Assembly: GCA_945882615.1 (NCBI GenBank)
Contig: CAMCWK010000005.1
Location: 62,001 to 126,000, forward strand
DNA: 64,000 nt
Source of the DNA: Rhizobium sp. Q54
GTDB taxonomy: Bacteria; Pseudomonadota; Alphaproteobacteria; Micropepsales; Micropepsaceae
Direction of reading: 5' to 3'
Made by a program: the position numbers and the translations under genes. Positions 1-64,000 of this stretch are shown in pieces. The notes under the pieces are model-generated. The model was not told where the DNA came from and did not search any database. It worked only from the letters and a program-made list of their open reading frames with translations. Positions within the stretch are counted from its first letter, which is position 1. Each line of letters begins with the position of its first letter.

Positions 1-872
1 TTCCACGCAACCGCATCATTGCGCTGGAACACGCCTATCATGGCGATACGGTGGGGACGATGTCGGCGGGCGCGCGCGGTGTGTTCAACGCTGCCTATGA
101 GCCGCTGCTGTTTGATGTCGCGCGCCTGCCATTCCCGCGAGGGCCCGACACGCTGGCGGCGCTTGAGGATATGGCGAAAGACGCCGCTGCCCTGATCGTC
201 GAGCCGCTCATTCTGGGTGCGGGCGGCATGAAGACTTATCCCGCCGAACTGCTCGCCAAGATGAAGAATATCTGCGAGCGCCACGGTACACTGTTCATCG
301 CCGATGAAGTGATGACCGGCTTCGGCCGCACCGGCACACTGTTCGCCTGTGAGCAGGCGGGCATCACGCCCGACATTCTGTGCCTGGCCAAGGGGCTGAC
401 CGGTGGCGCCCTGCCGCTGGCCGCCACCTTGTGCACGCCGGAGATTTTCCAGGCGCATTATTCGCCGGACCGCAGCCGCACTTTTTTCCATTCCAGTTCC
501 TTTACCGCCAACCCCATCGCCTGTGCTGCCGCCCGCGCCAATCTGGAAATATGGCGCGAGGAACCCGTGCGGGACCGCGTCGCGGGATTGTGCGCGATGC
601 AGGCAGAGGGACTTGCGCGGTTCCAGGATGACCGGCGATTCGAGAGTGTCCGCTGCCTGGGCACCATCGCGGCGCTGGACTTCAAAGTATCCGATCCCGG
701 CTATCTCGCCGGGCGCGGACCGGAACTCACGGCATTTTTCCATGCCCGTGGCATCTTGCTGCGCCCCCTGGGCAATACCATTTACGTGATGCCGCCTTAT
801 TGTGTGACGGCGGCGGAACTCGATCTGGTCTATGATGCCATCGGTGCGGCCGCCTCGCAGTTTGGTGGCTGA
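1..872 (+). CDS. bioA: Adenosylmethionine-8-amino-7-oxononanoate aminotransferase, 5' truncated
   Basis: Class III PLP aminotransferase of biotin synthesis, converting KAPA to DAPA with S-adenosylmethionine as amino donor. The open frame enters from the window edge (codons begin at base 3), so the N-terminus is missing; 289 residues are visible of a family length near 430. Seen: a YHGDTVGTMS-like segment at the edge, ADEVMTGFGRTGTLFACE carrying the PLP-contacting Asp, and LCLAKGLTGGALPL carrying the Schiff-base Lys. The C-terminal RPLGNTIYVMPPY segment is intact. The call rests on resemblance to BioA rather than to other class III enzymes such as ornithine or omega aminotransferases; other bio genes, if linked, lie upstream of the window. 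Confidence 0.85.
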   Translation, partial: PRNRIIALEHAYHGDTVGTMSAGARGVFNAAYEPLLFDVARLPFPRGPDTLAALEDMAKDAAALIVEPLILGAGGMKTYPAELLAKMKNICERHGTLFIADEVMTGFGRTGTLFACEQAGITPDILCLAKGLTGGALPLAATLCTPEIFQAHYSPDRSRTFFHSSSFTANPIACAAARANLEIWREEPVRDRVAGLCAMQAEGLARFQDDRRFESVRCLGTIAALDFKVSDPGYLAGRGPELTAFFHARGILLRPLGNTIYVMPPYCVTAAELDLVYDAIGAAASQFGG

Positions 873-913
873 TCCGAAGCCGCTAGCCCCGCGTAGAAGC
901 ACAGGAGCCCGTG

Positions 914-1621
914 ATGCAAAAACGCAAAGCCCTTGTCCTTGTCGCCGCCGCCCTGGTGATGGGCGGGGCCGCCGCCTTCCTGTCGCCGCGCGTCACGGCC
1001 GCCGATCTCAACAAGACGATTCCCGCGCCGCTTTCCGATCCGGCGAACCGTGCTGCCACGGAAGTCGCGGTTCTGGCGGGGGGGTGCTTCTGGGGTCAGC
1101 AGGCGATCTTCGAGCATGTGAAGGGCGTGACCCGCGTCGTGGCAGGCTATTCCGGCGGCACCAAGGAAACGGCGAATTACGATGACGTCGGCAACCAGCG
1201 GTCCAATCACGCCGAGGTGGTAGAGATAACCTTCGATCCCAGGCAGGTCAGCTTCGGCCAGCTGCTTCAGATTTACTTTTCGGTGGCGCATGATCCCACT
1301 CAGCTCAATCGCCAGGGCCCTGACCGCGGCGCCAGCTATCGTTCGGAAATCTTTGCCACCAGTCCGGCGCAGCAGGCCACGGCAAAGGCCTATATCGCCC
1401 AGCTGGAAGCGGCGCGACTCTTTCCCAAGCCGATCGTCACCAGGATCAGTTCGCTGAACGGTTTCTACTGGGCCGAATCCGAACATCAGGACTATCTGGT
1501 CAAGAACCCCAACTCGTCCTACATCCGGGCTCATGACCTGCCCAAGCTGGCGGCCCTGAAACGGGTCTGGCCCCAGTTCTGGCGCGAAAACCCGGTCCTT
1601 CTGGCCCATACCAGAGATTAA
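914..1621 (+). CDS. msrA: Exported peptide-methionine (S)-S-oxide reductase
   Basis: Reduces the S epimer of methionine sulfoxide in proteins. An N-terminal hydrophobic segment (about residues 5-22, followed by SPRVTAAD) predicts export, so it should act in the periplasm. The catalytic GGCFWG motif is at residues 56-61 with Cys58, followed by the expected GYSGG and HAEVVEITFDP segments. Cys58 is the only cysteine in the 235-residue protein, so the usual C-terminal recycling cysteines are absent. The ATG at 914 is preferred over the GTG at 911 because AGGAG at 903-907 is well spaced. Two IalB-like genes and then msrB follow. Confidence 0.92.
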   Translation: MQKRKALVLVAAALVMGGAAAFLSPRVTAADLNKTIPAPLSDPANRAATEVAVLAGGCFWGQQAIFEHVKGVTRVVAGYSGGTKETANYDDVGNQRSNHAEVVEITFDPRQVSFGQLLQIYFSVAHDPTQLNRQGPDRGASYRSEIFATSPAQQATAKAYIAQLEAARLFPKPIVTRISSLNGFYWAESEHQDYLVKNPNSSYIRAHDLPKLAALKRVWPQFWRENPVLLAHTRD

Positions 1622-1654
1622 AAGCCCGTCATGACCTGCGCGTCGTTCACCAAG

Positions 1655-1674
1655 CCGCGCCAAAGCTGGCGCGG
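1655..1674 (+). terminator. GC-rich hairpin downstream of msrA
   Basis: Perfect 8-bp stem (CCGCGCCA/TGGCGCGG) with an AAGC loop, about 35 bases after the msrA stop. There is no following T-run, so intrinsic termination is only a possibility. The rest of the 1622-1807 spacer shows nothing else that can be named. Confidence 0.35.
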
Positions 1675-1807
1675 CGGCGGGATTAAGGCCGGATGGGGCG
1701 TTTCCTTTGTCCGCATGATCTGGTAGTTCGTCCGCCCGGCTGGGTCGGGGGCTGCCTAAAAAGGCGGCTGTTGGCTCGTCCGAAGAATTAAAAGCGAATC
1801 CGAAGCG

Positions 1808-2374
1808 ATGAAAAACCTGACTGAACGTCTTGTTGTGGGCGGTGTCGCGCTGCTGGTCGGCCTGCTCCTGGGCTGGATGGTGCGCGGGGTGGCAACCTAC
1901 AAAACCAATGCAGCGGTCCTGTCCGCCTATGATGAGTGGCGCGTCACATGTCCCGCTGCCACCGTCGCGGAAGGCTCCTGCGAGCTCTCCAGCGAAATCA
2001 TGGACAAGAGCCAGCCCCAGCCGGTTGCGCGCGTCACCATCACCACCGACCCGCAGAGCAAACAGATCGTCGGCTTTCACATGCCGCTGGGCGTTGCGCT
2101 GGAAGCGGGCATGGGCCTGACCATCGGCAAGGAACCGGTCAAGGTTTTCCCTTATCGCACCTGTAATGCGGTCGGCTGCCTGGCTACTGCGCCGTTCGAC
2201 GACAAGATGGCCGCTGCGCTCAAGGGCGCGACCGAATCCCGCCTGATGTTCGCCACCCTGGAAGGCAAGCCGATCGCGGTGGAAATGACCTTCAAGGGCT
2301 ATGACGCCGCCGTCCGCGCCTGGCGCAGTGGCGACGCGAAACGCAAATCCTGGTTCTGGAGACTCTGGTCATGA
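1808..2374 (+). CDS. Invasion-associated locus B (IalB)-like protein, membrane-anchored
   Basis: The 188-residue protein starts with a single hydrophobic segment (about residues 10-28) that looks like an uncleaved anchor, followed by a periplasmic IalB-type domain. Seen: an opening YDEWRVTCP segment with a Cys, paired cysteines in RTCNAVGCLA, and the closing MTFKGYDAAVRAW, the pattern of the IalB family named after Bartonella. The family is widespread in non-pathogenic alphaproteobacteria and has no firm biochemical function. It overlaps the next IalB-like gene by ATGA (2371-2374), so the two are probably translationally coupled. The charged C-terminus (KRKSWFWRLW) is unusual for a soluble domain. 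Confidence 0.8.
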   Translation: MKNLTERLVVGGVALLVGLLLGWMVRGVATYKTNAAVLSAYDEWRVTCPAATVAEGSCELSSEIMDKSQPQPVARVTITTDPQSKQIVGFHMPLGVALEAGMGLTIGKEPVKVFPYRTCNAVGCLATAPFDDKMAAALKGATESRLMFATLEGKPIAVEMTFKGYDAAVRAWRSGDAKRKSWFWRLWS

Positions 2375-2973
2375 CGTTTTCACATTCCCTGATCGGCGCC
2401 GCACTGGGCGTTCTGCTCGCCTCCGGCGCTGCGCTGGCCCAGGATGCCGCCGCGCCTGCGGCTGCCCCGCCCCAAGGACGTCCCGAGGTAAAGGCGGTCG
2501 GCGACTGGGTCGTGCGCTGTTTTCCGATTACCAGCCCCAGCCCCTGTGACATCTACCAGGAACTGAACGATCAGCGCACCCAGCAGCGCGTGCTGTCCTT
2601 CTCGATCGCCTATGTCCCCAGCCTGGACCGGCATGGCATCCAGATCACGGTGCCGCTGGAAGTCTCGATTCCGCGCGGACTTGTCATCGAAACCGATTCC
2701 TTCAAGTCGCAGCCGATGAAGTACCGCATGTGCGACCGCACCGGCTGCTTCGTGCAGATGCCGATCGAGAATGCGGCGATCAACTCCATCGCCAAGTCGG
2801 GACCGGACGCCAAGGTCCGCATCTTCGCCGACAGCGGCAAGTCCTATGAGCTGAAATTCTCGCTCAAGGGTTTTTCCGCCGCGCATGACTCGATGGTCGA
2901 GCAGGCCAAGGCCAAGGCCAAGAACGTGCCGGTACAGCCGGCGGCTCCCGCCGCGCCTGCGCCCACGCCGTAA
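2371..2973 (+). CDS. IalB-like exported protein
   Basis: Second IalB family member, 200 residues. A cleavable signal peptide ends near ALAQDAAAP, followed by a Pro/Ala-rich linker, then the domain beginning VGDWVVRCFP. Cysteines in RMCDRTGCFVQMP match the paired cysteines of its upstream neighbour. The C-terminus is again Ala/Pro-rich (from about residue 185), as in cell-envelope proteins that extend towards peptidoglycan. Its start shares ATGA with the previous stop. Placement between msrA and msrB suggests an oxidative-stress or envelope-protein maintenance context, but that is inference only. A strong bidirectional terminator follows. Confidence 0.8.
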   Translation: MTFSHSLIGAALGVLLASGAALAQDAAAPAAAPPQGRPEVKAVGDWVVRCFPITSPSPCDIYQELNDQRTQQRVLSFSIAYVPSLDRHGIQITVPLEVSIPRGLVIETDSFKSQPMKYRMCDRTGCFVQMPIENAAINSIAKSGPDAKVRIFADSGKSYELKFSLKGFSAAHDSMVEQAKAKAKNVPVQPAAPAAPAPTP

Positions 2974-2994
2974 GATCAATCGCGATCTCAAGAT

Positions 2995-3028
2995 AAAAAG
3001 GCCGGCGCAAGCGCCGGCCTTTTTTTTT
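2995..3028. terminator. Bidirectional intrinsic terminator
   Basis: A perfect GC-rich stem (GGCCGGCGC/GCGCCGGCC, AA loop) is flanked by an A-run on the left and nine Ts on the right, so it can terminate transcription from either side. It lies between the convergent IalB and msrB genes. Confidence 0.88.
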
Positions 3029-3029
3029 A

Positions 3030-3488
3030 TTATGCCTTGGCGGGCTTGAAACTCAGGGCCACGCCATTCATGCAATATCTCTTGCCCGTGGGCGGCGGCC
3101 CGTCATCAAAGACGTGGCCCAGATGGCCGCCGCAACGCCGGCAATGCACTTCGGTGCGCGCCACGCCGATTTTTCGGTCGGTGGAGGTGCCGATCGCGTT
3201 GGGTAGAGGACGCCAGAAGCTGGGCCAGCCGGTATGGCTCTCATACTTGGTGCTTGAGGAATAGAGGTCCAACCCGCACCCGGCGCAGGCAAAAACGCCG
3301 TCGCGCTTCTCGTTGTTCAGGGGCGAGGTGTAGGGGCGCTCGGTGCCTTCGTGGCGCAGCACGTCATAGGCGGCGGGCGACAGCAGTTTCTTCCATTCCG
3401 CATCACTTTTGGTCACTTCAAATCCGAAGGCCGGAACGCCCAATGCGGCGCTGCCCATCAGGCCGGCCAGGAATATGCGTCTGTGCAT
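3030..3488 (-). CDS. msrB: Exported peptide-methionine (R)-S-oxide reductase
   Basis: Reduces the R epimer of methionine sulfoxide. The N-terminus MHRRIFLAGLMGSAALG followed by AFG resembles a twin-arginine-type signal peptide, implying a periplasmic enzyme. In the 152-residue protein the zinc-binding pairs CAGC and CRRC are present, as are HTGWPSF and the catalytic Cys in RYCMNG near the C-terminus. No further cysteine is present, so there is no obvious resolving cysteine. It is convergent with the msrA-IalB-IalB run and divergent from csbD. The last bases of the gene sit directly beside the shared terminator. Confidence 0.92.
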   Translation of the reverse strand: MHRRIFLAGLMGSAALGVPAFGFEVTKSDAEWKKLLSPAAYDVLRHEGTERPYTSPLNNEKRDGVFACAGCGLDLYSSSTKYESHTGWPSFWRPLPNAIGTSTDRKIGVARTEVHCRRCGGHLGHVFDDGPPPTGKRYCMNGVALSFKPAKA

Positions 3489-3539
3489 TTATGTCTCCAT
3501 TGGCAAAGTATACGACATTTTACCTGCGCCAGTTCACCG

Positions 3540-3564
3540 GGAACTTCGTCCCCCGCCGACCGTT
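3540..3564 (+). promoter_or_regulatory. Candidate EcfG-type general stress promoter for csbD
   Basis: GGAAC at 3540-3544 and CGTT at 3561-3564 are separated by 16 bases, matching the -35/-10 elements recognised by alphaproteobacterial EcfG sigma factors (GGAAC-N16/17-CGTT). The site lies 50 bases upstream of the csbD ATG and reads towards it. Confidence 0.6.
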
Positions 3565-3613
3565 ATATCACCAGCGTTTCCCCAAACGTGAAACCCCATC
3601 TCAAGGAGCATTT

Positions 3614-3796
3614 ATGGACAAGGACAGAATTGAAGGTTCCGCCACCCAGGCCAAAGGTGCGGTCAAGGAAACGGTCGGCAAGCTGACCGGCGATGCCAAG
3701 TTGCAGGCGGAAGGCGCGGCCGACAAGGCGGCCGGCAAGGTGCAGAACGCCGTCGGCGGCGCCAAGGATGCGGTGCGCGACGCTTTCAAGAATTAA
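3614..3796 (+). CDS. csbD: CsbD family stress-response protein
   Basis: Small hydrophilic 60-residue protein of the CsbD family: MDKDRIEGSATQAKG followed by repeats rich in Lys, Ala and Gly (VKETVGKLTGD, AADKAAGKVQ). Family members are abundant, largely unstructured, stress-induced proteins whose molecular role is unknown; in Bacillus the founder belongs to the sigma-B regulon. The ATG at 3614 follows AAGGAG at 3603-3608. A candidate EcfG promoter lies upstream and a terminator downstream, making this a self-contained unit. Confidence 0.85.
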   Translation: MDKDRIEGSATQAKGAVKETVGKLTGDAKLQAEGAADKAAGKVQNAVGGAKDAVRDAFKN

Positions 3797-3829
3797 TTCA
3801 CTTTGATTGACGGACAAGCCGTTCGGCCA

Positions 3830-3861
3830 AGCAAAAGCCCCATTGGGGCTTTTGCTATTTT
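3830..3861 (+). terminator. Intrinsic terminator after csbD
   Basis: Perfect 12-bp stem AGCAAAAGCCCC/GGGGCTTTTGCT with a 3-base loop, then ATTTTGG. It ends the csbD unit just before sppA. Confidence 0.72.
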
Positions 3862-3930
3862 GGCCTTACCCTGTTGGGTGCCGGGCTTTTTCGTTACATT
3901 GCGCGCTGCTTTCTTCCGACAGGGAATTTC

Positions 3931-5712
3931 ATGATCCGTTTTCTGGGCTGGGGCCGCTCCATCGTGATGTCGGTGGTCAACGGCATCGCGCGCACCGTGG
4001 TGGTTCTGGTCCTGCTGGTGGTGGCGTTGTTGGTCTTTTCCCTGGCCCGGGGCGATGGCCAGCCGGGCAACATGGTGCTGGCGCTGGATCTGCGTGAGCC
4101 GATCGCCGATTCCGCCGCCTCGCCCGGAAGCCTCCTCACCCCCCGCCGGGTGACGGTGATGGAAGTGGTGCTGGGGCTGGAAGCCGCCGGTCGCGACGGT
4201 CGCGTCAAGGGCATGGTTATGAAACTGGGCAATGGCGCGCTGTCCATCGCCGAAGGGCAGGAAATTGCCGCCGCCATCGAACGCTTCCGCGCAAAGAACA
4301 AGTTCGTCATCGCCCAGACCACCGCCTTCTTCAGCGCAGGCCTGGGCGACTATGTCGCCGCCAGCGCCGCCAACGAAATCTGGATGCAGCCCAAAGCCCC
4401 CTTCACGCCATCGGGGACGGGCGGCGGGGGACTTTTCCTGCGCGGTGTACTGGACAAGATCGAAGCGGAGCCGCAGATCGTCAAGCGCGCCGAGTATAAA
4501 AGCGCTGCCGACATGTTCATGGAAAAGCAGATGTCGGCGCCCGACCGCGAGCAGCTCACCCGTCTGATGCAATCGGTTTACGATTCCGCCGTGGCGCGCA
4601 TGGCGACAAACCGCAAATTGCGCCAGCAGGATGTTGTGGCGGCGCTGCAAGCCAGCCCGCAATTCAGCGAGGATGCTCTGAAAAAGCGTCTGATCGACCG
4701 TATCGGCTATGATGATCAGGCGACGGCCGCCACCAATGCCCGCGCCGGCGCCGGGGTCAAGACGGTCAAGTTCATGACCTATGCCCGCGATGTCGCCAAG
4801 CCGCTGGGCGCCGCCAATATCGCCATCGTGGAAGCGGCGGGCGAAATCCGCGATGGCACCGCCAAGAATTCGCTGCTGGACACAAGCGCCGGCATTGCCA
4901 GCGACGACCTGTCCGAGGCCATCCGGCAGGCGACGCGCGACAAGTCGATCAAGGCCATCGTGCTCAGGGTGGATTCGCCGGGCGGATCGGTCACCGCCTC
5001 GGACCAGATTCTCCATGCAGTGAAGGGCGCGCAATCGGCGGGCAAGCCGGTGGTGGTGAGCATGGGCTCCGTGGTGGCTTCGGGCGGCTATTACATTTCC
5101 ACCACCGCCAACAGGATCGTCGCCCAGCCCGGCACGATCACCGGCTCGATCGGTGTCCTCACCGGCAAGGTCTCGTTCAACAAGACCCTGGGACTGGTCG
5201 GGGCCAATGCCGAGCAGGTGTCGGTGGGGCGAAACACACTGATGAACTCCCCGCTGTCCCCCTATACCCCCGAGCAACTGGAAATTCTGAGCCGCCAGGC
5301 CGACGTGATCTATGAGGACTTCACCGCCAAGGTGGCGGCCGGCCGCAAGCTCACCATCGCGAAGGTGCGCGAAGTGGCGCGTGGTCGGGTATGGTCCGGA
5401 ACCGACGCCCAGACCCATGGCCTGGTTGACCGGCTGGGTGGCTTCTGGACCGCGGCGGGTGAGGCGGCCGCCCTGGCCAAGGTTCCCGCCGGGGAAATGG
5501 TGTTCAAGATCTACCCCCGCCGCACCGGCCTGCTGGGGAGCCTGTCGCGCCTCATGGGGGACATGGATGCCAGTTTGGGCCTGCTGGGCCGAATCGAATC
5601 ACTCCTGAACCTCCCCGCCCTCCAGGCCCTGCTGGGCGGGATTTCCGAGCTGCCGGCGGGGGGCGAGGGCACCGGGATCAGCCTTAAAGCGGCCGGACTG
5701 CCCGAACCGTGA
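3931..5712 (+). CDS. sppA: Signal peptide peptidase SppA, long (67K) type
   Basis: Membrane-anchored serine protease that degrades cleaved signal peptides. The 593-residue length fits the duplicated long form. One transmembrane segment lies at about residues 22-38. The Lys of the Ser/Lys dyad is K190 in EYKSAADMF (N-terminal half) and the nucleophile is S384 in MGSVVASGGYY (C-terminal half), as in the E. coli long form. RVDSPGGS at about 347-353 forms the oxyanion region. The ATG at 3931, preceded by AGGGA, is preferred over in-frame upstream starts that would add about 19 residues before MIRFLGWG. A 167-base spacer with a possible promoter separates it from xseB. Confidence 0.93.
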   Translation: MIRFLGWGRSIVMSVVNGIARTVVVLVLLVVALLVFSLARGDGQPGNMVLALDLREPIADSAASPGSLLTPRRVTVMEVVLGLEAAGRDGRVKGMVMKLGNGALSIAEGQEIAAAIERFRAKNKFVIAQTTAFFSAGLGDYVAASAANEIWMQPKAPFTPSGTGGGGLFLRGVLDKIEAEPQIVKRAEYKSAADMFMEKQMSAPDREQLTRLMQSVYDSAVARMATNRKLRQQDVVAALQASPQFSEDALKKRLIDRIGYDDQATAATNARAGAGVKTVKFMTYARDVAKPLGAANIAIVEAAGEIRDGTAKNSLLDTSAGIASDDLSEAIRQATRDKSIKAIVLRVDSPGGSVTASDQILHAVKGAQSAGKPVVVSMGSVVASGGYYISTTANRIVAQPGTITGSIGVLTGKVSFNKTLGLVGANAEQVSVGRNTLMNSPLSPYTPEQLEILSRQADVIYEDFTAKVAAGRKLTIAKVREVARGRVWSGTDAQTHGLVDRLGGFWTAAGEAAALAKVPAGEMVFKIYPRRTGLLGSLSRLMGDMDASLGLLGRIESLLNLPALQALLGGISELPAGGEGTGISLKAAGLPEP

Positions 5713-5754
5713 CAAACCGGGCACAACCGCGTTTCGCAATTGCAACGAAACTGC

Positions 5755-5782
5755 TTGTCCCAAGGGGGCATTAAATTATAAT
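5755..5782 (+). promoter_or_regulatory. Candidate sigma-70 promoter for the xseB-dxs operon
   Basis: TTGTCC at 5755-5760 and a perfect TATAAT at 5777-5782 are 16 bases apart, in the spacer between sppA and xseB. The AT-rich -10 stands out in otherwise GC-rich DNA. It lies about 100 bases upstream of the xseB start. Confidence 0.5.
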
Positions 5783-5879
5783 TTCGGTGTGCGGGGGCAC
5801 GAAACCGGCGCGGGACACCCTTTGGTGAGCTGCCAGGTTTGGGCATTTCCGACACTGTGACGCCTGCTGGAGACGAGCC

Positions 5880-6131
5880 ATAGCCCCTGCTGCAAAACCC
5901 GCCGCCGTCGACGACCTGCCGTTCGAGGGCGCGCTCAAGGAGCTTGAGGCCATCGTCTCCCGGCTGGAGCAGGGCGAAGTGGATCTTGAGGATTCCATCG
6001 CGCTTTACGAACGCGGCCAGTTGCTGAAGGCCCATTGTGAGAAGAAACTTAAATCCGCCGAGGGCCGGCTGGAAAAGATCGTGATGGGTGCCGCTGGCCC
6101 CGAAATCGGCGAGACCATGGAAACCGCATGA
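5880..6131 (+). CDS. xseB: Exodeoxyribonuclease VII small subunit, apparent ATA start
   Basis: Small subunit of exonuclease VII, partner of XseA at 28.6-30.1 kb. The frame reads APAAKPAAVDDLPFEGALKE, then LEAIVSRLEQGEVDLEDSI, ALYERGQLLKAHCEKKL, a clear XseB domain, and stops at 6129-6131. The frame is open only from 5829, and no ATG, GTG, TTG or CTG occurs between there and the conserved region. The only candidate is ATA at 5880, seven bases after GGAG (5869-5872), just where an ATG would be expected. Either this is a rare AUA initiation or one base of the ATG differs in this sequence. The product would be 83 residues, normal for the family. dxs starts 34 bases downstream. Confidence 0.85.
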   Translation: MAPAAKPAAVDDLPFEGALKELEAIVSRLEQGEVDLEDSIALYERGQLLKAHCEKKLKSAEGRLEKIVMGAAGPEIGETMETA

Positions 6132-6165
6132 TCGTGCCTTGTGCCAATAAAGAGAATTACCGCCG

Positions 6166-8103
6166 ATGAATATCCCGAACACCAAGACGCCCTTGCTGGA
6201 CCAGGTGGACCTGCCGGAAGACCTGCGCAAGCTGGAAAAGTGGCAGCTGCGCCAGTTCGCCGACGAGCTGCGCACCGACCTGATCGACATCGTCTCGGTC
6301 ACAGGCGGCCATTTTGGCGCCGGCCTTGGCGTGGTCGAACTCACCACCGCGCTGCACTATGTGTTCAAGACGCCGGACGACCGCGTCATCTGGGACGTCG
6401 GCCACCAGGCCTATCCGCACAAGATTCTCACCGGCCGCCGCAGCCGCATGCGCACCCTGCGCCAGGGCGGTGGGCTGTCGGGTTTCACCAAGCGCGCCGA
6501 AAGCGAATATGATCCGTTCGGCGCGGCCCATTCCTCGACCTCGATTTCCGCGGGTCTCGGCATGGCGGTGGCGCGCGATCTCAAGGGCGGTGACAACAAT
6601 GTCATCGCGGTGATCGGCGATGGTTCGATGAGTGCGGGCATGGCCTATGAGGCCATGAACAATGCCGGCGCCCACAAGAACCGGCTGATTGTCATCCTGA
6701 ACGACAATGACATGTCCATCGCCCCGCCGGTCGGCGCGATGAGCGCCTATCTGGCGCGTCTGGTGTCGTCGCGCCCCTATACCGGGCTGCGCAATGTCGC
6801 CAAGCGCCTGGCGCGCAAGATGCTGCCGCGCGCCTTGTTCAAGGTCGCCCAGCGCACCGAGGAATATGCCCGCGGCATGGCCATGGGCGGCACCCTGTTC
6901 GAGGAAATGGGCTTCTTCTATGTCGGTCCGATCGACGGCCACAATCTGTATCACCTGATCCCGGTGCTGGAGAATGTGCGCGACACCATGAAGGGTCCGG
7001 TGCTGGTGCATGTGGTGACCAAGAAGGGGCATGGTTATGCCCCCGCGGAAGCCGCGCCCGATAAGTATCACGCCGTCACCAAGTTCACGGTGCTGACGGG
7101 CGAACAGTCCAAATCGACGCCCAAGTCGCCCCAGTACCAGAAGGTGTTCGGCGAAGCCCTGATCGCGGAAGCCAAAAAGGACGACCGCATTGTTGCCATC
7201 ACCGCCGCCATGCCGTCGGGCACCGGCATCGACCTTTTCGAGAAAGCCTTCCCGACCCGCACCTTCGATGTCGGTATTGCCGAGCAGCATGGCGTGACCT
7301 TCGCGGCCGGCATGGCGACCGAAGGCATGAAGCCCTTCTGCGCCATCTATTCGACCTTCCTGCAACGCGCCTATGACCAGGTGGTGCACGATGTGGCGAT
7401 CCAGTCGCTGCCGGTGCGCTTCGCCATGGACCGTGCCGGTCTGGTGGGCGCCGATGGCTGCACCCATGCCGGTTCCTTCGACATTGCCTATCTGGCGACC
7501 CTGCCGAACTTCGTGATCATGGCCCCGTCGGACGAGGCGGAACTGACCCACATGGTCGCCACCGCCGCCCAGATCGACGACCGCCCCAGCGCCATCCGCT
7601 ATCCGCGCGGCGAAGGCACGGGCGTGGCGCGTCCCGCCGAGGGCATCCCGCTGGAGATCGGCAAGGGCCGCATCATCAAGGAAGGCGCCGGAATCGCCAT
7701 TCTCAATTTCGGCACCCGCATGACCCAGGTGTTGCTGGCAGCCGAGCGCATGGCCGGTTACGGCCTGTCGCCCACCATTGCCGATGCACGCTTTGCCAAG
7801 CCGCTCGATACCGACCTGATCCGCCGGCTGGCCAAGGAGCATGAAGTGCTGATCACCATCGAGGAAGGCGCCTCGGGCGGCTTCGGCGCCCATGTGATGC
7901 ACTTCCTGGCCCATGACGGTCTGCTCGACAAGGGCCTCAAGATCCGTCCCATGACCTTGCCGGATATCTTCCAGGACCATGACACGCCGGAAAAGATGTA
8001 TGCCCAGGCCGGTCTGGACGCCGATGGCATCGTCAATACCGCGCTGCGGGCGCTGGGACGTGGCGAGGAAGCGGTACGCGCCGCCGCCGGTAAGCTGGCC
8101 TGA
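6166..8103 (+). CDS. dxs: 1-deoxy-D-xylulose-5-phosphate synthase
   Basis: First enzyme of the MEP isoprenoid pathway: condenses pyruvate and glyceraldehyde 3-phosphate using thiamine diphosphate. At 645 residues it has full family length. Seen: [30 protein letters not shown], the ThDP motif [18 protein letters not shown], and in the pyrimidine-binding domain the catalytic Glu in [22 protein letters not shown] and the C-terminal transketolase domain are complete. It follows xseB, as in many proteobacteria, but no ispA lies between them and no tlyA follows. The stop overlaps the likely CTG start of the next gene (CTGA at 8100-8103). Confidence 0.97.
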
Positions 8104-9161
8104 ACCAAGTCTGCCGCCATTTCGGAACTTGCGGCGGCTGCTTGCTGCAAGACCTGACGCCTGACGAGTATCGCGCTGGCAAGCGCGCCGCAGTCCAGCA
8201 TGCGCTGATGCAGGCCGGCGTCAATGCCGAGGTGCTGGCGCCGATCATCGTGCCGCCCCAAAGCCGCCGCCGCGCGGTGTTCAAGGTCAAAAGCCTGGCG
8301 GAAGGTTTGCACATCGGCTTTCACGCCGCCCGATCTCACACCGTCATCGACATGCACCAGTGCGAGGTGCTGACGCCGGGGCTCTTTGCGTTGGTGGGAA
8401 AATTACGGGTGGCGCTGGAAAAGCTGATGGGCGTGGGCGAGGCGGCTGAGCTGCATGTCACCCAAACCGAAACCGGCTTCGACGCCGGCTTTCGCTGGAA
8501 GCGCAAGCTGACGCCGGCCCTGACCGGCGAACTGTCGCGTGCGCTCTTGGGCCTTGGCATCGCGCGGCTTACCCTGAACGAGGAAATCGTGTTCGAGACC
8601 GCCGTCCCGCGCGTGTCGCTGGGTGGGGCGCCAATGATCCTGCCGCCGCATGTCTTCCTGCAATCCACCGTCGAAGGTGAGAAAGCCCTGCAGGACCATG
8701 TGTTGAAGATTGTCGGCAAGGCCAAGCCTGTCGCCGATCTGTTCAGTGGCGTCGGCACCTTTGCCTTGCCGCTGGCCGCCAGGACCAAGGTCCATGCCGT
8801 GGAGCAGGACGGGCCCGCTTTGGCGGCGCTGGCCGAGGCCGCAAAAATGGTGGGCTTCAAGCCCGTGACCACCGAGAAGCGCGACCTGTTCAAACTGCCG
8901 CTGACGCCTGCCGAACTGAAGGGCTATGGCGCGGTGGTGCTGGATCCGCCCCGGGCCGGGGCCGAAGCCCAGGCCCGCCAATTGGCCAAATCCGCTGTTC
9001 CCATCATTGCTTACGTCTCCTGCGACGCCGCCACCTTCGCCCGCGATGCCGCCATTATGGTTCAGGGCGGTTACCGGCTGGGGCCGGTGACCCCGATAGA
9101 CCAATTCCTCTGGTCGTCGCATATTGAACTGGTTGCCGCATTTGTCAGGGACAAGGGATGA
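8100..9161 (+). CDS. Class I SAM-dependent rRNA (uracil-C5) methyltransferase, RlmCD/RumA-like, probable CTG start
   Basis: Iron-sulfur RNA m5U methyltransferase. Seen: SAM motif [22 protein letters not shown], and the catalytic Cys in [14 protein letters not shown]. The first standard start codon in frame is a TTG at 8142, but the bases before it encode [11 protein letters not shown], the conserved 4Fe-4S cysteine triplet; the fourth cysteine is in IDMHQCEVL. The frame is open from 8094, and its only plausible initiator is CTG at 8100, overlapping the dxs stop as CTGA. That start gives 353 residues with cysteines at 5, 11 and 14. Which rRNA position is modified cannot be read from the sequence. 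The stop overlaps the next gene as ATGA. Confidence 0.85.
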
Positions 9162-9883
9162 GACGCCTGCTGGTTCTGTTGGGTTTCCTGCTGCTGCCGC
9201 TTGCGGCACAGGCGCAGGCTGTGGACTTTTCCAGGTGGGCGGTGCTGGTCGTGGCCGGCGACAACCGGGCCTCCGAGAATGGCGGCCCCACCAAGGTGTT
9301 CGACAATGCCCGCAAGGAGCTGGTGAAGGTTTTCACCGGCCTGGGCTTTTCACCCGCCAACATCGAACAGTTCGCGGTCAATCAGGATGATAAAGCCCGC
9401 CCGGCCGAAATCGGCTCCATCGCCGGGGCGTTGTGGGACCTATCTGCCCGCGCCCCCGCCGGCTGCCTGATCTACTTCACCTCGCATGGCACGCCCGATG
9501 GCATTGGCGTGGGCAGCGCGGTGGTGTCGCCTGACAAGATGGCCGCCATGGTCAACAACAGCTGCGGCAGTAAGCCGGCGGTGATTGTGCTGTCGGCCTG
9601 CTATTCGGGCACCTTCGTGCCAGCGCTGGCGCGCGACAGCCGCATCATCATCACCGCGGCGCGGCCGGACCGCACCAGCTTCGGTTGCGGCGAGCTCGAT
9701 CAGTTCTCCTATTTTGACGACTGCTTTCTGCGGGCGGTTCCCAAGGCGGAAGATTTTGCCGGACTGGGCGGGCTGGTGCAGCAATGCGTGGCGTTCCGCG
9801 AACAGCAGATGAAGGCCGAACCGGCCTCCGAGCCGCAGGTCAGTATCGGGCCGAAAGTGGCGTTTACGCTGCGGTGGAAATAA
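9158..9883 (+). CDS. Exported peptidase C13 (legumain/caspase-fold)-like protein
   Basis: 241 residues. A signal peptide (residues 1-20, cleavage near AAQAQA) is followed by a single caspase-like domain: WAVLVVAGDN forms the first strand, the likely catalytic His is H110 in YFTSHGTPDG, and the likely nucleophile is C148 in VLSACYSGTF. This His-Cys spacing and context fit clan CD, family C13. Bacterial members are poorly characterised. The ATG shares ATGA with the preceding rRNA methyltransferase, so translation is probably coupled even though one product is cytoplasmic and this one exported. Substrate unknown; the N-terminal VFDNARKELVKVF segment resembles caspase-domain proteins more broadly. 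Confidence 0.75.
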   Translation: MRRLLVLLGFLLLPLAAQAQAVDFSRWAVLVVAGDNRASENGGPTKVFDNARKELVKVFTGLGFSPANIEQFAVNQDDKARPAEIGSIAGALWDLSARAPAGCLIYFTSHGTPDGIGVGSAVVSPDKMAAMVNNSCGSKPAVIVLSACYSGTFVPALARDSRIIITAARPDRTSFGCGELDQFSYFDDCFLRAVPKAEDFAGLGGLVQQCVAFREQQMKAEPASEPQVSIGPKVAFTLRWK

Positions 9884-9923
9884 GCAGCGCTCGTCGCCAA
9901 ACAGCAACAATTCGGGGATGGTC

Positions 9924-11882
9924 ATGAAAAATCAGGCGGCAGGGATCGTGGCTTTGGCCGGCATCGGCCTGTTGGGCGGGGCGACGGCGCAGCCAACCGT
10001 AACCGACTGGAAGGACTGGGGCGGCACCGGCGCACGCATGAACTATTCGTCCCTGAACCAGATCACCGCCGCCAATGTCGCCGATCTGAAGCCGGTCTGG
10101 GTCTGGGACAGCGGCAAGTTCGGCCGCACCTGGCAAACCAGGCCGCTGATGATCAGCGGGCTTCTCTATTTCACCGAAAGCCAGTCGGGCGACATCATCG
10201 CGATGCAGCCGGAGTCCGGCAAGCTCGTCTGGCGGACCAAGCCGCCCGTCACGGTGGGCGCGGGCGTTAACCGCCGCGGCTTGGCCTATTGGGCCGGCGA
10301 CGGCGCGATGAAGCCACGTATCGTGGCGATCTGGGGGCATGTGATGTACGGCTTCGATCTGAAGACCGGCCATCCGTCTTCCGACTGGCCGGGCACGGGC
10401 CTGAATATCGGCCTGCCCAATCCGGCCGAAGGCGGAAAGATCGGCGGCGGCGTCCAGTCCAACGCACCGCCCATCATCTACAAGAACCTGATCATCACCA
10501 TGGGCGCCACCGGCTTCCTGCCGCCGCCGGCCCAGCCCGCCGATCCCCATGCCAATGATTTGCGCACCGGCAAGCTGGTCTGGACCGCGCGCATGATTCC
10601 GGCCGCGAACGAAGGGGGCGGCGACAGCTGGGGACCCGAGACGCAGAATCTGGTGAGCATGGGCGGCTGGGGGCATATGGCGCTGGATGAAGCCAGCGGC
10701 ACGGTCTATGTCCCCACCGATTCCCCAAGTCCCGATTATGTCGGCATCTGGCGTCCGGGCGACAATGCCGGCTCCGGCTCGACCGTCGCGATTGATGCGG
10801 CGACCGGCAAGGTGAAATGGCGTTTTCAGGAACAGCATCACGGCATCTTCGACCTGGATACCAACGCCGCACCCGCGCCGGTGACGGTCACCAAGGACGG
10901 CAAGCGCGTTAAAGTGGTGGTGCAGCCCACCAAGCAGGCGATGATCTGGATACTGGATTCGGCGACGGGCAAGCCGATCCATCCCTGGGAAGAGCGGCCG
11001 GTGGCGCAGAGCCAGATTTCGGGTGAAAAATCATCGCCCACCCAGCCTTTTACTATCCTGCCGCCGCCGCTGATTCCCGCGACGGTGAAACGCGATCAGC
11101 TCAGCCAGCTTTCGGTCCAGGCCAATGCAGAATGCAAGGCGCTGTTCGACGAGCGCAAGCTTTCCGATGTCGGGCCTTTCTCGGTCCCTGTCGGGGGCGG
11201 GGCGTGGGCGCTCAACAGCATCGGCGCCATCGGCGGCATGGATTGGGGCGGCGTCTCGATCGATCCGCAGCGCGGGATAGCTTTCGCCAACGTCACCAAT
11301 ATGCCCACCATGATTACGGTGACCCCGACATCGAGCGGCGTGAAGGGCAATGGCGGGCTTCACTCCAATGTCGGCAATGTCCGGTTTCACGACAAGGGCG
11401 GCCGCAGCTGCAATGGCGGCAAGCAGGGCGAGCTGGTCGCCGTCAATCTGGGCACGGGCCAGATCGTTTGGCACGTGCCGTTGGGCTCGCTGGAAGACGA
11501 GTATGGCCCAGGCGCCAAGGACATGGGCGCGGCCGGCATCGCCCCCACGTTGGCGACGCGCGGCGGCGTCGTCTTCGCAGCGCCGTCCGATGACCATTTT
11601 TACGCCCATGACGCGCGTACCGGCCGGCAGTTGTTGAAGATGAAGATGCCGGCGTCTTCCGATGCGGGACCGATGACCTATAAGGGCAAGGATGGCCGCC
11701 AGTATGTGGTCATCGCCGCAGGCGGGCCGGGCAATGCGCGCCGTCCTTCGCCACGGGAAAATTCGCTCTATCGTCAGGTGCTGATCGCCTTTGCGCTGCC
11801 CAAACCGGGAGACAAGGCGGTGGACATCGCCGGGCCCTATCCCGCCCGTATGCAGGGACCGGGGCCGTGGCCGCCGCAGTAA
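9924..11882 (+). CDS. Exported PQQ-dependent dehydrogenase (quinoprotein)
   Basis: Beta-propeller quinoprotein of the alcohol/glucose dehydrogenase superfamily, about 652 residues with a cleaved signal peptide ending near GGATAQP. Repeated propeller blades are visible as SGDIIAMQPESGKLVW, AIDAATGKVKWRF, AVNLGTGQIVWHV and YAHDARTGRQLL. HHGIFDLDTNAAP matches the HHDLWD-type segment of membrane glucose dehydrogenases. There is no N-terminal membrane domain and no C-terminal haem-binding CxxCH, so it is a soluble periplasmic type that would need a separate electron acceptor. ATG 9924 fits the GGGGA upstream better than ATG 9918. Substrate not assignable. It is convergent with aroC, only 11 bases away. 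Confidence 0.85.
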   Translation: MKNQAAGIVALAGIGLLGGATAQPTVTDWKDWGGTGARMNYSSLNQITAANVADLKPVWVWDSGKFGRTWQTRPLMISGLLYFTESQSGDIIAMQPESGKLVWRTKPPVTVGAGVNRRGLAYWAGDGAMKPRIVAIWGHVMYGFDLKTGHPSSDWPGTGLNIGLPNPAEGGKIGGGVQSNAPPIIYKNLIITMGATGFLPPPAQPADPHANDLRTGKLVWTARMIPAANEGGGDSWGPETQNLVSMGGWGHMALDEASGTVYVPTDSPSPDYVGIWRPGDNAGSGSTVAIDAATGKVKWRFQEQHHGIFDLDTNAAPAPVTVTKDGKRVKVVVQPTKQAMIWILDSATGKPIHPWEERPVAQSQISGEKSSPTQPFTILPPPLIPATVKRDQLSQLSVQANAECKALFDERKLSDVGPFSVPVGGGAWALNSIGAIGGMDWGGVSIDPQRGIAFANVTNMPTMITVTPTSSGVKGNGGLHSNVGNVRFHDKGGRSCNGGKQGELVAVNLGTGQIVWHVPLGSLEDEYGPGAKDMGAAGIAPTLATRGGVVFAAPSDDHFYAHDARTGRQLLKMKMPASSDAGPMTYKGKDGRQYVVIAAGGPGNARRPSPRENSLYRQVLIAFALPKPGDKAVDIAGPYPARMQGPGPWPPQ

Positions 11883-11893
11883 CGGACGTTCTC

Positions 11894-12994
11894 TTACCCG
11901 ACTTGCCCGCGGTGACGCAGCGCCTGATCGGCCAGCACGCAAGCCATCATCGCTTCACCCACCGGCACGGCGCGAATGCCGACGCAAGGGTCGTGGCGGC
12001 CCTTGGTGATGATGTCGGTCTCGGCGCCGGATTTCTCGATGGTCTTGCGCGGGCTTAGAATGGACGAGGTCGGCTTGACCGCGAAGCGCGCGACTATGGG
12101 CTGGCCGGTCGAAATGCCGCCCAATATGCCGCCGGCATGGTTGGCCAGGAATTCCGGCCTTCCGTCCTTGCCCATGCGCATCTCGTCGGCATTTTCCTCG
12201 CCGGTCATGGCGGCGGTGGCGAAGCCGTCACCGATTTCCACACCCTTGACGGCATTGATGCTCATCAGCGCCGAGGCCAGCTCATTGTCCAGCTTGGCAT
12301 AGACCGGTGCGCCCAGGCCGGCAGGGATCCCTTCGGCCACTATTTCGATGATGGCCCCGACCGATGAGCCATTCTTGCGGATGGCTTCCAGATAGGTTTC
12401 CCATTCGGCCGCCGCCTTGGCGTCGGGACAGAAAAAGGGATTGTTGTTCACTTCGTCCCACGACCAGTTGGCGCGAGCGATCTTCTGCGTCCCCATCTGC
12501 ACCAGGGCGCCGCGGATGGTAACCTTGCCGTACAGCCTGTCCAGAATCTTGCGGGCGATGGCGCCGGCGGCGACGCGGGTGGCGGTTTCGCGCGCGCTCT
12601 GGCGCCCGCCGCCGCGATAGTCGCGCACGCCGTACTTGGCGTCATAGGTATAGTCGGCATGGCCGGGACGGAATTTGTCGCGGATGTCGCCGTAATCCTT
12701 GGAGCGCTGGTCGGTATTCTCGATCAGCAGGCCAATGGGCGTGCCGGTGGTGACCTGCGCCGGCATGCGCTCGTCCTGGAACACGCCCGACAGGATTTTC
12801 ACCGTGTCCGGCTCCTGGCGCTGGGTGACGAATTTGCTCTGGCCCGGGCGGCGCTTCTCCATCCAGGGCTGGATATCGGCCTCGGTCAGTTCGATGCCCG
12901 GGGGACAGCCATCCACCACGCAGCCGATCGCCGGCCCGTGGCTTTCGCCAAAGGTGGTGACGCGGAACAGGTGGCCGAAAGTATTGTGCGACAT
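11894..12994 (-). CDS. aroC: Chorismate synthase
   Basis: Last step of the shikimate pathway: FMN-dependent elimination of phosphate from EPSP to give chorismate. At 366 residues it has family length. Seen: the N-terminal [20 protein letters not shown] signature, [20 protein letters not shown], the RESAR-like [17 protein letters not shown], and [15 protein letters not shown]. The ATG start is fixed by the signature. It is the distal gene of the dnaJ-like/fabI/phosphatase/aroC minus-strand group, 57 bases after the broken phosphatase. Confidence 0.97.
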
Positions 12995-13051
12995 AGGCTG
13001 GAATTACAGCGATTTGGCCCTAGGGTCCAGAACGCCCGGGTTGGGCTTGCC

Positions 13052-13661
13052 TCACGGGTCCAGCCGGACCACCGCTTGGCCCCGGACGCGGAAAACCACG
13101 CCTTGCGGCTCGTCCAGGGCGCTCATCGCCTGCCAGTCCAGCCCCGCCAACAGCCCCCTGAGAATGCGCGTGGTGGCGCCATGGCTGACCGCGAAACTGT
13201 CATGCTCCAGCCCGCGCGATCCAGTCGCTGACCCGCGCCGCCACCTCGGCATAATTCTCGCCGCCCGGCACCCGCACATGCCACTTGTCGGCGATCCGGG
13301 CATCGAACAGCGCCGGGCCCTGCTCGCGGGCCTGGGCGTCGGTCAGCCCGTCCCAGCGGCCCAGGTCGATTTCCTTGAGTCGGTCATCGGTGGTGTAACC
13401 CTCTGGGGACAGGTTCAGCGCCGCGCGCACAATCTCCATGGTTGTCCTGGCGCGGGGCAGGGGGCTGGCCACCATGGCGATGCCGGGCGCATCGCCAAGC
13501 TCACGTTTCAGGATGGCCGCGACATCGGCGGCCTGGGTCAGGCCGAGCGGGGTCAGCGCGGTGTCGCGCGTCCAGCCCTGGAAGCGTTTTTCGGCATTGG
13601 CCTCGGTCTGGCCGTGGCGCGCGAAGTAAAGCGTCAGCCCGGGCTTGAGACTAAGCCCCAT
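13052..13661 (-). pseudogene. Histidine phosphatase family protein, single-base frameshift
   Basis: Phosphoglycerate-mutase-like phosphatase split over two frames. The upstream frame (13661 down to 13200) gives LYFARHGQTEANAEKRF with the phosphorylated His, SPLPRARTTMEI, and ends at IARAGA then stop. Conserved sequence resumes in another frame as LEHDSFAVSHGATTRILRG, carrying the second catalytic His, and runs to 13052. Dropping one G from the GGG run (CCC at 13211-13213 on the plus strand) joins them as WIAR-LEHDSF. Intact, the protein would be about 202 residues. This may be a real frameshift or a sequence error; the conserved C-terminus shows the break is recent or artefactual. Its start overlaps the fabI 3' end by 11 bases. 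Confidence 0.85.
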
Positions 13662-14475
13662 CCGGTTTCTGGACGTTGATGTCGGGCGCGTCTTCGGCCT
13701 TCATGCCGACAATGTGATAGCCGGCATCGACATGCAGGTTTTCGCCGGTGACCGCGCTCGCCAGATCCGACAGCAGATACAGCGCCGAATTGCCCACTTC
13801 CACCTGCGTCACGTTGCGGCGCAGGGGAGAATTGTATTCGTTCCACTTCAGGATGTAGCGGAAATCTCCGATGCCGCTGGCGGCCAATGTCTTGATCGGC
13901 CCGGCCGAAATGGCATTGACGCGGATATTCTTCTTGCCCAGGTCTTCGGCGAGATACTTCACGCTGGCTTCCAGCGCCGCCTTGGCCACGCCCATCACGT
14001 TATAGTGCGGCATCACCTGCTCGGCGCCGTAATAGGTCAGGGTCACCAGTGAGCCGCCCTTGGGCATCATCTTTTCGGCGCGCTGCGCCACCGCGGTGAA
14101 GGAATAGCAGGAGATATCCATGGTCATGCGGAAATTGTCCGCCGTGGTGTCGACATAGCGGCCCTTCAGCTGGTCCTTGTCGGAAAAGGCGATGGCATGG
14201 ACCACGAAATCCATGCTGTCCCAAACCTTGGCCAGTTCGGCAAAGCCGGCATCCAGCGAGGCGGCGTCGGTGACATCACAGTCGATCAGCGCCGCGGGCT
14301 TCATCGGTTCGACCAATGGCACGACGCGCTTCTTGAACAGATCGCCCTGATAGGAGAAGGCAAGCTCCGCGCCGGCGTCATGCAGCGCCTGGGCGATACC
14401 CCAGGCGATGGAATGCTGATTGGCCACACCCATGATCAGGCCGCGTTTGCCCTTCATGAGTCCCTGAAATGACAT
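13651..14475 (-). CDS. fabI: Enoyl-[acyl-carrier-protein] reductase [NADH]
   Basis: Reduces trans-2-enoyl-ACP in each round of fatty acid elongation. At 274 residues it is an atypical short-chain dehydrogenase: GKRGLIMGVANQHSIAWGIA is the FabI-type cofactor motif, and the catalytic pair is in TYYGAEQVMPHYNVMGVAK (Tyr-x6-Lys). SAGPIKTLAASGI forms the substrate-binding loop region. The ATG start is fixed by MSFQGLMKGKRGLIM. An 11-bp inverted repeat lies about 60 bases upstream, between dnaJ-like and fabI, and may influence expression. It leads the fabI/phosphatase/aroC group. Confidence 0.96.
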   Translation of the reverse strand: MSFQGLMKGKRGLIMGVANQHSIAWGIAQALHDAGAELAFSYQGDLFKKRVVPLVEPMKPAALIDCDVTDAASLDAGFAELAKVWDSMDFVVHAIAFSDKDQLKGRYVDTTADNFRMTMDISCYSFTAVAQRAEKMMPKGGSLVTLTYYGAEQVMPHYNVMGVAKAALEASVKYLAEDLGKKNIRVNAISAGPIKTLAASGIGDFRYILKWNEYNSPLRRNVTQVEVGNSALYLLSDLASAVTGENLHVDAGYHIVGMKAEDAPDINVQKPDGA

Positions 14476-14536
14476 GCATTTTCCCCGAAATCGGTGCGCG
14501 AACCCCAGTGATTTACCCTGAATGGGCCGGATCGCG

Positions 14537-14569
14537 AAAAGGGATTTTCCGCACCTATAAATCCCTTTT
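14537..14569 (-). promoter_or_regulatory. 11-bp inverted repeat between the dnaJ-like gene and fabI
   Basis: AAAAGGGATTT (14537-14547) and AAATCCCTTTT (14559-14569) form a perfect 11-bp inverted repeat with an 11-base loop in the 105-base gap. On the minus strand it follows the dnaJ-like stop and ends in a T-run, so it could terminate dnaJ-like transcription. Equally it could be an operator for fabI, whose ATG is about 60 bases further on. Confidence 0.5.
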
Positions 14570-14580
14570 AAAACAGTTAG

Positions 14581-15525
14581 TTATCTTATTTTGGTGCGCG
14601 GATCATAGTCCCCGGCCCAGCCCTTGAGGAAATCGCGCAGAGCTTCATCGGGCTCGCCCGGCAGGGTCACGACCAGCCGGACATAAAGGTCGCCGGCGGG
14701 CGTGGCGCCATGCGCGCCGATGCCTTTGCCCTTCAGCCTCAGGATGGTGCCGGTGTTGGAGTTGGGGGGGACCGACAGCGAGACCACGCCGGTCAGGGTC
14801 GGCACCGGCACCTTGCCGCCCAGCACCGCTTCTTTGAGCGTCACAGGAAGGTCGGTGCGAATGTCGTTGCCATCACGGGTCAGCGACGGATGCGGTGCCA
14901 CCGAAACCGAGAGCAGAATATCGCCATTGGGGCCGCCGCCACGGCCGGCGCCGCCGCGCCCCTTGACGCGCACGACCTGGCCGTCCTTCACACCGACCGG
15001 AATCTTGACGTCCAGCTGCTCGCCATTCTGCAGCACGATGCGGCGCGTGCTGCCGCTGGCGGCTTCCGCAAAGCTGACGGTAACGGCGGCGGAAAAATCC
15101 TCGCCCTTGGCGGCGCGTGGCGGACTGCGCCGGCGGCCACCGCCGCCCATCAGGTCAGCGAAAATATCCTCGAAACCGGCCGCGCCACCTGGCGCCTGGT
15201 CGAAGCTGAATTTGAAGCCGCCGGCGCGCGGATCGCCGTCGCCAGACCCGAACGGATGGCCCTGACGGAAACCGCCATGCTGGCGCGGATCAAAGCCGCG
15301 CGGATTGCCGTCGGCGCCGATGGCGCCCGCATCGAACTGGGCGCGCTTTTCCTTGTCGCCCAGAATGTCATAGGCGCCAGAAATTTCCTGGAAGCGCTTT
15401 TGCGCCGTGGCGTCCCCGGCATGTTTGTCGGGATGATGCTTCTTGGCCAGCGTGCGGAACGCTTTCTTGACGTCCGCTTCGCTGGCGTTCTTGGGCACGC
15501 CGAGAATCTTGTAAGGGTCGTCCAT
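14581..15525 (-). CDS. DnaJ-like co-chaperone without zinc finger (CbpA/class II type)
   Basis: J-domain at residues 1-70 (DPYKILGVPKNASEADVKKA, with HPD in KKHHPDKHAG), then a Gly/Phe-rich linker (about 75-135) and the two C-terminal beta-barrel substrate-binding domains. The four CxxCxGxG repeats of classical DnaJ are absent and the protein has no cysteine, so it is a class II J protein like CbpA. It would stimulate a DnaK partner. The 314-residue length is typical. It lies directly upstream of fabI on the same strand, a neighbourhood known in alphaproteobacteria. The ATG is fixed by MDDPYKILG. Confidence 0.9.
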   Translation of the reverse strand: MDDPYKILGVPKNASEADVKKAFRTLAKKHHPDKHAGDATAQKRFQEISGAYDILGDKEKRAQFDAGAIGADGNPRGFDPRQHGGFRQGHPFGSGDGDPRAGGFKFSFDQAPGGAAGFEDIFADLMGGGGRRRSPPRAAKGEDFSAAVTVSFAEAASGSTRRIVLQNGEQLDVKIPVGVKDGQVVRVKGRGGAGRGGGPNGDILLSVSVAPHPSLTRDGNDIRTDLPVTLKEAVLGGKVPVPTLTGVVSLSVPPNSNTGTILRLKGKGIGAHGATPAGDLYVRLVVTLPGEPDEALRDFLKGWAGDYDPRTKIR

Positions 15526-15587
15526 GGTTCGAATCTGCCTTTATCCCAATATAGGCAGGGATTTGCGCCTTGCCAGTTGGGGCATGT

Positions 15588-16202
15588 TCAGGGTCTGGCC
15601 GCCGGCGGGGTTGGTGCCAGGGTCTCTTGCGGCGGGGCCGGGGCGGGGGGCGAGGGCGGCGGCATTGCAAGAAGGCGTTCCGACGCCTCTTTCATGCCCC
15701 GATTGGCGGCGGCGGCGTAAAGCTTGCGCGCCACCTCGATATCCTGCGGTACCAGACCGCCCGCGCCGGTCTCGAACATCTGGCCAAGCTGGAACTGGGC
15801 AATCGGATGGTTGGCGGCGGCGGCGGCCCGCAGCAGCGGCAGCGCCGCCTTGGGATCGGGCCTGCCGCCTTCGCCCTTCAGCAGCATGTCGGCCAGATCG
15901 GCCTGGGCGGTGGGCAGGCCGGCTTCCGCCGCCCGCTCGTAAATCACCATCGCCCGCTTGGGATCGCGCGCGGTGCCCTGGCCCTTGCGCAGCATCATGG
16001 CGATGTTGCGCATGGCGGCGACATCTTCATGCTGAAGTCCCCACCAGATCTTGAAAGCCTCGTCATATCGCCCGGCATCATAGGCAGCCACGCCGGTGTC
16101 GAACACCTGGGCGATTTCCGCGCCGGTGCGCGCCTGCAGCGGGGCGGCCAACAGGCTGAAACAGACGGTCAGAGCCGGTAAAATCTTGTGCATTCGGGCC
16201 AT
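15588..16202 (-). CDS. Exported Sel1-like repeat protein
   Basis: 204 residues: signal peptide (about 1-24, ending LQARTGA), then Sel1-type tetratricopeptide-like repeats visible as AAMRNIAMMLRKGQGTARD, PTAQADLADMLLKGEGGRPD and PIAQFQLGQMFETGAGG. The last roughly 25 residues are Pro/Ala-rich. Sel1 repeats mediate protein-protein contacts; partner unknown. An inner ATG at 16193 (MHKILPAL) is an alternative start with a more compact signal peptide. Divergent from pdxH across 49 bases. A second exported Sel1 protein is at 22640-23242; the two are not close copies. Confidence 0.8.
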   Translation of the reverse strand: MARMHKILPALTVCFSLLAAPLQARTGAEIAQVFDTGVAAYDAGRYDEAFKIWWGLQHEDVAAMRNIAMMLRKGQGTARDPKRAMVIYERAAEAGLPTAQADLADMLLKGEGGRPDPKAALPLLRAAAAANHPIAQFQLGQMFETGAGGLVPQDIEVARKLYAAAANRGMKEASERLLAMPPPSPPAPAPPQETLAPTPPAARP

Positions 16203-16251
16203 GCGTGGCCCAAGGCTACCCTGCTTGAGGTGAAACTGCTATAGCGGCGTC

Positions 16252-16881
16252 ATGACCATGGAAATGGGCGGTCCTCTGGACGATGGCGGCATTACGCCAA
16301 ACGATGACCCCTTTGCGCTGTTCGCCGCCTGGATGAAGGAGGCGCAAGCCTCCGAGCCCAACGACGCCAATGCCATGGCGCTGGCCACCGCCGACGCCGA
16401 CGGCCGTCCCAATGTGCGCATGGCGCTGCTGAAAGGCGTCGATGCCAGCGGCTTTGTGTTTTATTCCAATGCGCAAAGCATCAAGGGCGAGGAGCTGGCG
16501 GCCAACCCCCATGCCGCGATCAACTTCCACTGGAAATCCTTGCGCAAGGTGGTGCGGGTGCAAGGCCCCGTGGCGCAGGTTTCCGATGCCGAGGCCGATG
16601 CCTATTTCGCCACCCGCCCCAAGGACAGCCAGATCGGCGCCTGGGCCTCGCCCCAGTCGCGCGCCATGGAAGGGCGCTGGGTGTTTGAAAAACGCATCGC
16701 CGAATACGCGCTGAAATACGGCATCGGCACGGTGCCGCGCCCGCCGCACTGGACGGGCTGGCGCATCTGCCCCTCGCGCATCGAATTCTGGCGCGACCGG
16801 CCCTTCCGGCTGCACGACCGTCTGGTTTACAGCCGCGCCAGCGCCGCCGATGCTTGGACCACCGAGCGGCTGTTTCCTTGA
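16252..16881 (+). CDS. pdxH: Pyridoxamine 5'-phosphate oxidase
   Basis: FMN enzyme that oxidises pyridoxine/pyridoxamine 5'-phosphate to pyridoxal 5'-phosphate, in B6 synthesis and salvage. At 209 residues it is of normal length. Seen: [20 protein letters not shown] (FMN/substrate-binding segment), [30 protein letters not shown] and the C-terminal signature [14 protein letters not shown] with WTTERLFP, close to the family RLxP ending. It is divergent from the Sel1 gene. The dnaJ-like/pdxH proximity is common in alphaproteobacteria. A REP-like repeat pair follows. Confidence 0.95.
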
Positions 16882-16902
16882 GCAAAGCCTTAGATCGTTC
16901 TT

Positions 16903-16972
16903 CCTCACCCTTCGACAAGCTCAGGGTGAGGACTTAAGCAAATTCCTCATGCTGAGCTTGTCGAAGCATGAG
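16903..16972. repeat. REP-like paired palindromic repeat, copy 1
   Basis: Two hairpins face each other. The first is stem CCTCACCCT/AGGGTGAGG around loop TCGACAAGCTC (16903-16931). The second is stem CTCATGCT/AGCATGAG around GAGCTTGTCGA (16946-16972), the exact reverse complement of the first loop. The core resembles dispersed intergenic repeats common in alphaproteobacterial genomes. Another copy is at 24953-25014. Confidence 0.8.
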
Positions 16973-17000
16973 AACGCGAAGACATTGAATTCAAACTACT

Positions 17001-18239
17001 CTAGTTGCGGAACAGCAGCGGCGCTGTCTCATACAGGCCCCGTCGCCACACCTTGTATTCATGCATGCCGGGCAGGGCCTGGAAGGTGAGCTTCACCCCC
17101 AGCGATTGCAGCTTTTCCGCCAGCCGCTTGTCGGGCTCGTAGAGCACATCCTCGCGCCCCACCAGGAAATGCAGCAGCTTGAGATTCTTCTTCAGCGGCT
17201 CGGGATTGGCGAAAATGTCCTGGCTGATTCTCATGAATTGGTCGTCGCCCTGGTTCTCCGCGCCCGCGCTCATCGGCACCAGCCAGTGAAACACATCGGT
17301 GTGGCGCAGCCCGATGGTCACGGTCTGGATGCCGCCCTGTGACAGGCCCGACAGCGCGCGGTTGTCGGCATTGGCAAGGGTGCGGAATTTCTGGTCGATG
17401 AAAGGGATGATGCCGGTCAGCAGATCGACTTCGAACAGGTTGCCCGGGTCGTAATTGCTCTGGCGGCCCGGCGGCGGCTTGAAGCCTTCGCGCTGCGACG
17501 GCACGGGCCCCAGGCCCTCGCTGGGGCCGGAGCGCGCGCCCAGCGCCATCACCACGATCATCGGCCGCGCCTTCTTCTCGGCGATCAGATTGTCCAGAAT
17601 CGTGTTGGCGCGGGCCTGTTCCATCCAGCTGTATTCGCAGCAATTGCCGCCATGCTGCAGATACAGCACCGGATAGCGCTGCTTGCTGTCGTCATAGCCG
17701 GGCGGGGTATAGACCCGCAGGTAGCGCACCGAATTGGTCGCCTTGGAGTGATAGACCACCATCCGCACATCGCCATGCGGCACCTCCTGCGGATCGTAAT
17801 AGGCGGCACGATCGCCGGGCACTTCCACCAGGTTGATGCGGTTGCCGGGATCGGACACGCCCGCGCCATTGACCATGTAGCTGTAGGGATAGATTTCCGG
17901 CTCCAGCGGACCCAGCGTGATGCTCCAGATGCCGTCCGCGCCCTTGGTCATGGGCAGGGTGCGGTCCGGCGACAGCCAGTGCATCCGGGGCCCGATCACA
18001 TGACCGGTCAGGCGCACATCACTGGCTTCGGGCGCGTTGAGCCGGAAGGTGACGCGGCGGTCGGGATGAATGACGGGCGAGATCACCGCGCGGGTGCGCA
18101 TGTAATCGGGACGGATCGGCATGGGATCGCCCCGGCCCAGCGAGCCGGGATCGATCCCCGCCGGCACCTGCGCGCCCGCCGGAATCGCCAGCAGCGCGGC
18201 CAGTATCGCCAGCTTCATTCTGTGTCTTTTCATTTTCAT
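17001..18239 (-). CDS. Exported esterase, CE1/esterase D type with N-terminal CBM48-like domain
   Basis: 412 residues. A signal peptide (about 1-24, ending IPAGA) is followed by an early-set/CBM48-like beta-sandwich (about 55-150: RVTFRLNAPEASDVRL, YPYSYMVNGAGVSDPGN) and an alpha/beta-hydrolase domain. The nucleophile is the Ser in ALSGLSQGGIQT; the catalytic His is in LPGMHEYKVWRRGLY, with the acid probably in FLVGREDVLYEPDK. HGGNCCEYSWME near the oxyanion region resembles feruloyl/acetyl xylan esterases, so the likely substrates are plant-polymer or sugar esters. It is divergent from the CDF transporter gene. Confidence 0.82.
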   Translation of the reverse strand: MKMKRHRMKLAILAALLAIPAGAQVPAGIDPGSLGRGDPMPIRPDYMRTRAVISPVIHPDRRVTFRLNAPEASDVRLTGHVIGPRMHWLSPDRTLPMTKGADGIWSITLGPLEPEIYPYSYMVNGAGVSDPGNRINLVEVPGDRAAYYDPQEVPHGDVRMVVYHSKATNSVRYLRVYTPPGYDDSKQRYPVLYLQHGGNCCEYSWMEQARANTILDNLIAEKKARPMIVVMALGARSGPSEGLGPVPSQREGFKPPPGRQSNYDPGNLFEVDLLTGIIPFIDQKFRTLANADNRALSGLSQGGIQTVTIGLRHTDVFHWLVPMSAGAENQGDDQFMRISQDIFANPEPLKKNLKLLHFLVGREDVLYEPDKRLAEKLQSLGVKLTFQALPGMHEYKVWRRGLYETAPLLFRN

Positions 18240-18367
18240 CCCCTTGCGTGTTCTGGGCGCGGTTCTTGCGGCGCATTCGCGTTGACGGAGCGAAGTTTAC
18301 CCATTCCGCGCCCAAGTCTATGATGCATCAGACATGAGTTTCCCTATCTTTTGCACAGGCTTCCAAG

Positions 18368-19234
18368 GTGACTGATCCGGGCACCCTGATGAAGCGCGCC
18401 GCCATCGCCTCCGTGGCGGTGTCGGCGTTTCTGGTGGCGATCAAGGCGGCGGCCTATTTCGCCTCCCATTCGGTGGCGCTGCTGGCCAGCATGGCGGATT
18501 CGGCGCTGGACCTCTTTGCCTCCGGCCTCAACATGCTGGCGATCCGCCAGTCCCTGACGCCGGCCGATGCCGAGCATCGCTTCGGCCATGGCAAGGCCGA
18601 GCCGCTGGCGGGCCTGGCGCAGGGCGCCTTCATCGCGGCTTCCGCGCTGTTCATTTCCCTCCAGGCGGTCCAGCACATCTGGACGCCCGAGCCCATCGAA
18701 AATTCCATTCCCGCGCTGATCGTCATGTGCATCTCGATCATCAGCACCTTTTTTCTGGTGATGTATCAGCGCCGGGTGGTGTCCCGGACCGGCAGCCTGG
18801 CGGTGGATGCCGACAGCGGCCATTATGCCAGTGACCTGCTCACCAATCTGGGCGTGATCGTTGCGCTGGTGCTGGTGACCTGGCTGGGCTGGACCCTGGC
18901 CGATCCGCTGATCGCACTGGTTGTGGCGGGTGTGCTGGGATGGACGGCCTTTGGCGTGGGCCGCCGCAGCCTGGACCAGCTGATGGACCGCGAACTGTCC
19001 GATGAAGACCGCGCCCGTATCAAGACCATCGCGCAAAGCCATCCGGCGGTGGTGAATGCGCATGATCTGAAGACCCGCGAGGCGGGGCTTTCCGTCTTCA
19101 TCCAGCTGCATCTGGCCTTGCGTCCCGACATGACACTGGCCGAGGCGCATGTCGTGAGCGAGGCGGTGGAGAGCGCGATCCGCGAGGCCTATCCCAACGC
19201 GGAAATCATCATTCACCAAGATCCAGCGTCTTAG
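18368..19234 (+). CDS. Cation diffusion facilitator (FieF-like) divalent metal transporter
   Basis: 288-residue inner-membrane proton/metal antiporter. About six transmembrane segments are followed by a C-terminal cytoplasmic domain. Metal-site residues are visible as SMADSALDLFASG (TM2 Asp pair) and DADSGHYASDLLTN (TM5 His/Asp), the HxxxD arrangement of zinc/iron types. HRFGHGKAEPLAG follows TM2. The modelled start is GTG 18368; ATG 18389 (MKRAAIAS) is an alternative seven codons in. The 3' end overlaps the convergent antiporter gene by 4 bases. Metal specificity cannot be decided from sequence. Confidence 0.9.
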   Translation: MTDPGTLMKRAAIASVAVSAFLVAIKAAAYFASHSVALLASMADSALDLFASGLNMLAIRQSLTPADAEHRFGHGKAEPLAGLAQGAFIAASALFISLQAVQHIWTPEPIENSIPALIVMCISIISTFFLVMYQRRVVSRTGSLAVDADSGHYASDLLTNLGVIVALVLVTWLGWTLADPLIALVVAGVLGWTAFGVGRRSLDQLMDRELSDEDRARIKTIAQSHPAVVNAHDLKTREAGLSVFIQLHLALRPDMTLAEAHVVSEAVESAIREAYPNAEIIIHQDPAS

Positions 19235-20451
19235 CCGGGCCCCGGTAGCACCGGCGCCAGCTGGATGCGGCGGCGGAAGTGGCCCGTCGTCGACTTGCGG
19301 TGGCAGACGCGCGCGAACAGGAAGAAGATCGGGCTGGCCAGCAGCGACATGGCGATCACCGCGATGGCCAGCTTGTAGCCGTCGGCCGACAGCGCCCCCA
19401 TGCCAAGTCCCACGCCGGCGATGACGAAGGAAAATTCCCCCACCGGCGACAGGATCAGCGAGGTCACGGCCGCGGTGTGGAATTTCTCGCCCGCCAGCAT
19501 CAGCAATATGAAGTTCAGGAAGGTGCGTCCGCCGGTCACCACCACCAGCGCCGCCACGATCACCCAGATCTGCTGCTGCAGATAGGCAAGGTCGATCAAC
19601 AGGCCCACCGACAGGAAGAAGACGAACAGCAGGATCGCCTCCACCGGCTCGCTCATGCTCAGCGCCCCGCGCCGCAGCGTGGAATGGCCCACCACCAGCC
19701 CGCCCAGGAACGCGCCCAGCGCCGGCGACAGGCCGATCAGGCCCGACACGGCGGCGGCGGCAAAGCAGATGCCCAGAACCCCCAGCGTGCCGATATCGTG
19801 GTTCTTCATCAGGAATTCCGATCCTGGGAAGCGGAAGCTTTTGACCTTGTTCAGCATATGGATGAACACCGCCAGCACGCACGAGGCCAGCAGCAGCTTG
19901 CCGGCGACCAGCAGCATGGATTTGGCGGTGATGGCCGCACCCAGCGATTCGGTGATCAGCAGCAGCGGCACCACCGCCAGGTCCTGCGCCACCAGGATGG
20001 CCAACGCCAGGCGCCCGCCTTCGGTCTCCTTGTGGTTGGCGTCCTCCATCATCTTCATGGCGACGGCGGTCGAGGAGATCGCCAGCATGAAGCCGATCAC
20101 GATGCCGCCCGCCACTTCGCCACCCACCGCCAGGGTGAAGAGCCCGACCGAGGTGGGGATCACCGCGCAGGTGACGCCGGTGATGCCCAGCGCCACGGGC
20201 AGCGACTTGGTGAACTGACCCAGCCGCATTTCCATCCCGATGATGAACAGCAGCAGCAGCACGCCCATTTCGGCCAGGGTCTGGATGGCGGTGTCGGTGG
20301 CGATCATCCCCGCGCCCGATGGGCCCAGCACCACCCCCACCAGGATGAAACCGGCGGCAGCGGGCAGCCTGAGGCGGCTCATGAACAGGCCCATCGCCAC
20401 CGCAGCGGCCAGGAGCAGGGCGATGGCCGTCAGGCCGTGATGGTCATGCAT
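19231..20451 (-). CDS. CPA2-family cation:proton antiporter (KefB-like) lacking a nucleotide-binding domain
   Basis: 406 residues, almost wholly membrane-embedded: about 12 segments, starting LTAIALLLAAAVAMGLFMSR and ending at FFLFARVCHRK. Seen: the FILVGVVLGPSGAG motif, AISSTAVAMKMMED in the ion-binding region and AFLGGLVVGHS. After the last membrane segment only about 25 residues remain, so the RCK/TrkA-N domain of KefB/KefC is missing. It is likely a monovalent cation/H+ exchanger. The MHDHH start has four potential metal-binding residues but is short. It converges on the CDF gene with a 4-base overlap. Confidence 0.88.
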   Translation of the reverse strand: MHDHHGLTAIALLLAAAVAMGLFMSRLRLPAAAGFILVGVVLGPSGAGMIATDTAIQTLAEMGVLLLLFIIGMEMRLGQFTKSLPVALGITGVTCAVIPTSVGLFTLAVGGEVAGGIVIGFMLAISSTAVAMKMMEDANHKETEGGRLALAILVAQDLAVVPLLLITESLGAAITAKSMLLVAGKLLLASCVLAVFIHMLNKVKSFRFPGSEFLMKNHDIGTLGVLGICFAAAAVSGLIGLSPALGAFLGGLVVGHSTLRRGALSMSEPVEAILLFVFFLSVGLLIDLAYLQQQIWVIVAALVVVTGGRTFLNFILLMLAGEKFHTAAVTSLILSPVGEFSFVIAGVGLGMGALSADGYKLAIAVIAMSLLASPIFFLFARVCHRKSTTGHFRRRIQLAPVLPGPG

Positions 20452-20497
20452 GTGCGGAAATGACGACAGATTTGCCCGGTGATGATAGGGTCAGGAC

Positions 20498-21262
20498 ATG
20501 CCAGAGACCAATACGCCCAATCACATCGACGACGAAAAACGCACCCTGATCCTGACCGGGGCCTCGCGCGGCATCGGCCATGCCACCGTGAAGCGCTTTT
20601 CCAGCGCCGGCTGGCGGGTGATCACCTGTTCGCGCCACGCCTTTCCCGAGAACTGCCCCTGGGCGGCGGGGCCGGAGGACCATATCCAGGTCGATCTGGC
20701 CGATCCCGCCGATACGCAGCGCGCGGTGGCCGAGATGCGTTCGCGGCTTGTGGATGGCAAGCTGCACGCCCTGGTCAACAATGCCGCTATTTCGCCCAAG
20801 GGCGCCAAGGGCGAGCGGCTGGACACGCTGCAATCCTCGATGGAAGCCTGGCGGCAGGTGTTCGAGGTCAATTTCTTCTCCACCATCTGGCTGGCCCAGG
20901 GCCTGAGGAACGAGCTGGCCAAAGCGCGGGGCTCCATCGTCAATGTCACCTCGATCGCGGGCAGCCGGGTGCACCCCTTTGCCGGGGCGGCCTATTCCAC
21001 CTCCAAGGCGGCGCTGGCAGCGCTGACCCGCGAAATGGCGGCGGACTTCGGCCCCTTGGGGGTGCGGGTCAACGCCATCGCCCCGGGCGAGATCGACACC
21101 GCCATCCTGTCGCCCGGCACCGAGAAGATCGTCGAGACCATCCCGCTGCGCCGGCTGGGCCAGCCCGCCGAGGTCGCCAAGGCGATCTGGTACCTCTGCA
21201 CCGAGCAATCCTCTTACGTCACCGGCGCCGAACTGATGATCAATGGCGGCCAGCACGTCTGA
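20498..21262 (+). CDS. Short-chain dehydrogenase/reductase, SDR family
   Basis: 254-residue NAD(P)-dependent oxidoreductase. The cofactor motif is TGASRGIGHATVKRF, the NNAA motif is in ALVNNAAIS, and the catalytic Ser-Tyr-Lys are in VTSIAGSRVHPFAGAAYSTSK. The C-terminal SYVTGAELMINGGQHV is the classical SDR ending. An N-terminal extension (MPETNTPNHIDDEKR) precedes the fold. Substrate unknown. It is divergent from the antiporter over 46 bases. A weak hairpin and a perfect DnaA box lie in the 158-base gap downstream. Confidence 0.88.
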   Translation: MPETNTPNHIDDEKRTLILTGASRGIGHATVKRFSSAGWRVITCSRHAFPENCPWAAGPEDHIQVDLADPADTQRAVAEMRSRLVDGKLHALVNNAAISPKGAKGERLDTLQSSMEAWRQVFEVNFFSTIWLAQGLRNELAKARGSIVNVTSIAGSRVHPFAGAAYSTSKAALAALTREMAADFGPLGVRVNAIAPGEIDTAILSPGTEKIVETIPLRRLGQPAEVAKAIWYLCTEQSSYVTGAELMINGGQHV

Positions 21263-21279
21263 GGCGGCTTCCAATCAGC

Positions 21280-21301
21280 AAGCGCTTTTCCGAGAGCGCT
21301 T
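21280..21301 (+). terminator. Weak hairpin downstream of the SDR gene
   Basis: A 7-bp stem AAGCGCT/AGCGCTT with an 8-base loop, 17 bases after the SDR stop, without a T-run. It may be a weak or factor-dependent terminator. Confidence 0.3.
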
Positions 21302-21327
21302 AACTGGGTTTCGCTTGCGTTGCGCTG

Positions 21328-21336
21328 TTATCCACA
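21328..21336 (+). promoter_or_regulatory. Perfect consensus DnaA box
   Basis: TTATCCACA matches the high-affinity DnaA box exactly, in the intergenic region between the SDR gene and the permuted oxidase gene. It is a single copy with no AT-rich unwinding region or cluster, so it is not an origin; it could be chance or a DnaA regulatory site. Confidence 0.35.
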
Positions 21337-21420
21337 ATCCGTCCGCCGCATAAGCGAGACAGCTTTGTAGCCTTGTGCGATTGGGAAAGTCCTGCGAGGT
21401 TTAGGCATCGCGGGGCTCGC

Positions 21421-22581
21421 ATGACCATTCTCGATCGCCGTCTGGCTTTGTTGGGGGGACTGGCCGGCCTTTCCGCCTGCGCCACGCAGCCGCGCGCCAT
21501 CCCCGGTGTTGCCGACGCCCCGCGCCTGCCGCATGTGCAGGCCCATATGCGGCGGCTGTTCGACATCACCGTCTGCACCCGTCCGTTCCGCCCCGCTGGC
21601 CCGCGCCTCGATACCGAGATGCTGGGTGACACGCTGGTGGTGCACAATTACGGCCATGGCGGCTCGGGCTGGTCGCTGAGCTGGGGTTCGGCGACCATCG
21701 TGCTGGAAAAGGCGCTGGCGCGCGGCGACAAGAACTTGGCCGTGATCGGCTGCGGCGCGCTGGGGCTGACCACGGCGGTGCTGGCGCTTCGCCAAGGTTG
21801 CGCCGTCACGCTCTATGCCAAGGACTTGATGCCCAACACCCGCTCGGTGCGCGCCACCGGAAGCTGGACGCCGGATTCGCGCATCGCCCTGCAGGGGCCC
21901 GCCGGTCCGGCCTTTGGCGATCTGTGGGAGCGCATGGCGCGCATCACCTGGAAATCCTATCGCAGCTATCTTGGCGTGGCGGGCAATCCGGTGGAGTTCG
22001 GCGATCGCTATGCCTTGTCGGACGTGCCGTTCAGCGAGGGCAACGCCAAATATTATCCGCCCAACAATCTGGGCTTTGCTCATTATGGCAGCCGCATCGC
22101 CGACCTGGTGCCGGGCGGCGAAACGCTTTCTGGGGCCGCCAATCCCTTTCCCGTGCCCCATGTCCGGCGCAGCTCGAACCTGCAGTTCAATGTCGCCTCC
22201 TACGGCCACACGCTGCTGCGCGAATTCTATGCCATGGGCGGGAAGATGGAGGTGCGCGAATTCCATGACCCTTCCGAATTCACTCAGCTCAAGCAAAAGG
22301 TGGTGATCAACTGCACCGGCTATGGCGCGCGCGACTTGTGGAAGGACGAAAGCCTGGTGCCGGTGCGCGGCCAGATCGGCTGGCTGGTGCCGCAGCCCGA
22401 AGTCACCTATGGCGTCAACTATCGCGGCGTGCAGATGATCCCGCGCAGCGACGGCATCGTGATCCAGATGCTGGAGGGCGGCGACATGCGCGGCTACAAC
22501 GATGCCAGTGAAACAGTGGACCGGGCCGAGACCGCCGAAGGCATTGCCCGCATCGCCGAGCTCTATTCCCGGATGCGATAA
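21421..22581 (+). CDS. D-amino-acid-oxidase-like FAD lipoprotein with circularly permuted motif order
   Basis: 386 residues. The N-terminus MTILDRRLALLGGLAGLSAC ends in a lipobox (LSAC, Cys20), predicting an exported lipoprotein. Motifs that close canonical DAAO come first: TRPFRPAGPRLD (53-64) and HNYGHGGSGWSLSWG (75-89). Next come the FAD Rossmann strand NLAVIGCGALGLTTAVLALR (105-124), NCTGYGARDLW (297-307), PVRGQIGWLV (314-323) and IPRSDGIVIQM (340-350). The chain stops at LYSRMR, about where the RPxRP segment would follow in ordinary DAAO. It probably oxidises a D-amino acid or related amine outside the cytoplasm. ATG 21421 is chosen because it gives the lipoprotein signal; GTG 21373 is in frame but less likely. 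Confidence 0.8.
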   Translation: MTILDRRLALLGGLAGLSACATQPRAIPGVADAPRLPHVQAHMRRLFDITVCTRPFRPAGPRLDTEMLGDTLVVHNYGHGGSGWSLSWGSATIVLEKALARGDKNLAVIGCGALGLTTAVLALRQGCAVTLYAKDLMPNTRSVRATGSWTPDSRIALQGPAGPAFGDLWERMARITWKSYRSYLGVAGNPVEFGDRYALSDVPFSEGNAKYYPPNNLGFAHYGSRIADLVPGGETLSGAANPFPVPHVRRSSNLQFNVASYGHTLLREFYAMGGKMEVREFHDPSEFTQLKQKVVINCTGYGARDLWKDESLVPVRGQIGWLVPQPEVTYGVNYRGVQMIPRSDGIVIQMLEGGDMRGYNDASETVDRAETAEGIARIAELYSRMR

Positions 22582-22583
22582 AA

Positions 22584-22609
22584 AAACGGCGCCGTTGCCG
22601 GCGCCGTTT
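22584..22609. terminator. Bidirectional intrinsic terminator
   Basis: Perfect 11-bp stem AAACGGCGCCG/CGGCGCCGTTT with a TTGC loop and an A-run before it, so in the minus direction it ends in Ts. It lies between the convergent oxidase and Sel1 genes. Confidence 0.8.
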
Positions 22610-22639
22610 CTTCAGGTCTCGATAGAGGTCGAGGTTGTT

Positions 22640-23242
22640 TTAGGCGCAGCCCTTGTAGTTGGCGCGCTTGCAGTTCACCGAAAGCTGGCGAGCCTGGGTC
22701 TGGGCCGCCGGGGTCATGCGCGACCACAAAGCGTTGCGATGGGCGGCCGCGTTGGGCATGTTGCCCTGATCGGCGGCCAGCGAGTACCACATGTAAGCGC
22801 GGAAGGGGTCCTGCTTCACGCCCTGGCCCAGTTCATACATCAGGCCCATATTGTACATGCCGGCGCTGTTGCCCTGGCTGGCGCTGGCGTTGAACCACTG
22901 CATGGCGCGGCCATAGTCACGCGGCACGCCCTTGCCGTCACGATACAGGCCACCGAGATTGTTCTGGCCCAGCGAGGAACCGGCCGCCGCGGACAGCGAC
23001 AGGTAACGCACCGCTTCGCTCATATTCTGCGGCACGCCTTTGCCGTCCAGATACATGATGCCCAGATTGTTCTGCGCCACCGGATTGCCCTGCACGGCAA
23101 GCGGACGCCACAAAGCGAGGGCGCGGTTGTACTGGCCACCCTGGAAGGCCTTGGCGCCGTCTTGCAGGTTGTCGGCGCGGGCGACTGTGCCGCCAAAGGT
23201 CAGCGCGGCGACCGCCATCGCGACCATGAAAACTTTACGCAT
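22640..23242 (-). CDS. Exported Sel1-repeat protein
   Basis: 200 residues from MRKVFMVAMAVAALTFG, a clear signal peptide ending near VARADN. Four Sel1 units are visible: PVAQNNLGIMYLDGKGVPQN, SLGQNNLGGLYRDGKGVPRD, AGMYNMGLMYELGQGVKQD and a final degenerate one. The C-terminal tail has two cysteines (VNCKRANYKGCA), possibly a disulfide in the periplasm. ATG 23242 is preferred over the upstream ATG at 23275 because GGAGAT sits at proper spacing and the signal peptide starts there. Probably a scaffold; partner unknown. Confidence 0.85.
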   Translation of the reverse strand: MRKVFMVAMAVAALTFGGTVARADNLQDGAKAFQGGQYNRALALWRPLAVQGNPVAQNNLGIMYLDGKGVPQNMSEAVRYLSLSAAAGSSLGQNNLGGLYRDGKGVPRDYGRAMQWFNASASQGNSAGMYNMGLMYELGQGVKQDPFRAYMWYSLAADQGNMPNAAAHRNALWSRMTPAAQTQARQLSVNCKRANYKGCA

Positions 23243-23404
23243 TTCGATCTCCACCATCGTAATTCGGAAAGCCAAAGTTAGCCCCGAAAGGTGAAGGACC
23301 GCTTACCAAGCTGGAAGTTGCATGGGCGCAAAAGCCCGAAAACCGGTGGTTAACGCGGATTTTCGGCTGTCCCAGATGGCGACAGGAGGGGCAAAAAGGC
23401 CCGG

Positions 23405-23638
23405 TCAGCCGTTCTTGGCCTCGGCCAGGATTTCGGCGATGGCGTCCTTGCCCTCGGCGCTGTGCATCCAGCCCTCGGCGGCCGACAAAGTGGGGAATTG
23501 CAGCGGCACCTTGGCGGGCTTGTTGCGGCCCTCGATCGGCACCAGCACCTCGAAGGTTCCGGCGAAGCGCACATCCTTGGTTTCGGCGGCATAGGGCGGG
23601 GGAAGCATCTTCTTGCGCTTGTCTTTCATGCTGCCCAT
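23405..23638 (-). CDS. Hypothetical small protein, 77 residues
   Basis: I do not recognise this family. The protein begins MGSMKDKRKKMLPPPYAAE, a basic then proline-rich N-terminus, followed by FAGTFEVLVPIEGRNKPAKV and a short acidic helix-like C-terminus (GKDAIAEILAEAKNG). There is no signal peptide or membrane segment and no cysteine, so it should be cytoplasmic. The composition and reading look like a genuine small protein, and no competing frame is better. It lies just downstream of rluB on the same strand (40-base gap) and may be co-transcribed. ATG at 23629 (MKDKRKK) is an alternative start. Confidence 0.6.
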   Translation of the reverse strand: MGSMKDKRKKMLPPPYAAETKDVRFAGTFEVLVPIEGRNKPAKVPLQFPTLSAAEGWMHSAEGKDAIAEILAEAKNG

Positions 23639-23678
23639 GGCGCGTCTCTCCCGGTTAATGCGGGGCTTCTAGCAGCTT

Positions 23679-24449
23679 TCAACCGTCATGGTCAGCACGT
23701 TTTTTACGCCCGATTCCCAGCTTTTCCCGCCATAACCGGGCCGGGATTTCCTCAATCTGGCCTTCCACCAGCTGGCCCAGCTGGAAGGGGCCATAGGCGG
23801 TGCGGATCAGGCGGGCGACCTTCAGGCCCAGCCGTTCCATCACCCGCTTGATCTCGCGATTCTTGCCTTCCTTCAGCGACACGGTGGCCCAGCTATAGAC
23901 CCCCTTGCTGCGCTCGATATCGGCGACGATGGGGCCGTACTTGACCCCGTCGATGGTGATGCCGGTGGCCAGCTTGTCCAGATCGGCCTGGTTCACCTTG
24001 CCGAACAGGCGGGCGCGATAGACCCGTGTCCAGCCCGCCGACGGAACTTCCATGCGCCGCGCAATCTCGCCGTCATTGGTCAGCAGCAACAGGCCTTCGG
24101 TGTTGAAGTCCAGCCGCCCCACCGACACCACCCGGCCCAGATGCTTGGGCAGGCTCGCAAAGACGGTGGGCCGCCCCTTTTCGTCCTTGTGGGTAGTGAC
24201 CAGTCCCGACGGCTTGTGATAGCGCCACATGCGCGCGGCATCGGGCTGGGTCAGCGGCTTTTCATCGACCTGCACCACATTGTTCTGGGTGACGTTCAGA
24301 GCAGGCGAGGTGACGATCACCCCGTCCAGCTTGACCCGTCCTTCCGCAATCAGCCTTTCGGCATCGCGCCGCGAACAGATGCCGGCCCGCGCGATCACTT
24401 TTGCAATGCGATCGCCGTCATGGGTGGCTGGCTTTTTCTCGGCGGGCAA
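23679..24449 (-). CDS. rluB: 23S rRNA pseudouridine synthase, RluB/RsuA family, TTG start
   Basis: 256 residues: S4 RNA-binding domain first (RIAKVIARAGICSRRDAERL), then the pseudouridine synthase domain with catalytic Asp in SVGRLDFNTEGLLLLTND. KEGKNREIKRVMERLGL and LIRTAYGPFQLGQL are typical of RsuA-family enzymes. RluB modifies U2605 in E. coli; the exact target here is inferred from family resemblance. TTG 24449, six bases after GGAG, gives a compact N-terminus. The ATG at 24491 would add residues without similarity and run into tadA. It is divergent from tadA across 17 bases. Confidence 0.87.
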   Translation of the reverse strand: MPAEKKPATHDGDRIAKVIARAGICSRRDAERLIAEGRVKLDGVIVTSPALNVTQNNVVQVDEKPLTQPDAARMWRYHKPSGLVTTHKDEKGRPTVFASLPKHLGRVVSVGRLDFNTEGLLLLTNDGEIARRMEVPSAGWTRVYRARLFGKVNQADLDKLATGITIDGVKYGPIVADIERSKGVYSWATVSLKEGKNREIKRVMERLGLKVARLIRTAYGPFQLGQLVEGQIEEIPARLWREKLGIGRKKRADHDG

Positions 24450-24466
24450 GGCTAACTCCGGGCGCG

Positions 24467-24922
24467 ATGAACGATGCCGAAGCCATAGCACTGGCGCTGG
24501 AAGAAGCGAAATCGGCGGCCTTGCGCGGCGAGGTGCCGGTGGGCGCGGTGCTGCTGGGCCCCGAAGGCGCGCTGCTGGCGCGCGATGGCAACCGCATCCT
24601 GGAACTCAAAGACCCCACCGCCCATGCCGAGATGCTGGTGATGCGCGCCGGCGCCAGGCTGCTGGGCAATGAAAGGCTGATCGGCGCCACCCTCTATGTC
24701 AGCCTGGAGCCCTGCGCCATGTGCGCCGGCGCGATGGCGATGGCGCGGATATCGCGGCTGGTATTCGCCGCCTGCGATCCCAAGGGCGGGGCGGTGCTGC
24801 ACGGGCCGCGTTTCTTCGAGCAGCCCACCTGTCACCATCGTCCGTCGGTGATGCAGACCGAACCGCATGCACTGGAAGCCGGCGAAATCCTGCGGGCGTT
24901 TTTCCGCGCGCGGCGCACGTAG
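24467..24922 (+). CDS. tadA: tRNA(Arg) adenosine-34 deaminase
   Basis: 151-residue zinc deaminase that converts the wobble adenosine of tRNA-Arg(ACG) to inosine. The zinc/catalytic motif TAHAEMLVMRAGA and the cysteine pair in SLEPCAMCAGAMAMARI are intact, as are VPVGAVLL and the FFRARR-like end. ATG 24467 (MNDAEAIALALEEAK) is chosen. A longer frame from 24401 would overlap the divergent rluB start region. A REP-like repeat pair follows the gene. Confidence 0.93.
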   Translation: MNDAEAIALALEEAKSAALRGEVPVGAVLLGPEGALLARDGNRILELKDPTAHAEMLVMRAGARLLGNERLIGATLYVSLEPCAMCAGAMAMARISRLVFAACDPKGGAVLHGPRFFEQPTCHHRPSVMQTEPHALEAGEILRAFFRARRT

Positions 24923-24952
24923 CGCAACAAGAGCGTACGGAGGTCGCTTCTG

Positions 24953-25014
24953 ATGCTTCGACAGGCTCAGCATGAGGATAACCACATCCTCACCCTGAGC
25001 TTGTCGAAGGGTGA
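24953..25014. repeat. REP-like paired palindromic repeat, copy 2
   Basis: Two facing hairpins of the same type as at 16903-16972. The first has stem ATGCT/AGCAT around TCGACAGGCTC, one base different from copy 1's loop. The second has stem TCACCCT/AGGGTGA around GAGCTTGTCGA. It fills most of the 98-base gap between tadA and the PAP2 gene. Stem arms match copy 1 in swapped order. Confidence 0.8.
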
Positions 25015-25020
25015 AGCGCT

Positions 25021-25641
25021 TTAAAACCAGGCCGGAGCAAACCCCGGAAAACCCAGCAGCAGCACTTCGCGCGCCGCGATCAGCCCGATGCCGGCGCCGA
25101 TCAGGACATCGCTGAGGAAATGCGCCGTCAGCAAGGCGCGCGTCACCGCCAGCAGTGCGGCGATGCCGAACCATAGCGGCCACAGCCAGGGCCAGACGCA
25201 GGTGAAGATCACCGCCACGCAGCAGATGGTCAGCGCATGGCCGCTGGGGAAACTGTTGTAATCGGAATTGAAGGCCAGTGGCATGAAGCCATACAGCCCC
25301 ATCTCCATATCATCGCGCGGGCGACGGCGGCCGATCGCCAGCTTGATGACATGCAGGATGGCGCTGCCCAGCGTCAGGCTGGCGATGAAGGCCAGGCTGT
25401 AATTGATCAGCTGGGTAACCTGCTGGGGATAGACCTGGAAATGGCGCAGGCCCGCCGCCACGATCAGCGCGATGACCGCTGCCGCCAGCCAGTGACCCGC
25501 CTTGGCGTAATGGGTGATGCTGTCCAGCGCCTTGTGGGCGCGGGCGTTGACATGGTCGTAGATGAAATGCGCCAGCGCCCGGTCGATGGTCAGCGCCAGA
25601 AGACCCGCAAGAATGGAAACAAAGCCGGCCCATAGCAGCAT
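25021..25641 (-). CDS. PAP2-superfamily membrane phosphatase
   Basis: 206-residue integral membrane protein with about six segments. The three phosphatase signature motifs are present: KLAIGRRRP (motif 1), SFPSGHALT (motif 2) and TRALLTAHFLSDV (motif 3, a variant of SRxxxxxHxxxD with Thr replacing Ser). It likely dephosphorylates a lipid phosphate such as undecaprenyl pyrophosphate, phosphatidic acid or phosphatidylglycerophosphate at the inner membrane; the sequence does not decide which. It lies downstream of the histidine kinase gene on the minus strand, with 35 bases between. Confidence 0.87.
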   Translation of the reverse strand: MLLWAGFVSILAGLLALTIDRALAHFIYDHVNARAHKALDSITHYAKAGHWLAAAVIALIVAAGLRHFQVYPQQVTQLINYSLAFIASLTLGSAILHVIKLAIGRRRPRDDMEMGLYGFMPLAFNSDYNSFPSGHALTICCVAVIFTCVWPWLWPLWFGIAALLAVTRALLTAHFLSDVLIGAGIGLIAAREVLLLGFPGFAPAWF

Positions 25642-25676
25642 GACGGTTGATTGCCCTCCGTCGCTGGCAGTGTCAA

Positions 25677-27242
25677 CTAGGCGTGTGCCTTGGCTCGCGC
25701 GGCCAGCGGGAAATCCACCACAACCGTGGTGCCCTTGCCGACCTCGCTCGCCAGCACCAGCTTGCCGCCATGCTTTTCGACCAGCGCCTTGACCAGCGCC
25801 AGGCCGAGTCCTGTGCCGCCCTTGGCATGCATGGCGTCGGTCTTGGCCTGCTCGAAGGGATTGCCCAACCTTGTCAGGTCCTGCGCCGAAATGCCGATGC
25901 CGGTATCATGGACGGATACATAGGCCCGGCCGCGCGCTTTCCAGGCCGAGACCAGGATCCTGCCATCGGGCGGGGTGAACTTCACCGCGTTGGACAGAAG
26001 ATTCAGCAGCGCCTGCTTGACCGCACGGCGGTCGGCCTCGAGCACGGGTTTGCTCTTGTATTCGCTGGTCAGCGTCACGCGGCCATTCAGGGCCTGGTCC
26101 TTGAGGGTGAGCAGGCAGTCCTCGACCGCCTCGCTGAGATCCATGCGCTCGGGCGACAGCACCATCTTGCCGGCTTCGATCTTGGCCATGTCCAGCATGT
26201 CGGTGATCAGGTCCAGCAGATGCTTGCCGGACTGATGGATCAGTTTGGCATACTCGTCATAACGCCTGTCGCCCAGCGGGCCGAACATCTTTTCGCGCAT
26301 CAGCTCGGAAAAGCCGATAATGGCGTTGAGCGGCGTGCGCAGCTCGTGACTCATATTGGCGAGGAAGGCGGACTTGGCCTTGTTGGCGGCTTCGGCGCGT
26401 TCCTGCGCGGCTTCGATTTGTTGCTCATGCGCCTTGCGGGTGGAGATGTCGCGCGACACGCTGACGATGTTGCGCACCTTGCCGGTGGCGTCGTCATAGA
26501 TGGCGCGGGTCAACACTTCCAGCCACAGGTAATGGCCGTCCTTATGCAGAACGCGATAGGTGGCGGTGCGGCTTTCGCCCGGCGGCGGTACCGTGGTGAG
26601 CTGGCGCGCTTCTTCGATGTCGGCGGGATGGACGATGTTGAGAAAGCCGCCATGGGCGATCTCGTCCACGCTGCGGCCCAGAAGGCGTTCCAGCGCGTCG
26701 GACGCGAACAGGATTTCGCCCTTCACGGTATAGAAGATGATGATGTCGGACGCCTGGCGCGTCATCGCTTCATACTGTTCCTGGGCGAGTTCGCTGGCTT
26801 CTTCCTCGCGCAGTTTGCGGGTGACATTCTGGCAGATGGCGACCAGCGCCACCGGATGGCCGTCCGAGTCGATCTCGACCTCGCCATGCGCATCCAGAAT
26901 CTGCGCCTGGTTGTCCGCCAGAAGCGGGCCCAGCGTCACGTCCCGCATGCGATAGAAAAAGGGCTGGCGGGTGCGCAGGGCTTCACCAATCACCTGGGCC
27001 ACATGCACCTGCTCGGGGACGGGAAGATGTTGGCGCAGCCAGGCGATGTCGGGCGTAACCGATGGGTCGATGCCCATCAGTGCATACATGCCAGGCGACC
27101 AGGAATGGGTGCGTTGGATCAGGTCATAGCGCCAATAGCCGATCTGCACGGCGCGTTCGGCAAGCGTAAAAGCGCCGTGCTGGCGCTCGTCCGACGGACG
27201 CGCGTCATCCGCATTGGGTTTAAATTGGGTGATGCTTCCCAC
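25677..27242 (-). CDS. PAS-domain hybrid-free sensor histidine kinase (orphan)
   Basis: 521 residues without transmembrane segments. A PAS-like region at about 25-145 (AERAVQIGYWRYDLI to VAICQNVTRK) is followed by a clear PAS/PAC domain at about 155-270 (SDIIIFYTVKGEILFASDAL, VSRDISTRK). Then come the dimerisation/phosphoacceptor domain with His299 in FLANMSHELRTPLNAIIGFS and the catalytic domain with NLLSNAVKFTP (N box), DTGIGI (G1) and GGTGLGLALVK (G2). The H-box sequence is the type shared by PleC/DivJ-like alphaproteobacterial kinases. There is no receiver domain and no adjacent response regulator. Cytoplasmic sensing through PAS is inferred. Confidence 0.9.
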   Translation of the reverse strand: MGSITQFKPNADDARPSDERQHGAFTLAERAVQIGYWRYDLIQRTHSWSPGMYALMGIDPSVTPDIAWLRQHLPVPEQVHVAQVIGEALRTRQPFFYRMRDVTLGPLLADNQAQILDAHGEVEIDSDGHPVALVAICQNVTRKLREEEASELAQEQYEAMTRQASDIIIFYTVKGEILFASDALERLLGRSVDEIAHGGFLNIVHPADIEEARQLTTVPPPGESRTATYRVLHKDGHYLWLEVLTRAIYDDATGKVRNIVSVSRDISTRKAHEQQIEAAQERAEAANKAKSAFLANMSHELRTPLNAIIGFSELMREKMFGPLGDRRYDEYAKLIHQSGKHLLDLITDMLDMAKIEAGKMVLSPERMDLSEAVEDCLLTLKDQALNGRVTLTSEYKSKPVLEADRRAVKQALLNLLSNAVKFTPPDGRILVSAWKARGRAYVSVHDTGIGISAQDLTRLGNPFEQAKTDAMHAKGGTGLGLALVKALVEKHGGKLVLASEVGKGTTVVVDFPLAARAKAHA

Positions 27243-27342
27243 CAGATCGCCTTGCCTGTTTTGTGGCGCGGACGCTAAAGGAGGCAGGTTAACATCGCCC
27301 TTTCGGACGCGGGCGTGAACGAACGCTTTAAGATGATGAATG

Positions 27343-28605
27343 TCAGCGGCTGAGCGCGCGCCAGCCGATGTCCTTGCGGAAGAATGATCCTTCCCAGTGG
27401 ATCAGGCTCACCGCCTGATAGGCTCGGGCCTGCGCCTCGGCTACATCTTTGCCGATGGCTGTGACGTTCAGCACCCGGCCACCCACCGCAACAATATCAT
27501 CGCCGCGCCGTTCGGTACCGGCATGGAAGATGGTGACGCCCGGCACTTTGGCGGCCCGCTCCAGGCCGGTGATCACATGGCCCTTTTCATAAGTGCCGGG
27601 ATAGCCTTTCGAAGCCATCACCACCGTCAGCGCGACCTCATCGCGCCATTCCAGCGGTTTGAGATTGCCCTCGCGCGCCGCTAGCAGCGACGTCAGCAGA
27701 TCGCTTTTCAGGCGCGGCATCAGCACTTGGCATTCCGGATCGCCGAAACGGCAGTTGTATTCGACCAGCTTGGGACCGGTCTTGGTGATCATAAGCCCGA
27801 GATAGAGCACGCCCATATAGGGACGCCGCTTCGCCGCAAAAGCCGCCACGGTCGGCTTGATGAACTGCTCCATCGCGATGGTTTCCAGATCGGGCGGCAA
27901 CACCGGCGCGGGCGAATAGGCGCCCATGCCGCCGGTGTTGGGACCGGTATCGCCATCGCCCACGCGCTTGTGGTCCTGGGCGCCGGCCAGCGGGATCACG
28001 TTGGCGCCGTCGCTGAGGGCAAAGAAGCTGGCCTCTTCGCCTTCCATGAATTCCTCGACCACGATTTCATGGCCGCTGTCGCCAAAGCCGCCTTCGAACA
28101 TGAAGTCGATGGCCTTGTCGGCTTCCGCTTTGCTGGCGGCGATGATCACGCCTTTGCCGGCGGCCAGGCCGTCGGCCTTGATTACAACGGGATGCCCCAA
28201 TGTGTCGGCGAAGGCTTTGGCGAGCGCGGGCTGTGTGAAGCGTTTGTAGGCAGCGGTGGGAATGCCCGCTTCGATGCAAAGGTCTTTGACGAAGCCCTTG
28301 GAGCCTTCCAGCACAGCCGCCATCTTGGACGGGCCGAGGCAGCGGATGCCGACATCTTCCAGCACGTCCCAAAGCCCGCCCACGAGCTGGGCATCGGCGG
28401 CGATCACCGCAAAATCGATTCGCTTGGTGACGGCGAAAGCCGCCAGGCCCTCAAAGTCGGTCGCCGGGATCGCCACGCATTCGGCGATCTGGGCAATTCC
28501 CGCATTGCCGGGAGCGCAATAGAGCTTTGTCAGCAGGGGGCTTGGCGAAAGCGCCCAGGCCAGCGCATGTTCGCGGCCCCCGGAACCCACCAGCAAAACT
28601 TTCAC
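27343..28605 (-). CDS. purD: Phosphoribosylamine-glycine ligase
   Basis: Second step of purine synthesis: ATP-dependent ligation of glycine to phosphoribosylamine. At 420 residues from a GTG start (MKVLLVGSGGREHALAWAL) it is of family length. Seen: the ATP-grasp fold with VIKADGLAAGKGVIIA, GHEIVVEEFMEGEEASFFAL, and the diagnostic NTGGMGAYSP, plus VEYNCRFGDPECQVLMPRL. An ATG nine codons upstream (28632) is possible, but GAGG precedes the GTG and the family begins at the KVL strand. It is divergent from xseA. Confidence 0.95.
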   Translation of the reverse strand: MKVLLVGSGGREHALAWALSPSPLLTKLYCAPGNAGIAQIAECVAIPATDFEGLAAFAVTKRIDFAVIAADAQLVGGLWDVLEDVGIRCLGPSKMAAVLEGSKGFVKDLCIEAGIPTAAYKRFTQPALAKAFADTLGHPVVIKADGLAAGKGVIIAASKAEADKAIDFMFEGGFGDSGHEIVVEEFMEGEEASFFALSDGANVIPLAGAQDHKRVGDGDTGPNTGGMGAYSPAPVLPPDLETIAMEQFIKPTVAAFAAKRRPYMGVLYLGLMITKTGPKLVEYNCRFGDPECQVLMPRLKSDLLTSLLAAREGNLKPLEWRDEVALTVVMASKGYPGTYEKGHVITGLERAAKVPGVTIFHAGTERRGDDIVAVGGRVLNVTAIGKDVAEAQARAYQAVSLIHWEGSFFRKDIGWRALSR

Positions 28606-28648
28606 ATCCGCCTCGCCATTTTTCGCCGCCACCCTGTATCATAAGCCC

Positions 28649-30055
28649 ATGCCCGAGACAGCACTTTCGAACCTGCCCGAATTTTCGGTCACAGAATTGT
28701 CCGCCGCCCTCAAAAGGTCGGTGGAGGAGCAGTTCGCCCTGGTGCGGGTGCGGGGTGAGATTTCGGGCCTGAAATTCCATTCCTCGGGTCATGTCTATTT
28801 CGACCTCAAGGACGACAAGGCGGTGCTGAACGCGGTGATCTGGCGCGGGGTGGCGCAGCGGCTGAAGGTGAGGCCGGAAGCCGGGCTGGAAGTGATCTGC
28901 ACCGGCAAGCTTTCTACCTATGCCGGTTCGTCGCGCTACCAGCTCATCGTCGAGCAGGTCGAGCTGGCAGGGCTGGGCGCGCTGATGGCGATGCTGGAGG
29001 CGCGCCGCAAGGCCCTGGCCGCCGAAGGCCTGTTCGAGGCGGCGCGCAAGAAGGCGCTTCCCTTTTTGCCTGAGGTGATCGGCGTGATCACATCGCCCAC
29101 CGGCGCGGTGATCCGCGACATCATGCACCGGTTGCAGGCGCGTTTTCCGCGCCGGGTGCTGCTGTGGCCGGTGGCGGTGCAGGGCGACAAAGCCGCCGGC
29201 GAGATCGCCGCCGCCATTGCAGGGTTCAATGCCTTTGACGGCAAGCGGCTGCCGCGGCCCGATCTGATCATTGTCGCGCGCGGCGGCGGCTCGGTGGAAG
29301 ACCTGATGGCCTTCAATGACGAGGCGGTGGTGCGCGCCGCCGCCGCCAGCCTGATCCCGCTGATCTCGGCGGTGGGTCACGAGACCGACACCACCCTTAT
29401 CGATTTCGCCGCAGACATGCGCGCCCCCACGCCAACTGCCGCTGCCGAACTGGCGGTGCCGGTGCGCGCCGAGCTCCTCGCCCAGACACTTGATTTCGAG
29501 CGGCGCTTTGTGCGGTGTTTCGGCAAGGCGATGGAAGACCGCCGCCGCCATCTGGCGCAGCTTGTGCGGGTGCTGCCGCGCCCCGAAAGCCTGTTCGCCG
29601 CCCAGCGCCAGCGGCTGGATGTGACCGGCGACAAGCTGGGTCATGCCTTGCGGCGAAATCTGCAGATTCACCAGGCGCGCTTCCAGAAAGCAGATGCGCG
29701 CTTGCGGGACCGGATGTTGCGGGACCGCATGGCTGTGAGTGGTGAACGCGTGAAGGGGCTCGTACAGCGTGCGGAGCGCGCCCAGAAAGTGCGCCTGGCG
29801 CAAAAACGGCGACACTTCGAAGGTGTGGCGCGCGAGCTGGAACTGATCTCCTACCGCAAGGTTCTGGAGCGTGGCTTTGCGCTGGTGCGCGGCGAGGACG
29901 GCACGGTGCGCCGGCGCGTCGACTCCATCCAGAGTGGCGAATCCTTGACCCTGACCTTTGCCGACGGGGAGGCCCGGGCCGTGGCGGGCGAGGGCGGCGG
30001 CAAAGCCAAATCCCCGAAGAAAAAGCCGGCTAAGGATCAGGGCTCGCTTTTTTGA
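28649..30055 (+). CDS. xseA: Exodeoxyribonuclease VII large subunit
   Basis: 468 residues. N-terminal OB fold (EFSVTELSAALKRSVEEQF, VRVRGEISGLKFHSSGHVYF), catalytic domain with VIGVITSPTGAVIRDIMHRL, IIVARGGGSVEDLMAFNDE and SAVGHETDTTLIDFAAD, then a coiled-coil-rich C-terminal half (many Arg/Lys and Leu, about 280-420). The extreme C-terminus is Lys-rich (KSPKKKPAKDQ) and ends GSLF. It forms the processive single-strand exonuclease with XseB, encoded about 23 kb away in the window. DUF2093 and M23 genes follow closely. Confidence 0.96.
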   Translation: MPETALSNLPEFSVTELSAALKRSVEEQFALVRVRGEISGLKFHSSGHVYFDLKDDKAVLNAVIWRGVAQRLKVRPEAGLEVICTGKLSTYAGSSRYQLIVEQVELAGLGALMAMLEARRKALAAEGLFEAARKKALPFLPEVIGVITSPTGAVIRDIMHRLQARFPRRVLLWPVAVQGDKAAGEIAAAIAGFNAFDGKRLPRPDLIIVARGGGSVEDLMAFNDEAVVRAAAASLIPLISAVGHETDTTLIDFAADMRAPTPTAAAELAVPVRAELLAQTLDFERRFVRCFGKAMEDRRRHLAQLVRVLPRPESLFAAQRQRLDVTGDKLGHALRRNLQIHQARFQKADARLRDRMLRDRMAVSGERVKGLVQRAERAQKVRLAQKRRHFEGVARELELISYRKVLERGFALVRGEDGTVRRRVDSIQSGESLTLTFADGEARAVAGEGGGKAKSPKKKPAKDQGSLF

Positions 30056-30079
30056 GGGCGCTCGCGGTAATCTGACGGC

Positions 30080-30298
30080 ATGAACATCATGGAACGCGAT
30101 CAGGGCCAGGCGAAGCTTCGTTATCTCGACGGGGAGTATGAAATCCTTGTCCCGGGCGGCCATGTCGTCTGCGCCGTCACCGGCATCCAGATTCCGCTGG
30201 ACGCCCTGCGCTACTGGAGCGTGGACTTGCAGGAAGCCTATGCCAATCCGGATGTCGCCACCAAACGGGCGCAGGAAAAAGGCCTGGTTCCAAAATGA
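30080..30298 (+). CDS. DUF2093 domain protein
   Basis: 72-residue protein typical of alphaproteobacteria: YLDGEYEILVPGGHVVCAVT then IQIPLDALRYWSVDLQEAY. These segments match the DUF2093 family, whose function is unknown. It often lies next to xseA, as here (24-base gap). There is no signal peptide or membrane segment. The stop overlaps the M23 peptidase start as ATGA (30295-30298). An ATG four codons in (30089, MERDQGQ) is a possible alternative start. Confidence 0.85.
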   Translation: MNIMERDQGQAKLRYLDGEYEILVPGGHVVCAVTGIQIPLDALRYWSVDLQEAYANPDVATKRAQEKGLVPK

Positions 30299-31131
30299 TG
30301 CGACGCCGGTTTTTTATCGGCGCATCGCTTGGTCTGGTTGCCGTGCCTGCAGGGGCGCAGGAGCGCGCCGTCCGTTTTTCCGTCACCGGCTCGATGGAGC
30401 AGGGGAGCCTGGCAATGGGCAGCGCCCCGCCCGGTTCGCTGGCGGCGCTGGACGGCCGCCCCCTGCGCACGCTTGCCGACGGCCGCTTTGCCTTCGGCTT
30501 TGCGCCCAACCAGACCACCGCTTCTGTCGTGACTGTGCGCTACCCGGGTGGCGGCGGCGACAGCCGCTCCTTCAAGCCGGCCATGCGCCAGTACGACATT
30601 CAGCGGGTGGACGGCCTGCCACAGAATACCGTGACGCCGCCGCCCGAAGTCACCGCCCGGATCGCAAAAGAGGCGGAGGATGTGTTCCTGGCGCGGGTGT
30701 CGGATACGTCCGGCGGGGACTTCCTTTCCGGCTTCGACTGGCCTGCGCCCGGCAGGCTCAGCGGCGTGTTCGGCAGCCAGCGCATCAACAACGGCATTCC
30801 CATGTCGCAGCATTACGGGGTGGATATGGCGGCGCCGGCGGGAACGCCAATCCTTGCCCCGGCCGATGGCGTGATCGCTTTGTCGGCCGACCATTATCTC
30901 AGTGGTGGCATCACCTTGATCGATCACGGCCAGGGCGTGTCCACTGCTTACTTGCATCAAAGCCAGCGGCTGGTGGCGGTTGGGGATGTGGTCAAACGCG
31001 GCCAGCGTATCGGGCTGATCGGCGCGACGGGCAGGTCGACGGGCCCGCACCTGCATTGGGCAATGAACTGGTTTCAGGTCCGGCTCGATCCATCGCGCTC
31101 GACACGCAAACCCGCGCCGGACACACTCTAG
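30295..31131 (+). CDS. Exported M23-family metallopeptidase
   Basis: 278 residues with a twin-arginine-like signal (MMRRRFFIGASLGLVAVPAGA). The M23 domain in the C-terminal half has HYGVDMAAPAGTPILAPADG (first zinc ligands) and GRSTGPHLHWAMNW (HxH), both intact, indicating an active zinc endopeptidase acting on peptidoglycan cross-links or similar peptides in the periplasm. The N-terminal half (about 25-140) is a beta-rich region of the type that precedes many M23 domains. It overlaps DUF2093 by ATGA. The 3' end overlaps the convergent methyltransferase gene by 4 bases. Confidence 0.92.
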   Translation: MMRRRFFIGASLGLVAVPAGAQERAVRFSVTGSMEQGSLAMGSAPPGSLAALDGRPLRTLADGRFAFGFAPNQTTASVVTVRYPGGGGDSRSFKPAMRQYDIQRVDGLPQNTVTPPPEVTARIAKEAEDVFLARVSDTSGGDFLSGFDWPAPGRLSGVFGSQRINNGIPMSQHYGVDMAAPAGTPILAPADGVIALSADHYLSGGITLIDHGQGVSTAYLHQSQRLVAVGDVVKRGQRIGLIGATGRSTGPHLHWAMNWFQVRLDPSRSTRKPAPDTL

Positions 31132-31808
31132 CCCGGCTTGCCGACGTAACACTTCCCGTCGCCGCTTTCGAATTTGGTGTGCGGGGTGGCGGCGAAGAAC
31201 TCGTCAAAGGCCTGGCGTACTTCCGGCCATTTGCCCTTGCCCAGCCAACTCTTGAAATAATCGTCGCCGATCAGCACGCCGCCGGGGTGGAGCTGCGGCC
31301 ACCAAGCCTTCAGGTCGCCCATCACCGACATGTAATCGTGCCCGGCATCGATATGCAGCACATCGGGCCGGATGCCCTTTTCCTTCAGCAGCTGAAAACC
31401 ATTGATGGAATCCAACGGCAACGGCACCACGATCTCCTGCAGACCTTCGTTGCAGATATTGGCGGCGAACTTGTGATAGAGGCGTGGGTAACCGAATTCG
31501 AAATCCAGGTCGGGAATAAACTTCTCCCACAGATAATGCTCGCTGGAGCCCAGCCAGGTATCGATGGCGATCACCACGGCATCCAGCTTCTGGCGCTGGA
31601 TTTCCTTGGCCATGGTGACGACGGAGGCGCCTTTCCAGACGCCGACCTCGACCACGATGGCCGGCCTTACCTCGGCGATGGCGCGGGTGAGATAGGGATG
31701 CTGGGAATGCCAGCCCTGAAGGTCGGTGGGAAAGCGATGGGCGGGAAATTCCTTCAGCGGGTCGCGCCCGAAGAACAGCTGGTCGAGGATGCGCTGGCGC
31801 GTGCTCAT
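31128..31808 (-). CDS. Class I SAM-dependent methyltransferase-like protein (Methyltransferase_24 type)
   Basis: 226 residues. VEVGVWKGASVVTMAKEI gives the SAM-binding loop and VVIAIDTWLGSS the acidic strand-2 residue; RPDVLHIDAGHDYMSVMGDL and PGGVLIGDDYF complete the fold seen in sugar/cephalosporin-hydroxylase-like methyltransferases. It is the last gene of the lipid A run and lies 11 bases after the lpxL-like gene. A role in modifying LPS or another envelope saccharide is suggested only by position. No membrane segment. Confidence 0.75.
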   Translation of the reverse strand: MSTRQRILDQLFFGRDPLKEFPAHRFPTDLQGWHSQHPYLTRAIAEVRPAIVVEVGVWKGASVVTMAKEIQRQKLDAVVIAIDTWLGSSEHYLWEKFIPDLDFEFGYPRLYHKFAANICNEGLQEIVVPLPLDSINGFQLLKEKGIRPDVLHIDAGHDYMSVMGDLKAWWPQLHPGGVLIGDDYFKSWLGKGKWPEVRQAFDEFFAATPHTKFESGDGKCYVGKPG

Positions 31809-31819
31809 GGCGAAACTCT

Positions 31820-32737
31820 TTAGCCGCGGGTGAGCGCGATGTCACGGGCCGTTGGCCAGCGATTGTGAATCCACAGCCATTGTGCCGGATCGGCGCGGAC
31901 ACTCTCTTCGATGCGGGCGGTAATGGCGGCGGTCAGCTCGCGTATATCGCGGCTTTCATCGCCGCTGGGCCTGAAGTCCGGTCCGGAAGAAACGGTGACA
32001 TGAAAGCGCGCGCCCTTGGTGCGGCGGTTGGTGGCCATCAGGATGCGCGCACCCAGCTTCAGTGCCAGCGCGGCCGGGGCCGGCGTGGTCATGGCCACAC
32101 GCCCGAAGAAAGGGACAGCGATGCCCTCGCGCAATTTCTGGTCCACCAGCATGTAAATTACACCCCCGCTGCGCAGGTGGCTCATCATGCGGCGTGCCGC
32201 GCTGTGCTTGGCCAGCAAGCTGTCCGGGCCATTGATGGCGCGCTGGCGCGCGATCCAGCTCGCGATATAGGGATTGTTCGGGGGCCGCACCACGGTGGCG
32301 CCTTTTAGGCCATGCTGCTCACCCAGGATCGGCATCATCTCCCAATTGGCGAAATGGCCGGACAGGAACAGGATCGCCTGGCCCTTGTAATTTTCAGGAT
32401 GCTCCGGCGCGGTGAAGGTGATGCGCGGATCGTCGCCCAGCGGTGAGAATTTCTCCAGATGCGGATACTCCGCCACCACGCGGCCCAGATTGTCCCACAT
32501 GGCAATGCGGATCGCGTCGCGCTCCTCCTCGGACTTTTCCGGAAAGGCCGCCAGCAGGTTGCTGCGTGCGGTACGGTCCGGCGGCAGCAATGAGAAGATG
32601 TTGCGTCCGATAAAACCGCCCAGTGCCGTCGCTGCTTCCAGGCCTATGACGCGGAATATCGCCATCAGAAAGAAGAAGGCTGCGGCTTCCGCGCCATAGC
32701 GCAGCTTTTGCAGCAAGGTGGGGCCGGGTTCGGTCAT
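31820..32737 (-). CDS. lpxL: Lipid A biosynthesis acyltransferase (LpxL/HtrB family)
   Basis: 305 residues. A single N-terminal membrane segment (about 15-35) is followed by the acyltransferase domain with the HxxxxE motif in LSGHFANWEMMPIL. VDQKLREGIAVPFFGR and WLWIHNRWP-type C-terminal residues are family hallmarks. It adds a secondary acyl chain to Kdo-lipid IVA at the cytoplasmic face of the inner membrane. It sits 11 bases after lpxK in the same operon. Whether it is the LpxL-, LpxM- or long-chain-LpxXL-type transferase is not decidable from motifs alone. Confidence 0.9.
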   Translation of the reverse strand: MTEPGPTLLQKLRYGAEAAAFFFLMAIFRVIGLEAATALGGFIGRNIFSLLPPDRTARSNLLAAFPEKSEEERDAIRIAMWDNLGRVVAEYPHLEKFSPLGDDPRITFTAPEHPENYKGQAILFLSGHFANWEMMPILGEQHGLKGATVVRPPNNPYIASWIARQRAINGPDSLLAKHSAARRMMSHLRSGGVIYMLVDQKLREGIAVPFFGRVAMTTPAPAALALKLGARILMATNRRTKGARFHVTVSSGPDFRPSGDESRDIRELTAAITARIEESVRADPAQWLWIHNRWPTARDIALTRG

Positions 32738-32748
32738 TGAAAGCTGCG

Positions 32749-33699
32749 CTAAACCGATGCCAAAGCCCTGTCAAGCAAGGCCTCCAGCGACGCCGCATCA
32801 TCGAAAACCGCCACGGCCTTCACCGCGCGGATGCCTTCACGCATCGTCACGCTCAGGCGCACGAAATCCTTTTCGGTCGTCACCAGCATGGTATCGCCGG
32901 CAATGGCCTTGAGCTGGGCGATCTCGTCCTCGCTATAGGGGTGATGATCGTCGAAGAAGCAGGAGCCAGTGACCTCCACCCCTTCGGCTTCCAGCGCCGC
33001 GATGAATTTTTCGGGTCTTCCGATTCCGGCGAAAGCAAAGACACTTTTTCCCGCCAGTGCGGCGGCATCCAGGCGCAACCGTGCGCGCCACACCGGGCCG
33101 GCATAGCCTTGCAGATCGGGATTGCCGTCGCCGGTCAGGACAACCGCGTCGGCGCGGGCCAGGCCTTTGGCGACGGGCTCGCGCAAGGGGCCGGCGGGGA
33201 TCAGGTGTCCATTGCCGAACCCGCTTGCGGCATCCACCACCGCCAGCGACAGCGTCTTGCGCAGCGAAAAATTCTGGTGGCCGTCATCCATCACCAGGAC
33301 GTCGGCGCCTTTTTCATTCGCCAGTGCGGCGCCGGCGGCGCGGTCACGCGCCACGATGGTGGGGGCGGCGCGCACCAGCAACAGGGCCTCATCGCCCATT
33401 TGGTCCGCGCTGTGCGCGCGCGCCACCAACGCCGGCCCACGCTCGCTGCCGCCATAGCCGCGCGTCAGGAAGAACGGCTTGCGCCCACGCGCGCGCAAGG
33501 CATGGGCGATGGCAATGGCTATGGGGGTCTTGCCGCTGCCGCCGGCGGTCAGGTTGCCGACACAAATGACGGGCAGGCCGCAATCGTAGGGCCTCGCGAA
33601 ACGTGCCTTGAGCGCCACGCTGGCGCCATACAGCGCGCCCAGCGGCGACAGAAGCGTTGCCGCAATGCCGTGGGATTTCCAGAAATCAGGCGCGCGCAT
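32749..33699 (-). CDS. lpxK: Tetraacyldisaccharide 4'-kinase
   Basis: 316-residue inner-membrane kinase that phosphorylates the 4' position of the lipid A disaccharide. Seen: the N-terminal hydrophobic helix (about 10-30), Walker A in VGNLTAGGSGKTPIAIAIA, LTRGYGGSERGP, and the DDGHQNF motif carrying the catalytic Asp/His pair; AFAGIGRPEKF is also present. The start overlaps the 3' end of waaA by 14 bases, so the two are likely coupled. Confidence 0.95.
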   Translation of the reverse strand: MRAPDFWKSHGIAATLLSPLGALYGASVALKARFARPYDCGLPVICVGNLTAGGSGKTPIAIAIAHALRARGRKPFFLTRGYGGSERGPALVARAHSADQMGDEALLLVRAAPTIVARDRAAGAALANEKGADVLVMDDGHQNFSLRKTLSLAVVDAASGFGNGHLIPAGPLREPVAKGLARADAVVLTGDGNPDLQGYAGPVWRARLRLDAAALAGKSVFAFAGIGRPEKFIAALEAEGVEVTGSCFFDDHHPYSEDEIAQLKAIAGDTMLVTTEKDFVRLSVTMREGIRAVKAVAVFDDAASLEALLDRALASV

Positions 33700-34954
33700 C
33701 GAGCATTGTCTTCAAGGCCGTGATGGTGCGGTCCACCGCACCGGACAAGGTGGCGCCGCCGCAGGCCGCGGCGTCCCCAGCCTGTGCGGCGGCCTCCCGG
33801 TCCTGCAGCAACCGCGTTGCTTCCCGCACGATATCAGCGCTGTTGTGGACGCGGCCAAAGCCCTGAGCCGACAGCACCGCATCATAGGCGCTGGCGGCGT
33901 TCGCGGTGTGTGGTCCCGCCAGAACCGCGCACTTTAGGGCGGCGGGCTCCAGCGGATTGTGTCCGCCCATTGGGACAAGCGTGGCGCCGATGAAGCAGAA
34001 GGGGGCGAGGCGATAGAACAGTCCCATCTCGCCCAGCGTATCAGCGATATAGATGGCCGTGTCGGCGGTGATGGCTTCGCCGCTCGAACGCCGGACGCTG
34101 GCGCGCGCGCCGCACAGCATGGCGATATCGGGTGCGCGCTCGATATGGCGCGGCACGATAATCGTGAGAAGCGTGGGGAAGTGCGCCCGAAGCAGATCGT
34201 GCGCGGGCAGGATGGTCTCGTCCTCGCCGGGATGGGTCTGGGCCGCCAGCAGCACCGGACGGGCGCCGATCGCCTGACGCAAGGCGGCAAGCGCGCCATC
34301 GTTCGCCGTCAGCGGAGGCGCATCGGCTTTCAGGCTTCCAGCCACATGAACCTTGGATGCGCCCAGGGCACGGAAGCGGGCGGCGAAATCCTCATCCTGT
34401 GCCAGCACCACATCGAAGGCGCCGAGCAGGGCCGCCATGCTCTTGCGCGCGAACCGCCAGCGCTCCGCCGAACGCGCCGAGATGCGGGCATTGACCAGCG
34501 CCAGCCTTACGCCGCGCGCCTTGGCGCCCTGAATCAGGTTGGGCCACAGGTCGGATTCCACGAACAACCCGGCATCGGGCCGCCAATGATCCAGGAAGCG
34601 TGCCACCGCGCGCGGCGTGTCCAGCGGCACGAACTGATGCAGCGCGCCTTTGGGCAGGCGCTGTTTCATGATGGTGGCGCTGGTTACCGTGCCGCTGGTC
34701 ACCAGCACCTTCGTGCCATCGGCCAGCAGCTTTTCGATCAAGGGCAACGCCGAAAGGCTTTCGCCCACCGAGGCGCCATGTACCCAGATCAGCTTTCCGT
34801 CGGGGCGCGCCATGCCGGCAATGCCCAGCCGTTCATTCAATCGCGCGCGATCCTCTTTGCCGCGTGAGGCCCGCTGGCGCAGCAGGAGCGGCGCCAGTGG
34901 CGCGGCAAGTCCCGCCAGCAGACGCCAGGCGGCAAGACCGATCGGGGTCTTCAT
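33686..34954 (-). CDS. waaA: 3-deoxy-D-manno-octulosonic acid transferase
   Basis: 422 residues; attaches Kdo to lipid IVA at the inner membrane. An N-terminal hydrophobic anchor (about 5-25) is followed by IWVHGASVGESLSALPLIEK, containing the catalytic Glu, LFVESDLWPNL and ARISARSAERW in the N-terminal GT-B domain. HNPLEPAALKCAVLAGPHT forms the CMP-Kdo binding region. The start shares ATGA with the msbA stop, and its own stop region is overlapped by lpxK. Confidence 0.95.
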   Translation of the reverse strand: MKTPIGLAAWRLLAGLAAPLAPLLLRQRASRGKEDRARLNERLGIAGMARPDGKLIWVHGASVGESLSALPLIEKLLADGTKVLVTSGTVTSATIMKQRLPKGALHQFVPLDTPRAVARFLDHWRPDAGLFVESDLWPNLIQGAKARGVRLALVNARISARSAERWRFARKSMAALLGAFDVVLAQDEDFAARFRALGASKVHVAGSLKADAPPLTANDGALAALRQAIGARPVLLAAQTHPGEDETILPAHDLLRAHFPTLLTIIVPRHIERAPDIAMLCGARASVRRSSGEAITADTAIYIADTLGEMGLFYRLAPFCFIGATLVPMGGHNPLEPAALKCAVLAGPHTANAASAYDAVLSAQGFGRVHNSADIVREATRLLQDREAAAQAGDAAACGGATLSGAVDRTITALKTMLDARA

Positions 34955-36741
34955 CGCGCGTCTTCCAGATTGTGGCGGTAGAGGTTGGCGTAAAGACCGT
35001 TGGCGGCCATCAGCTCGGCATGGGTGCCGGACTGGGTCACGCCGCCATTGTCCAGCACATATATCCGGTCGGCATCCACCACGGTGGACAGACGATGGGC
35101 GATGACGATGGTGGTACGCCCCTTCATCAGGCGGGCCAGTGCCTCCTGAACCTGGCGTTCAGATTCGGTGTCCAGCGCGCTGGTGGCTTCATCCAGGAGC
35201 AGGATGGGGGCGTTGCGCAACATGGCGCGGGCGATGGCGATGCGCTGGCGTTGTCCGCCTGACAATTTCAGTCCGCCTTCGCCGACGGTTGTGTCATAGC
35301 CGTCCGGCATCGCCATGATGAAGTCGTGCGCCGCGGCATTCTTCGCCGCCGCCATGATTTCCTCGCGAGATGCGCCAGGCTTTCCCAGCGCAATATTGTC
35401 GGCGACGCTTTCATCGAACAGTACGGCGTCCTGGCTGACGATGCCGATGGCGGCGCGCAGGCTTTGCAGCGTCACGGTGCGGATGTCCTGGCCGTCAATG
35501 GCGATGACGCCGCCATCGCAATCATAGAAGCGCAGCAGCAGATTGAAGACGGTACTTTTGCCCGCGCCCGACGGGCCGACCAGCGCAACCTTCTGTCCCG
35601 CGGCGATATCGAGATTGACGCGGCTGAGAGTCGGGCCGGCATCGGCATGATAGGCAAAGTCGACATCGCGAAAGCGCACGGCCCCGCCGGCGGCGCGCAG
35701 CGGGCCGGCGCCGGCGCGGTCCACAATGATGGGGCGCGCATCGATCGCGGCGAAGATGCGATGGGCGGCGGCGATGCCGGCACTGGCGGTGGGCCAGAGC
35801 TGGCTCAGGTTGCGCACCGGCTGCTGCGCCATCAGCAACGCCACCAGAAAGCCGGAAAAGGCATTGAGCGTGATCTGGCCGTTCAGGCTCTGCCAGCCGG
35901 CGGCGAATAGAACCAGTGCGATCACCATGCCCAGAAAGATATCGGTCAGCGGCGCGGCGGCGGCGCGTAGCCGGGCGGCTTTCAGCAAAGTATTGAGACG
36001 CGATTTCAGCCGGGCATCGACGCGCGCCACGCTATGGGCTTCCAGGCCGTAAGCCTTGATGATGCGGCGGCCGTCCATCGCCTCGGACAGCACCACCGAC
36101 AAATCGCCGGTTTCGTGCATACCGCGGGTGGCGGCGCGGCGCATGGAGGCGCCCAGTCGCTCCATGGTCCAGGCCACCGCCGGCAGGGCGATGAGCGCCA
36201 GCAGGCCAAGCTTCCAGTCGGTGATCATCACATAGGCGAGGAACACCGCCAGCTGGACGCTTTCCAGGAAGACGGCCGCCACGCCCTGGGTGATCGCATC
36301 GCGCATCAAGGTCGCGTCATAGAGAAAGTTGGAAACGAACTGGCCCGAATGCACGGAATTGAGATCGGCGAGATCGCGGCGGATCAGCCGGCCGAACATG
36401 TCGCGCTGGGCGCTGGCGACGGCCTTTTCCCCCAGCGAGTCCACCAGCATGCGTCCCGCAAACAAGGTGAGCGCGCGCAAGGCCACCACCCCCGCCACCG
36501 CCAGCGCCAGTGGCAGAAGCAGGTCGGCCTCCTGGCGCATGAAGATCAGCTTGACCTCCCAATTCACCAACTGGGGCACCAGCCCGCCCAGCGCCGAGGT
36601 CACCAGCATGCAGGCGATCGCCAGCGCCAGGATGCCCCAATGGCCGCGCACATAGTCGCGCAGCATCCGGCGGATGATCGCGCCGGCTTGCAGGTTGGTG
36701 GGGCCCGATTGGGCCGCGCTGGGGAGGGGCGCGGAACTCAT
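34951..36741 (-). CDS. msbA: ABC exporter, MsbA type (lipid A flippase)
   Basis: 596 residues: a six-helix transmembrane domain (about 30-320) fused to one ATPase domain. Seen: Walker A VGPSGAGKSTVFNLLLRFYD, signature LSGGQRQRIAIARA, Walker B ILLLDEATSALD and the H-loop IVIAHRLST. Clustering with waaA, lpxK and lpxL supports lipid A/LPS-core transport rather than drug export. ATG 36741 (MSSAPLPSAAQ) is preferred over ATG 36792, which would add a non-homologous, Gly/Pro-rich leader. A gap of about 60 bases separates it from DUF4170. Confidence 0.92.
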   Translation of the reverse strand: MSSAPLPSAAQSGPTNLQAGAIIRRMLRDYVRGHWGILALAIACMLVTSALGGLVPQLVNWEVKLIFMRQEADLLLPLALAVAGVVALRALTLFAGRMLVDSLGEKAVASAQRDMFGRLIRRDLADLNSVHSGQFVSNFLYDATLMRDAITQGVAAVFLESVQLAVFLAYVMITDWKLGLLALIALPAVAWTMERLGASMRRAATRGMHETGDLSVVLSEAMDGRRIIKAYGLEAHSVARVDARLKSRLNTLLKAARLRAAAAPLTDIFLGMVIALVLFAAGWQSLNGQITLNAFSGFLVALLMAQQPVRNLSQLWPTASAGIAAAHRIFAAIDARPIIVDRAGAGPLRAAGGAVRFRDVDFAYHADAGPTLSRVNLDIAAGQKVALVGPSGAGKSTVFNLLLRFYDCDGGVIAIDGQDIRTVTLQSLRAAIGIVSQDAVLFDESVADNIALGKPGASREEIMAAAKNAAAHDFIMAMPDGYDTTVGEGGLKLSGGQRQRIAIARAMLRNAPILLLDEATSALDTESERQVQEALARLMKGRTTIVIAHRLSTVVDADRIYVLDNGGVTQSGTHAELMAANGLYANLYRHNLEDAR

Positions 36742-36801
36742 GGTCGCGCCGATGTAGCATGGCGGCCCCGGGCGCGCAAAAATCCCTGCCAAGCCAAAAG
36801 C

Positions 36802-37044
36802 TTAGTGCTGATGATCCTCGTCCGGCTCCATCAGCCGGTGCATATGGACCACGAAATAGCGCATCTGGGCGTTATCCACCGTGGCCTGGGCCTTTGCGAG
36901 CCAGGCTTTGCGGGCTTCGTTGAAGTTCGGATACATGCCGACAAAGTCCAGCTTGGAGAGATCCTTGAATTCGACCGTTTCGGTGGATTTCAGCTCGCCC
37001 CCGAACACGAAATGCAGAAGCTGTTGGGATTCCTTGGTCGACAT
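36802..37044 (-). CDS. DUF4170 domain protein
   Basis: 80-residue protein: MSTKESQQLLHFVFGGELKS, FVGMYPNFNEARKAWLAKAQ, ending AQMRYFVVHMHRLMEPDE. It matches the DUF4170 family found mainly in alphaproteobacteria, next to lipid A and cysQ genes as here. Cytoplasmic, with no membrane segment; function unknown. ATG 37044 is chosen because upstream in-frame sequence (from 37092) shows no family similarity and would extend towards cysQ. Confidence 0.83.
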   Translation of the reverse strand: MSTKESQQLLHFVFGGELKSTETVEFKDLSKLDFVGMYPNFNEARKAWLAKAQATVDNAQMRYFVVHMHRLMEPDEDHQH

Positions 37045-37104
37045 GCCGACTCCGTCTGTTGCGCCGCACCATTGAAGCCCAACGGGCCCCATGGCTCAGC
37101 CTCC

Positions 37105-37947
37105 TTATTGTCGCAGCAGCGCGATGATTTCCGCGTGCAGGCGTGGGTTTGCCGCCACCAGGCTGGACTGGATGGTGCTGGCGCGATTGTAGCGCAGCGT
37201 CTGTCCGCGCGCGTCGGTCAGAAGGCCGCCCGCCTCGGTCAGGATGATGTCGGCGGCAGCCAGGTCCCAGTCGCGTTTGGCGGTGAGGCTGGCGCTGGCA
37301 TCGGCGCTGCCATCGGCCACCAGCATCAGGCGGTACGCCACCGAATTGCGATTCTGCACATGCATGGGGGGCCAGGGGGCGCAGGTCAGCTGGGTGCGGT
37401 CCCCCAGCATGGCGCATTCGGGCAGGGCCTCGCGCGCGCTGACATGGATGGGCTGGCCGTTGCGCTGTGCCCCGCCGCCGGCCCGCGCCGCATACAGTTC
37501 GTCGCTGATGGGATTGTAGATCGCGCCGCAGACGGGGCGTCCGTCCACCACGATAGCGGCGCAAATGGTGAAGTGCGGCCGGTTCTTCAGGAAGGCGACG
37601 GTGCCGTCGATCGGGTCCACCACAAAGACGTGGCGGCGCGACAGCCGGCTGGGATCATCGGCGCTTTCCTCCGACAACCAGCCGTAATCGGGGCGGGCGG
37701 CGGTGAGCGTTTCGCAAAGATATTTGTTCACCGCCAGATCGGCTTCGGTGACGGGGCTGCCGCCATCCTTGCTCCAGCGCTTGTAATCGCCGCCGTAGAA
37801 TTTCCGCGCAATGTCGCCGCCCGCGCGCACGGCATCTTCCAGAAGCTTGAGGTTCTCAAGCTCATTTTTGCTTGATGTCGCGTGCCCCGACGGCGGCACC
37901 GATTTTGTGCCGTCTGATTCCTCGGCTTGTCGGTCACGCTCCGGCAA
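37105..37947 (-). CDS. cysQ: 3'(2'),5'-bisphosphate nucleotidase / inositol monophosphatase family
   Basis: 280 residues, FIG-superfamily Mg-dependent phosphatase. Motifs: SEESADDP (metal-binding Glu), VVDPIDGTVAFLKNRPHFTI (DPIDGT) and RDWDLAAADIILTEAGG (WD motif). The N-terminal ~25 residues are hydrophilic and atypical. Most alphaproteobacterial proteins with this architecture are annotated as CysQ (PAP phosphatase); an inositol-phosphatase role cannot be excluded. Its start overlaps the pmbA 3' end by 14 bases, and DUF4170 follows about 60 bases later. Confidence 0.88.
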   Translation of the reverse strand: MPERDRQAEESDGTKSVPPSGHATSSKNELENLKLLEDAVRAGGDIARKFYGGDYKRWSKDGGSPVTEADLAVNKYLCETLTAARPDYGWLSEESADDPSRLSRRHVFVVDPIDGTVAFLKNRPHFTICAAIVVDGRPVCGAIYNPISDELYAARAGGGAQRNGQPIHVSAREALPECAMLGDRTQLTCAPWPPMHVQNRNSVAYRLMLVADGSADASASLTAKRDWDLAAADIILTEAGGLLTDARGQTLRYNRASTIQSSLVAANPRLHAEIIALLRQ

Positions 37948-39283
37948 GCGTCATTCCTTCAATGCGCACGGTCGGTGCATTGGTGCCGTGGCGGAATTCC
38001 AGGTCGCTGGCGGGCACAAGACGGGCGAACATGTCCTTGAGGTTTCCGGCAATGGTGACTTCCGAAACCGGAAACGCGATTTCGCCATTCTCGATCCAGA
38101 AACCCGCGGCGCCGCGGCTGTAATCACCGGTTACGCCATTGACGCCCATGCCCATTAGTTCCGTGACATAGAAACCCTGTTTGATGTCCGCGATCAGTTC
38201 CTTTACCGAAAGCTTGCCGGCTTCCAGATAGAGATTGGTGGATGAGGGCGACGGCGGTCCGCCGGTGCCGCGCGCGGCATGGCCGGTGGTTTGGAGCCCC
38301 AGCTGTCGGGCGCTGGCGCAATCCAGCAGCCAGGTGGTCAAGACGCCATTCTCGATCAGCGCGCGGCGCTGGTTGGCGACGCCTTCGCCGTCGAACGGCT
38401 TGGAGCGCAAGCCGCGCACCCGGTGCGGATCGTCGATAATCTGGATAGCGTCGGCGAAGACCTTCTGGCCCATCCGGTCCTTGAGGAACGAGACACCGCG
38501 CGCGATGGCCGCCCCCGATATGGCGCCGGCGAAATGGCCGACAAGACCCGCCGCCTCGTCGGAATGGAATACCACCGGCACGCTCTGGGATTTCATGCTG
38601 CGCGGGTTCAGCCGCTTGACGGCTTTTTCACCCGCGCTGCGTCCGATCTCTTCGGCGCCGCGCAGGTCGCCGGCATGACGGGCGCTGGCATGGTCATAAT
38701 CGCGTTCCATGCCGGTGCCTTCACCGGCCAGAACCGCCACGCCGATGCCATGGCTGGTCCCGGCATAGCGCCCGAAAAATCCGGTGCTGGTGGCCAGCGT
38801 CACGGCATTGCGCGAGAAGGATGCGCCGCCGCCTTCCGAATTGGTCACGCCCTTGACCGCGAGCGCGGCCGCTTCGGCGCCGCGTGCCCGCGCGATCAGA
38901 AGCTCAGCGCTGGGTTCGACGCTGTCTTCCAGATCGAGTTGCGGGATGGTTTTGGCCAGCCGGTCTTTGGGGGCGAGGCCGGCGAACTTGTCCTCCGGCG
39001 CCAGCCGCGCCATGGCGACGGCGCGGCCCGGCAGGGCGGCCAGAGCGTCGGCGGAGAAATCGGTCGAGGAAACAAACGCGACCTTCTGGCCGACGAAAAC
39101 CCTGAGGCCCAGATCGTAGCTTTCGGCGCGCTCGACATCCTCCAGCTTGCCCAGCCGGTAAGACACGCTGGACGATACGCCTTCGACATGCAGCGCATCG
39201 GCGGCGTCGGCGCCGGCTTTTTTGGCGGCATCGAGCAGGGTGGCAAGGATGGTTTGGGGGTCGTTCTTGGGGGAGGATGTCAT
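37934..39283 (-). CDS. pmbA: TldE/PmbA metalloprotease subunit
   Basis: 449 residues, the non-zinc-binding partner of TldD (encoded at 55.6-57.0 kb). The heterodimer degrades unfolded peptides and matures some peptide products. Seen: the N-terminal domain with SVSYRLGKLEDVERAESYDL and the family-specific FFGRYAGTSHGIG, SGAAIARGVSFL, and the C-terminal signature SSTNLYLEAGKLSVKEL plus YSRGAAGFWIENGEIAFPV. The TldD HExxxH motif is absent, as expected. ATG 39283 (MTSSPKND) is chosen over 39319. A 32-base gap follows the protease gene. Confidence 0.92.
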   Translation of the reverse strand: MTSSPKNDPQTILATLLDAAKKAGADAADALHVEGVSSSVSYRLGKLEDVERAESYDLGLRVFVGQKVAFVSSTDFSADALAALPGRAVAMARLAPEDKFAGLAPKDRLAKTIPQLDLEDSVEPSAELLIARARGAEAAALAVKGVTNSEGGGASFSRNAVTLATSTGFFGRYAGTSHGIGVAVLAGEGTGMERDYDHASARHAGDLRGAEEIGRSAGEKAVKRLNPRSMKSQSVPVVFHSDEAAGLVGHFAGAISGAAIARGVSFLKDRMGQKVFADAIQIIDDPHRVRGLRSKPFDGEGVANQRRALIENGVLTTWLLDCASARQLGLQTTGHAARGTGGPPSPSSTNLYLEAGKLSVKELIADIKQGFYVTELMGMGVNGVTGDYSRGAAGFWIENGEIAFPVSEVTIAGNLKDMFARLVPASDLEFRHGTNAPTVRIEGMTLAGA

Positions 39284-39315
39284 GGCCGTGTCGATGCCGT
39301 ACCTTGGCGCGCCGG

Positions 39316-40287
39316 TCAAGGTTTCCCTTGGATCGGGGCGAGATACAGCGCCTGTTCGCTGAAGGCGATGTACAGACGAAAATCCTTGAGCACATTCATG
39401 CCAAGCGACAGCTCGGGCAGCACCAGATCGGCATTGTGGCGCCTGGTGCGGTTGTGTGCCATCCGGCTGCGTTCGGCCTTGCGGTTCATCACATCGGGCA
39501 CGATGAGGATGGAGGGGCGCTCGATGGTGATGTCGCCAAAAGACAGTTGCGAGAAAGTGCGGTGATGGCCATCAAGCGATGGCTCGCCATTGATCGCCGG
39601 ATAAAGTTCCATGCCCGGTGAATCCTGGCTGAGACCGAAGTCCCGCTTGGCGGTGGGCAGGCGCATGATGGTGTTGCGCGAACCGGTGTCGAAGATGGCG
39701 TCGTAGGCCTTGCCGTCCAGCGTCACCGGAATATGCAGGTGCCAGTTCTTGTTGTGCATCTGGATCCGGGTGACCGCGACCGTTCCCCAGCCTGGCGGTC
39801 CGGGGCAATGGTCCTTGGCATACATCTTCAGTTCGTTGGCGGCGAAATCCACCTCTACATCGTAAGGCTGCAACAGATCCTGCGAAATCTGTCCGGCCCA
39901 GGGCCGGCGCGGCTCCGGCCAGACCAGGAAGGCGGCCTTGTCGCGGCTCAGATGCCCGAAGCCGAATTTGTCGATCAGGGTGAAGTGGGTGGAAACGCGA
40001 CCGTTGATATCAAACGCCTTGGCGCCGCCACGTTTCATCGGCAGGCCCAGTTCGGCGATGGCCTTGCGGGACACCTGGGTGAGCGCGCCCCCGGTATCCA
40101 GCACCATTGGCTTTTCCACGCCATTGATGCTGACCGGCACGGTGCGGATCTCGCTCCCCTGTTCGGCATGACCCATTTTTACGGTGGCGAGCAATTGCGG
40201 CGCGGAGCAGTCCTGTGCCTGGGCCTGTGCGTGGGCGCCGCCGCAGGCGACCAGCAGCAGCGCGAGAAGGGGGTGCTTCACTTCCAT
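39316..40287 (-). CDS. Exported retropepsin-like protein with two DTG motifs
   Basis: 323 residues from an ATG that overlaps the ubiD stop by 10 bases. The N-terminus [17 protein letters not shown] has both a possible lipobox (LVAC, Cys15) and an alternative signal peptidase I site near AHA-QAQ. Two retropepsin-like half-domains follow: [12 protein letters not shown] (Asp64) and [13 protein letters not shown] (Asp200). Bacterial aspartic proteases usually have one DTG per chain and dimerise; two in one chain could form an internal pseudo-dimer. The C-terminal [20 protein letters not shown] segment matches the family end motif. Substrate unknown. The longer frame from 40536 is a shadow of ubiD. 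Confidence 0.78.
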
Positions 40288-41804
40288 ATCGGCTTGCCGC
40301 TCCCCGGAAGACCCAGCGCGGACCATTTCTCGGTGACGCGGCGGATCACATCCGGATCCATCGCAATCTTCTTGCCCCATTCGCGGTTGGTTTCGGGCGG
40401 CAGCTTGTTGGTGGCGTCCAGTCCGATCTTGGAACCCAGCCCGCTCTGCGGCGAGGCGAAGTCGAGATAATCGATCGGCGTGTGCTCGATGATGGTGACG
40501 TCGCGCGCCGGGTCCATGCGGGTGGAAACCGCCCACATCACATCCTTCCAGTCGCGGGCGTTGATATCGTCATCCACCACGATCACCCATTTGGTATACA
40601 TGAACTGGCGCAGGTACGACCACACCGCCATCATCACCCGCTTGGCATGGCCCGGATAAGCCTTCTTCATGCTCACCACGGCGATGCGATAGGAACAGCC
40701 TTCCGGCGGCAGCCAGAAATCCACGATCTCGGGAAACTGCTGCTTGATCAGCGGAATGAAGACTTCGTTCAGCGCCTCGCCCAGGATGGAGGGTTCATCC
40801 GGGGGCCGCGCGGTGTAGGTGGAAAGATAGATGGGGTCGCGCCGCATGGTGATGGCGGTGACGGTGAAGACCGGGAACTGCTCCACCGAGTTGTAATAGC
40901 CGGTGTGATCGCCATAGGGGCCCTCGTCGCGATAGTCCTGCAGCGACACTTCACCCTCGATGACGATTTCGGCGTCGGCCGGCACTTTCAGCGGTTGCGA
41001 TACGCAATCGGCCAGTTCCACACGGCTGCCCCGCAGCAAGCCGGCGAACTGATCTGCCGACAGGGTTTCGGGCACCGGCGTCACCGCCGCCAGGATGAGG
41101 CCCGGATCGGCGCCGATCACGCAGGCGGCGGGAAGCGGCGCGGTCTTCTCCGCACCCCAGCGCTGGTGATGCTGCGCCCCGCCGCGATGCTTGAGCCAGC
41201 GCATGATGGTCTGGTTCTTGTTCAGCACCTGCATTCGGTAGATGCCGAGATTGTAATTGTCCTCCCGCGCATTGGTGGGCCCCTTGGTGACCACCAGCGG
41301 CCAGGTGATCAGCGGCGCGGGCTCGCCCGGCCAACAGGTCTGCACTGGCAGCTTGGCAAGATCGATATCGTCGCCCTGGAGCACGATTTCCTGACAGGCA
41401 GGGCGGCTGACCGTCTTCGGTTTCATCGCCAGCACGGTTTTGACCAGCGGCAGAAGTTCGGCGGCTTCCCCGAACGAGCGGGGCGGCTGCGGCTGGCGCA
41501 ACTGCGCCAGCAATTCGCCGACCTCGCGCAAATCCGAGCCTGTGGCGCGTTCCTTGTTACCCATGGTGACGCCCATGGCGACGCGCTTGACGGTGCCGAA
41601 CAGATTGACCAGCACCGGCATGTCGCTGGGTGTGCCATCGGCCTTGATGGGATTTTCGAAGATCACCGCCGGCCCACCTTCGGCGATCAGCCGGGTCTGG
41701 ATCTCGGTCATCTCCAGCACGGTCGAGACCGGCGCGCGCACACGCACCAGATCGCCGTCTTTCTCAAGACGGGCGATGAAGTCGCGCAGGGAGCGGTAGG
41801 CCAT
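40278..41804 (-). CDS. ubiD: UbiD family decarboxylase
   Basis: 508 residues, prenylated-FMN-dependent decarboxylase, probably 4-hydroxy-3-polyprenylbenzoate decarboxylase in ubiquinone synthesis. Seen: the N-terminal [48 protein letters not shown] and [15 protein letters not shown] with prFMN/metal-site residues, and [20 protein letters not shown]. No ubiX lies nearby. It is 20 bases after the amino acid permease and is translationally joined to the retropepsin-like gene by a 10-base overlap. Confidence 0.93.
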
Positions 41805-41824
41805 GCTGCGGTTTTACGGGCGGC

Positions 41825-43261
41825 TCAGTCGCGCTTCAAGGCATAAGAGGGCGTGCGCGCGTGTTTGCGGGCATAGAAGTAGTAAACGATCAGTCCCAGC
41901 AGCCCCCAGCCGATAAACCGGATCCAGGTATCAAGCGGCAGGCCGGCCATCATGCCGAAGCAGACCAGCATGCCGCCGATGGGCACGATGGGCACCAGCG
42001 GCGTGCGGAAGGGGCGTGGCACGTTGGGATGGGTTTTGCGCAGGATGATGACGCTGAGGCAGACCAGGACGAAGGCGGCCAGTGTGCCGATCGCGACCAG
42101 CTCGATCAGCAGGTTCTCGGGCAGGAAGGCCGAGAGCAGGGCGGCGAGCAGGCCGATCAGGATGGTAGAGAGATAAGGCGTGCGGAAGGTCGGATGCACC
42201 TTGGAGAAGAATTGCGGCAGCATGCCGTCGCGCGACATGGCGTAGAAGATGCGCGACTGGCCCAGCAGAAGGCCCAGCACCACCGTGCCCAGGCCCAGCG
42301 TGGCGCCGAAATTCACCAGCGGAACCAGCCAGATCATCTGCGGACCCATCGCCTGCACCGCCACCGTCACCGGCTTGGAGACGCCCAGCGTGGAATAGGG
42401 CGTGACACCCGTCATCACGATGCACATCAGCACATATAAAATCGTGCAGAGGGCGAGGGACCCCAGGATGCCGATGGGCATGTTGCGCTGGGGATTCCGC
42501 GCCTCCTGCGCGGCGGCGGAGACACAGTCAAAACCGATATAGGCGAAGAACACCACGCCCGAGGCGCGCACAATACCGCTCCAGCCGAACTCGCCGAAGG
42601 TGCCGGTATTTTCGGGGATGAACGGTGTGAGATTGTCCATCGTGACATATTGCAGGCCGAAGCCGATCACCAAAAAGACCACGGCCAACTTGAGCAGCAC
42701 CATGATGCCATTGAAGGTGACGCTGGCGCGGATGCCGATGACCAGCAAGGCGGTAAGCAGCAGGATCAGGATGGTGGCGGGCAGGTTGATCACCGCGCCG
42801 CTGAGCGCAAAAGTCTGGTCCGCGTTCCAGACGATGGGCGATGTGGAGAGGTGCGCAGGCAGATGGATTCCGAAATCCGCCATCATGCCGTTGAAGTAAC
42901 CCGACCAGCCCACCGCCACGGCGGAGGCGGCGGCGAGATATTCCAGGATCAGGTCCCAGCCGATCAGCCAGGCGAGGAATTTTCCGAAGGTGGCGAAGGT
43001 GTAGCTGTAGGCGCTGCCGGCCACCGGGATCATCGAGGCAAACTCGGCATAGCACAGGCCCGCCAGGGCGCAGCCGAAGCCGGCGATCAGGTAGGAGATG
43101 GTGACACCCGGCCCGGCGAAATTGGCTGCGGTGGTGCCGGTGGACACGAAGATGCCCGCGCCGATGATAATGCCGATGCCCAGGCCGATCAGATGGACCG
43201 GTCCCAGCGCCCGCTTCAGTTCATATTGCGGGACGACGGTATTCTCTTCGGTAACCGGCAT
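41825..43261 (-). CDS. APC-superfamily amino acid permease (cationic amino acid transporter-like)
   Basis: 478 residues, about 12 to 14 transmembrane segments. The first, GLGIGIIIGAGIFVSTG, carries the glycine-rich helix-break motif of APC substrate sites; AGLCYAEFASMIPVAGSAY is the second conserved region. The cytoplasmic N-terminus is short (VPQYELKRALGPVHL), and the length and pattern resemble CAT/YfnA-type permeases. Substrate probably an amino acid, not assignable. It heads the long minus-strand run through ubiD to the lipid A genes, although co-transcription through the entire run is inference. Divergent from the alanine symporter. Confidence 0.88.
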   Translation of the reverse strand: MPVTEENTVVPQYELKRALGPVHLIGLGIGIIIGAGIFVSTGTTAANFAGPGVTISYLIAGFGCALAGLCYAEFASMIPVAGSAYSYTFATFGKFLAWLIGWDLILEYLAAASAVAVGWSGYFNGMMADFGIHLPAHLSTSPIVWNADQTFALSGAVINLPATILILLLTALLVIGIRASVTFNGIMVLLKLAVVFLVIGFGLQYVTMDNLTPFIPENTGTFGEFGWSGIVRASGVVFFAYIGFDCVSAAAQEARNPQRNMPIGILGSLALCTILYVLMCIVMTGVTPYSTLGVSKPVTVAVQAMGPQMIWLVPLVNFGATLGLGTVVLGLLLGQSRIFYAMSRDGMLPQFFSKVHPTFRTPYLSTILIGLLAALLSAFLPENLLIELVAIGTLAAFVLVCLSVIILRKTHPNVPRPFRTPLVPIVPIGGMLVCFGMMAGLPLDTWIRFIGWGLLGLIVYYFYARKHARTPSYALKRD

Positions 43262-43371
43262 GATTTCCTCATCGCTTCGCGCACATCGCCGGATTCGGCA
43301 ATCAAGTCTGTCAGAGCTATGCGCAAAAGGGGAGGGGCGCTAAGGTTCTTGTGGAATCGGCGGGGGTCGGA

Positions 43372-44850
43372 ATGCAGAACGAAATAGACATGATGGCCCA
43401 GATCGAGGCCGCCGTGAATCTGGTCAACGGCATTGTCTGGGGACCGGCAATGCTGATCCTGATCCTGGGCACCGGCCTTTACCTCATGGTGGGGCTGGCT
43501 TTTATGCCGCTGCGCCGCCTGCCTTCCGCCTTCCGCCTGATGTTCCAGGGGCGCCGCACCAGCGCGGATGAAAAGGGCGAGATCACGCCCTTCCAGTCCC
43601 TGATGACGGCCCTGGCCGCCACCATTGGTACCGGCAATATCGCGGGCGTGGCCACGGCCATCGCGCTGGGCGGACCTGGCGCGGTATTCTGGATGTGGAT
43701 GACCGCGCTGGTCGGCATGGCGACCAAGTATGGCGAGGCCGTGCTGGCGATCCGTTATCGCGAGGTCGATGCCGAGGGCCGCTATGTCGGCGGACCGATG
43801 TACTACATCAAGAACGGCTTGGGGCCGCGCTGGGCCTGGATGGCCTGGCTGTTCGCATTCTTCGCCGCCATTGCCGGCTTCGGCATCGGCAACATGGTGC
43901 AGGCCAATTCGCTGGCCGACGTGTTCCGCGAAACCGCCGGCGTGCCGCCTTGGGCCACCGGCATCGTGCTGACCACTATCGTCTTTGTCGTGATCATCGG
44001 TGGGCTGAAGCGCATTGCGGCCTGGTCGGACAAGCTCGTGCCGTTCATGGCCACCGTCTATGTGATCGGAAGCCTTGCCATCATCGCGGCCAATATCGGC
44101 CAGGTTCCCGACGCTTTCGCGCTGATCTTCCGCGATGCCTTCACCGGCACGGCCGCTGCGGGCGGCTTTGCCGGCGCGGCCATGATCATGGGCCTGCGCT
44201 ATGGCGTGGCGCGGGGCATTTTCTCCAACGAGGCGGGCCTGGGCTCCGCCGCCATCGCCCATGCCGCGGCCCAGACGCGCGATCCCGCGCGCCTGGGCAT
44301 GGTGGCGATGCTGGGCACCTTCATCGACACCATCATCGTCTGCACCATGACGGCGCTGGTCATCCTGACCGTGACCGTGCCGGTGGAAGTGAACGGCGTG
44401 ATCCAGCAACTGCCCGCCTGGATGAGCGGCAAGACCGGCGCCAGCCTCTCGGCGCTGGCCTATGGCAGCGGGTTGCCGGGCGTCGGCCATTGGATCGTCA
44501 CGCTGGGTCTGGTGTTGTTCGTGTTCACCACCCTGCTCGGCTGGAGTTATTACGGCGAGCGGGCCGCCGCTTATATGTTCGGGGTGAAGGTGATTCTGCC
44601 CTACCGCCTGCTCTGGGTGGCCTGCGTCTTTGTCGGCTGCGTCGCCAAGCTGGACCTGGTGTGGAATTTCTCCGACACGATGAATGCGCTGATGGCGATC
44701 CCGAACCTCATCGCGCTGCTCCTATTGTCGGGGACGGTCTTTGCCATCACCAGAGCCTCGCCGGCCTCGGGGCGCGGCGATCTGGAGGCGCCGCCGCCGG
44801 ACATTCCGACCCAGGCAACACCGGAAGAACGTCAGGGCTCCAGCCGGTAG
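43372..44850 (+). CDS. Alanine/glycine:cation symporter (AGCS family)
   Basis: About 492 residues, polytopic inner-membrane protein importing alanine or glycine with Na+ or H+. Seen: the family signature ALAATIGTGNIAGVATAIA with GGPGAVFWMWMTALVGMATK, then EGRYVGGPMYYIKNGLG, and GFAGAAMIMGLRYGVARGIF, SNEAGLGSAAIAHAAA, all strongly conserved in AGCS. ATG 43372 (MQNEIDMMAQ) is preferred over GTG 43351. The 3' end overlaps the convergent methyltransferase gene by 19 bases. Confidence 0.92.
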   Translation: MQNEIDMMAQIEAAVNLVNGIVWGPAMLILILGTGLYLMVGLAFMPLRRLPSAFRLMFQGRRTSADEKGEITPFQSLMTALAATIGTGNIAGVATAIALGGPGAVFWMWMTALVGMATKYGEAVLAIRYREVDAEGRYVGGPMYYIKNGLGPRWAWMAWLFAFFAAIAGFGIGNMVQANSLADVFRETAGVPPWATGIVLTTIVFVVIIGGLKRIAAWSDKLVPFMATVYVIGSLAIIAANIGQVPDAFALIFRDAFTGTAAAGGFAGAAMIMGLRYGVARGIFSNEAGLGSAAIAHAAAQTRDPARLGMVAMLGTFIDTIIVCTMTALVILTVTVPVEVNGVIQQLPAWMSGKTGASLSALAYGSGLPGVGHWIVTLGLVLFVFTTLLGWSYYGERAAAYMFGVKVILPYRLLWVACVFVGCVAKLDLVWNFSDTMNALMAIPNLIALLLLSGTVFAITRASPASGRGDLEAPPPDIPTQATPEERQGSSR

Positions 44851-45464
44851 ACGCCGGTTTCGCGGATCTCGCGGTCTTCCAGATCGCGGCTGGTCTGGAC
44901 GGTATAGCTGGCGAGTTTTTCCACGCCGTGCTTGGGAAAATAGCTGCGTCCCGGATCGCCCAGCAGCGCTGGGCTGGCCAGCGACGTCAGCCAGGCCAGC
45001 AAGCGTTCGGCCAGCGGGCGCTCATAAAAAAGATCGCCCACCAGGATCATGTCCCATGCGCCGGGCAAGCCGATCAGATCATCCTGCGTTACCGTGATGT
45101 CCAGGTTATTGGCCTGCGCGTTCAGGCGAATGGCGGCGCAGGCAAAACCGTCAATATCGGCGGCCTGCACCTGGGCGGCACCCGCCTTCTTTGCCGCCAA
45201 TCCCACCAGCCCGGAGCCGGAGCCGATGTCCAGCACTGTCTTGCCAGCTACCAGCACGGGGTTGTCCAGGACATAGCGTGCCAACGCCTGACCACCTGCC
45301 CAGGCAAAGGCCCAATAGGGTGGGGGCACGCCGATCTCCACCAGCTCTTCTTCGGTTTTGCGCCACAGCGGCACCACCTCGGTGGCGAGATACAGGGAAA
45401 TCTCCGGCACCAGCGGCGGCGCAAGCAGCGCGGCATTGGCGCGGATAAAGTCTTCGGGGTTCAT
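44832..45464 (-). CDS. Class I methyltransferase, ETF-beta lysine methyltransferase (METTL20)-like
   Basis: 210 residues. MNPEDFIRANAALLAPPLVP is followed by ISLYLATEVVPLWRKTEEEL and PPPYWAFAWAGGQALARYVL. VLDIGSGSGLVGLAAKKAGA is SAM motif I, with AADIDGFACAAIRLNA and MILVGDLFYERPLA (post-motif DxFY). The pattern matches bacterial METTL20 homologues that methylate electron transfer flavoprotein beta, one being characterised from Agrobacterium; the substrate here is by similarity only. The upstream in-frame extension to 45758 lacks protein-like character. ATG 45464 lies 65 bases from the divergent Mpo1-like gene. Confidence 0.85.
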   Translation of the reverse strand: MNPEDFIRANAALLAPPLVPEISLYLATEVVPLWRKTEEELVEIGVPPPYWAFAWAGGQALARYVLDNPVLVAGKTVLDIGSGSGLVGLAAKKAGAAQVQAADIDGFACAAIRLNAQANNLDITVTQDDLIGLPGAWDMILVGDLFYERPLAERLLAWLTSLASPALLGDPGRSYFPKHGVEKLASYTVQTSRDLEDREIRETGVYRLEP

Positions 45465-45529
45465 GGCGGGCAGCTTGGGACTGTGCCGGCACGGTTGGCA
45501 AGCAGCCGGCGGCAGCGCAGAATGCCCCG

Positions 45530-45835
45530 ATGAGCGATCGCTACCAGAGTTTTGCCGAATTCTATCCCTTCTATCTGAGCGAGCACTCCAATCGCACCGC
45601 GCGGCGGCTGCATTTTGTCGGGACCTCGCTGGCCCTGCTCTGCCTTCTGGAGCTGGTGATGACCCGCGATCTGTCCTGGCTGATCTTGGCGCTGGTCTTC
45701 GGCTATGGCTTCGCCTGGTTCGCGCATTTCCAGTTCGAAAAGAACCGTCCCGCAACATTCAAATATCCGCTCTATAGCCTGATGGGCGATGGACGGATGT
45801 TCTGGGAAATCCTGACCGGCAAAATACCGTTCTAG
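45530..45835 (+). CDS. Mpo1-like (DUF962) membrane protein
   Basis: 101 residues. The N-terminal YQSFAEFYPFYLSEHSNRT is followed by HFVGTSLALLCLLELV, a second hydrophobic segment (LSWLILALVFGYGFAWFAHF) and EKNRPATFKYPLYSLMGDG, the conserved signature of DUF962. The yeast member Mpo1 is an Fe-dependent dioxygenase acting on 2-hydroxy fatty acids; the histidines in SEH, LHF and AHF fit that metal site. Whether the bacterial protein does this is inference. Its 3' end overlaps convergent ubiA by 4 bases. Confidence 0.85.
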   Translation: MSDRYQSFAEFYPFYLSEHSNRTARRLHFVGTSLALLCLLELVMTRDLSWLILALVFGYGFAWFAHFQFEKNRPATFKYPLYSLMGDGRMFWEILTGKIPF

Positions 45836-46770
45836 CCGAACAGGCTTGCCAGCAGGAACGCCAGCGCGATCAGCGCCCCGGTGTCGCGGTTGGAGCGAAA
45901 CACGCGCAGGCAATTTTCGGAACTGTTGATGTCCAGCGTCCTGACTTGCCACAGCAGATGTGCGCCCGCAGCCAGCATCACAAAGGCAAATGGCCAGCCG
46001 GCATGTTCGGTGAAGCCGGCTGCCAGGATCAGGGTGAAACTGGCGGCATAGAAGCGCAATATCCATTTGCGGGAGTCCGCGCCGAACAAGCGCGCGGTGG
46101 ATTTGACCCCGATCAGTTCGTCATCATCCTTGTCCTGATGGGCATAGATGGTGTCATAGCCCAGCGTCCAGAAGATCAACCCCGCATAAAGCATGGCAAC
46201 GCCCAGATCGAGTCGTCCGGTCTGGGCGGCAAAGCCCAGCAGCGCCCCCCAGTTGAAGGTGAGGCCCAGCCAGGCCTGCGGCCACCAGGTGATGCGCTTC
46301 ATGAAGGGGTAGGCGGCGACCAGCAGCAACGAGGCCGCGCCCAGTACCACCGCGAACCAGCTGAATTGCAGCAGGATGACAAGTCCGATCAGGCACAGGC
46401 CGGCCAGGAGGATCAAAGCCTGCCTGGTCGTGATCGCGCCGGATGGAATCGGACGGCCACGGGTTCGGGCCACCTGGGCATCGATGTCGCGGTCGATAAT
46501 GTCGTTGAAGGTGCAGCCGGCGCCGCGCATCACCAGCGCGCCGACGGCGAACAGGATCACATAATAATAGTCACGCCATTCCAGGAAGCGGCGCTCTTCG
46601 GCGGCGGCGCCCAGCAACAAGCCCATCACGCAGGGCCAGAACAGCAGCCATGTGCCGACGGGACGGTCCAGCCGCATCAATTGCAGCCAGGGTCGAAGCC
46701 GCGGCGGCATATGCTCGACCCAGCTTGCGGGCAGGGCGTCGGCAGGAGCGGCTTGATTAGGGATCGGCAT
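45832..46770 (-). CDS. ubiA: 4-hydroxybenzoate polyprenyltransferase
   Basis: 312 residues from ATG 46770, integral membrane prenyltransferase of ubiquinone synthesis. Seen: the first Asp-rich motif GCTFNDIIDRDIDAQVARTR, RPIPSGAIT, and the second motif YDTIYAHQDKDDD, flanked by about eight transmembrane segments. Start choice is uncertain: an ATG at 46788 shares bases with the rsmE ATG (CATG), and a frame continues to 46833. None has a clear ribosome-binding site. It diverges from rsmE and converges on the Mpo1-like gene. Confidence 0.92.
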   Translation of the reverse strand: MPIPNQAAPADALPASWVEHMPPRLRPWLQLMRLDRPVGTWLLFWPCVMGLLLGAAAEERRFLEWRDYYYVILFAVGALVMRGAGCTFNDIIDRDIDAQVARTRGRPIPSGAITTRQALILLAGLCLIGLVILLQFSWFAVVLGAASLLLVAAYPFMKRITWWPQAWLGLTFNWGALLGFAAQTGRLDLGVAMLYAGLIFWTLGYDTIYAHQDKDDDELIGVKSTARLFGADSRKWILRFYAASFTLILAAGFTEHAGWPFAFVMLAAGAHLLWQVRTLDINSSENCLRVFRSNRDTGALIALAFLLASLFG

Positions 46771-46786
46771 CGCGGTCAATTGTGGC

Positions 46787-47551
46787 ATGAGCGAAGAATT
46801 AAATGAAACGGCGTTGGCGGAAGCGGGCGGCAAAACCCGCCTTTATGTGACCGGCGATCTGGGCGAAGGCGTGGCGGTGACGCTGGATGAGGGCCAGACC
46901 CATTATCTGTTGCATGTGCTGCGGGCGAAACCGGGGAACCTGGTGTCGCTGTTCAATGGCCGCGACGGCGAATGGCTGGCGGAAATCACGGAAGGCAGCA
47001 AGCGCGGCGTCATCGCCACCTGTCGCCAGCAGATAGATGTTCAGCGCGGCACGCCCGACATTTGGCTGGCCTTCGCCCCGGTGAAGAAGACGCCGTCGGA
47101 TTATCTGGTGCAGAAGGCGGCGGAACTGGGCGTATCGGTGCTGCAGCCGGTTTTCACCCGCCGCACCATCGTCAGCCGCATCAATGAAGAGCGCATGGCG
47201 GCCAATGCGGTGGAGGCGGCGGAACAATCCGGGCGCCTCACCGTGCCGGAGATCCGCACTGGCGTGACGCTCGATAAATTGCTGGCGGGATGGCCGCGGG
47301 AACGCCGCCTGTTGTTCTGCGACGAGGGCGGCGACGCCAAGACCATGACGCAAGCCGCGCGCGAAAGCCGCGGCGGGCCGTGCGGCATTCTCACCGGCCC
47401 CGAAGGCGGCTTCGATCCTGCCGAGCGCGCGGCGCTGCGCGCCTTGCCGTTTGTCGTGCCGGTGAGTCTGGGCCCGCGCATCCTGCGCGCCGACACCGCC
47501 GCGCTGGCGTCGCTAGCGATCTGGCAGGCTGTCGCCGGCGACTGGAGCTGA
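46787..47551 (+). CDS. rsmE: 16S rRNA (uracil-1498-N3)-methyltransferase
   Basis: 254 residues, SPOUT-fold enzyme. Seen: an N-terminal PUA-like domain (TRLYVTGDLGEGVAVTLDEG, HYLLHVLRAKPGNLVSLFNG), then LAFAPVKKTPSDYLVQKAAE, EAAEQSGRLTVPEI, and the trefoil-knot motifs GILTGPEGGFDPAERAAL and PVSLGPRILRADTAAL. It is divergent from ubiA. The 3' end overlaps the convergent membrane-protein gene by 39 bases, an unusually long tail-to-tail overlap. Confidence 0.95.
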   Translation: MSEELNETALAEAGGKTRLYVTGDLGEGVAVTLDEGQTHYLLHVLRAKPGNLVSLFNGRDGEWLAEITEGSKRGVIATCRQQIDVQRGTPDIWLAFAPVKKTPSDYLVQKAAELGVSVLQPVFTRRTIVSRINEERMAANAVEAAEQSGRLTVPEIRTGVTLDKLLAGWPRERRLLFCDEGGDAKTMTQAARESRGGPCGILTGPEGGFDPAERAALRALPFVVPVSLGPRILRADTAALASLAIWQAVAGDWS

Positions 47552-48433
47552 CTTGCCTTCGGTGAGCGCGCGGTAGGCGAAGGCCTGCGCGCCGGTCGCG
47601 ACCCCGATATAAGCCAACGCCAGGACGGCCGCGATGGGTATGGCGATATACCATTGATCCACATAGGCGTTCAGCGATGCGATCTGCCAGGACAATTCGG
47701 CCGCCTGCTTGGCCTGTTCGTCAAGCCCTTCGGTTTCCGGTGGCATACCTGCCAGGAAGATGGTCGCAGCGAACTGGATGAGAGAGAAAGGCGTCGTAAT
47801 GGCAAGTACGATCAGCAACGTGCGCCAGAAATTTCCGGCCAGCATCTGCCACGACTGGCTTACGCCGAGTATCTGCTCGGTAATATTGATCGGCCCCAGC
47901 AGGAACAGGAAGCGGATCGCGATATAGAAAAGGCTGTAGCCGAAACCCGCGACCAGCAGCCCCCCCAAGATTGCCACCGTTGGCCGGGTCCCGGGCGCCA
48001 TAGCCATTACAAGATCCAGGGAATAGGCAATCAGCATCATCCCGGCAAAGGTGACCAGTGCAACGGCGCAACAGGCCAGCGCGCCGGAAATATAGCCGCC
48101 CAGCAGCCGCCACATTTTCTGGCCGATCGGGAAATAGAATCGTGATGCGGGCGGCAGGCCAAGCGCGGTCTCGATCGCGGCCGTCAACTGTACAAAAAAC
48201 AGGACGACAAGAAGGCCGTACAGGAGGAACAGCGGCCCAATCATGCCGAAGGCGGAAGGGTCTTTTGCCTGCAACCCTTCAAGAAATCGGGCGGCATATT
48301 GTGCTGCGGGAACGCAGACGATCAGTTGTGCGGCCAGCGGGAGCCATATCGCATTGAGGATCGTTCCCATCTTGCCAAAGCCAAAGCGATAGGCATGTGC
48401 GATGGCCGCGCCGACCGGAATTTTCTTTTTCAT
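47513..48433 (-). CDS. Multi-pass membrane protein of unknown function
   Basis: 306 residues; I do not recognise the family. About six hydrophobic segments are visible, for example LFLLYGLLVVLFFVQLTAAI, ISGALACCAVALVTFAGMML and AILGGLLVAGFGYSLFYIAI. WQMLAGNFWRTLLIVLAITT and the polar loop TEGLDEQAKQAAELSW precede the last segments. The N-terminus MKKKIPVGAAIAHAYRFGFG is positively charged, implying a cytoplasmic start. The architecture resembles bacterial DUF-type glycerophosphoryl-diesterase membrane domains, but weakly. The last 39 bases overlap rsmE on the other strand. Confidence 0.7.
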   Translation of the reverse strand: MKKKIPVGAAIAHAYRFGFGKMGTILNAIWLPLAAQLIVCVPAAQYAARFLEGLQAKDPSAFGMIGPLFLLYGLLVVLFFVQLTAAIETALGLPPASRFYFPIGQKMWRLLGGYISGALACCAVALVTFAGMMLIAYSLDLVMAMAPGTRPTVAILGGLLVAGFGYSLFYIAIRFLFLLGPINITEQILGVSQSWQMLAGNFWRTLLIVLAITTPFSLIQFAATIFLAGMPPETEGLDEQAKQAAELSWQIASLNAYVDQWYIAIPIAAVLALAYIGVATGAQAFAYRALTEGKSAPVAGDSLPDR

Positions 48434-48572
48434 GATGCTGTCCCCAACCCCAGGGGAGCTTAGCAGAGGTACGAGTGGACCGAAATTGCCCGCTTTCTTA
48501 CGCCAGGCGCAACCGCCCGCTCACGCCGAAGCAGTCATTGACCCGGCTGAAGCGCGATGGCCTTCCCAAGCG

Positions 48573-49121
48573 TCAATCGTAGCGCTTGTCGTAGACGCCC
48601 TGCAATTGACGCCAGATATCCCAGATTGAGGGCGGGACCCGGCCCTCCGCCCGGTGCTGCAGCATCGAAAGATGACTGTGCCAGCCGCCAGAAATATTGA
48701 GCGCATAGGCGCGGTCCGGCAGCTTGGAATGGGTCAGGGTCAGCTTGATCTTGCCATCGGCCTGCGGCGTCAGGCGGATGTCCACTTCCGAATACTGCCC
48801 GTCAGCAATCGGCTTGCCGAAGGTGAAAGCGAGGCGGTGCGGCGGCTCCAGCGCCAAGAGGATGCTGGTCATTTTTTGCGGCTCGCGGTCGACATTCTCG
48901 TAGCCGGGCGGCGGCGGTGATTTGTGCGGCGAGTAATCGGCATGATGGAATGTCATCTCGAACGGTTCGCCGATCTTTGCGGGCAGGGCGCCGCTGGTGA
49001 ACCATTGTGCGCGCTTGTCGCTGTCGGCCAGATAGGACCAAGCTTTTTCAATCGGGCCCGGCAGCACCCGCTCGAACCGCACCGTGGAGTCGTCGACCCG
49101 TACGCCAAATTCGTCCGTCAT
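48573..49121 (-). CDS. SRPBCC/AHSA1-domain protein
   Basis: 182 residues: a START-like helix-grip domain beginning VRFERVLPGPIEKAWSYLAD and DKRAQWFTSG, with GGWHSHLSMLQHRAEG near the C-terminus. AHSA1-type proteins bind small hydrophobic ligands or act with Hsp90; ligand unknown. The gene is downstream of and overlaps an ArsR gene by 4 bases (49118-49121), a recurring ArsR-SRPBCC pairing in which the repressor controls its partner. About 140 bases with no recognised feature lie on its other side. Confidence 0.85.
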   Translation of the reverse strand: MTDEFGVRVDDSTVRFERVLPGPIEKAWSYLADSDKRAQWFTSGALPAKIGEPFEMTFHHADYSPHKSPPPPGYENVDREPQKMTSILLALEPPHRLAFTFGKPIADGQYSEVDIRLTPQADGKIKLTLTHSKLPDRAYALNISGGWHSHLSMLQHRAEGRVPPSIWDIWRQLQGVYDKRYD

Positions 49122-49423
49122 TTTGAATCCTTCTTCAGGGCTGCTTCCAAGGCGTCGAGGCGCGGATTCCAGAAGGCGCGGATGCGGTCTACCCAGTCGG
49201 CGACTTCCGCCACGCCTTCGGGGTTGAGGGCATAGATGCGTTTTTGGGCGTCCACCCGCACCGTCACCAGCCTCGCCGTCTTCAAGGTCTTTAGATGCTG
49301 GGAGATGGCGGGCGGTGACAGCTTGAACCGCCCGGCGATTTCCCCGGAAGAAAGCGCACCCGACGCCAGCATCTCCACGATGCGTTGGCGGGTCGGATCA
49401 GCAAGGGCTGCAAGTGCGGTCAT
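49118..49423 (-). CDS. ArsR-family transcriptional regulator
   Basis: 101-residue winged helix-turn-helix protein: ALAALADPTRQRIVEMLASG, LSSGEIAGRFKLSPPAISQH and LKTLKTARLVTVRVDAQKRI contain the recognition helix and wing. No metal-binding cysteines are present, so metal sensing is unlikely; like other ArsR proteins coupled to SRPBCC genes it may respond to redox, pH or an organic ligand. A 12-bp palindrome upstream is a plausible operator. It is translationally coupled to the SRPBCC gene. Confidence 0.9.
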   Translation of the reverse strand: MTALAALADPTRQRIVEMLASGALSSGEIAGRFKLSPPAISQHLKTLKTARLVTVRVDAQKRIYALNPEGVAEVADWVDRIRAFWNPRLDALEAALKKDSK

Positions 49424-49443
49424 GTGCTATTGATTGCGCATGA

Positions 49444-49455
49444 ACTTAATTAAGT
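49444..49455. promoter_or_regulatory. Candidate ArsR operator palindrome
   Basis: ACTTAATTAAGT, a perfect 12-bp palindrome 20 bases upstream of the arsR ATG, is flanked by outer ATTGA (49429-49433) and TCAAT (49455-49459). It overlaps TTGACT (minus strand, 49453-49458), which could be the arsR -35 element, consistent with autorepression. It lies in the divergent arsR-gshA spacer. Confidence 0.45.
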
Positions 49456-49525
49456 CAATACAAAAATAAAGCCGGCTTGCGGATACCCGGACCCGCACTT
49501 AAGTACCTGTCCGAGGGTCTTTTTC

Positions 49526-50890
49526 ATGTCCATTCCGCAGTCCGCCAGCGGCGAGATTCAAAGCCGCGACGATCTGGTGCGTCACCTTTCCAAAGGGTGT
49601 CGGCCCAAGGCCGACTGGCGCATCGGGACCGAACACGAAAAGTTCGTCTACGACCTCAAGACCCACAAGCCAGTGGCCTATGACGGCAAGCCGGGCATCC
49701 GCCAGCTGCTGGAAGGCATGCAGCGTTTCGGCTGGGAGCCGGTGCGCGAGGGCGAGCACATTATTGGCCTGACGCAAAATGGCGCCTCGCTGAGCCTGGA
49801 GCCGGGTGGGCAGTTCGAACTGTCCGGCGCGGCGGTGAAGACGGTGCATGACACCTGTGCCGAAGTCGCCACCCATCAGGAACAGACGCGGCTGATCGCC
49901 AATGAAATCGGCGTCGGGGTGCTGGGCTTTGGTTTCGCGCCCAGCTGGACGCTGGCGGAAACCCCGGTGATGCCCAAGGGCCGCTACCAGATCATGCGCG
50001 AATATATGCCCAAGGTCGGCGGCTATGGGCTCGACATGATGTTCCGCACCTGCACCGTGCAGGTGAATCTGGATTTCGACTCCGAAGCCGACATGGTGAA
50101 GAAATTCCGCGTCGGCCTGGCGCTGCAGCCGGTCACCACCGCGCTGTTCGCCAACTCGCCCTTCCGCGAGGGGCGGCCCAGCGGCTTTCTGTCATACCGC
50201 GCGCAGGTCTGGACCGATGTCGACAATGCCCGTTCCGGCATGTTGCCCTGGGTGTTCGACGAGGGCATGTCGTTCGAGCGCTATGTCGATTACGCGCTGG
50301 ATGTGCCGATGTACTTCCTCTACCGCGATGGCAAGTATATCGACATGGCGGGCAAGAGCTTCCGCAAATTCTTGGCGCGTGAAATTCCCGAAGTGGCGCA
50401 CATCACTCCGATGATGAGCGACTGGGCCGACCATCTCACCACCATCTTTCCGGAAGTGCGGCTGAAGAGTTTCCTGGAAATGCGCGGCACCGATGGCGGG
50501 GCGTGGCGGCGCATTTGCGGCATGCCGGCGCTGTGGGTCGGGCTTCTTTATGACAGCGTGGCGCTGGACGCCGCCTGGGACATGGTCAAGGACTGGACGG
50601 CGGAAGAACGCCAGGCGATGCGCGATGGCGTCGGCAAGCAGGGCTTCAAGACCCCGTTCCGCAAGGCGACGGTGCATGAACTGTCTCACCGCATTCTGGA
50701 GATTTCCGCCGCCGGATTGAAACGCCGCGCCGAACTGGATGGCGCCGGCATGAGCGAGGACGGGTTTCTCAATCCGGTGCGCGAACTGGTGAACCGCGGT
50801 TACACCCGCTCGGAAGAGATGCTGAAGAATTACTACGGCGCCTGGGGCAGGGACCTGTCGCCGCTCTTCACCGAATACAACTTCCTTTAG
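49526..50890 (+). CDS. gshA: Glutamate-cysteine ligase, plant/alphaproteobacterial type
   Basis: 454 residues, first enzyme of glutathione synthesis. The GCS2-type fold shows IGTEHEKFVYDLKTHKPVAY, LTQNGASLSLEPGGQFELSG, FGFAPSWTLAETPVMPKGRY and MMFRTCTVQVNLDFDSEADM. The C-terminal region has RGTDGGAWRRICGMPALWVG and SEEMLKNYYGAWGRDLSPLF. In many alphaproteobacteria rsmE and gshA are adjacent; here a membrane protein, a SRPBCC gene and an arsR gene separate them. The ATG at 49526 is preceded by GAGGG. The convergent aldo/keto reductase ends 4 bases inside this gene's stop. Confidence 0.95.
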   Translation: MSIPQSASGEIQSRDDLVRHLSKGCRPKADWRIGTEHEKFVYDLKTHKPVAYDGKPGIRQLLEGMQRFGWEPVREGEHIIGLTQNGASLSLEPGGQFELSGAAVKTVHDTCAEVATHQEQTRLIANEIGVGVLGFGFAPSWTLAETPVMPKGRYQIMREYMPKVGGYGLDMMFRTCTVQVNLDFDSEADMVKKFRVGLALQPVTTALFANSPFREGRPSGFLSYRAQVWTDVDNARSGMLPWVFDEGMSFERYVDYALDVPMYFLYRDGKYIDMAGKSFRKFLAREIPEVAHITPMMSDWADHLTTIFPEVRLKSFLEMRGTDGGAWRRICGMPALWVGLLYDSVALDAAWDMVKDWTAEERQAMRDGVGKQGFKTPFRKATVHELSHRILEISAAGLKRRAELDGAGMSEDGFLNPVRELVNRGYTRSEEMLKNYYGAWGRDLSPLFTEYNFL

Positions 50891-51963
50891 GTTTTCTGCG
50901 GCGGCGGCACCACACCGCCCATCGGCACCGGCTCACCCGTCGGAACGCGGGTGGCGTTGTTGCGGCTGATCATCCAGTAGGGATAGTTGGTGCGGTCGGC
51001 GCTGACCGCATCCAGCCGAGTCATTTCTTCCGCCGACAAAGCGAAATCGACCGATGCCAGATTGTCGTTCAGCTGCGCCATGGTCGTCGCGCCGATGATG
51101 GTGGAAGTGATAAAGGGCTTCTGGCGCACCCAGGTCAGTCCGACACAGGCGACCGAGACGCCGTGCTTTTTGGCGATCTCGCGCATGGCGACCACCGTCT
51201 TGTCGGCCTTGTCCTTGTCGATCGGCGGGAAGTCGAAATTGGCGCGGCGGCCGGGTTCGGGCTTGATGTCGCCGTCGGCAGTGTATTTGCCCGCCATGTA
51301 CCCCCCGGCCAGCGGGCTCCACACCAGGCAGCCGATGCTCTGGTCCTGCATCATCGGCACCATCTCCTGCTCGATGTCGCGGCCGGCAATGGAATAATAG
51401 ACCTGGTTGGTTTCGACCCGCGTCAGTCCGCGCTGCTCGGCAATGCCGTTGGCCTTCATGATATTCCAGGCTTCCCAGTTCGAAACCCCGACGTACCGCA
51501 CCATGCCCTGACGCACGAGATCATCCAGCGCGCGCATGGTCTCTTCCAGCGGCGTGACCGGGTCGGAATGATGGATCTGGTAGAGATCAATGTGATCGGT
51601 CTGCAGCCGCTCAAGGCTCAGGCTAACACTGTCCATGATATGGCCGCGACTGGCCCCCATGTCGTTGGGGCCGGGTGCCATGCGGCCGAATACCTTGGTC
51701 GCCAGCACCACGTCGCTGCGCTTTACGCCAAGATCCTTCAGCGCCTGGCCGGTCATCAGTTCGGAATCGCCATAGGAATAGACATTGGCGGTGTCGATGA
51801 AATTGATCCGTGCTTCCAGCGCCCGGCCGATGAAGCTGGTAGCCTCTTTCTGGCTGAGGGTGCCGATGGCGCCGCCGAAATAATTGCGGCCTGAAAAGCC
51901 CCAGGTCCCCATGCACAGTTCGGAGACATAGAGGCCGGTACGGCCCAGGCGATTGAACTTCAT
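50887..51963 (-). CDS. Aldo/keto reductase, potassium-channel beta-subunit-like clade
   Basis: 358 residues. The (beta/alpha)8 reductase shows the tetrad: Asp and Tyr in DTANVYSYGDSE, Lys in VLATKVFGRM, His in IDLYQIHHSDPV. VGVSNWEAWNI and QVYYSIAGRDIEQEM are typical of AKR family members near YghZ/Kv-beta. The C-terminal half carries the NADPH-binding segment SPLAGGYMAGKY and ATTMAQLNDNLAS. Substrate unknown. The 3' end overlaps gshA by 4 bases and the gene follows pirin with a 9-base gap. Confidence 0.9.
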   Translation of the reverse strand: MKFNRLGRTGLYVSELCMGTWGFSGRNYFGGAIGTLSQKEATSFIGRALEARINFIDTANVYSYGDSELMTGQALKDLGVKRSDVVLATKVFGRMAPGPNDMGASRGHIMDSVSLSLERLQTDHIDLYQIHHSDPVTPLEETMRALDDLVRQGMVRYVGVSNWEAWNIMKANGIAEQRGLTRVETNQVYYSIAGRDIEQEMVPMMQDQSIGCLVWSPLAGGYMAGKYTADGDIKPEPGRRANFDFPPIDKDKADKTVVAMREIAKKHGVSVACVGLTWVRQKPFITSTIIGATTMAQLNDNLASVDFALSAEEMTRLDAVSADRTNYPYWMISRNNATRVPTGEPVPMGGVVPPPQKT

Positions 51964-51972
51964 GATCTTCTC

Positions 51973-52848
51973 TTATTTTGGTTCGGGAAGCGGGATGAAT
52001 TCCTTATCGTCGCCGGGAATGGTGCCGAAGGCGCCGTCCTTCCATTCCTGCTTGGCACGCTCGATACGGTCTTTCGACGAGGAAACGAAATTCCACCAGA
52101 TATGGCGCGGTCCATCCAGCGCCGCGCCACCCAGCAGCATCACCCGCGCCGGCGCATCGGTGTAAAGCGTGACCTCTTCGCCGGGCTCCAGCGCCAGCAT
52201 CGCGCCGGGGCCGTGCAGTTCCACATCCTCAGCCCCGATATGGACTTCGCCCTCGATGATCAGCAGGGCGCGCTCTTCATGCTCGGCGGGGTAGTGCAGG
52301 GCGCCGCCGGCCTCGAACCGCGCATCGGCATAAAAGATTGGTGAAAACACTTTCACCGGCGATTTCAGGCCGAAGGCTTCGCCCGCGATCAGCCGCAAGG
52401 TGACGCCCTTTTCCTCGCGTTCGGGCAGATCGGCGACGCCGAAATGCTGGAAATGGGGCGGGGCTTCCTCGTCGGCTTGGGGCAGGCCGATCCAGCTTTG
52501 AATGCCGTGCATGCGGTGGCCCGCCGCGCGCACATCGTCACCGGTGCGCTCGGAATGGGCGATGCCGCGCCCCGCCGTCATCCAGTTGACGTCGCCGGGC
52601 CTTATTTCCTGCACCGATCCCAGCGTGTCGCGATGCATCTGCGAACCGTCGAACAGATAGGTGATGGTGGCCAGCCCGATATGGGGGTGGGGCCGCACGT
52701 CGATGCCCTTGCCCGGCGCAAAATCCACCGGCCCGAAATAATCGAAGAAGACGAAGGGGCCGATGCTGCGTCGCGCAATCTGCGGCAAGAGGCGGGTGAC
52801 GAAGAATCCGTCGCCCAGGTCGTGTGGTTTTCCGGTGATGGGGATCAT
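51973..52848 (-). CDS. Pirin family protein
   Basis: 291 residues, bicupin. The metal-binding first cupin has GKGIDVRPHPHIGLATITYL with two histidines, QMHRDTLGSVQEIRPGDVNW and RGIAHSERTG. The C-terminal cupin is conserved in shape (GEVHIGAEDVELHGPGAMLA). Some pirins are quercetin 2,3-dioxygenases and others act as regulators or redox switches; the sequence does not decide. It is upstream of the aldo/keto reductase in one operon and divergent from the metallo-beta-lactamase-fold gene. Confidence 0.9.
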   Translation of the reverse strand: MIPITGKPHDLGDGFFVTRLLPQIARRSIGPFVFFDYFGPVDFAPGKGIDVRPHPHIGLATITYLFDGSQMHRDTLGSVQEIRPGDVNWMTAGRGIAHSERTGDDVRAAGHRMHGIQSWIGLPQADEEAPPHFQHFGVADLPEREEKGVTLRLIAGEAFGLKSPVKVFSPIFYADARFEAGGALHYPAEHEERALLIIEGEVHIGAEDVELHGPGAMLALEPGEEVTLYTDAPARVMLLGGAALDGPRHIWWNFVSSSKDRIERAKQEWKDGAFGTIPGDDKEFIPLPEPK

Positions 52849-52916
52849 GGCGCCAGCCTAGCCCGATGCGCGCAAAAGCTCTAGTGTTCGAAAAAACAAT
52901 CCAGGAGGCGATCTTG

Positions 52917-54011
52917 TTGCGCAAAATTGTGACGTCCGTTCCGCTGGCCGTGCTGCTCGGCATGGCGCCGGCGGCGGCGAAAGACACCGCGCTTCAAATG
53001 GTTTCCATCGATGTCGAAGGCGGCGGCGGCACGCTGTTCGTCACCCCCGACGGCAAGTCGTTGCTGATCGACACCGGCAATCCCGAAGTCAGCAAGGCCA
53101 CCGGCAACCATCCCAGTTCGGCGCGCATCGCGGCGGCCGCCGCGGCGCTGGGCGTCAAGAAGATCGACTACCTGCTGACCACCCATTATCACGGCGACCA
53201 TATCGGCGGGCTGGAAGGCCTGTTGGCACGCATGCCGATCGACACCTTCATCGATCATGGCGAAAACCGCGAGACCACCGCATCCACCCAGCCCGGCGCG
53301 GCACAGATCGACCTGAAGAACCCGCCGCCCAATTCCAGCGCCGCCGGCTACAACCGCTACGTTGCGCTGATCGGCGACAAGCGCCGCATCATCGCCAAGG
53401 CGGGCGATGTGTTTCGCATCGGCGGCATGACCGTTACCGTGGTGATGGCCGACGCGCAGCCCATTTCCAAGTCGCTGGCCGGCGGCGGCGAGGACAACCC
53501 TTCCTGCGCCGGCATGGAAAGCATGTCGCAGATCGGCGGCGAGGAAAATGCCCGCTCCACCAGTGTCGTGATCACGTACGGCAAAGTGAAGATCGCCGCC
53601 TTTGGCGACCTCACTTGGGACCGGGAGAAGGACCTGTTCTGCCCCACGAACAAGGTCGGCAAGGTGGATGTCTATCTCGCCACCCATCACGGCACGGCGC
53701 TGTCGGGCAGCCCGGCCTCGGTGAACGCCCTGGCGCCCATCGTCACCATCATGGGCAACGGCGCGCGCAAGGGCGCCGACCCGGCGCGGGTGAAAACGAT
53801 CGAAAGTTCGCCGCGCCACCAAGGCCTGTGGAAGCTGCACTATTCGACGCCGAACCCGGATGTGAATGGCGATCCCCAGATGATCGCCAATGAAGATGCC
53901 GACCAGACCAAAGACAAGTTTCACAATCTTCGCCTGCGCATTGAGCGCAGCGGCAAGATCACCGTGATCAACGAGCGCAACGGCTACAACCGGACCTATC
54001 AGGCGCCGTGA
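52917..54011 (+). CDS. Exported metallo-beta-lactamase-fold hydrolase, paralogue 1
   Basis: 364 residues from a TTG start, eight bases after AGGAGG (52903-52908); an adjacent TTG at 52914 is equally possible, and the ATG at 52866 would add 17 uncharacteristic residues. The signal peptide ends near APAAAKD. Metal-binding motif TTHYHGDHIGGLEGL, SLLIDTGNPE, and GDLTWDREKDL with THHGTALSGS match the ComEC/Rec2-like metallo-beta-lactamase branch, but without the ComEC membrane part. Two cysteines (NPSCAGMES, LFCPTNK) may pair. The stop overlaps the next paralogue by GTGA. Substrate unknown. Confidence 0.82.
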   Translation: MRKIVTSVPLAVLLGMAPAAAKDTALQMVSIDVEGGGGTLFVTPDGKSLLIDTGNPEVSKATGNHPSSARIAAAAAALGVKKIDYLLTTHYHGDHIGGLEGLLARMPIDTFIDHGENRETTASTQPGAAQIDLKNPPPNSSAAGYNRYVALIGDKRRIIAKAGDVFRIGGMTVTVVMADAQPISKSLAGGGEDNPSCAGMESMSQIGGEENARSTSVVITYGKVKIAAFGDLTWDREKDLFCPTNKVGKVDVYLATHHGTALSGSPASVNALAPIVTIMGNGARKGADPARVKTIESSPRHQGLWKLHYSTPNPDVNGDPQMIANEDADQTKDKFHNLRLRIERSGKITVINERNGYNRTYQAP

Positions 54012-55138
54012 GACAGGCTCGGTCCGCGCTGATTGCTGTCCTGCTGTGCGCCGCGCCCGCGGCGGCGCAGGAAAAGCCGCTGAAGATCATGGTGGTGGAT
54101 GTCGAGGGCGGCGCCGCCACTTTGTTCCTGACGCCGGAAGGCCAATCGCTGCTGATCGACACCGGCTGGCCGGCGGGGGCGGGTCAGATGCCGTCGCCGG
54201 ACGGCTCGAAGGATTCCGCTGACCGGATCGTGATGGCGGCGAAAAAGCTGGGTATCCGGAAAATCGACTATGTGCTGGTGACCCATTATCACGACGACCA
54301 TTCCGGCGGCGCGGCGGCGCTGGCGAAGAAGATTCCGGTCGGCACCTTCATCGACCATGGTCCCAATGGCGACCCTTTGCGCCCCGGCACGGCGCCCGAG
54401 CGGGTGATCAACTCCGCGGCCGGGCAGTATCAGGTTTATCAGGAGACGGTGGAGGGCCATCAGCGCATCATTGCCAAGGCGGGCGATGTGATTAAAATCG
54501 GCGCGCTGACCAACATCATCGTTGCCAGCGATGCGAAGGTGATCGACAAACCGCTGCCGGGCGCGGGCGCTGTCAACCTGAACTGCTATAATACTCCGCC
54601 CCGGGATATCGACGAGAATGTCAACGAGAACACCCGCTCGGTGGCGTCGCTGCTGCGGTTCGGCAATGTGAGCATCGCGCAGTTCGGCGATCTCAGCTGG
54701 GACATAGAGTATCAGCTCGCCTGTCCCATCGACCGGCTGGGCAAGGTCAATCTTTTGATCGTGACTCAGCACGGCTCGGCCAATGTTTCCAACAATGCGG
54801 CGCACATCGCCGCCATGGCGCCCGATGTCGCGATCATGCCCAATGGCGGCAAGAAGGGCGGCGATCCGGATGTCATCAAGACGGTGACGGCGCAGGAAAG
54901 CGTGCAGGGGTTCTGGCGGCTGCACGAGTCTTATAAATTCCCCGAACTCAGTGGCGATCAGAATTTCATCGCCAATCTCAACCCGCCGCAGACCGAGATC
55001 GACAAGGTGGCGCAAAAGCCGTGGGAAGCGCCGCCTGACATGGGCCATGGCCTCATGGCCGAGGTCTGGAAGTCGGGCCGCATCACTGTCACCAACCTGC
55101 GCAACGGCTTTAGCCGAACATATCAATCGAGAAACTAA
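54008..55138 (+). CDS. Exported metallo-beta-lactamase-fold hydrolase, paralogue 2
   Basis: 376 residues from GTG 54008, which overlaps the upstream stop as GTGA. The signal peptide ends at AAPAAAQEK. Motifs parallel the neighbour: VVDVEGGAATLFLTPEGQSL, LIDTGWPAG, VTHYHDDHSGGAAALAKK, GDLSWDIEYQL and TQHGSANVSNN. Both closing segments (GRITVTNLRNGFSRTYQS and the neighbour's GKITVINERNGYNRTYQAP) align, so this is a tandem duplication that has diverged. It shows cysteines at equivalent places (LNCYNTPP, LACPIDRLG). Function unknown. Confidence 0.82.
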   Translation: MRQARSALIAVLLCAAPAAAQEKPLKIMVVDVEGGAATLFLTPEGQSLLIDTGWPAGAGQMPSPDGSKDSADRIVMAAKKLGIRKIDYVLVTHYHDDHSGGAAALAKKIPVGTFIDHGPNGDPLRPGTAPERVINSAAGQYQVYQETVEGHQRIIAKAGDVIKIGALTNIIVASDAKVIDKPLPGAGAVNLNCYNTPPRDIDENVNENTRSVASLLRFGNVSIAQFGDLSWDIEYQLACPIDRLGKVNLLIVTQHGSANVSNNAAHIAAMAPDVAIMPNGGKKGGDPDVIKTVTAQESVQGFWRLHESYKFPELSGDQNFIANLNPPQTEIDKVAQKPWEAPPDMGHGLMAEVWKSGRITVTNLRNGFSRTYQSRN

Positions 55139-55142
55139 GTTT

Positions 55143-55276
55143 GTCATTCCCGGCGAGCATCGCCTGCACTGCAGGCGATGTGAGGGAAGGGAATCCAGAA
55201 TTGATCTGCACCGCGTCCGGTTCGCGATGGATTCCCTTCCCCTCGCGCCGCTGCGCGGCACTCGGCCGGGAATGAC
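55143..55276. repeat. Palindromic intergenic element, 134 bp
   Basis: The ends are GTCATTCCCGGC and GCCGGGAATGAC (perfect inverted repeat). Inside are a 9-bp hairpin ATCGCCTGC/GCAGGCGAT (55159-55179) and a second 14-bp inverted pair GGGAAGGGAATCCA/TGGATTCCCTTCCC (55184-55197 and 55228-55241). It contains no gene and fills the gap between the convergent metallo-beta-lactamase and DUF952 genes. The end sequence resembles palindromic dispersed elements of alphaproteobacterial genomes; its copy number in this genome is unknown. Confidence 0.8.
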
Positions 55277-55278
55277 AG

Positions 55279-55617
55279 TTACATCAGGTCGGGCAGTTCA
55301 AAACTCCCATACGCATCGCGGGTGATGGGCCGCGCCCATTTCATCGCGTCGCAGGACAGCGGCGCATAGAGATGCGGAAAATCCTCGTTGCGCGACTCCG
55401 AGCGTTCCCACTTCAGCGCCGCGCCCAGCGCACCGGCTTCCACAGCCACCAGCATCAGGTCGTCCTGACCGGCATAGTAAAGCCGCAGCGTTTCGGGCAG
55501 CTGCGACGCCGTCGAAAAATGCAAAAAGCCGTCAGCCCGGTCATGCGCCGAGCCGAGATACTCACCGCTCTGCGCTTCCCACTCGGCGCGCGGCACGATC
55601 TTGAAGATCAGGCTCAC
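55279..55617 (-). CDS. DUF952 family protein
   Basis: 112 residues: FKIVPRAEWEAQSGEYLGSA, DRADGFLHFSTASQLPETLR, and RNEDFPHLYAPLSCDAMKWA. This is the DUF952 pattern (phage-tail-fibre-like fold in structural descriptions; function unknown). It overlaps the tldD stop by 4 bases (55614-55617), so it is probably coupled to it. No signal peptide or membrane segment. Confidence 0.88.
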   Translation of the reverse strand: MSLIFKIVPRAEWEAQSGEYLGSAHDRADGFLHFSTASQLPETLRLYYAGQDDLMLVAVEAGALGAALKWERSESRNEDFPHLYAPLSCDAMKWARPITRDAYGSFELPDLM

Positions 55618-57041
55618 GCCGCAGCTGCGGTACCGCCCACCGTCAATCCGTCCAGCCGCAGGGTCGGCTGGCCGACGCCCACCGGCACGCTCTGGCCGTT
55701 CTTGCCGCAGGTGCCGACGCCGGGGTCCAGCTTCAAGTCATTGCCGATCATGCTGACGCGGGTCAGCGATTCCGGGCCCGAGCCGATCAGGGTGGCGCCC
55801 TTGATGGCATGGCCCAGCTTGCCGTCCTCGACCAGATAGGCCTCGGTGCAGCTGAAGACGAACTTGCCATTGGTGATGTCGACCTGGCCGCCGCCGAAAT
55901 TGGTGGCGTAGATGCCCTTCTTCACGCTGGCGAGAATTTCCGCCGGGTCCTTGTCGCCGCCCAGCATGTAGGTGTTGGTCATGCGCGGCATGACGGGCGC
56001 GGCATAAGACTGGCGGCGGCCGTTGCCAGTGGCGGCCACGCCCATCAGCCGGGCATTCTGCCGGTCCTGCATGTAACCTTTGAGGATGCCGTCCTCGATT
56101 AGCACCGTGCGCGTGGTCGGTGTGCCTTCGTCATCGATCGAAAGCGAACCACGGCGTCCGTCGATGGTGCCGTCATCCACCACCGTCACACCCGGCGCGG
56201 CAACGCGTTCGCCCAGCAGCCCGGCGAATGCGGACGTCTTCTTGCGATTGAAGTCGCCTTCCAGCCCGTGACCGATCGCTTCGTGCAGCAGGATGCCGGG
56301 CCAGCCCGGCCCCAGCACCACCGTCATTTCGCCGGCGGGGGCGGGGATCGAGCTGAGGTTGACCAGCGCTTGGCGCAAGGCTTCGTCGATCGCGCCTTGC
56401 CAGTAATCGGGATCGAGATAGGTCTCATAACCGCTGCGGCCGCCGCCGCCGAAGCTGCCGGATTCCTGGCGGCCATTTTCTTCCACCACCACCGACACGT
56501 TCAGCCGGACGAGGGGGCGGATGTCGGAATAATGCTCGCCGCCGGCGCGGATGATCTCGATGCGCTGCCACTCGCCCGACAGCGAGGCCGAAACCTGGCG
56601 CACCCGGCTGTCCGCACTGCGGGCATAGGCGTTCATCTCTTCCAGCAGCTTCACCTTCTTCTCAAAGCCCGCCGTCTCCAGCGGATCGATGTCGGTGTAG
56701 AGCTTGACGTTGCTGCGGGGCGGGCTGGCCGCGGCGGTGCCGGAATAGCCATGGGCGACCGCGCGCACCGTTCCGGCGGCCCGGGCGATGGCCTCTTCGG
56801 AGATTTCGGATGCATGGGCATAGCCGGTGGCTTCCCCCGCCACCGCCCGAAGGCCAAAGCCCTGGCTGGTGTCGAACGTGGCGGCTTTCAGCCGGCCATC
56901 GTCAAAGGCGAACGATTCGGACTGGCTGTATTCCAGGTACAATTCGCCGTCGTCGGACCCCTTCAGCGCCTGATCCACGGTCTGCTGGACCCGCCCCCGG
57001 TCCATTCCGGTACGGCTGAAGAAGAGATCGTGATCGGCCAT
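55614..57041 (-). CDS. tldD: TldD metalloprotease subunit
   Basis: 475 residues, zinc-binding partner of PmbA/TldE (37.9-39.3 kb). The metal motif HEAIGHGLEGD is intact. TFDTSQGFGLRAVAGEATGY, GTPTTRTVLIEDGILKGYMQ and GVGTCGKNGQSVPVGVGQP are family markers. ATG 57041 (MADHDLFFSRTG) has GGAGACAG upstream at good spacing; the longer frame to 57131 lacks similarity. The split TldD/TldE loci are usual. A 246-base spacer to coxB follows on the other strand. Confidence 0.94.
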   Translation of the reverse strand: MADHDLFFSRTGMDRGRVQQTVDQALKGSDDGELYLEYSQSESFAFDDGRLKAATFDTSQGFGLRAVAGEATGYAHASEISEEAIARAAGTVRAVAHGYSGTAAASPPRSNVKLYTDIDPLETAGFEKKVKLLEEMNAYARSADSRVRQVSASLSGEWQRIEIIRAGGEHYSDIRPLVRLNVSVVVEENGRQESGSFGGGGRSGYETYLDPDYWQGAIDEALRQALVNLSSIPAPAGEMTVVLGPGWPGILLHEAIGHGLEGDFNRKKTSAFAGLLGERVAAPGVTVVDDGTIDGRRGSLSIDDEGTPTTRTVLIEDGILKGYMQDRQNARLMGVAATGNGRRQSYAAPVMPRMTNTYMLGGDKDPAEILASVKKGIYATNFGGGQVDITNGKFVFSCTEAYLVEDGKLGHAIKGATLIGSGPESLTRVSMIGNDLKLDPGVGTCGKNGQSVPVGVGQPTLRLDGLTVGGTAAAA

Positions 57042-57287
57042 GTCTGTCTCCGAAAGCGTGCTGCGTGGCAAAAAGTCCCGCCAAATCGCGGTTTGCCCTA
57101 TAGATATCGGGGCTGGCGGCGGTTCCGGCAAGGCGTCCCTTGGGGGTATTATGGCGGGGCCTTGGCCGGGGGAGACGGCGTGCCATAAGGTCGCAATGAC
57201 TTTAAGGGCTTAACCCATCTAAATCCCCGCCAAGAATCTGAAAAAGGGGCGGGGTATTCCACCGTCCGGCATTTGCGAGGTCGCATC

Positions 57288-58127
57288 ATGTTTTTGCGGA
57301 AATTGGGCATTGGCGCGGCACTGGCCGCTCTTATGGCTTTTGTGGCGGCCTTTGCGGCCCATCCGGCCATCGCCCAGCCCAAGGAATGGGGGCTGGGTTT
57401 CCAGCCGCCCGCCTCGCCGGTGATGGACCAGATCCAGTCTTTCCATAATCTGCTGCTCTGGATCATCATCGCCACCTGCCTGTTCGTCCTCGCCCTCTTG
57501 GTGTGGATCGTCATCCGCTACCGCGCGAGCGCCAACCCGGTGCCGTCCAAGGTCCATCACAACACCCTGCTGGAAGTGGCCTGGACCCTGATCCCGGTCA
57601 TCATCCTGGTGTTCATCGCGGTGCCGTCCTTCCGCCTGCTGTATTTCCAGGAAACCCTTCCCACACCCGATGTGCAGATCAAGGCGGTCGGCAAGCAGTG
57701 GTTCTGGTCCTATGAATATCCCGGCTCCGCCGCCGGCTTCACCTTCGACAGCCTGATGCTGTCGGACGAGGATGCCGCCAAGGCCGGCAAGCCGCGCCTG
57801 CTCGGCGTCGACAATCCCATCTATGTGCCGGTCAACAAGGTAATCGAAGTCGAAACCACCGCCGCGGACGTCATCCATTCCTTCGCCCTGCCGCAAATGG
57901 GCGTGAAGATGGACGGTGTGCCGGGCCGGCTGAACAAGACCTGGTTCAAGGCGACCCGGACCGGCGTGTTCTACGGCCAGTGTTCCGAACTGTGCGGCTC
58001 GCGCCATGCCTTCATGCCGATCGAGCTGCATGTCGTGACCGATGCCGAATATGCCGCCTGGCTGGCCAAGTCCAAGGCCGAGTTCGCCGCCATTGATAAC
58101 GGCGCCACCCGCGTCGCGTCGAAATAG
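57288..58127 (+). CDS. coxB: Cytochrome c oxidase subunit II
   Basis: 279 residues, aa3-type oxidase subunit carrying CuA. Signal peptide (residues 1-29, ending HPAIAQ), two membrane helices (about 50-75 and 90-112), then the CuA domain: WFWSYEYP, the His ligand in [18 protein letters not shown], and [16 protein letters not shown] with both Cys, His and Met ligands. ATG 57288 (MFLRKLG) is favoured over 57273. The preceding spacer holds a 7-bp CCCCGCC/GGCGGGG hairpin about 35-60 bases upstream; a promoter is not clear. It is the first gene of the cox cluster. Confidence 0.96.
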
Positions 58128-58138
58128 GAAATAGCGCC

Positions 58139-59755
58139 ATGACCACCACCTTCGACGCCCACAAAGACGAGAATCACGGCGACCATGCGCACCATCCCAC
58201 GGGCTGGCGCCGCTACGTCTACTCCACCAACCATAAGGACATCGGCACGATGTACCTTATCTTCGCGGTGATGGCCGGCGTGATCGGCGGTTTCTTCTCG
58301 ATGATGATGCGCGCCGAACTGATGTTCCCCGGCCTCCAGGTTTTCCACGACCCGCATGCCTTCAACGTGTTCGTCACCGGCCACGGCCTGATCATGGTGT
58401 TCTTCATGATCATGCCCGCCATGATCGGCGGATTTGGCAACTGGCTGGTGCCGCTGATGATCGGCGCGCCGGACATGGCCTTCCCGCGCATGAACAACAT
58501 CTCCTTCTGGCTGCTGCCCTTCAGCTTCGCGCTGCTGGTGCTGAGCATGTTCGTGGAGGGCGATTCCGGCGGTATGGGCGTTGGCGGCGGCTGGACCATC
58601 TATGCGCCGCTTTCGACCTATGGTTCGCCCGGCCCGGCGATGGATCTGGCGATCTTCTCGCTGCACATCGCGGGCGCGTCCTCGATCCTGGGCGCCATCA
58701 ACTTCATCACCACCATCTTCAACATGCGCGCGCCGGGCATGACCCTGCACAAGATGCCGCTGTTCGTGTGGTCGATCCTGGTAACCGTGTTCCTGCTGCT
58801 TCTGTCGCTGCCGGTTCTGGCGGGCGCCATCACCATGTTGCTCACCGACCGCAACTTCAACACCAGCTTCTTCAATCCGGCTGGCGGCGGTGACCCGATC
58901 CTGTACCAGCATCTGTTCTGGTTCTTCGGCCATCCCGAAGTCTACATCCTGATCCTGCCGGGCTTCGGCATGATCAGCCATATCATCGGCACCTTCTCCA
59001 AGCGTCCGATCTTCGGCTATCTGGGCATGGCCTACGCCATGGTCGCGATTGGCTTCATCGGCTTCCTGGTCTGGGCGCATCACATGTATACGGTGGGCCT
59101 CTCGGTCGACACCAAGGCCTATTTCGTGTTCGCCACCATGGTCATCGCGGTGCCCACCGGCATCAAGGTGTTCAGCTGGATCGCCACGATGTGGGGCGGT
59201 ACGATCGAGTTCAAGACCCCCATGCTGTGGGCGATCGGCTTCGTCTTCCTCTTCACCGTGGGCGGCGTCACCGGCGTGGTGCTGGCCAATGCCGGCGTCG
59301 ACGTCGTGCTGCAGGACACCTATTATGTGGTGGCGCACTTCCACTACGTGCTGAGCCTGGGCGCGGTGTTCGCGATCTTTGCCGGCTTCTACTACTGGTT
59401 CCCGAAGTTCACCGGCTACATGTACAGCGAACTGCTGGGCAAGCTGCACTTCTGGGTCACCTTTGTCGGCGTCAACCTGGCCTTCTTCCCGATGCACTTC
59501 CTGGGACTGCAGGGCATGCCGCGCCGCTATGTCGACTATCCGGATGCCTTTGCGGGCTGGAATGAAGTTGCGTCCTACGGCGCCTTCATCGCCGGTTTCG
59601 GCGTGCTGATCTTCCTCTTCATGGTCGCCGAAGCGTTCATGAAGAAGCGCAAGGCCGCCGACAATCCCTGGGGCGTGGGCGCCACGACCCTGGAATGGAC
59701 GCTGTCGTCGCCGCCGCCCTTCCACCAGTTCAACGAACTGCCGCGGATCAAATAG
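58139..59755 (+). CDS. coxA: Cytochrome c oxidase subunit I
   Basis: 538 residues with the binuclear haem a3-CuB centre. Motifs: [20 protein letters not shown] (low-spin haem ligand region), [20 protein letters not shown] (CuB His and cross-linked Tyr), [19 protein letters not shown] (CuB His pair) and [20 protein letters not shown] (haem ligands). About 12 helices. The N-terminus [15 protein letters not shown] is typical. It starts 11 bases after coxB and is followed 3 bases later by ctaB, suggesting co-translation. Confidence 0.98.
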
Positions 59756-59758
59756 TCC

Positions 59759-60682
59759 ATGTCGCTTTCGCTGACCTATCCCCGTGTTACGACCGTCGGC
59801 GACTTTCTCGCGCTGCTGAAGCCGCGCGTGATGTCGCTGGTGATCTTCACGGGGCTGGCCGGCATCGTGGCCGCGCCGGGCTATCTGCACCCGCTCACCG
59901 CCTTCACCGCGCTGCTCTGCATCGCGGTCGCGGCGGGCGCGAGCGGCTGCCTCAACATGGCCTATGACAGCGATATCGATGGATTGATGACCCGCACCGC
60001 CACGCGCCCCATTCCCATGGGGCATGTGGCGCGCGAAGACGCCCTGACCTTCGGCTGGACCCTGTCGATCGGCGCCGTCGCCACCATGGGCCTGTTCGTG
60101 AACTTCATGGCGGCCGGCCTCTTGGCCTTCACCGTCTTCTTTTATGTCGTGGTCTATACGCTCTGGCTCAAGCGCCGCACGGCCCAGAACATCGTGATCG
60201 GCGGTTTGTCGGGCGCGCTGCCGCCCGCGATCGGCTGGGCCGCGGTGACGGGTGACCTGTCGGCGGCGCCGCTTGTGCTGGTGGCGATCATCTTCATGTG
60301 GACGCCGCCGCATTTCTGGGCCCTGTCGCTGTGGCGCTCGGACGATTATGCCCGCGCCGGCGTGCCGATGCTGCCGGTGGTGAAGGGCAAGGCCCATACC
60401 CGGTTGCAGATTTTGCTCTATACCCTGGTGCTGGTGCCGCTGGGCATGGCGCCCGCCGCGCTGGGCTTTGCGGGCGCGCTGTATCTGGCCGCGGCCACCA
60501 GCATCGGCCTGTGGTTCCTCTGGGCCGCCATTGGCGTGGTCCGCGAGCGTGATGACATCAAGGAACCCGCCGCCCGCCGTCTGTTCGGCGTGTCGCTGGT
60601 CTACCTGACGGCCCTGTTCGCGGCTCTCATTGCCGAAAAGCTGATTGGGCTTCCGGCACTGTCTCTTCCTCTGGCGCTATGA
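59759..60682 (+). CDS. ctaB: Protoheme IX farnesyltransferase (haem O synthase)
   Basis: 307 residues, UbiA-superfamily membrane enzyme that farnesylates haem b to haem o for the oxidase. The first Asp motif is in [20 protein letters not shown], with GHVARED following; [20 protein letters not shown] carries the second conserved motif. About eight or nine membrane segments. The N-terminal [16 protein letters not shown] is characteristic. Its stop shares ATGA with the small CoxF-like frame. Confidence 0.96.
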
Positions 60683-60810
60683 AGGACGAAGAGCAATGGA
60701 TTCGGGAACGCCGCAAACGCAATATCGCCCTGGCGCTGATGCTGGCCGGGGTCGCCGTGTTGTTTTTTCTGATGTCGATCGTGCAGTGGCGCGAACATTC
60801 CGGCCAATAA
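60679..60810 (+). CDS. coxF: CoxF-like small membrane protein, 43 residues
   Basis: A frame too short for most gene finders: [20 protein letters not shown] then a hydrophobic helix ([15 protein letters not shown]) and QWREHSGQ. Start ATG 60679 overlaps the ctaB stop as ATGA. The charged N-terminus followed by one transmembrane helix fits CoxF-type proteins that lie between ctaB and coxC in alphaproteobacterial oxidase clusters. Their role is thought to be in assembly or stability, without firm biochemical proof. Its stop (60808-60810) is 13 bases before coxC, so nothing else fits between. Confidence 0.75.
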
Positions 60811-60823
60811 AGGGGCTTTGATC

Positions 60824-61735
60824 ATGAGCAGCGATGTGAAGCACGATTACCATCTGGTCGATCCCAGCCCCTGGCCGGTGGTCGGTTCGATTGGCGCTTT
60901 CGTCATGATGGTCGGGGCCGTGTTCTGGATGCACGCCGACTACACCCGCTTCTGGGGCCTGCCGGTCAACGGCACGCCGTGGATCTTCATGGTCGGGTTG
61001 GGCATCGTACTCTACACCATGCTCGGCTGGTGGCGCGACGTGATCAAGGAATCGGTCGTGCTGGGCAATCACACCCCGGTGGTGAAGCTGCATCTGCGCT
61101 ACGGCATGCTGCTGTTCATCGCCTCGGAAGTGATGTTCTTCGTCGCCTGGTTCTGGGCCTATTTCAACACCGCCATCTTCCATGCCGACGTGTCGGTCGC
61201 CTCCTGGCCGCCCGCCGGCATCGTCACCCTGGATCCCTGGCACCTGCCGCTGCTGAACACGCTGATCCTGCTCACCTCGGGCACCACCGTGACCTGGGCG
61301 CACCACGCCATCCAGACCGGTGACAAGAAGGGTGCGGTACAGGGCCTGGCCCTGACCGTGATCCTGGGCCTCTGCTTCACCGCGATACAGGCGTATGAGT
61401 ATATCCACGCGCCCTTCACCTTCGGCTTCAACGGCGGTTTGGCGCTGGAGCCCTTCACCCAGGCCAGCCATGCGGCGCTGACCAGCGGCGTCGGCAATAT
61501 GGGCGCCATCTATGGCTCGAACTTCTTCATGGCCACCGGTTTTCACGGCTTCCATGTCATCGTCGGTACCATCTTCCTGATCGTCTGCCTGTTCCGCGCC
61601 ATGGCCGGCCACTTCACCCCGGCCCGTCACTTCGGCTTCGAGGCGGCGGCCTGGTACTGGCACTTCGTGGACGTGGTGTGGTTGTTCCTCTTCGCAGCCA
61701 TCTATGTGTGGGGCGCTGGCGCGGTTACCCACTGA
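60824..61735 (+). CDS. coxC: Cytochrome c oxidase subunit III
   Basis: 303 residues. Seven helices; [20 protein letters not shown] is the N-terminal signature, then [20 protein letters not shown] (with the conserved Glu), [36 protein letters not shown] and [23 protein letters not shown] 60824 is used; an in-frame TTG lies two codons upstream (60818). The stop overlaps the probable CTG start of the DUF983 gene (CTGA at 61732-61735). No ctaG gene lies between ctaB and coxC. Confidence 0.97.
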
Positions 61736-62088
61736 CCCGCACCGCTACAGTCAAAGCCATACTCTTCGGCCTCTGTCCGCGTTGCGGGCAGGGGCCGTTG
61801 TTTGACGGCTATATATCGCTCAAGAAGCAATGCCCGGCCTGCGCGCTGGATTACGCCATGTTCGATGCGGGCGACGGCCCGGCCGTGTTCGGCATCCTGA
61901 TCGTCGGCGCCATCGTCTGCGGGTTGGCGCTGTATGTGGAGTTCAGCTTCCTGCCGCCCTTGTGGGTCCATGCCGTGCTGTGGATTCCGCTGATCTGCCT
62001 TCTGACCGCGATTTTCCTCAGACTGTCCAAATCGGCATTGCTGGTGCTGCAATACAAACACAAGGCGGGCGAGGGGCGGATGGAATGA
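61732..62088 (+). CDS. DUF983 membrane protein, probable CTG start
   Basis: 118 residues if started at CTG 61732, which overlaps the coxC stop as CTGA. The hallmark [20 protein letters not shown], with a second cysteine pair in [15 protein letters not shown] (a zinc-ribbon-like arrangement), precedes two transmembrane helices and a charged tail. DUF983 proteins accompany coxC and surf1 in alphaproteobacteria. The alternative start is GTG 61708, 28 bases inside coxC; no ATG or TTG lies close to the conserved region. The stop overlaps surf1 as ATGA. Confidence 0.82.
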
Positions 62089-62792
62089 CCTTCCGTCCCT
62101 ATCCCGGCTTCACCATCGCCACCCTCATTCTGCTCGCCATCCTGTGCGGACTGGGCTTCTGGCAGCTGGAGCGGCTTTCCTGGAAACTGGGACTGATCGC
62201 CAGGGTAAACGCCAACATGTCGGCCGCGCCGCTCTCGCTGGATACCGTGTTGGCGATGCCGGGCGACGAAGCGCAGTATCGCCGGGTCACGCTGCGCGGG
62301 ACATTCGATCACGGCAAAGAGGCCTATGCCTTCGCCACCACGGGCGGGGCTCCCGTCTATCATGTGCTGACGCCCTTTCGCACCGAGGATGGACGGGTGC
62401 TGATGGTGGACCGGGGTGAGATTCCCAGGGAAAAGCTGGACCCCAAAAGCCGCGCGGCGGGCAATGTCGCAGGCCCCACCCAGGTGACCGGGGTGTGGCG
62501 TACGCCCGATCCGCCCAGCGGCTTTACCCCGCCGCCTGATCTTGGCCATCGCATCTGGTATGCCCGCGATGTCGCCGCCATGGCCGGGCCGGGCGTGCAG
62601 CTGGCCGCGCCGGTGGTGGTCGAGGCCGACGCGACCGCCAATTCCGGCGGCTGGCCCAAAGGCGGGCATACGGTGGTCAGTTTCCGCAACCAGCATCTGG
62701 GCTATGCCGTCACCTGGTTTGCCCTGGCCGCTGTCCTGCTATGTATCTGGCTGGCCTTTCATATTTCCAGGGGCCGGATCCGCCTTAAATAG
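62085..62792 (+). CDS. surf1: SURF1 family cytochrome oxidase assembly protein
   Basis: 235 residues. Two terminal helices (TIATLILLAILCGLGFWQLE at the start, TWFALAAVLLCIWLAFHI at the end) bracket a periplasmic domain with RRVTLRGTFDHGKE, LTPFRTEDGRVLMVDRGEIP and HTVVSFRNQHLGYAVTW, the SURF1 signature. It helps insert haem a into subunit I. ATG 62085 overlaps the DUF983 stop by 4 bases. The longer frame from 61830 is the DUF983 gene's shadow. Confidence 0.95.
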   Translation: MTFRPYPGFTIATLILLAILCGLGFWQLERLSWKLGLIARVNANMSAAPLSLDTVLAMPGDEAQYRRVTLRGTFDHGKEAYAFATTGGAPVYHVLTPFRTEDGRVLMVDRGEIPREKLDPKSRAAGNVAGPTQVTGVWRTPDPPSGFTPPPDLGHRIWYARDVAAMAGPGVQLAAPVVVEADATANSGGWPKGGHTVVSFRNQHLGYAVTWFALAAVLLCIWLAFHISRGRIRLK

Positions 62793-62832
62793 GTGGTTTG
62801 AGGCGGATTCCCGCCCTATAACCCCCGCTGCC

Positions 62833-64000
62833 ATGCAGTTCATTTCCACCCGCGGCCAGGCGCCCCAGACCTCCTTTTCCGACGTCCTGCTGGCGGGCCT
62901 CGCCCCCGATGGCGGCCTCTATCTGCCGCAGAGCTGGCCGCAATTCTCGTCGGACGAAATCGCGGCCTTCAAGGGCCAGCGCTATCAGGACGTCGCCTTC
63001 ACCATCCTGTCGCGCTTCACCGCCGGCTCGTTCCGCGACGGGGAACTGCGCGAAGCCATTGAAGCGGCCTATGTCGATTTTGACGCGCCGCAGATCGCAC
63101 CGTTGGTGGATATCGGCAATGGTCACTATCTGCTGGAACTGTTTCACGGCCCGACCCTGGCCTTCAAGGACATCGCGCTTCAGGTTCTGGGACAGCTGTT
63201 CAGCCGGGCGCTGGCCAGGCGCGGCGGCCGCGCCACCATTGTGGCGGCGACCTCGGGCGATACCGGCTCGGCGGCGATTGCCGCATTGGGCGGGCTTCCC
63301 AACATCAATGTCTTCGTGATGCATCCCAAGGGCCGCGTCAGCGAGGTGCAGCGCTTGCAGATGACGACATCGGCGCACGCCAATGTCCACAACATCGCAC
63401 TGGAAGGCAGCTTCGACGACGCGCAAGGCATCGTGAAGAGCTTGTTTGCCGACACGGCTTTTGCCAGCGACATCAGCCTGACGGCGGTCAATTCCATCAA
63501 CTTCGCGCGCATCGCGGCACAGTGCGTCTATTACTTCACGGCAACTGCGGCACTGGGCAAGCCCGCCACCTTTGTGGTGCCCACCGGCAATTTCGGCGAC
63601 ATTTTCGCCGGTGAAGCCGCCAGCCGCATGGGCCTCGATGTGGCGCGGCTGGTGATCGCCACCAACGCCAATGACATCATGGCCCGCGCGTTGAACGAGG
63701 GCTTGTATGCGGCCGGTGCGTCGCACGCCACTTTAAGCCCCTCCATGGACATCCAGGTGGCTTCCAATTTCGAGCGCGCCTTGTTTGAAGCCTCAAACCG
63801 CGATGCCGACTGGACCGTTGCCGCGATGAACGATTTTGCCGCGAGCCGCAGGCTGGCGCTGCCACCCGGCGTGCTGCAGGCGCTGCGCGCCCGCTACAGC
63901 GCCTATGCCAGCGACGATACCGAAACCCGCGCCGCCATCGCCGCCGTGCACAAGGAGACGGGACGCATCATCGATCCGCACACCGCCGTCGGCGTCGCCG
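62833..64000 (+). CDS. thrC: Threonine synthase, 3' end outside window
   Basis: Frame runs from ATG 62833 (MQFISTRGQAPQTSFSDVLL) to the window edge without a stop; 389 codons are visible of a family length near 460-470. PLP-dependent conversion of O-phosphohomoserine to threonine. Lys112 in ELFHGPTLAFKDIALQ is the PLP Schiff base, followed by VAATSGDTGSAAIAALGG and, later, FVVPTGNFGDIFAGEAASRM. It begins 40 bases after surf1, the usual alphaproteobacterial order. The 3' end is missing. Confidence 0.95.
   Translation, partial: MQFISTRGQAPQTSFSDVLLAGLAPDGGLYLPQSWPQFSSDEIAAFKGQRYQDVAFTILSRFTAGSFRDGELREAIEAAYVDFDAPQIAPLVDIGNGHYLLELFHGPTLAFKDIALQVLGQLFSRALARRGGRATIVAATSGDTGSAAIAALGGLPNINVFVMHPKGRVSEVQRLQMTTSAHANVHNIALEGSFDDAQGIVKSLFADTAFASDISLTAVNSINFARIAAQCVYYFTATAALGKPATFVVPTGNFGDIFAGEAASRMGLDVARLVIATNANDIMARALNEGLYAAGASHATLSPSMDIQVASNFERALFEASNRDADWTVAAMNDFAASRRLALPPGVLQALRARYSAYASDDTETRAAIAAVHKETGRIIDPHTAVGVA

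Follow-up and report, generated by a model that had tools for sequence, protein, structure and literature searches.

Overlaps of four nucleotides (-4) between the stop codon of one gene and the start codon of the next are described as the commonest coupled arrangement and are given as ATGA or GTGA (PMC10666635; this and the papers below are cited from the sections available of each). PMC11497404 cites figures of 0.024% for CUG among annotated starts and of 0.86% for its expression relative to AUG. In Caulobacter, CTG accounted for 0.7% of mapped starts, and 75.4% of genes were without a Shine-Dalgarno (SD) sequence (PMC4117421). The rep gene of the FIB type of F-like plasmids starts at a CTG that was tested by mutation (PMC11983097), and near-cognate starts of the infC and sigR type are repressed by IF3 (PMC5472188). 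For re-initiation in E. coli, IF3 and the usual initiator-tRNA features matter too (PMC2268962), and therefore an overlap need not loosen start-codon scrutiny. The same paper reports less SD-independent re-initiation under excess IF3, and cites initiation at non-canonical codons behind stops when RRF is lost.

Here, the junction of dxs with a methyltransferase gene was analysed in a stretch of 64,000 nucleotides (the window). With the four-nucleotide termination-reinitiation pairs (PMC6728339, PMC10666635, as far as available) it shares NTGA geometry, a common strand and adjoining genes; it differs in its candidate start codon, which is CTG and not a standard one. The string CTGA is absent from the main text of both papers, and no description of a dxs/methyltransferase CTGA junction was found in open-licence literature. 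Two further papers were set aside, judged by the parts available: in PMC8876359 CTGA is a promoter hexamer without bearing on start overlaps, and PMC4648390 treats eukaryotic reinitiation, which has no bearing on the CTGA junction. Other papers that came up for CTGA overlaps concern a herpesvirus mRNA and Anaplasma transformation. The CTG starts of Caulobacter are likewise those of an alphaproteobacterium, but were mapped genome-wide by ribosome profiling (PMC4117421). In FIB rep, CTG is used, as it would be here, rather than a downstream standard start, the latter being annotated in most records; its CTG, however, has a ribosome-binding site and mutational proof, whereas the candidate CTG described here overlaps a stop codon and has no strong SD (PMC11983097). 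The infC/sigR type resembles the present case in that a near-cognate start is kept in relatives, while control by IF3 is documented only for the former (PMC5472188, available part). CTG starts are thus already known, and the CTGA junction is a known phenomenon in a new setting.

Gene junction and methyltransferase frame

All features lie on the + strand. The upstream partner, dxs (1-deoxy-D-xylulose-5-phosphate synthase, 6166-8103), matched TIGR00204 with 806.6 bits, above the cut-off, and ends with the alanine codon GCC followed by the stop TGA (8101-8103). The methyltransferase frame, -1 relative to dxs, opens behind TAA 8091-8093 and reads GCT GGC (8094-8099, the sole codons ahead of the CTG), CTG (8100), AAC CAA GTC, TGC (8112), CGC CAT TTC GGA ACT, TGC (8130), GGC GGC, TGC (8139) and TTG (8142). 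Between 8094 and the third cysteine codon there is no ATG, GTG or TTG; TTG 8142-8144, the next codon and the first standard start of the frame, lies 3' of all three cysteine codons (8112-8141). The candidate start CTG (8100-8102) is the sole near-cognate codon of the CTG or ATN type ahead of the cysteine cluster, and with the dxs TGA it forms a four-nucleotide CTGA overlap (8100-8103). From this CTG the gene (8100-9161, stop TGA 9159-9161) would encode 353 amino acids. The observations of the first-pass annotation were borne out here: the frame opens only at 8094 and holds no standard start before the cysteines, a start at TTG 8142 would drop the cysteine triplet, CTG 8100 overlaps the dxs stop as CTGA, and elsewhere in the window adjacent genes overlap as ATGA or GTGA. 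The last includes the methyltransferase gene's own end, which overlaps a C13/caspase-like peptidase gene (9158-9883) as ATGA (9158-9161).

By profile search the protein matched RlmD, RlmC and TrmA models, RlmD best, with all scores below the equivalog cut-offs (NF009639, 169 bits versus a cut-off of 458, with positions 80-445 of 446 covered; TIGR00479, 130.8 versus 183.55). It also matched PDB 1uwv (RumA) with E 9.3e-36, the cysteine motif being aligned. The C-x5-C-x2-C motif of RlmD/RumA, the methyltransferase for m5U1939 of 23S rRNA, is present as Cys 5, 11 and 14, aligned with RumA CPHFGVCGGC, as is the distal cysteine, Cys 88 (codon 8361-8363), which is aligned with a cysteine of RumA; the Cys88 position is presumably that of the fourth cluster ligand of RumA. 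The N-terminal TRAM-type extension of RlmD/RumA is absent, NF009639 being matched only from position 80; in three loci of other genera (L073, L076, L078) 58-66 residues precede the first cysteine. The gene was the sole match in its own genome. The earlier label "rRNA methyltransferase" can be kept in part: the family assignment stood, while the scores place the protein only as a putative RlmD-like RNA (uracil-C5) methyltransferase of the TrmA superfamily, with RNA as its likely target.

Homologous junctions in relatives

Two surveys were made: 47 of 61 genomes gave a match in the first, and 82 of 96 genomes, all from the family, did so in the second. Within the genus, 61 of 69 genomes had a methyltransferase match. 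Of the 79 loci whose junctions were parsed, 58 belong to the same genus as the window, 10 to other genera within its family and 11 to other families. Excluded before counting were L047 (only a weak match), L061 (contig begins within the gene) and L063 (first cysteine not located; its match sits 630 bases beyond the dxs stop). Matches left out from other genera of the family were G062, G068, G070, G072, G074, G075, G109, G111, G113, G117 and G119.

A standard start precedes the cysteines in 72 of the 79 parsed loci; most members of the genus have it 2-4 codons ahead of the first cysteine. The remaining seven, all of the same genus (7/58), have no ATG, GTG or TTG in the open frame ahead of the first cysteine: the window, L002, L003, L007, L048, L053 and L072. 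In each of these a CTG overlaps the dxs TGA at the identical distance from the cysteine (-11), with the consensus CTG-AAY-CAR-NNC-TGY. Want of room does not account for the missing standard start, because the frame is open for 40-66 codons upstream in five of the seven. Comparison of homologous junctions had been set by the first-pass annotation as a test on which its claim could fail; with seven genomes that have no standard upstream start and keep CTG-AAY-CAR, the claim withstood it.

Errors in sequencing or assembly, or decay of the gene, could mimic a missing start codon. The genomes are drafts of 20-390 contigs, and the L072 copy is frameshifted farther downstream, its two pieces being 56% and 74% identical to the window protein. 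The same junction is nevertheless present in seven separately assembled genomes, and the six intact frames argue against decay, the CTGA copies other than that of the window being 65-79% identical to the window protein apart from L072. Error or decay has therefore next to no likelihood.

Probable translation of the stretch ahead of TTG 8142

In the other six CTGA genomes, the codon at the position of TTG 8142 is CTG, TCG or GCG, so that TTG occurs in the window only; their next standard start lies 18-31 codons 3' of the CTG, beyond the three cysteines. Codons 2-14 gave pS 0.472, pN 0.114 and pN/pS 0.24 (six genomes, 15 non-independent pairs; L003 was omitted as a near-copy of L002), as would be expected for a translated stretch. 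Codon usage on its own does not mark these 13 codons as coding (score -3.7), perhaps owing to the short length and cysteine richness of the stretch.

Translation of the methyltransferase gene probably starts at CTG 8100, and for its use in vivo we put the probability at about 0.86. The first-pass annotation had called this CTG the probable start, a view strengthened by the conservation in seven genomes, the lack of conservation of TTG 8142 and the pN/pS value upstream of it. Initiation at TTG 8142 instead would give a shorter protein minus three of the iron-sulfur cysteines. As the frame's first standard start, this TTG would presumably be picked by a gene caller limited to ATG, GTG and TTG, and such callers would trim three cluster cysteines from the methyltransferase. 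Against a start there stand the replacement of the codon in the other six genomes with their distant next start, the retention of the cysteines together with the constraint on the codons before TTG, and the standard start that 72 relatives have ahead of the cysteines; we regard it as very unlikely.

Probable loss of tlyA and origin of the CTG

In 31 loci of the genus, dxs and the methyltransferase gene are separated by a TlyA-type gene. In 28 of these the tlyA TGA overlaps the methyltransferase start by four nucleotides (15 GTGA, 12 ATGA and 1 TTGA), which is the ordinary case of this overlap, and 18 of the 28 have it at the same distance from the cysteines as CTGA (-11). Of the 69 genus genomes, 33 scored above the cut-off for TIGR00478 (tlyA). 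None of these 33 belongs to the 16-genome clade that includes the CTGA cases; four assemblies of that clade are 58-86% complete, which makes the absence of tlyA weaker evidence there. Two further genomes without tlyA above the cut-off have other overlaps with dxs: in L066 a last codon GCT before TGA gives TTGA, and in L059 GCG before TGA gives GTGA. It seems that the last, fourfold degenerate base of dxs decides the start codon of the next gene (C for CTG, T for TTG, G for GTG).

On this evidence, the CTG overlap probably originated through the loss of tlyA. The deletion would have put the dxs stop in place of the tlyA stop at the methyltransferase start, and the last base of dxs (GCC before TGA) would have become the first base of the CTG. 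A start codon could in this way change while its own gene stays unmutated: once the gene upstream is deleted, the first base of the start is supplied by the last base of the gene that takes its place. Selection for C itself at the end of dxs is not indicated, GCC being the usual last codon also in other clade members (6/8).

The tlyA overlaps also bear on a -1 ribosomal shift at the end of dxs, which would yield a Dxs-methyltransferase fusion and make a start codon unneeded. As such a shift would require, the methyltransferase is read in the -1 frame of dxs, which is open where the two genes meet. No slippery heptamer was seen there by eye, however, and the -1 frame is closed at 8091, in L007 at the same codon, which leaves a slip window of few codons. 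In 28 relatives the tlyA stop is overlapped by a standard start located at this spot or close to it. A fusion by frameshifting is accordingly highly improbable.

The 16-member clade

The clade holding the CTGA cases has 16 members and was recovered with SH-aLRT 99 in one tree, which omitted 12 of the 79 parsed rows (L032, L036-L046), and with bootstrap/SH-aLRT 96/91 in another, for which 24 were used. Eight members are without the overlap and have ATG (5), GTG (2) or TTG (1) 3-4 codons ahead of the cysteine. In seven of them, 49-431 bases separate the dxs stop from the first cysteine, often with palindromic repeats (by eye); in the eighth, L005, the dxs end is off the contig. The sixteenth member, L050, has lost the CTG: its dxs stop is TAG, one base shorter, and ATG and GTG lie upstream in the new frame. 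The dxs stop is TGA in 7/7 CTGA cases versus 2/8 of the other members in which the contig includes the end of dxs (one-sided Fisher test that takes no account of relatedness, p 0.0056). The locus thus offers a natural experiment on the need for a standard start codon at overlaps, CTG being kept with the dxs overlap (7/7) and ATG, GTG or TTG occurring in the eight members without it.

Grouping of the seven CTGA genomes as one clade on the gene tree was rejected (AU p 3.6e-9), so that either repeated loss or repeated gain of the CTGA must be assumed. A single origin followed by repeated loss seems more likely than repeated gain, because the geometry is identical in all seven. L049 and L051 carry closely similar 105-base inserts, though they are separated on the tree.

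Mode of initiation

Ribosomes that end dxs at UGA (8101-8103) may slip back by one base onto the overlapping CUG, where initiator tRNA would re-initiate. The methyltransferase would in this way be translationally coupled to dxs and could manage without a standard start or a strong SD. Such coupling by termination-reinitiation is likely, judged from the arrangement of the junction, and is favoured because the overlap is kept, the dxs TGA is kept and SD energies are weak. The latter averaged -3.7 kcal/mol in the CTG group and -2.7 at random sites; six of the seven loci ranged from -2.7 to -4.1, and L007 had -7.6. Judged by these energies, the seven CTGA loci have no conserved strong SD. No marked RNA structure was found at the junction (fold z -0.67).

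Alternatively, the CTG could be initiated de novo or from an internal promoter, independently of dxs termination. The SD-like site of L007 would suit this, and an SD-preceded CTG is kept in another gene of the genus, rsfS (see below). The SD of the other six loci is weak, however, and within the 16-member clade a four-nucleotide overlap with the dxs TGA accompanies only CTG. Independent initiation is for these reasons unlikely, if less so than the alternatives above, and termination-reinitiation remains the preferred mode.

A special initiator tRNA was also considered and rejected. CTGA and ATG genomes share the anticodon stem CAGG/CCTG, with nothing specific to the clade. The search pattern matched in 58 of the 69 genus genomes, and the best match had this stem every time, including in six of the seven CTGA genomes; the seventh, G001, gave no match. 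G013 has a second copy, with TAGG.

Control overlaps in the same genome

Overlaps were counted in the window and 20 further stretches, together 464 kb of 2.85 Mb. An initial scan of open reading frames in the window for overlaps was discarded, as it gave many spurious nested frames. Between predicted genes, in-frame four-nucleotide overlaps had ATG in 28, GTG in 12, TTG in 3 and CTG in 6 cases. In the five other CTGA overlaps, four of which were inspected in the sequence, an ATG, GTG or TTG follows after 1-17 codons, and the intervening sequence has a coding signal that is slight or absent (scores -7.8 to 1.2). A CTGA overlap is common, and a needed CTGA start is not (1/6 in 464 kb). A frequent need of CTGA starts was rejected: among the six, only the methyltransferase gene needs its CTG.

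Other likely near-cognate starts in the genome and class

Further near-cognate starts are likely in the same genome, namely ATA in xseB and infC and CTG in lysR and rsfS, as read from their frames and alignments. The gene xseB, just 5' of dxs, has no standard start ahead of its core, and ATA 5880 is preceded by CTGGAGACGAGCC. Thirty genus loci of xseB comprised 3 with an SD-preceded ATA, 17 with an SD-preceded ATT and 10 with ATG; in 9 of the 17 with ATT, a standard codon is present as well, no more than 30 codons from the core. In infC the start appears to be ATA: codons were read for 7 of 8 loci, and each of these has ATA preceded by GAGAGAGTC or GAGAAAGTC; some of these frames also have GTG or TTG upstream.

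A scan for genes with coding signal ahead of the first standard start added lysR and rsfS. An SD-preceded in-frame CTG was present in 24/24 genus loci of rsfS; the codons ranking next were CCC (just before the CTG) with 12/24 and GCC with 6/24, although the latter is eight times commoner. Another 53 rsfS loci, 6 from the genus and 47 from elsewhere, included 28 with an SD-preceded in-frame CTG and 10 with an ATA so placed. Across the class, 28 loci from the best 30 of 106 matches were read: 18 had an SD-preceded CTG, ATA, ATC or ATT, 9 had none and 1 had an SD-preceded ATG. This class-wide pattern is suggestive only, many loci also having a standard start. Because RsfS begins with a lysine/alanine-rich tail, only loci that lack a standard start ahead of the core strictly require the CTG, which, judged by length, applies to L246 and L249.

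Rather than being stray errors, the near-cognate starts of these genes may define a small, conserved alphaproteobacterial set (infC, rsfS, xseB and, via gene loss, the methyltransferase gene) that includes genes acting on the ribosome. Their starts would be sensed by IF3, and output would rise when initiation stringency falls; RsfS would serve as a second homeostat beside IF3, and a gene whose start overlaps a stop could dispense with a standard start codon. We offer this as a conjecture and consider it rather doubtful as a whole. The wider set (rsfS, xseB, infC, lysR) makes the near-cognate starts of the class directly testable. In the lysR gene, the CTG is aligned with ATG in L269 and L273, with GTG in L268 and L270 and with TTG in L271.

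Likely near-cognate start codons at other genes

The window gene xseB, encoding the exonuclease VII small subunit (5880-6131, + strand; NF002139, 87 bits, over the cut-off), has no ATG, GTG or TTG in its frame upstream of the core; CTGGAGACGAGCC is followed there by ATA at 5880. Starts were compared across 30 loci of the genus (L213-L242). An ATT (17 loci) or ATA (3 loci) preceded by a Shine-Dalgarno (SD) sequence was found in 20 of these, and ATG in the remaining 10.

The ribosome silencing factor gene rsfS lies on contig C11 of the window's own genome, G000 (L204:16196-16720, - strand). All 24 genus loci compared (L243-L266) carry an in-frame CTG with an SD sequence ahead. Among 53 further loci (L289-L341), 6 of the genus and 47 others, an SD-preceded CTG was found in 28 and an SD-preceded ATA in 10, with a standard start also present in many. 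A near-cognate rsfS start is possibly class-wide.

A LysR-type gene on contig C3 of G000 (L197:4142-5029, - strand) was compared among loci L267-L273. In G000, TAG is immediately followed by CTG, and the residue matching this CTG in relatives is encoded by ATG (L269, L273), GTG (L268, L270) or TTG (L271). For infC, ATA preceded by GAGAGAGTC or GAGAAAGTC was found in all 7 loci with codons displayed, out of 8 (L281-L288). This ATA appears to be the infC start, consistent with known near-cognate infC starts.

Junction between dxs and the methyltransferase gene

It seems that tlyA was lost more than once within the genus and that the resulting dxs junctions differ, being CTGA, TTGA, GTGA, a gap or, at L017, a longer overlap. 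Inserts between dxs and the methyltransferase gene that resemble palindromic repeats by eye were seen at L004, L006, L008, L049, L051 and L052. The 105-base inserts of L049 and L051 are closely similar, and the gene tree sets these two loci apart.

RlmD-like proteins and the downstream gene

RlmD-like proteins of four loci (L071, L073, L076, L078) bear an N-terminal extension, TRAM-like by eye, of 53-66 residues ahead of the first Cys; those of the window and most of the genus are without it. In genome G100 (L072), a mid-gene frameshift splits the methyltransferase gene, which was recovered by tblastn as two pieces in different frames. The next gene in the window, overlapping the methyltransferase gene by ATGA, encodes a C13/caspase-like peptidase (9158-9883, + strand; PF01650, 55.4 bits) with an N-terminus that looks signal-like by eye.
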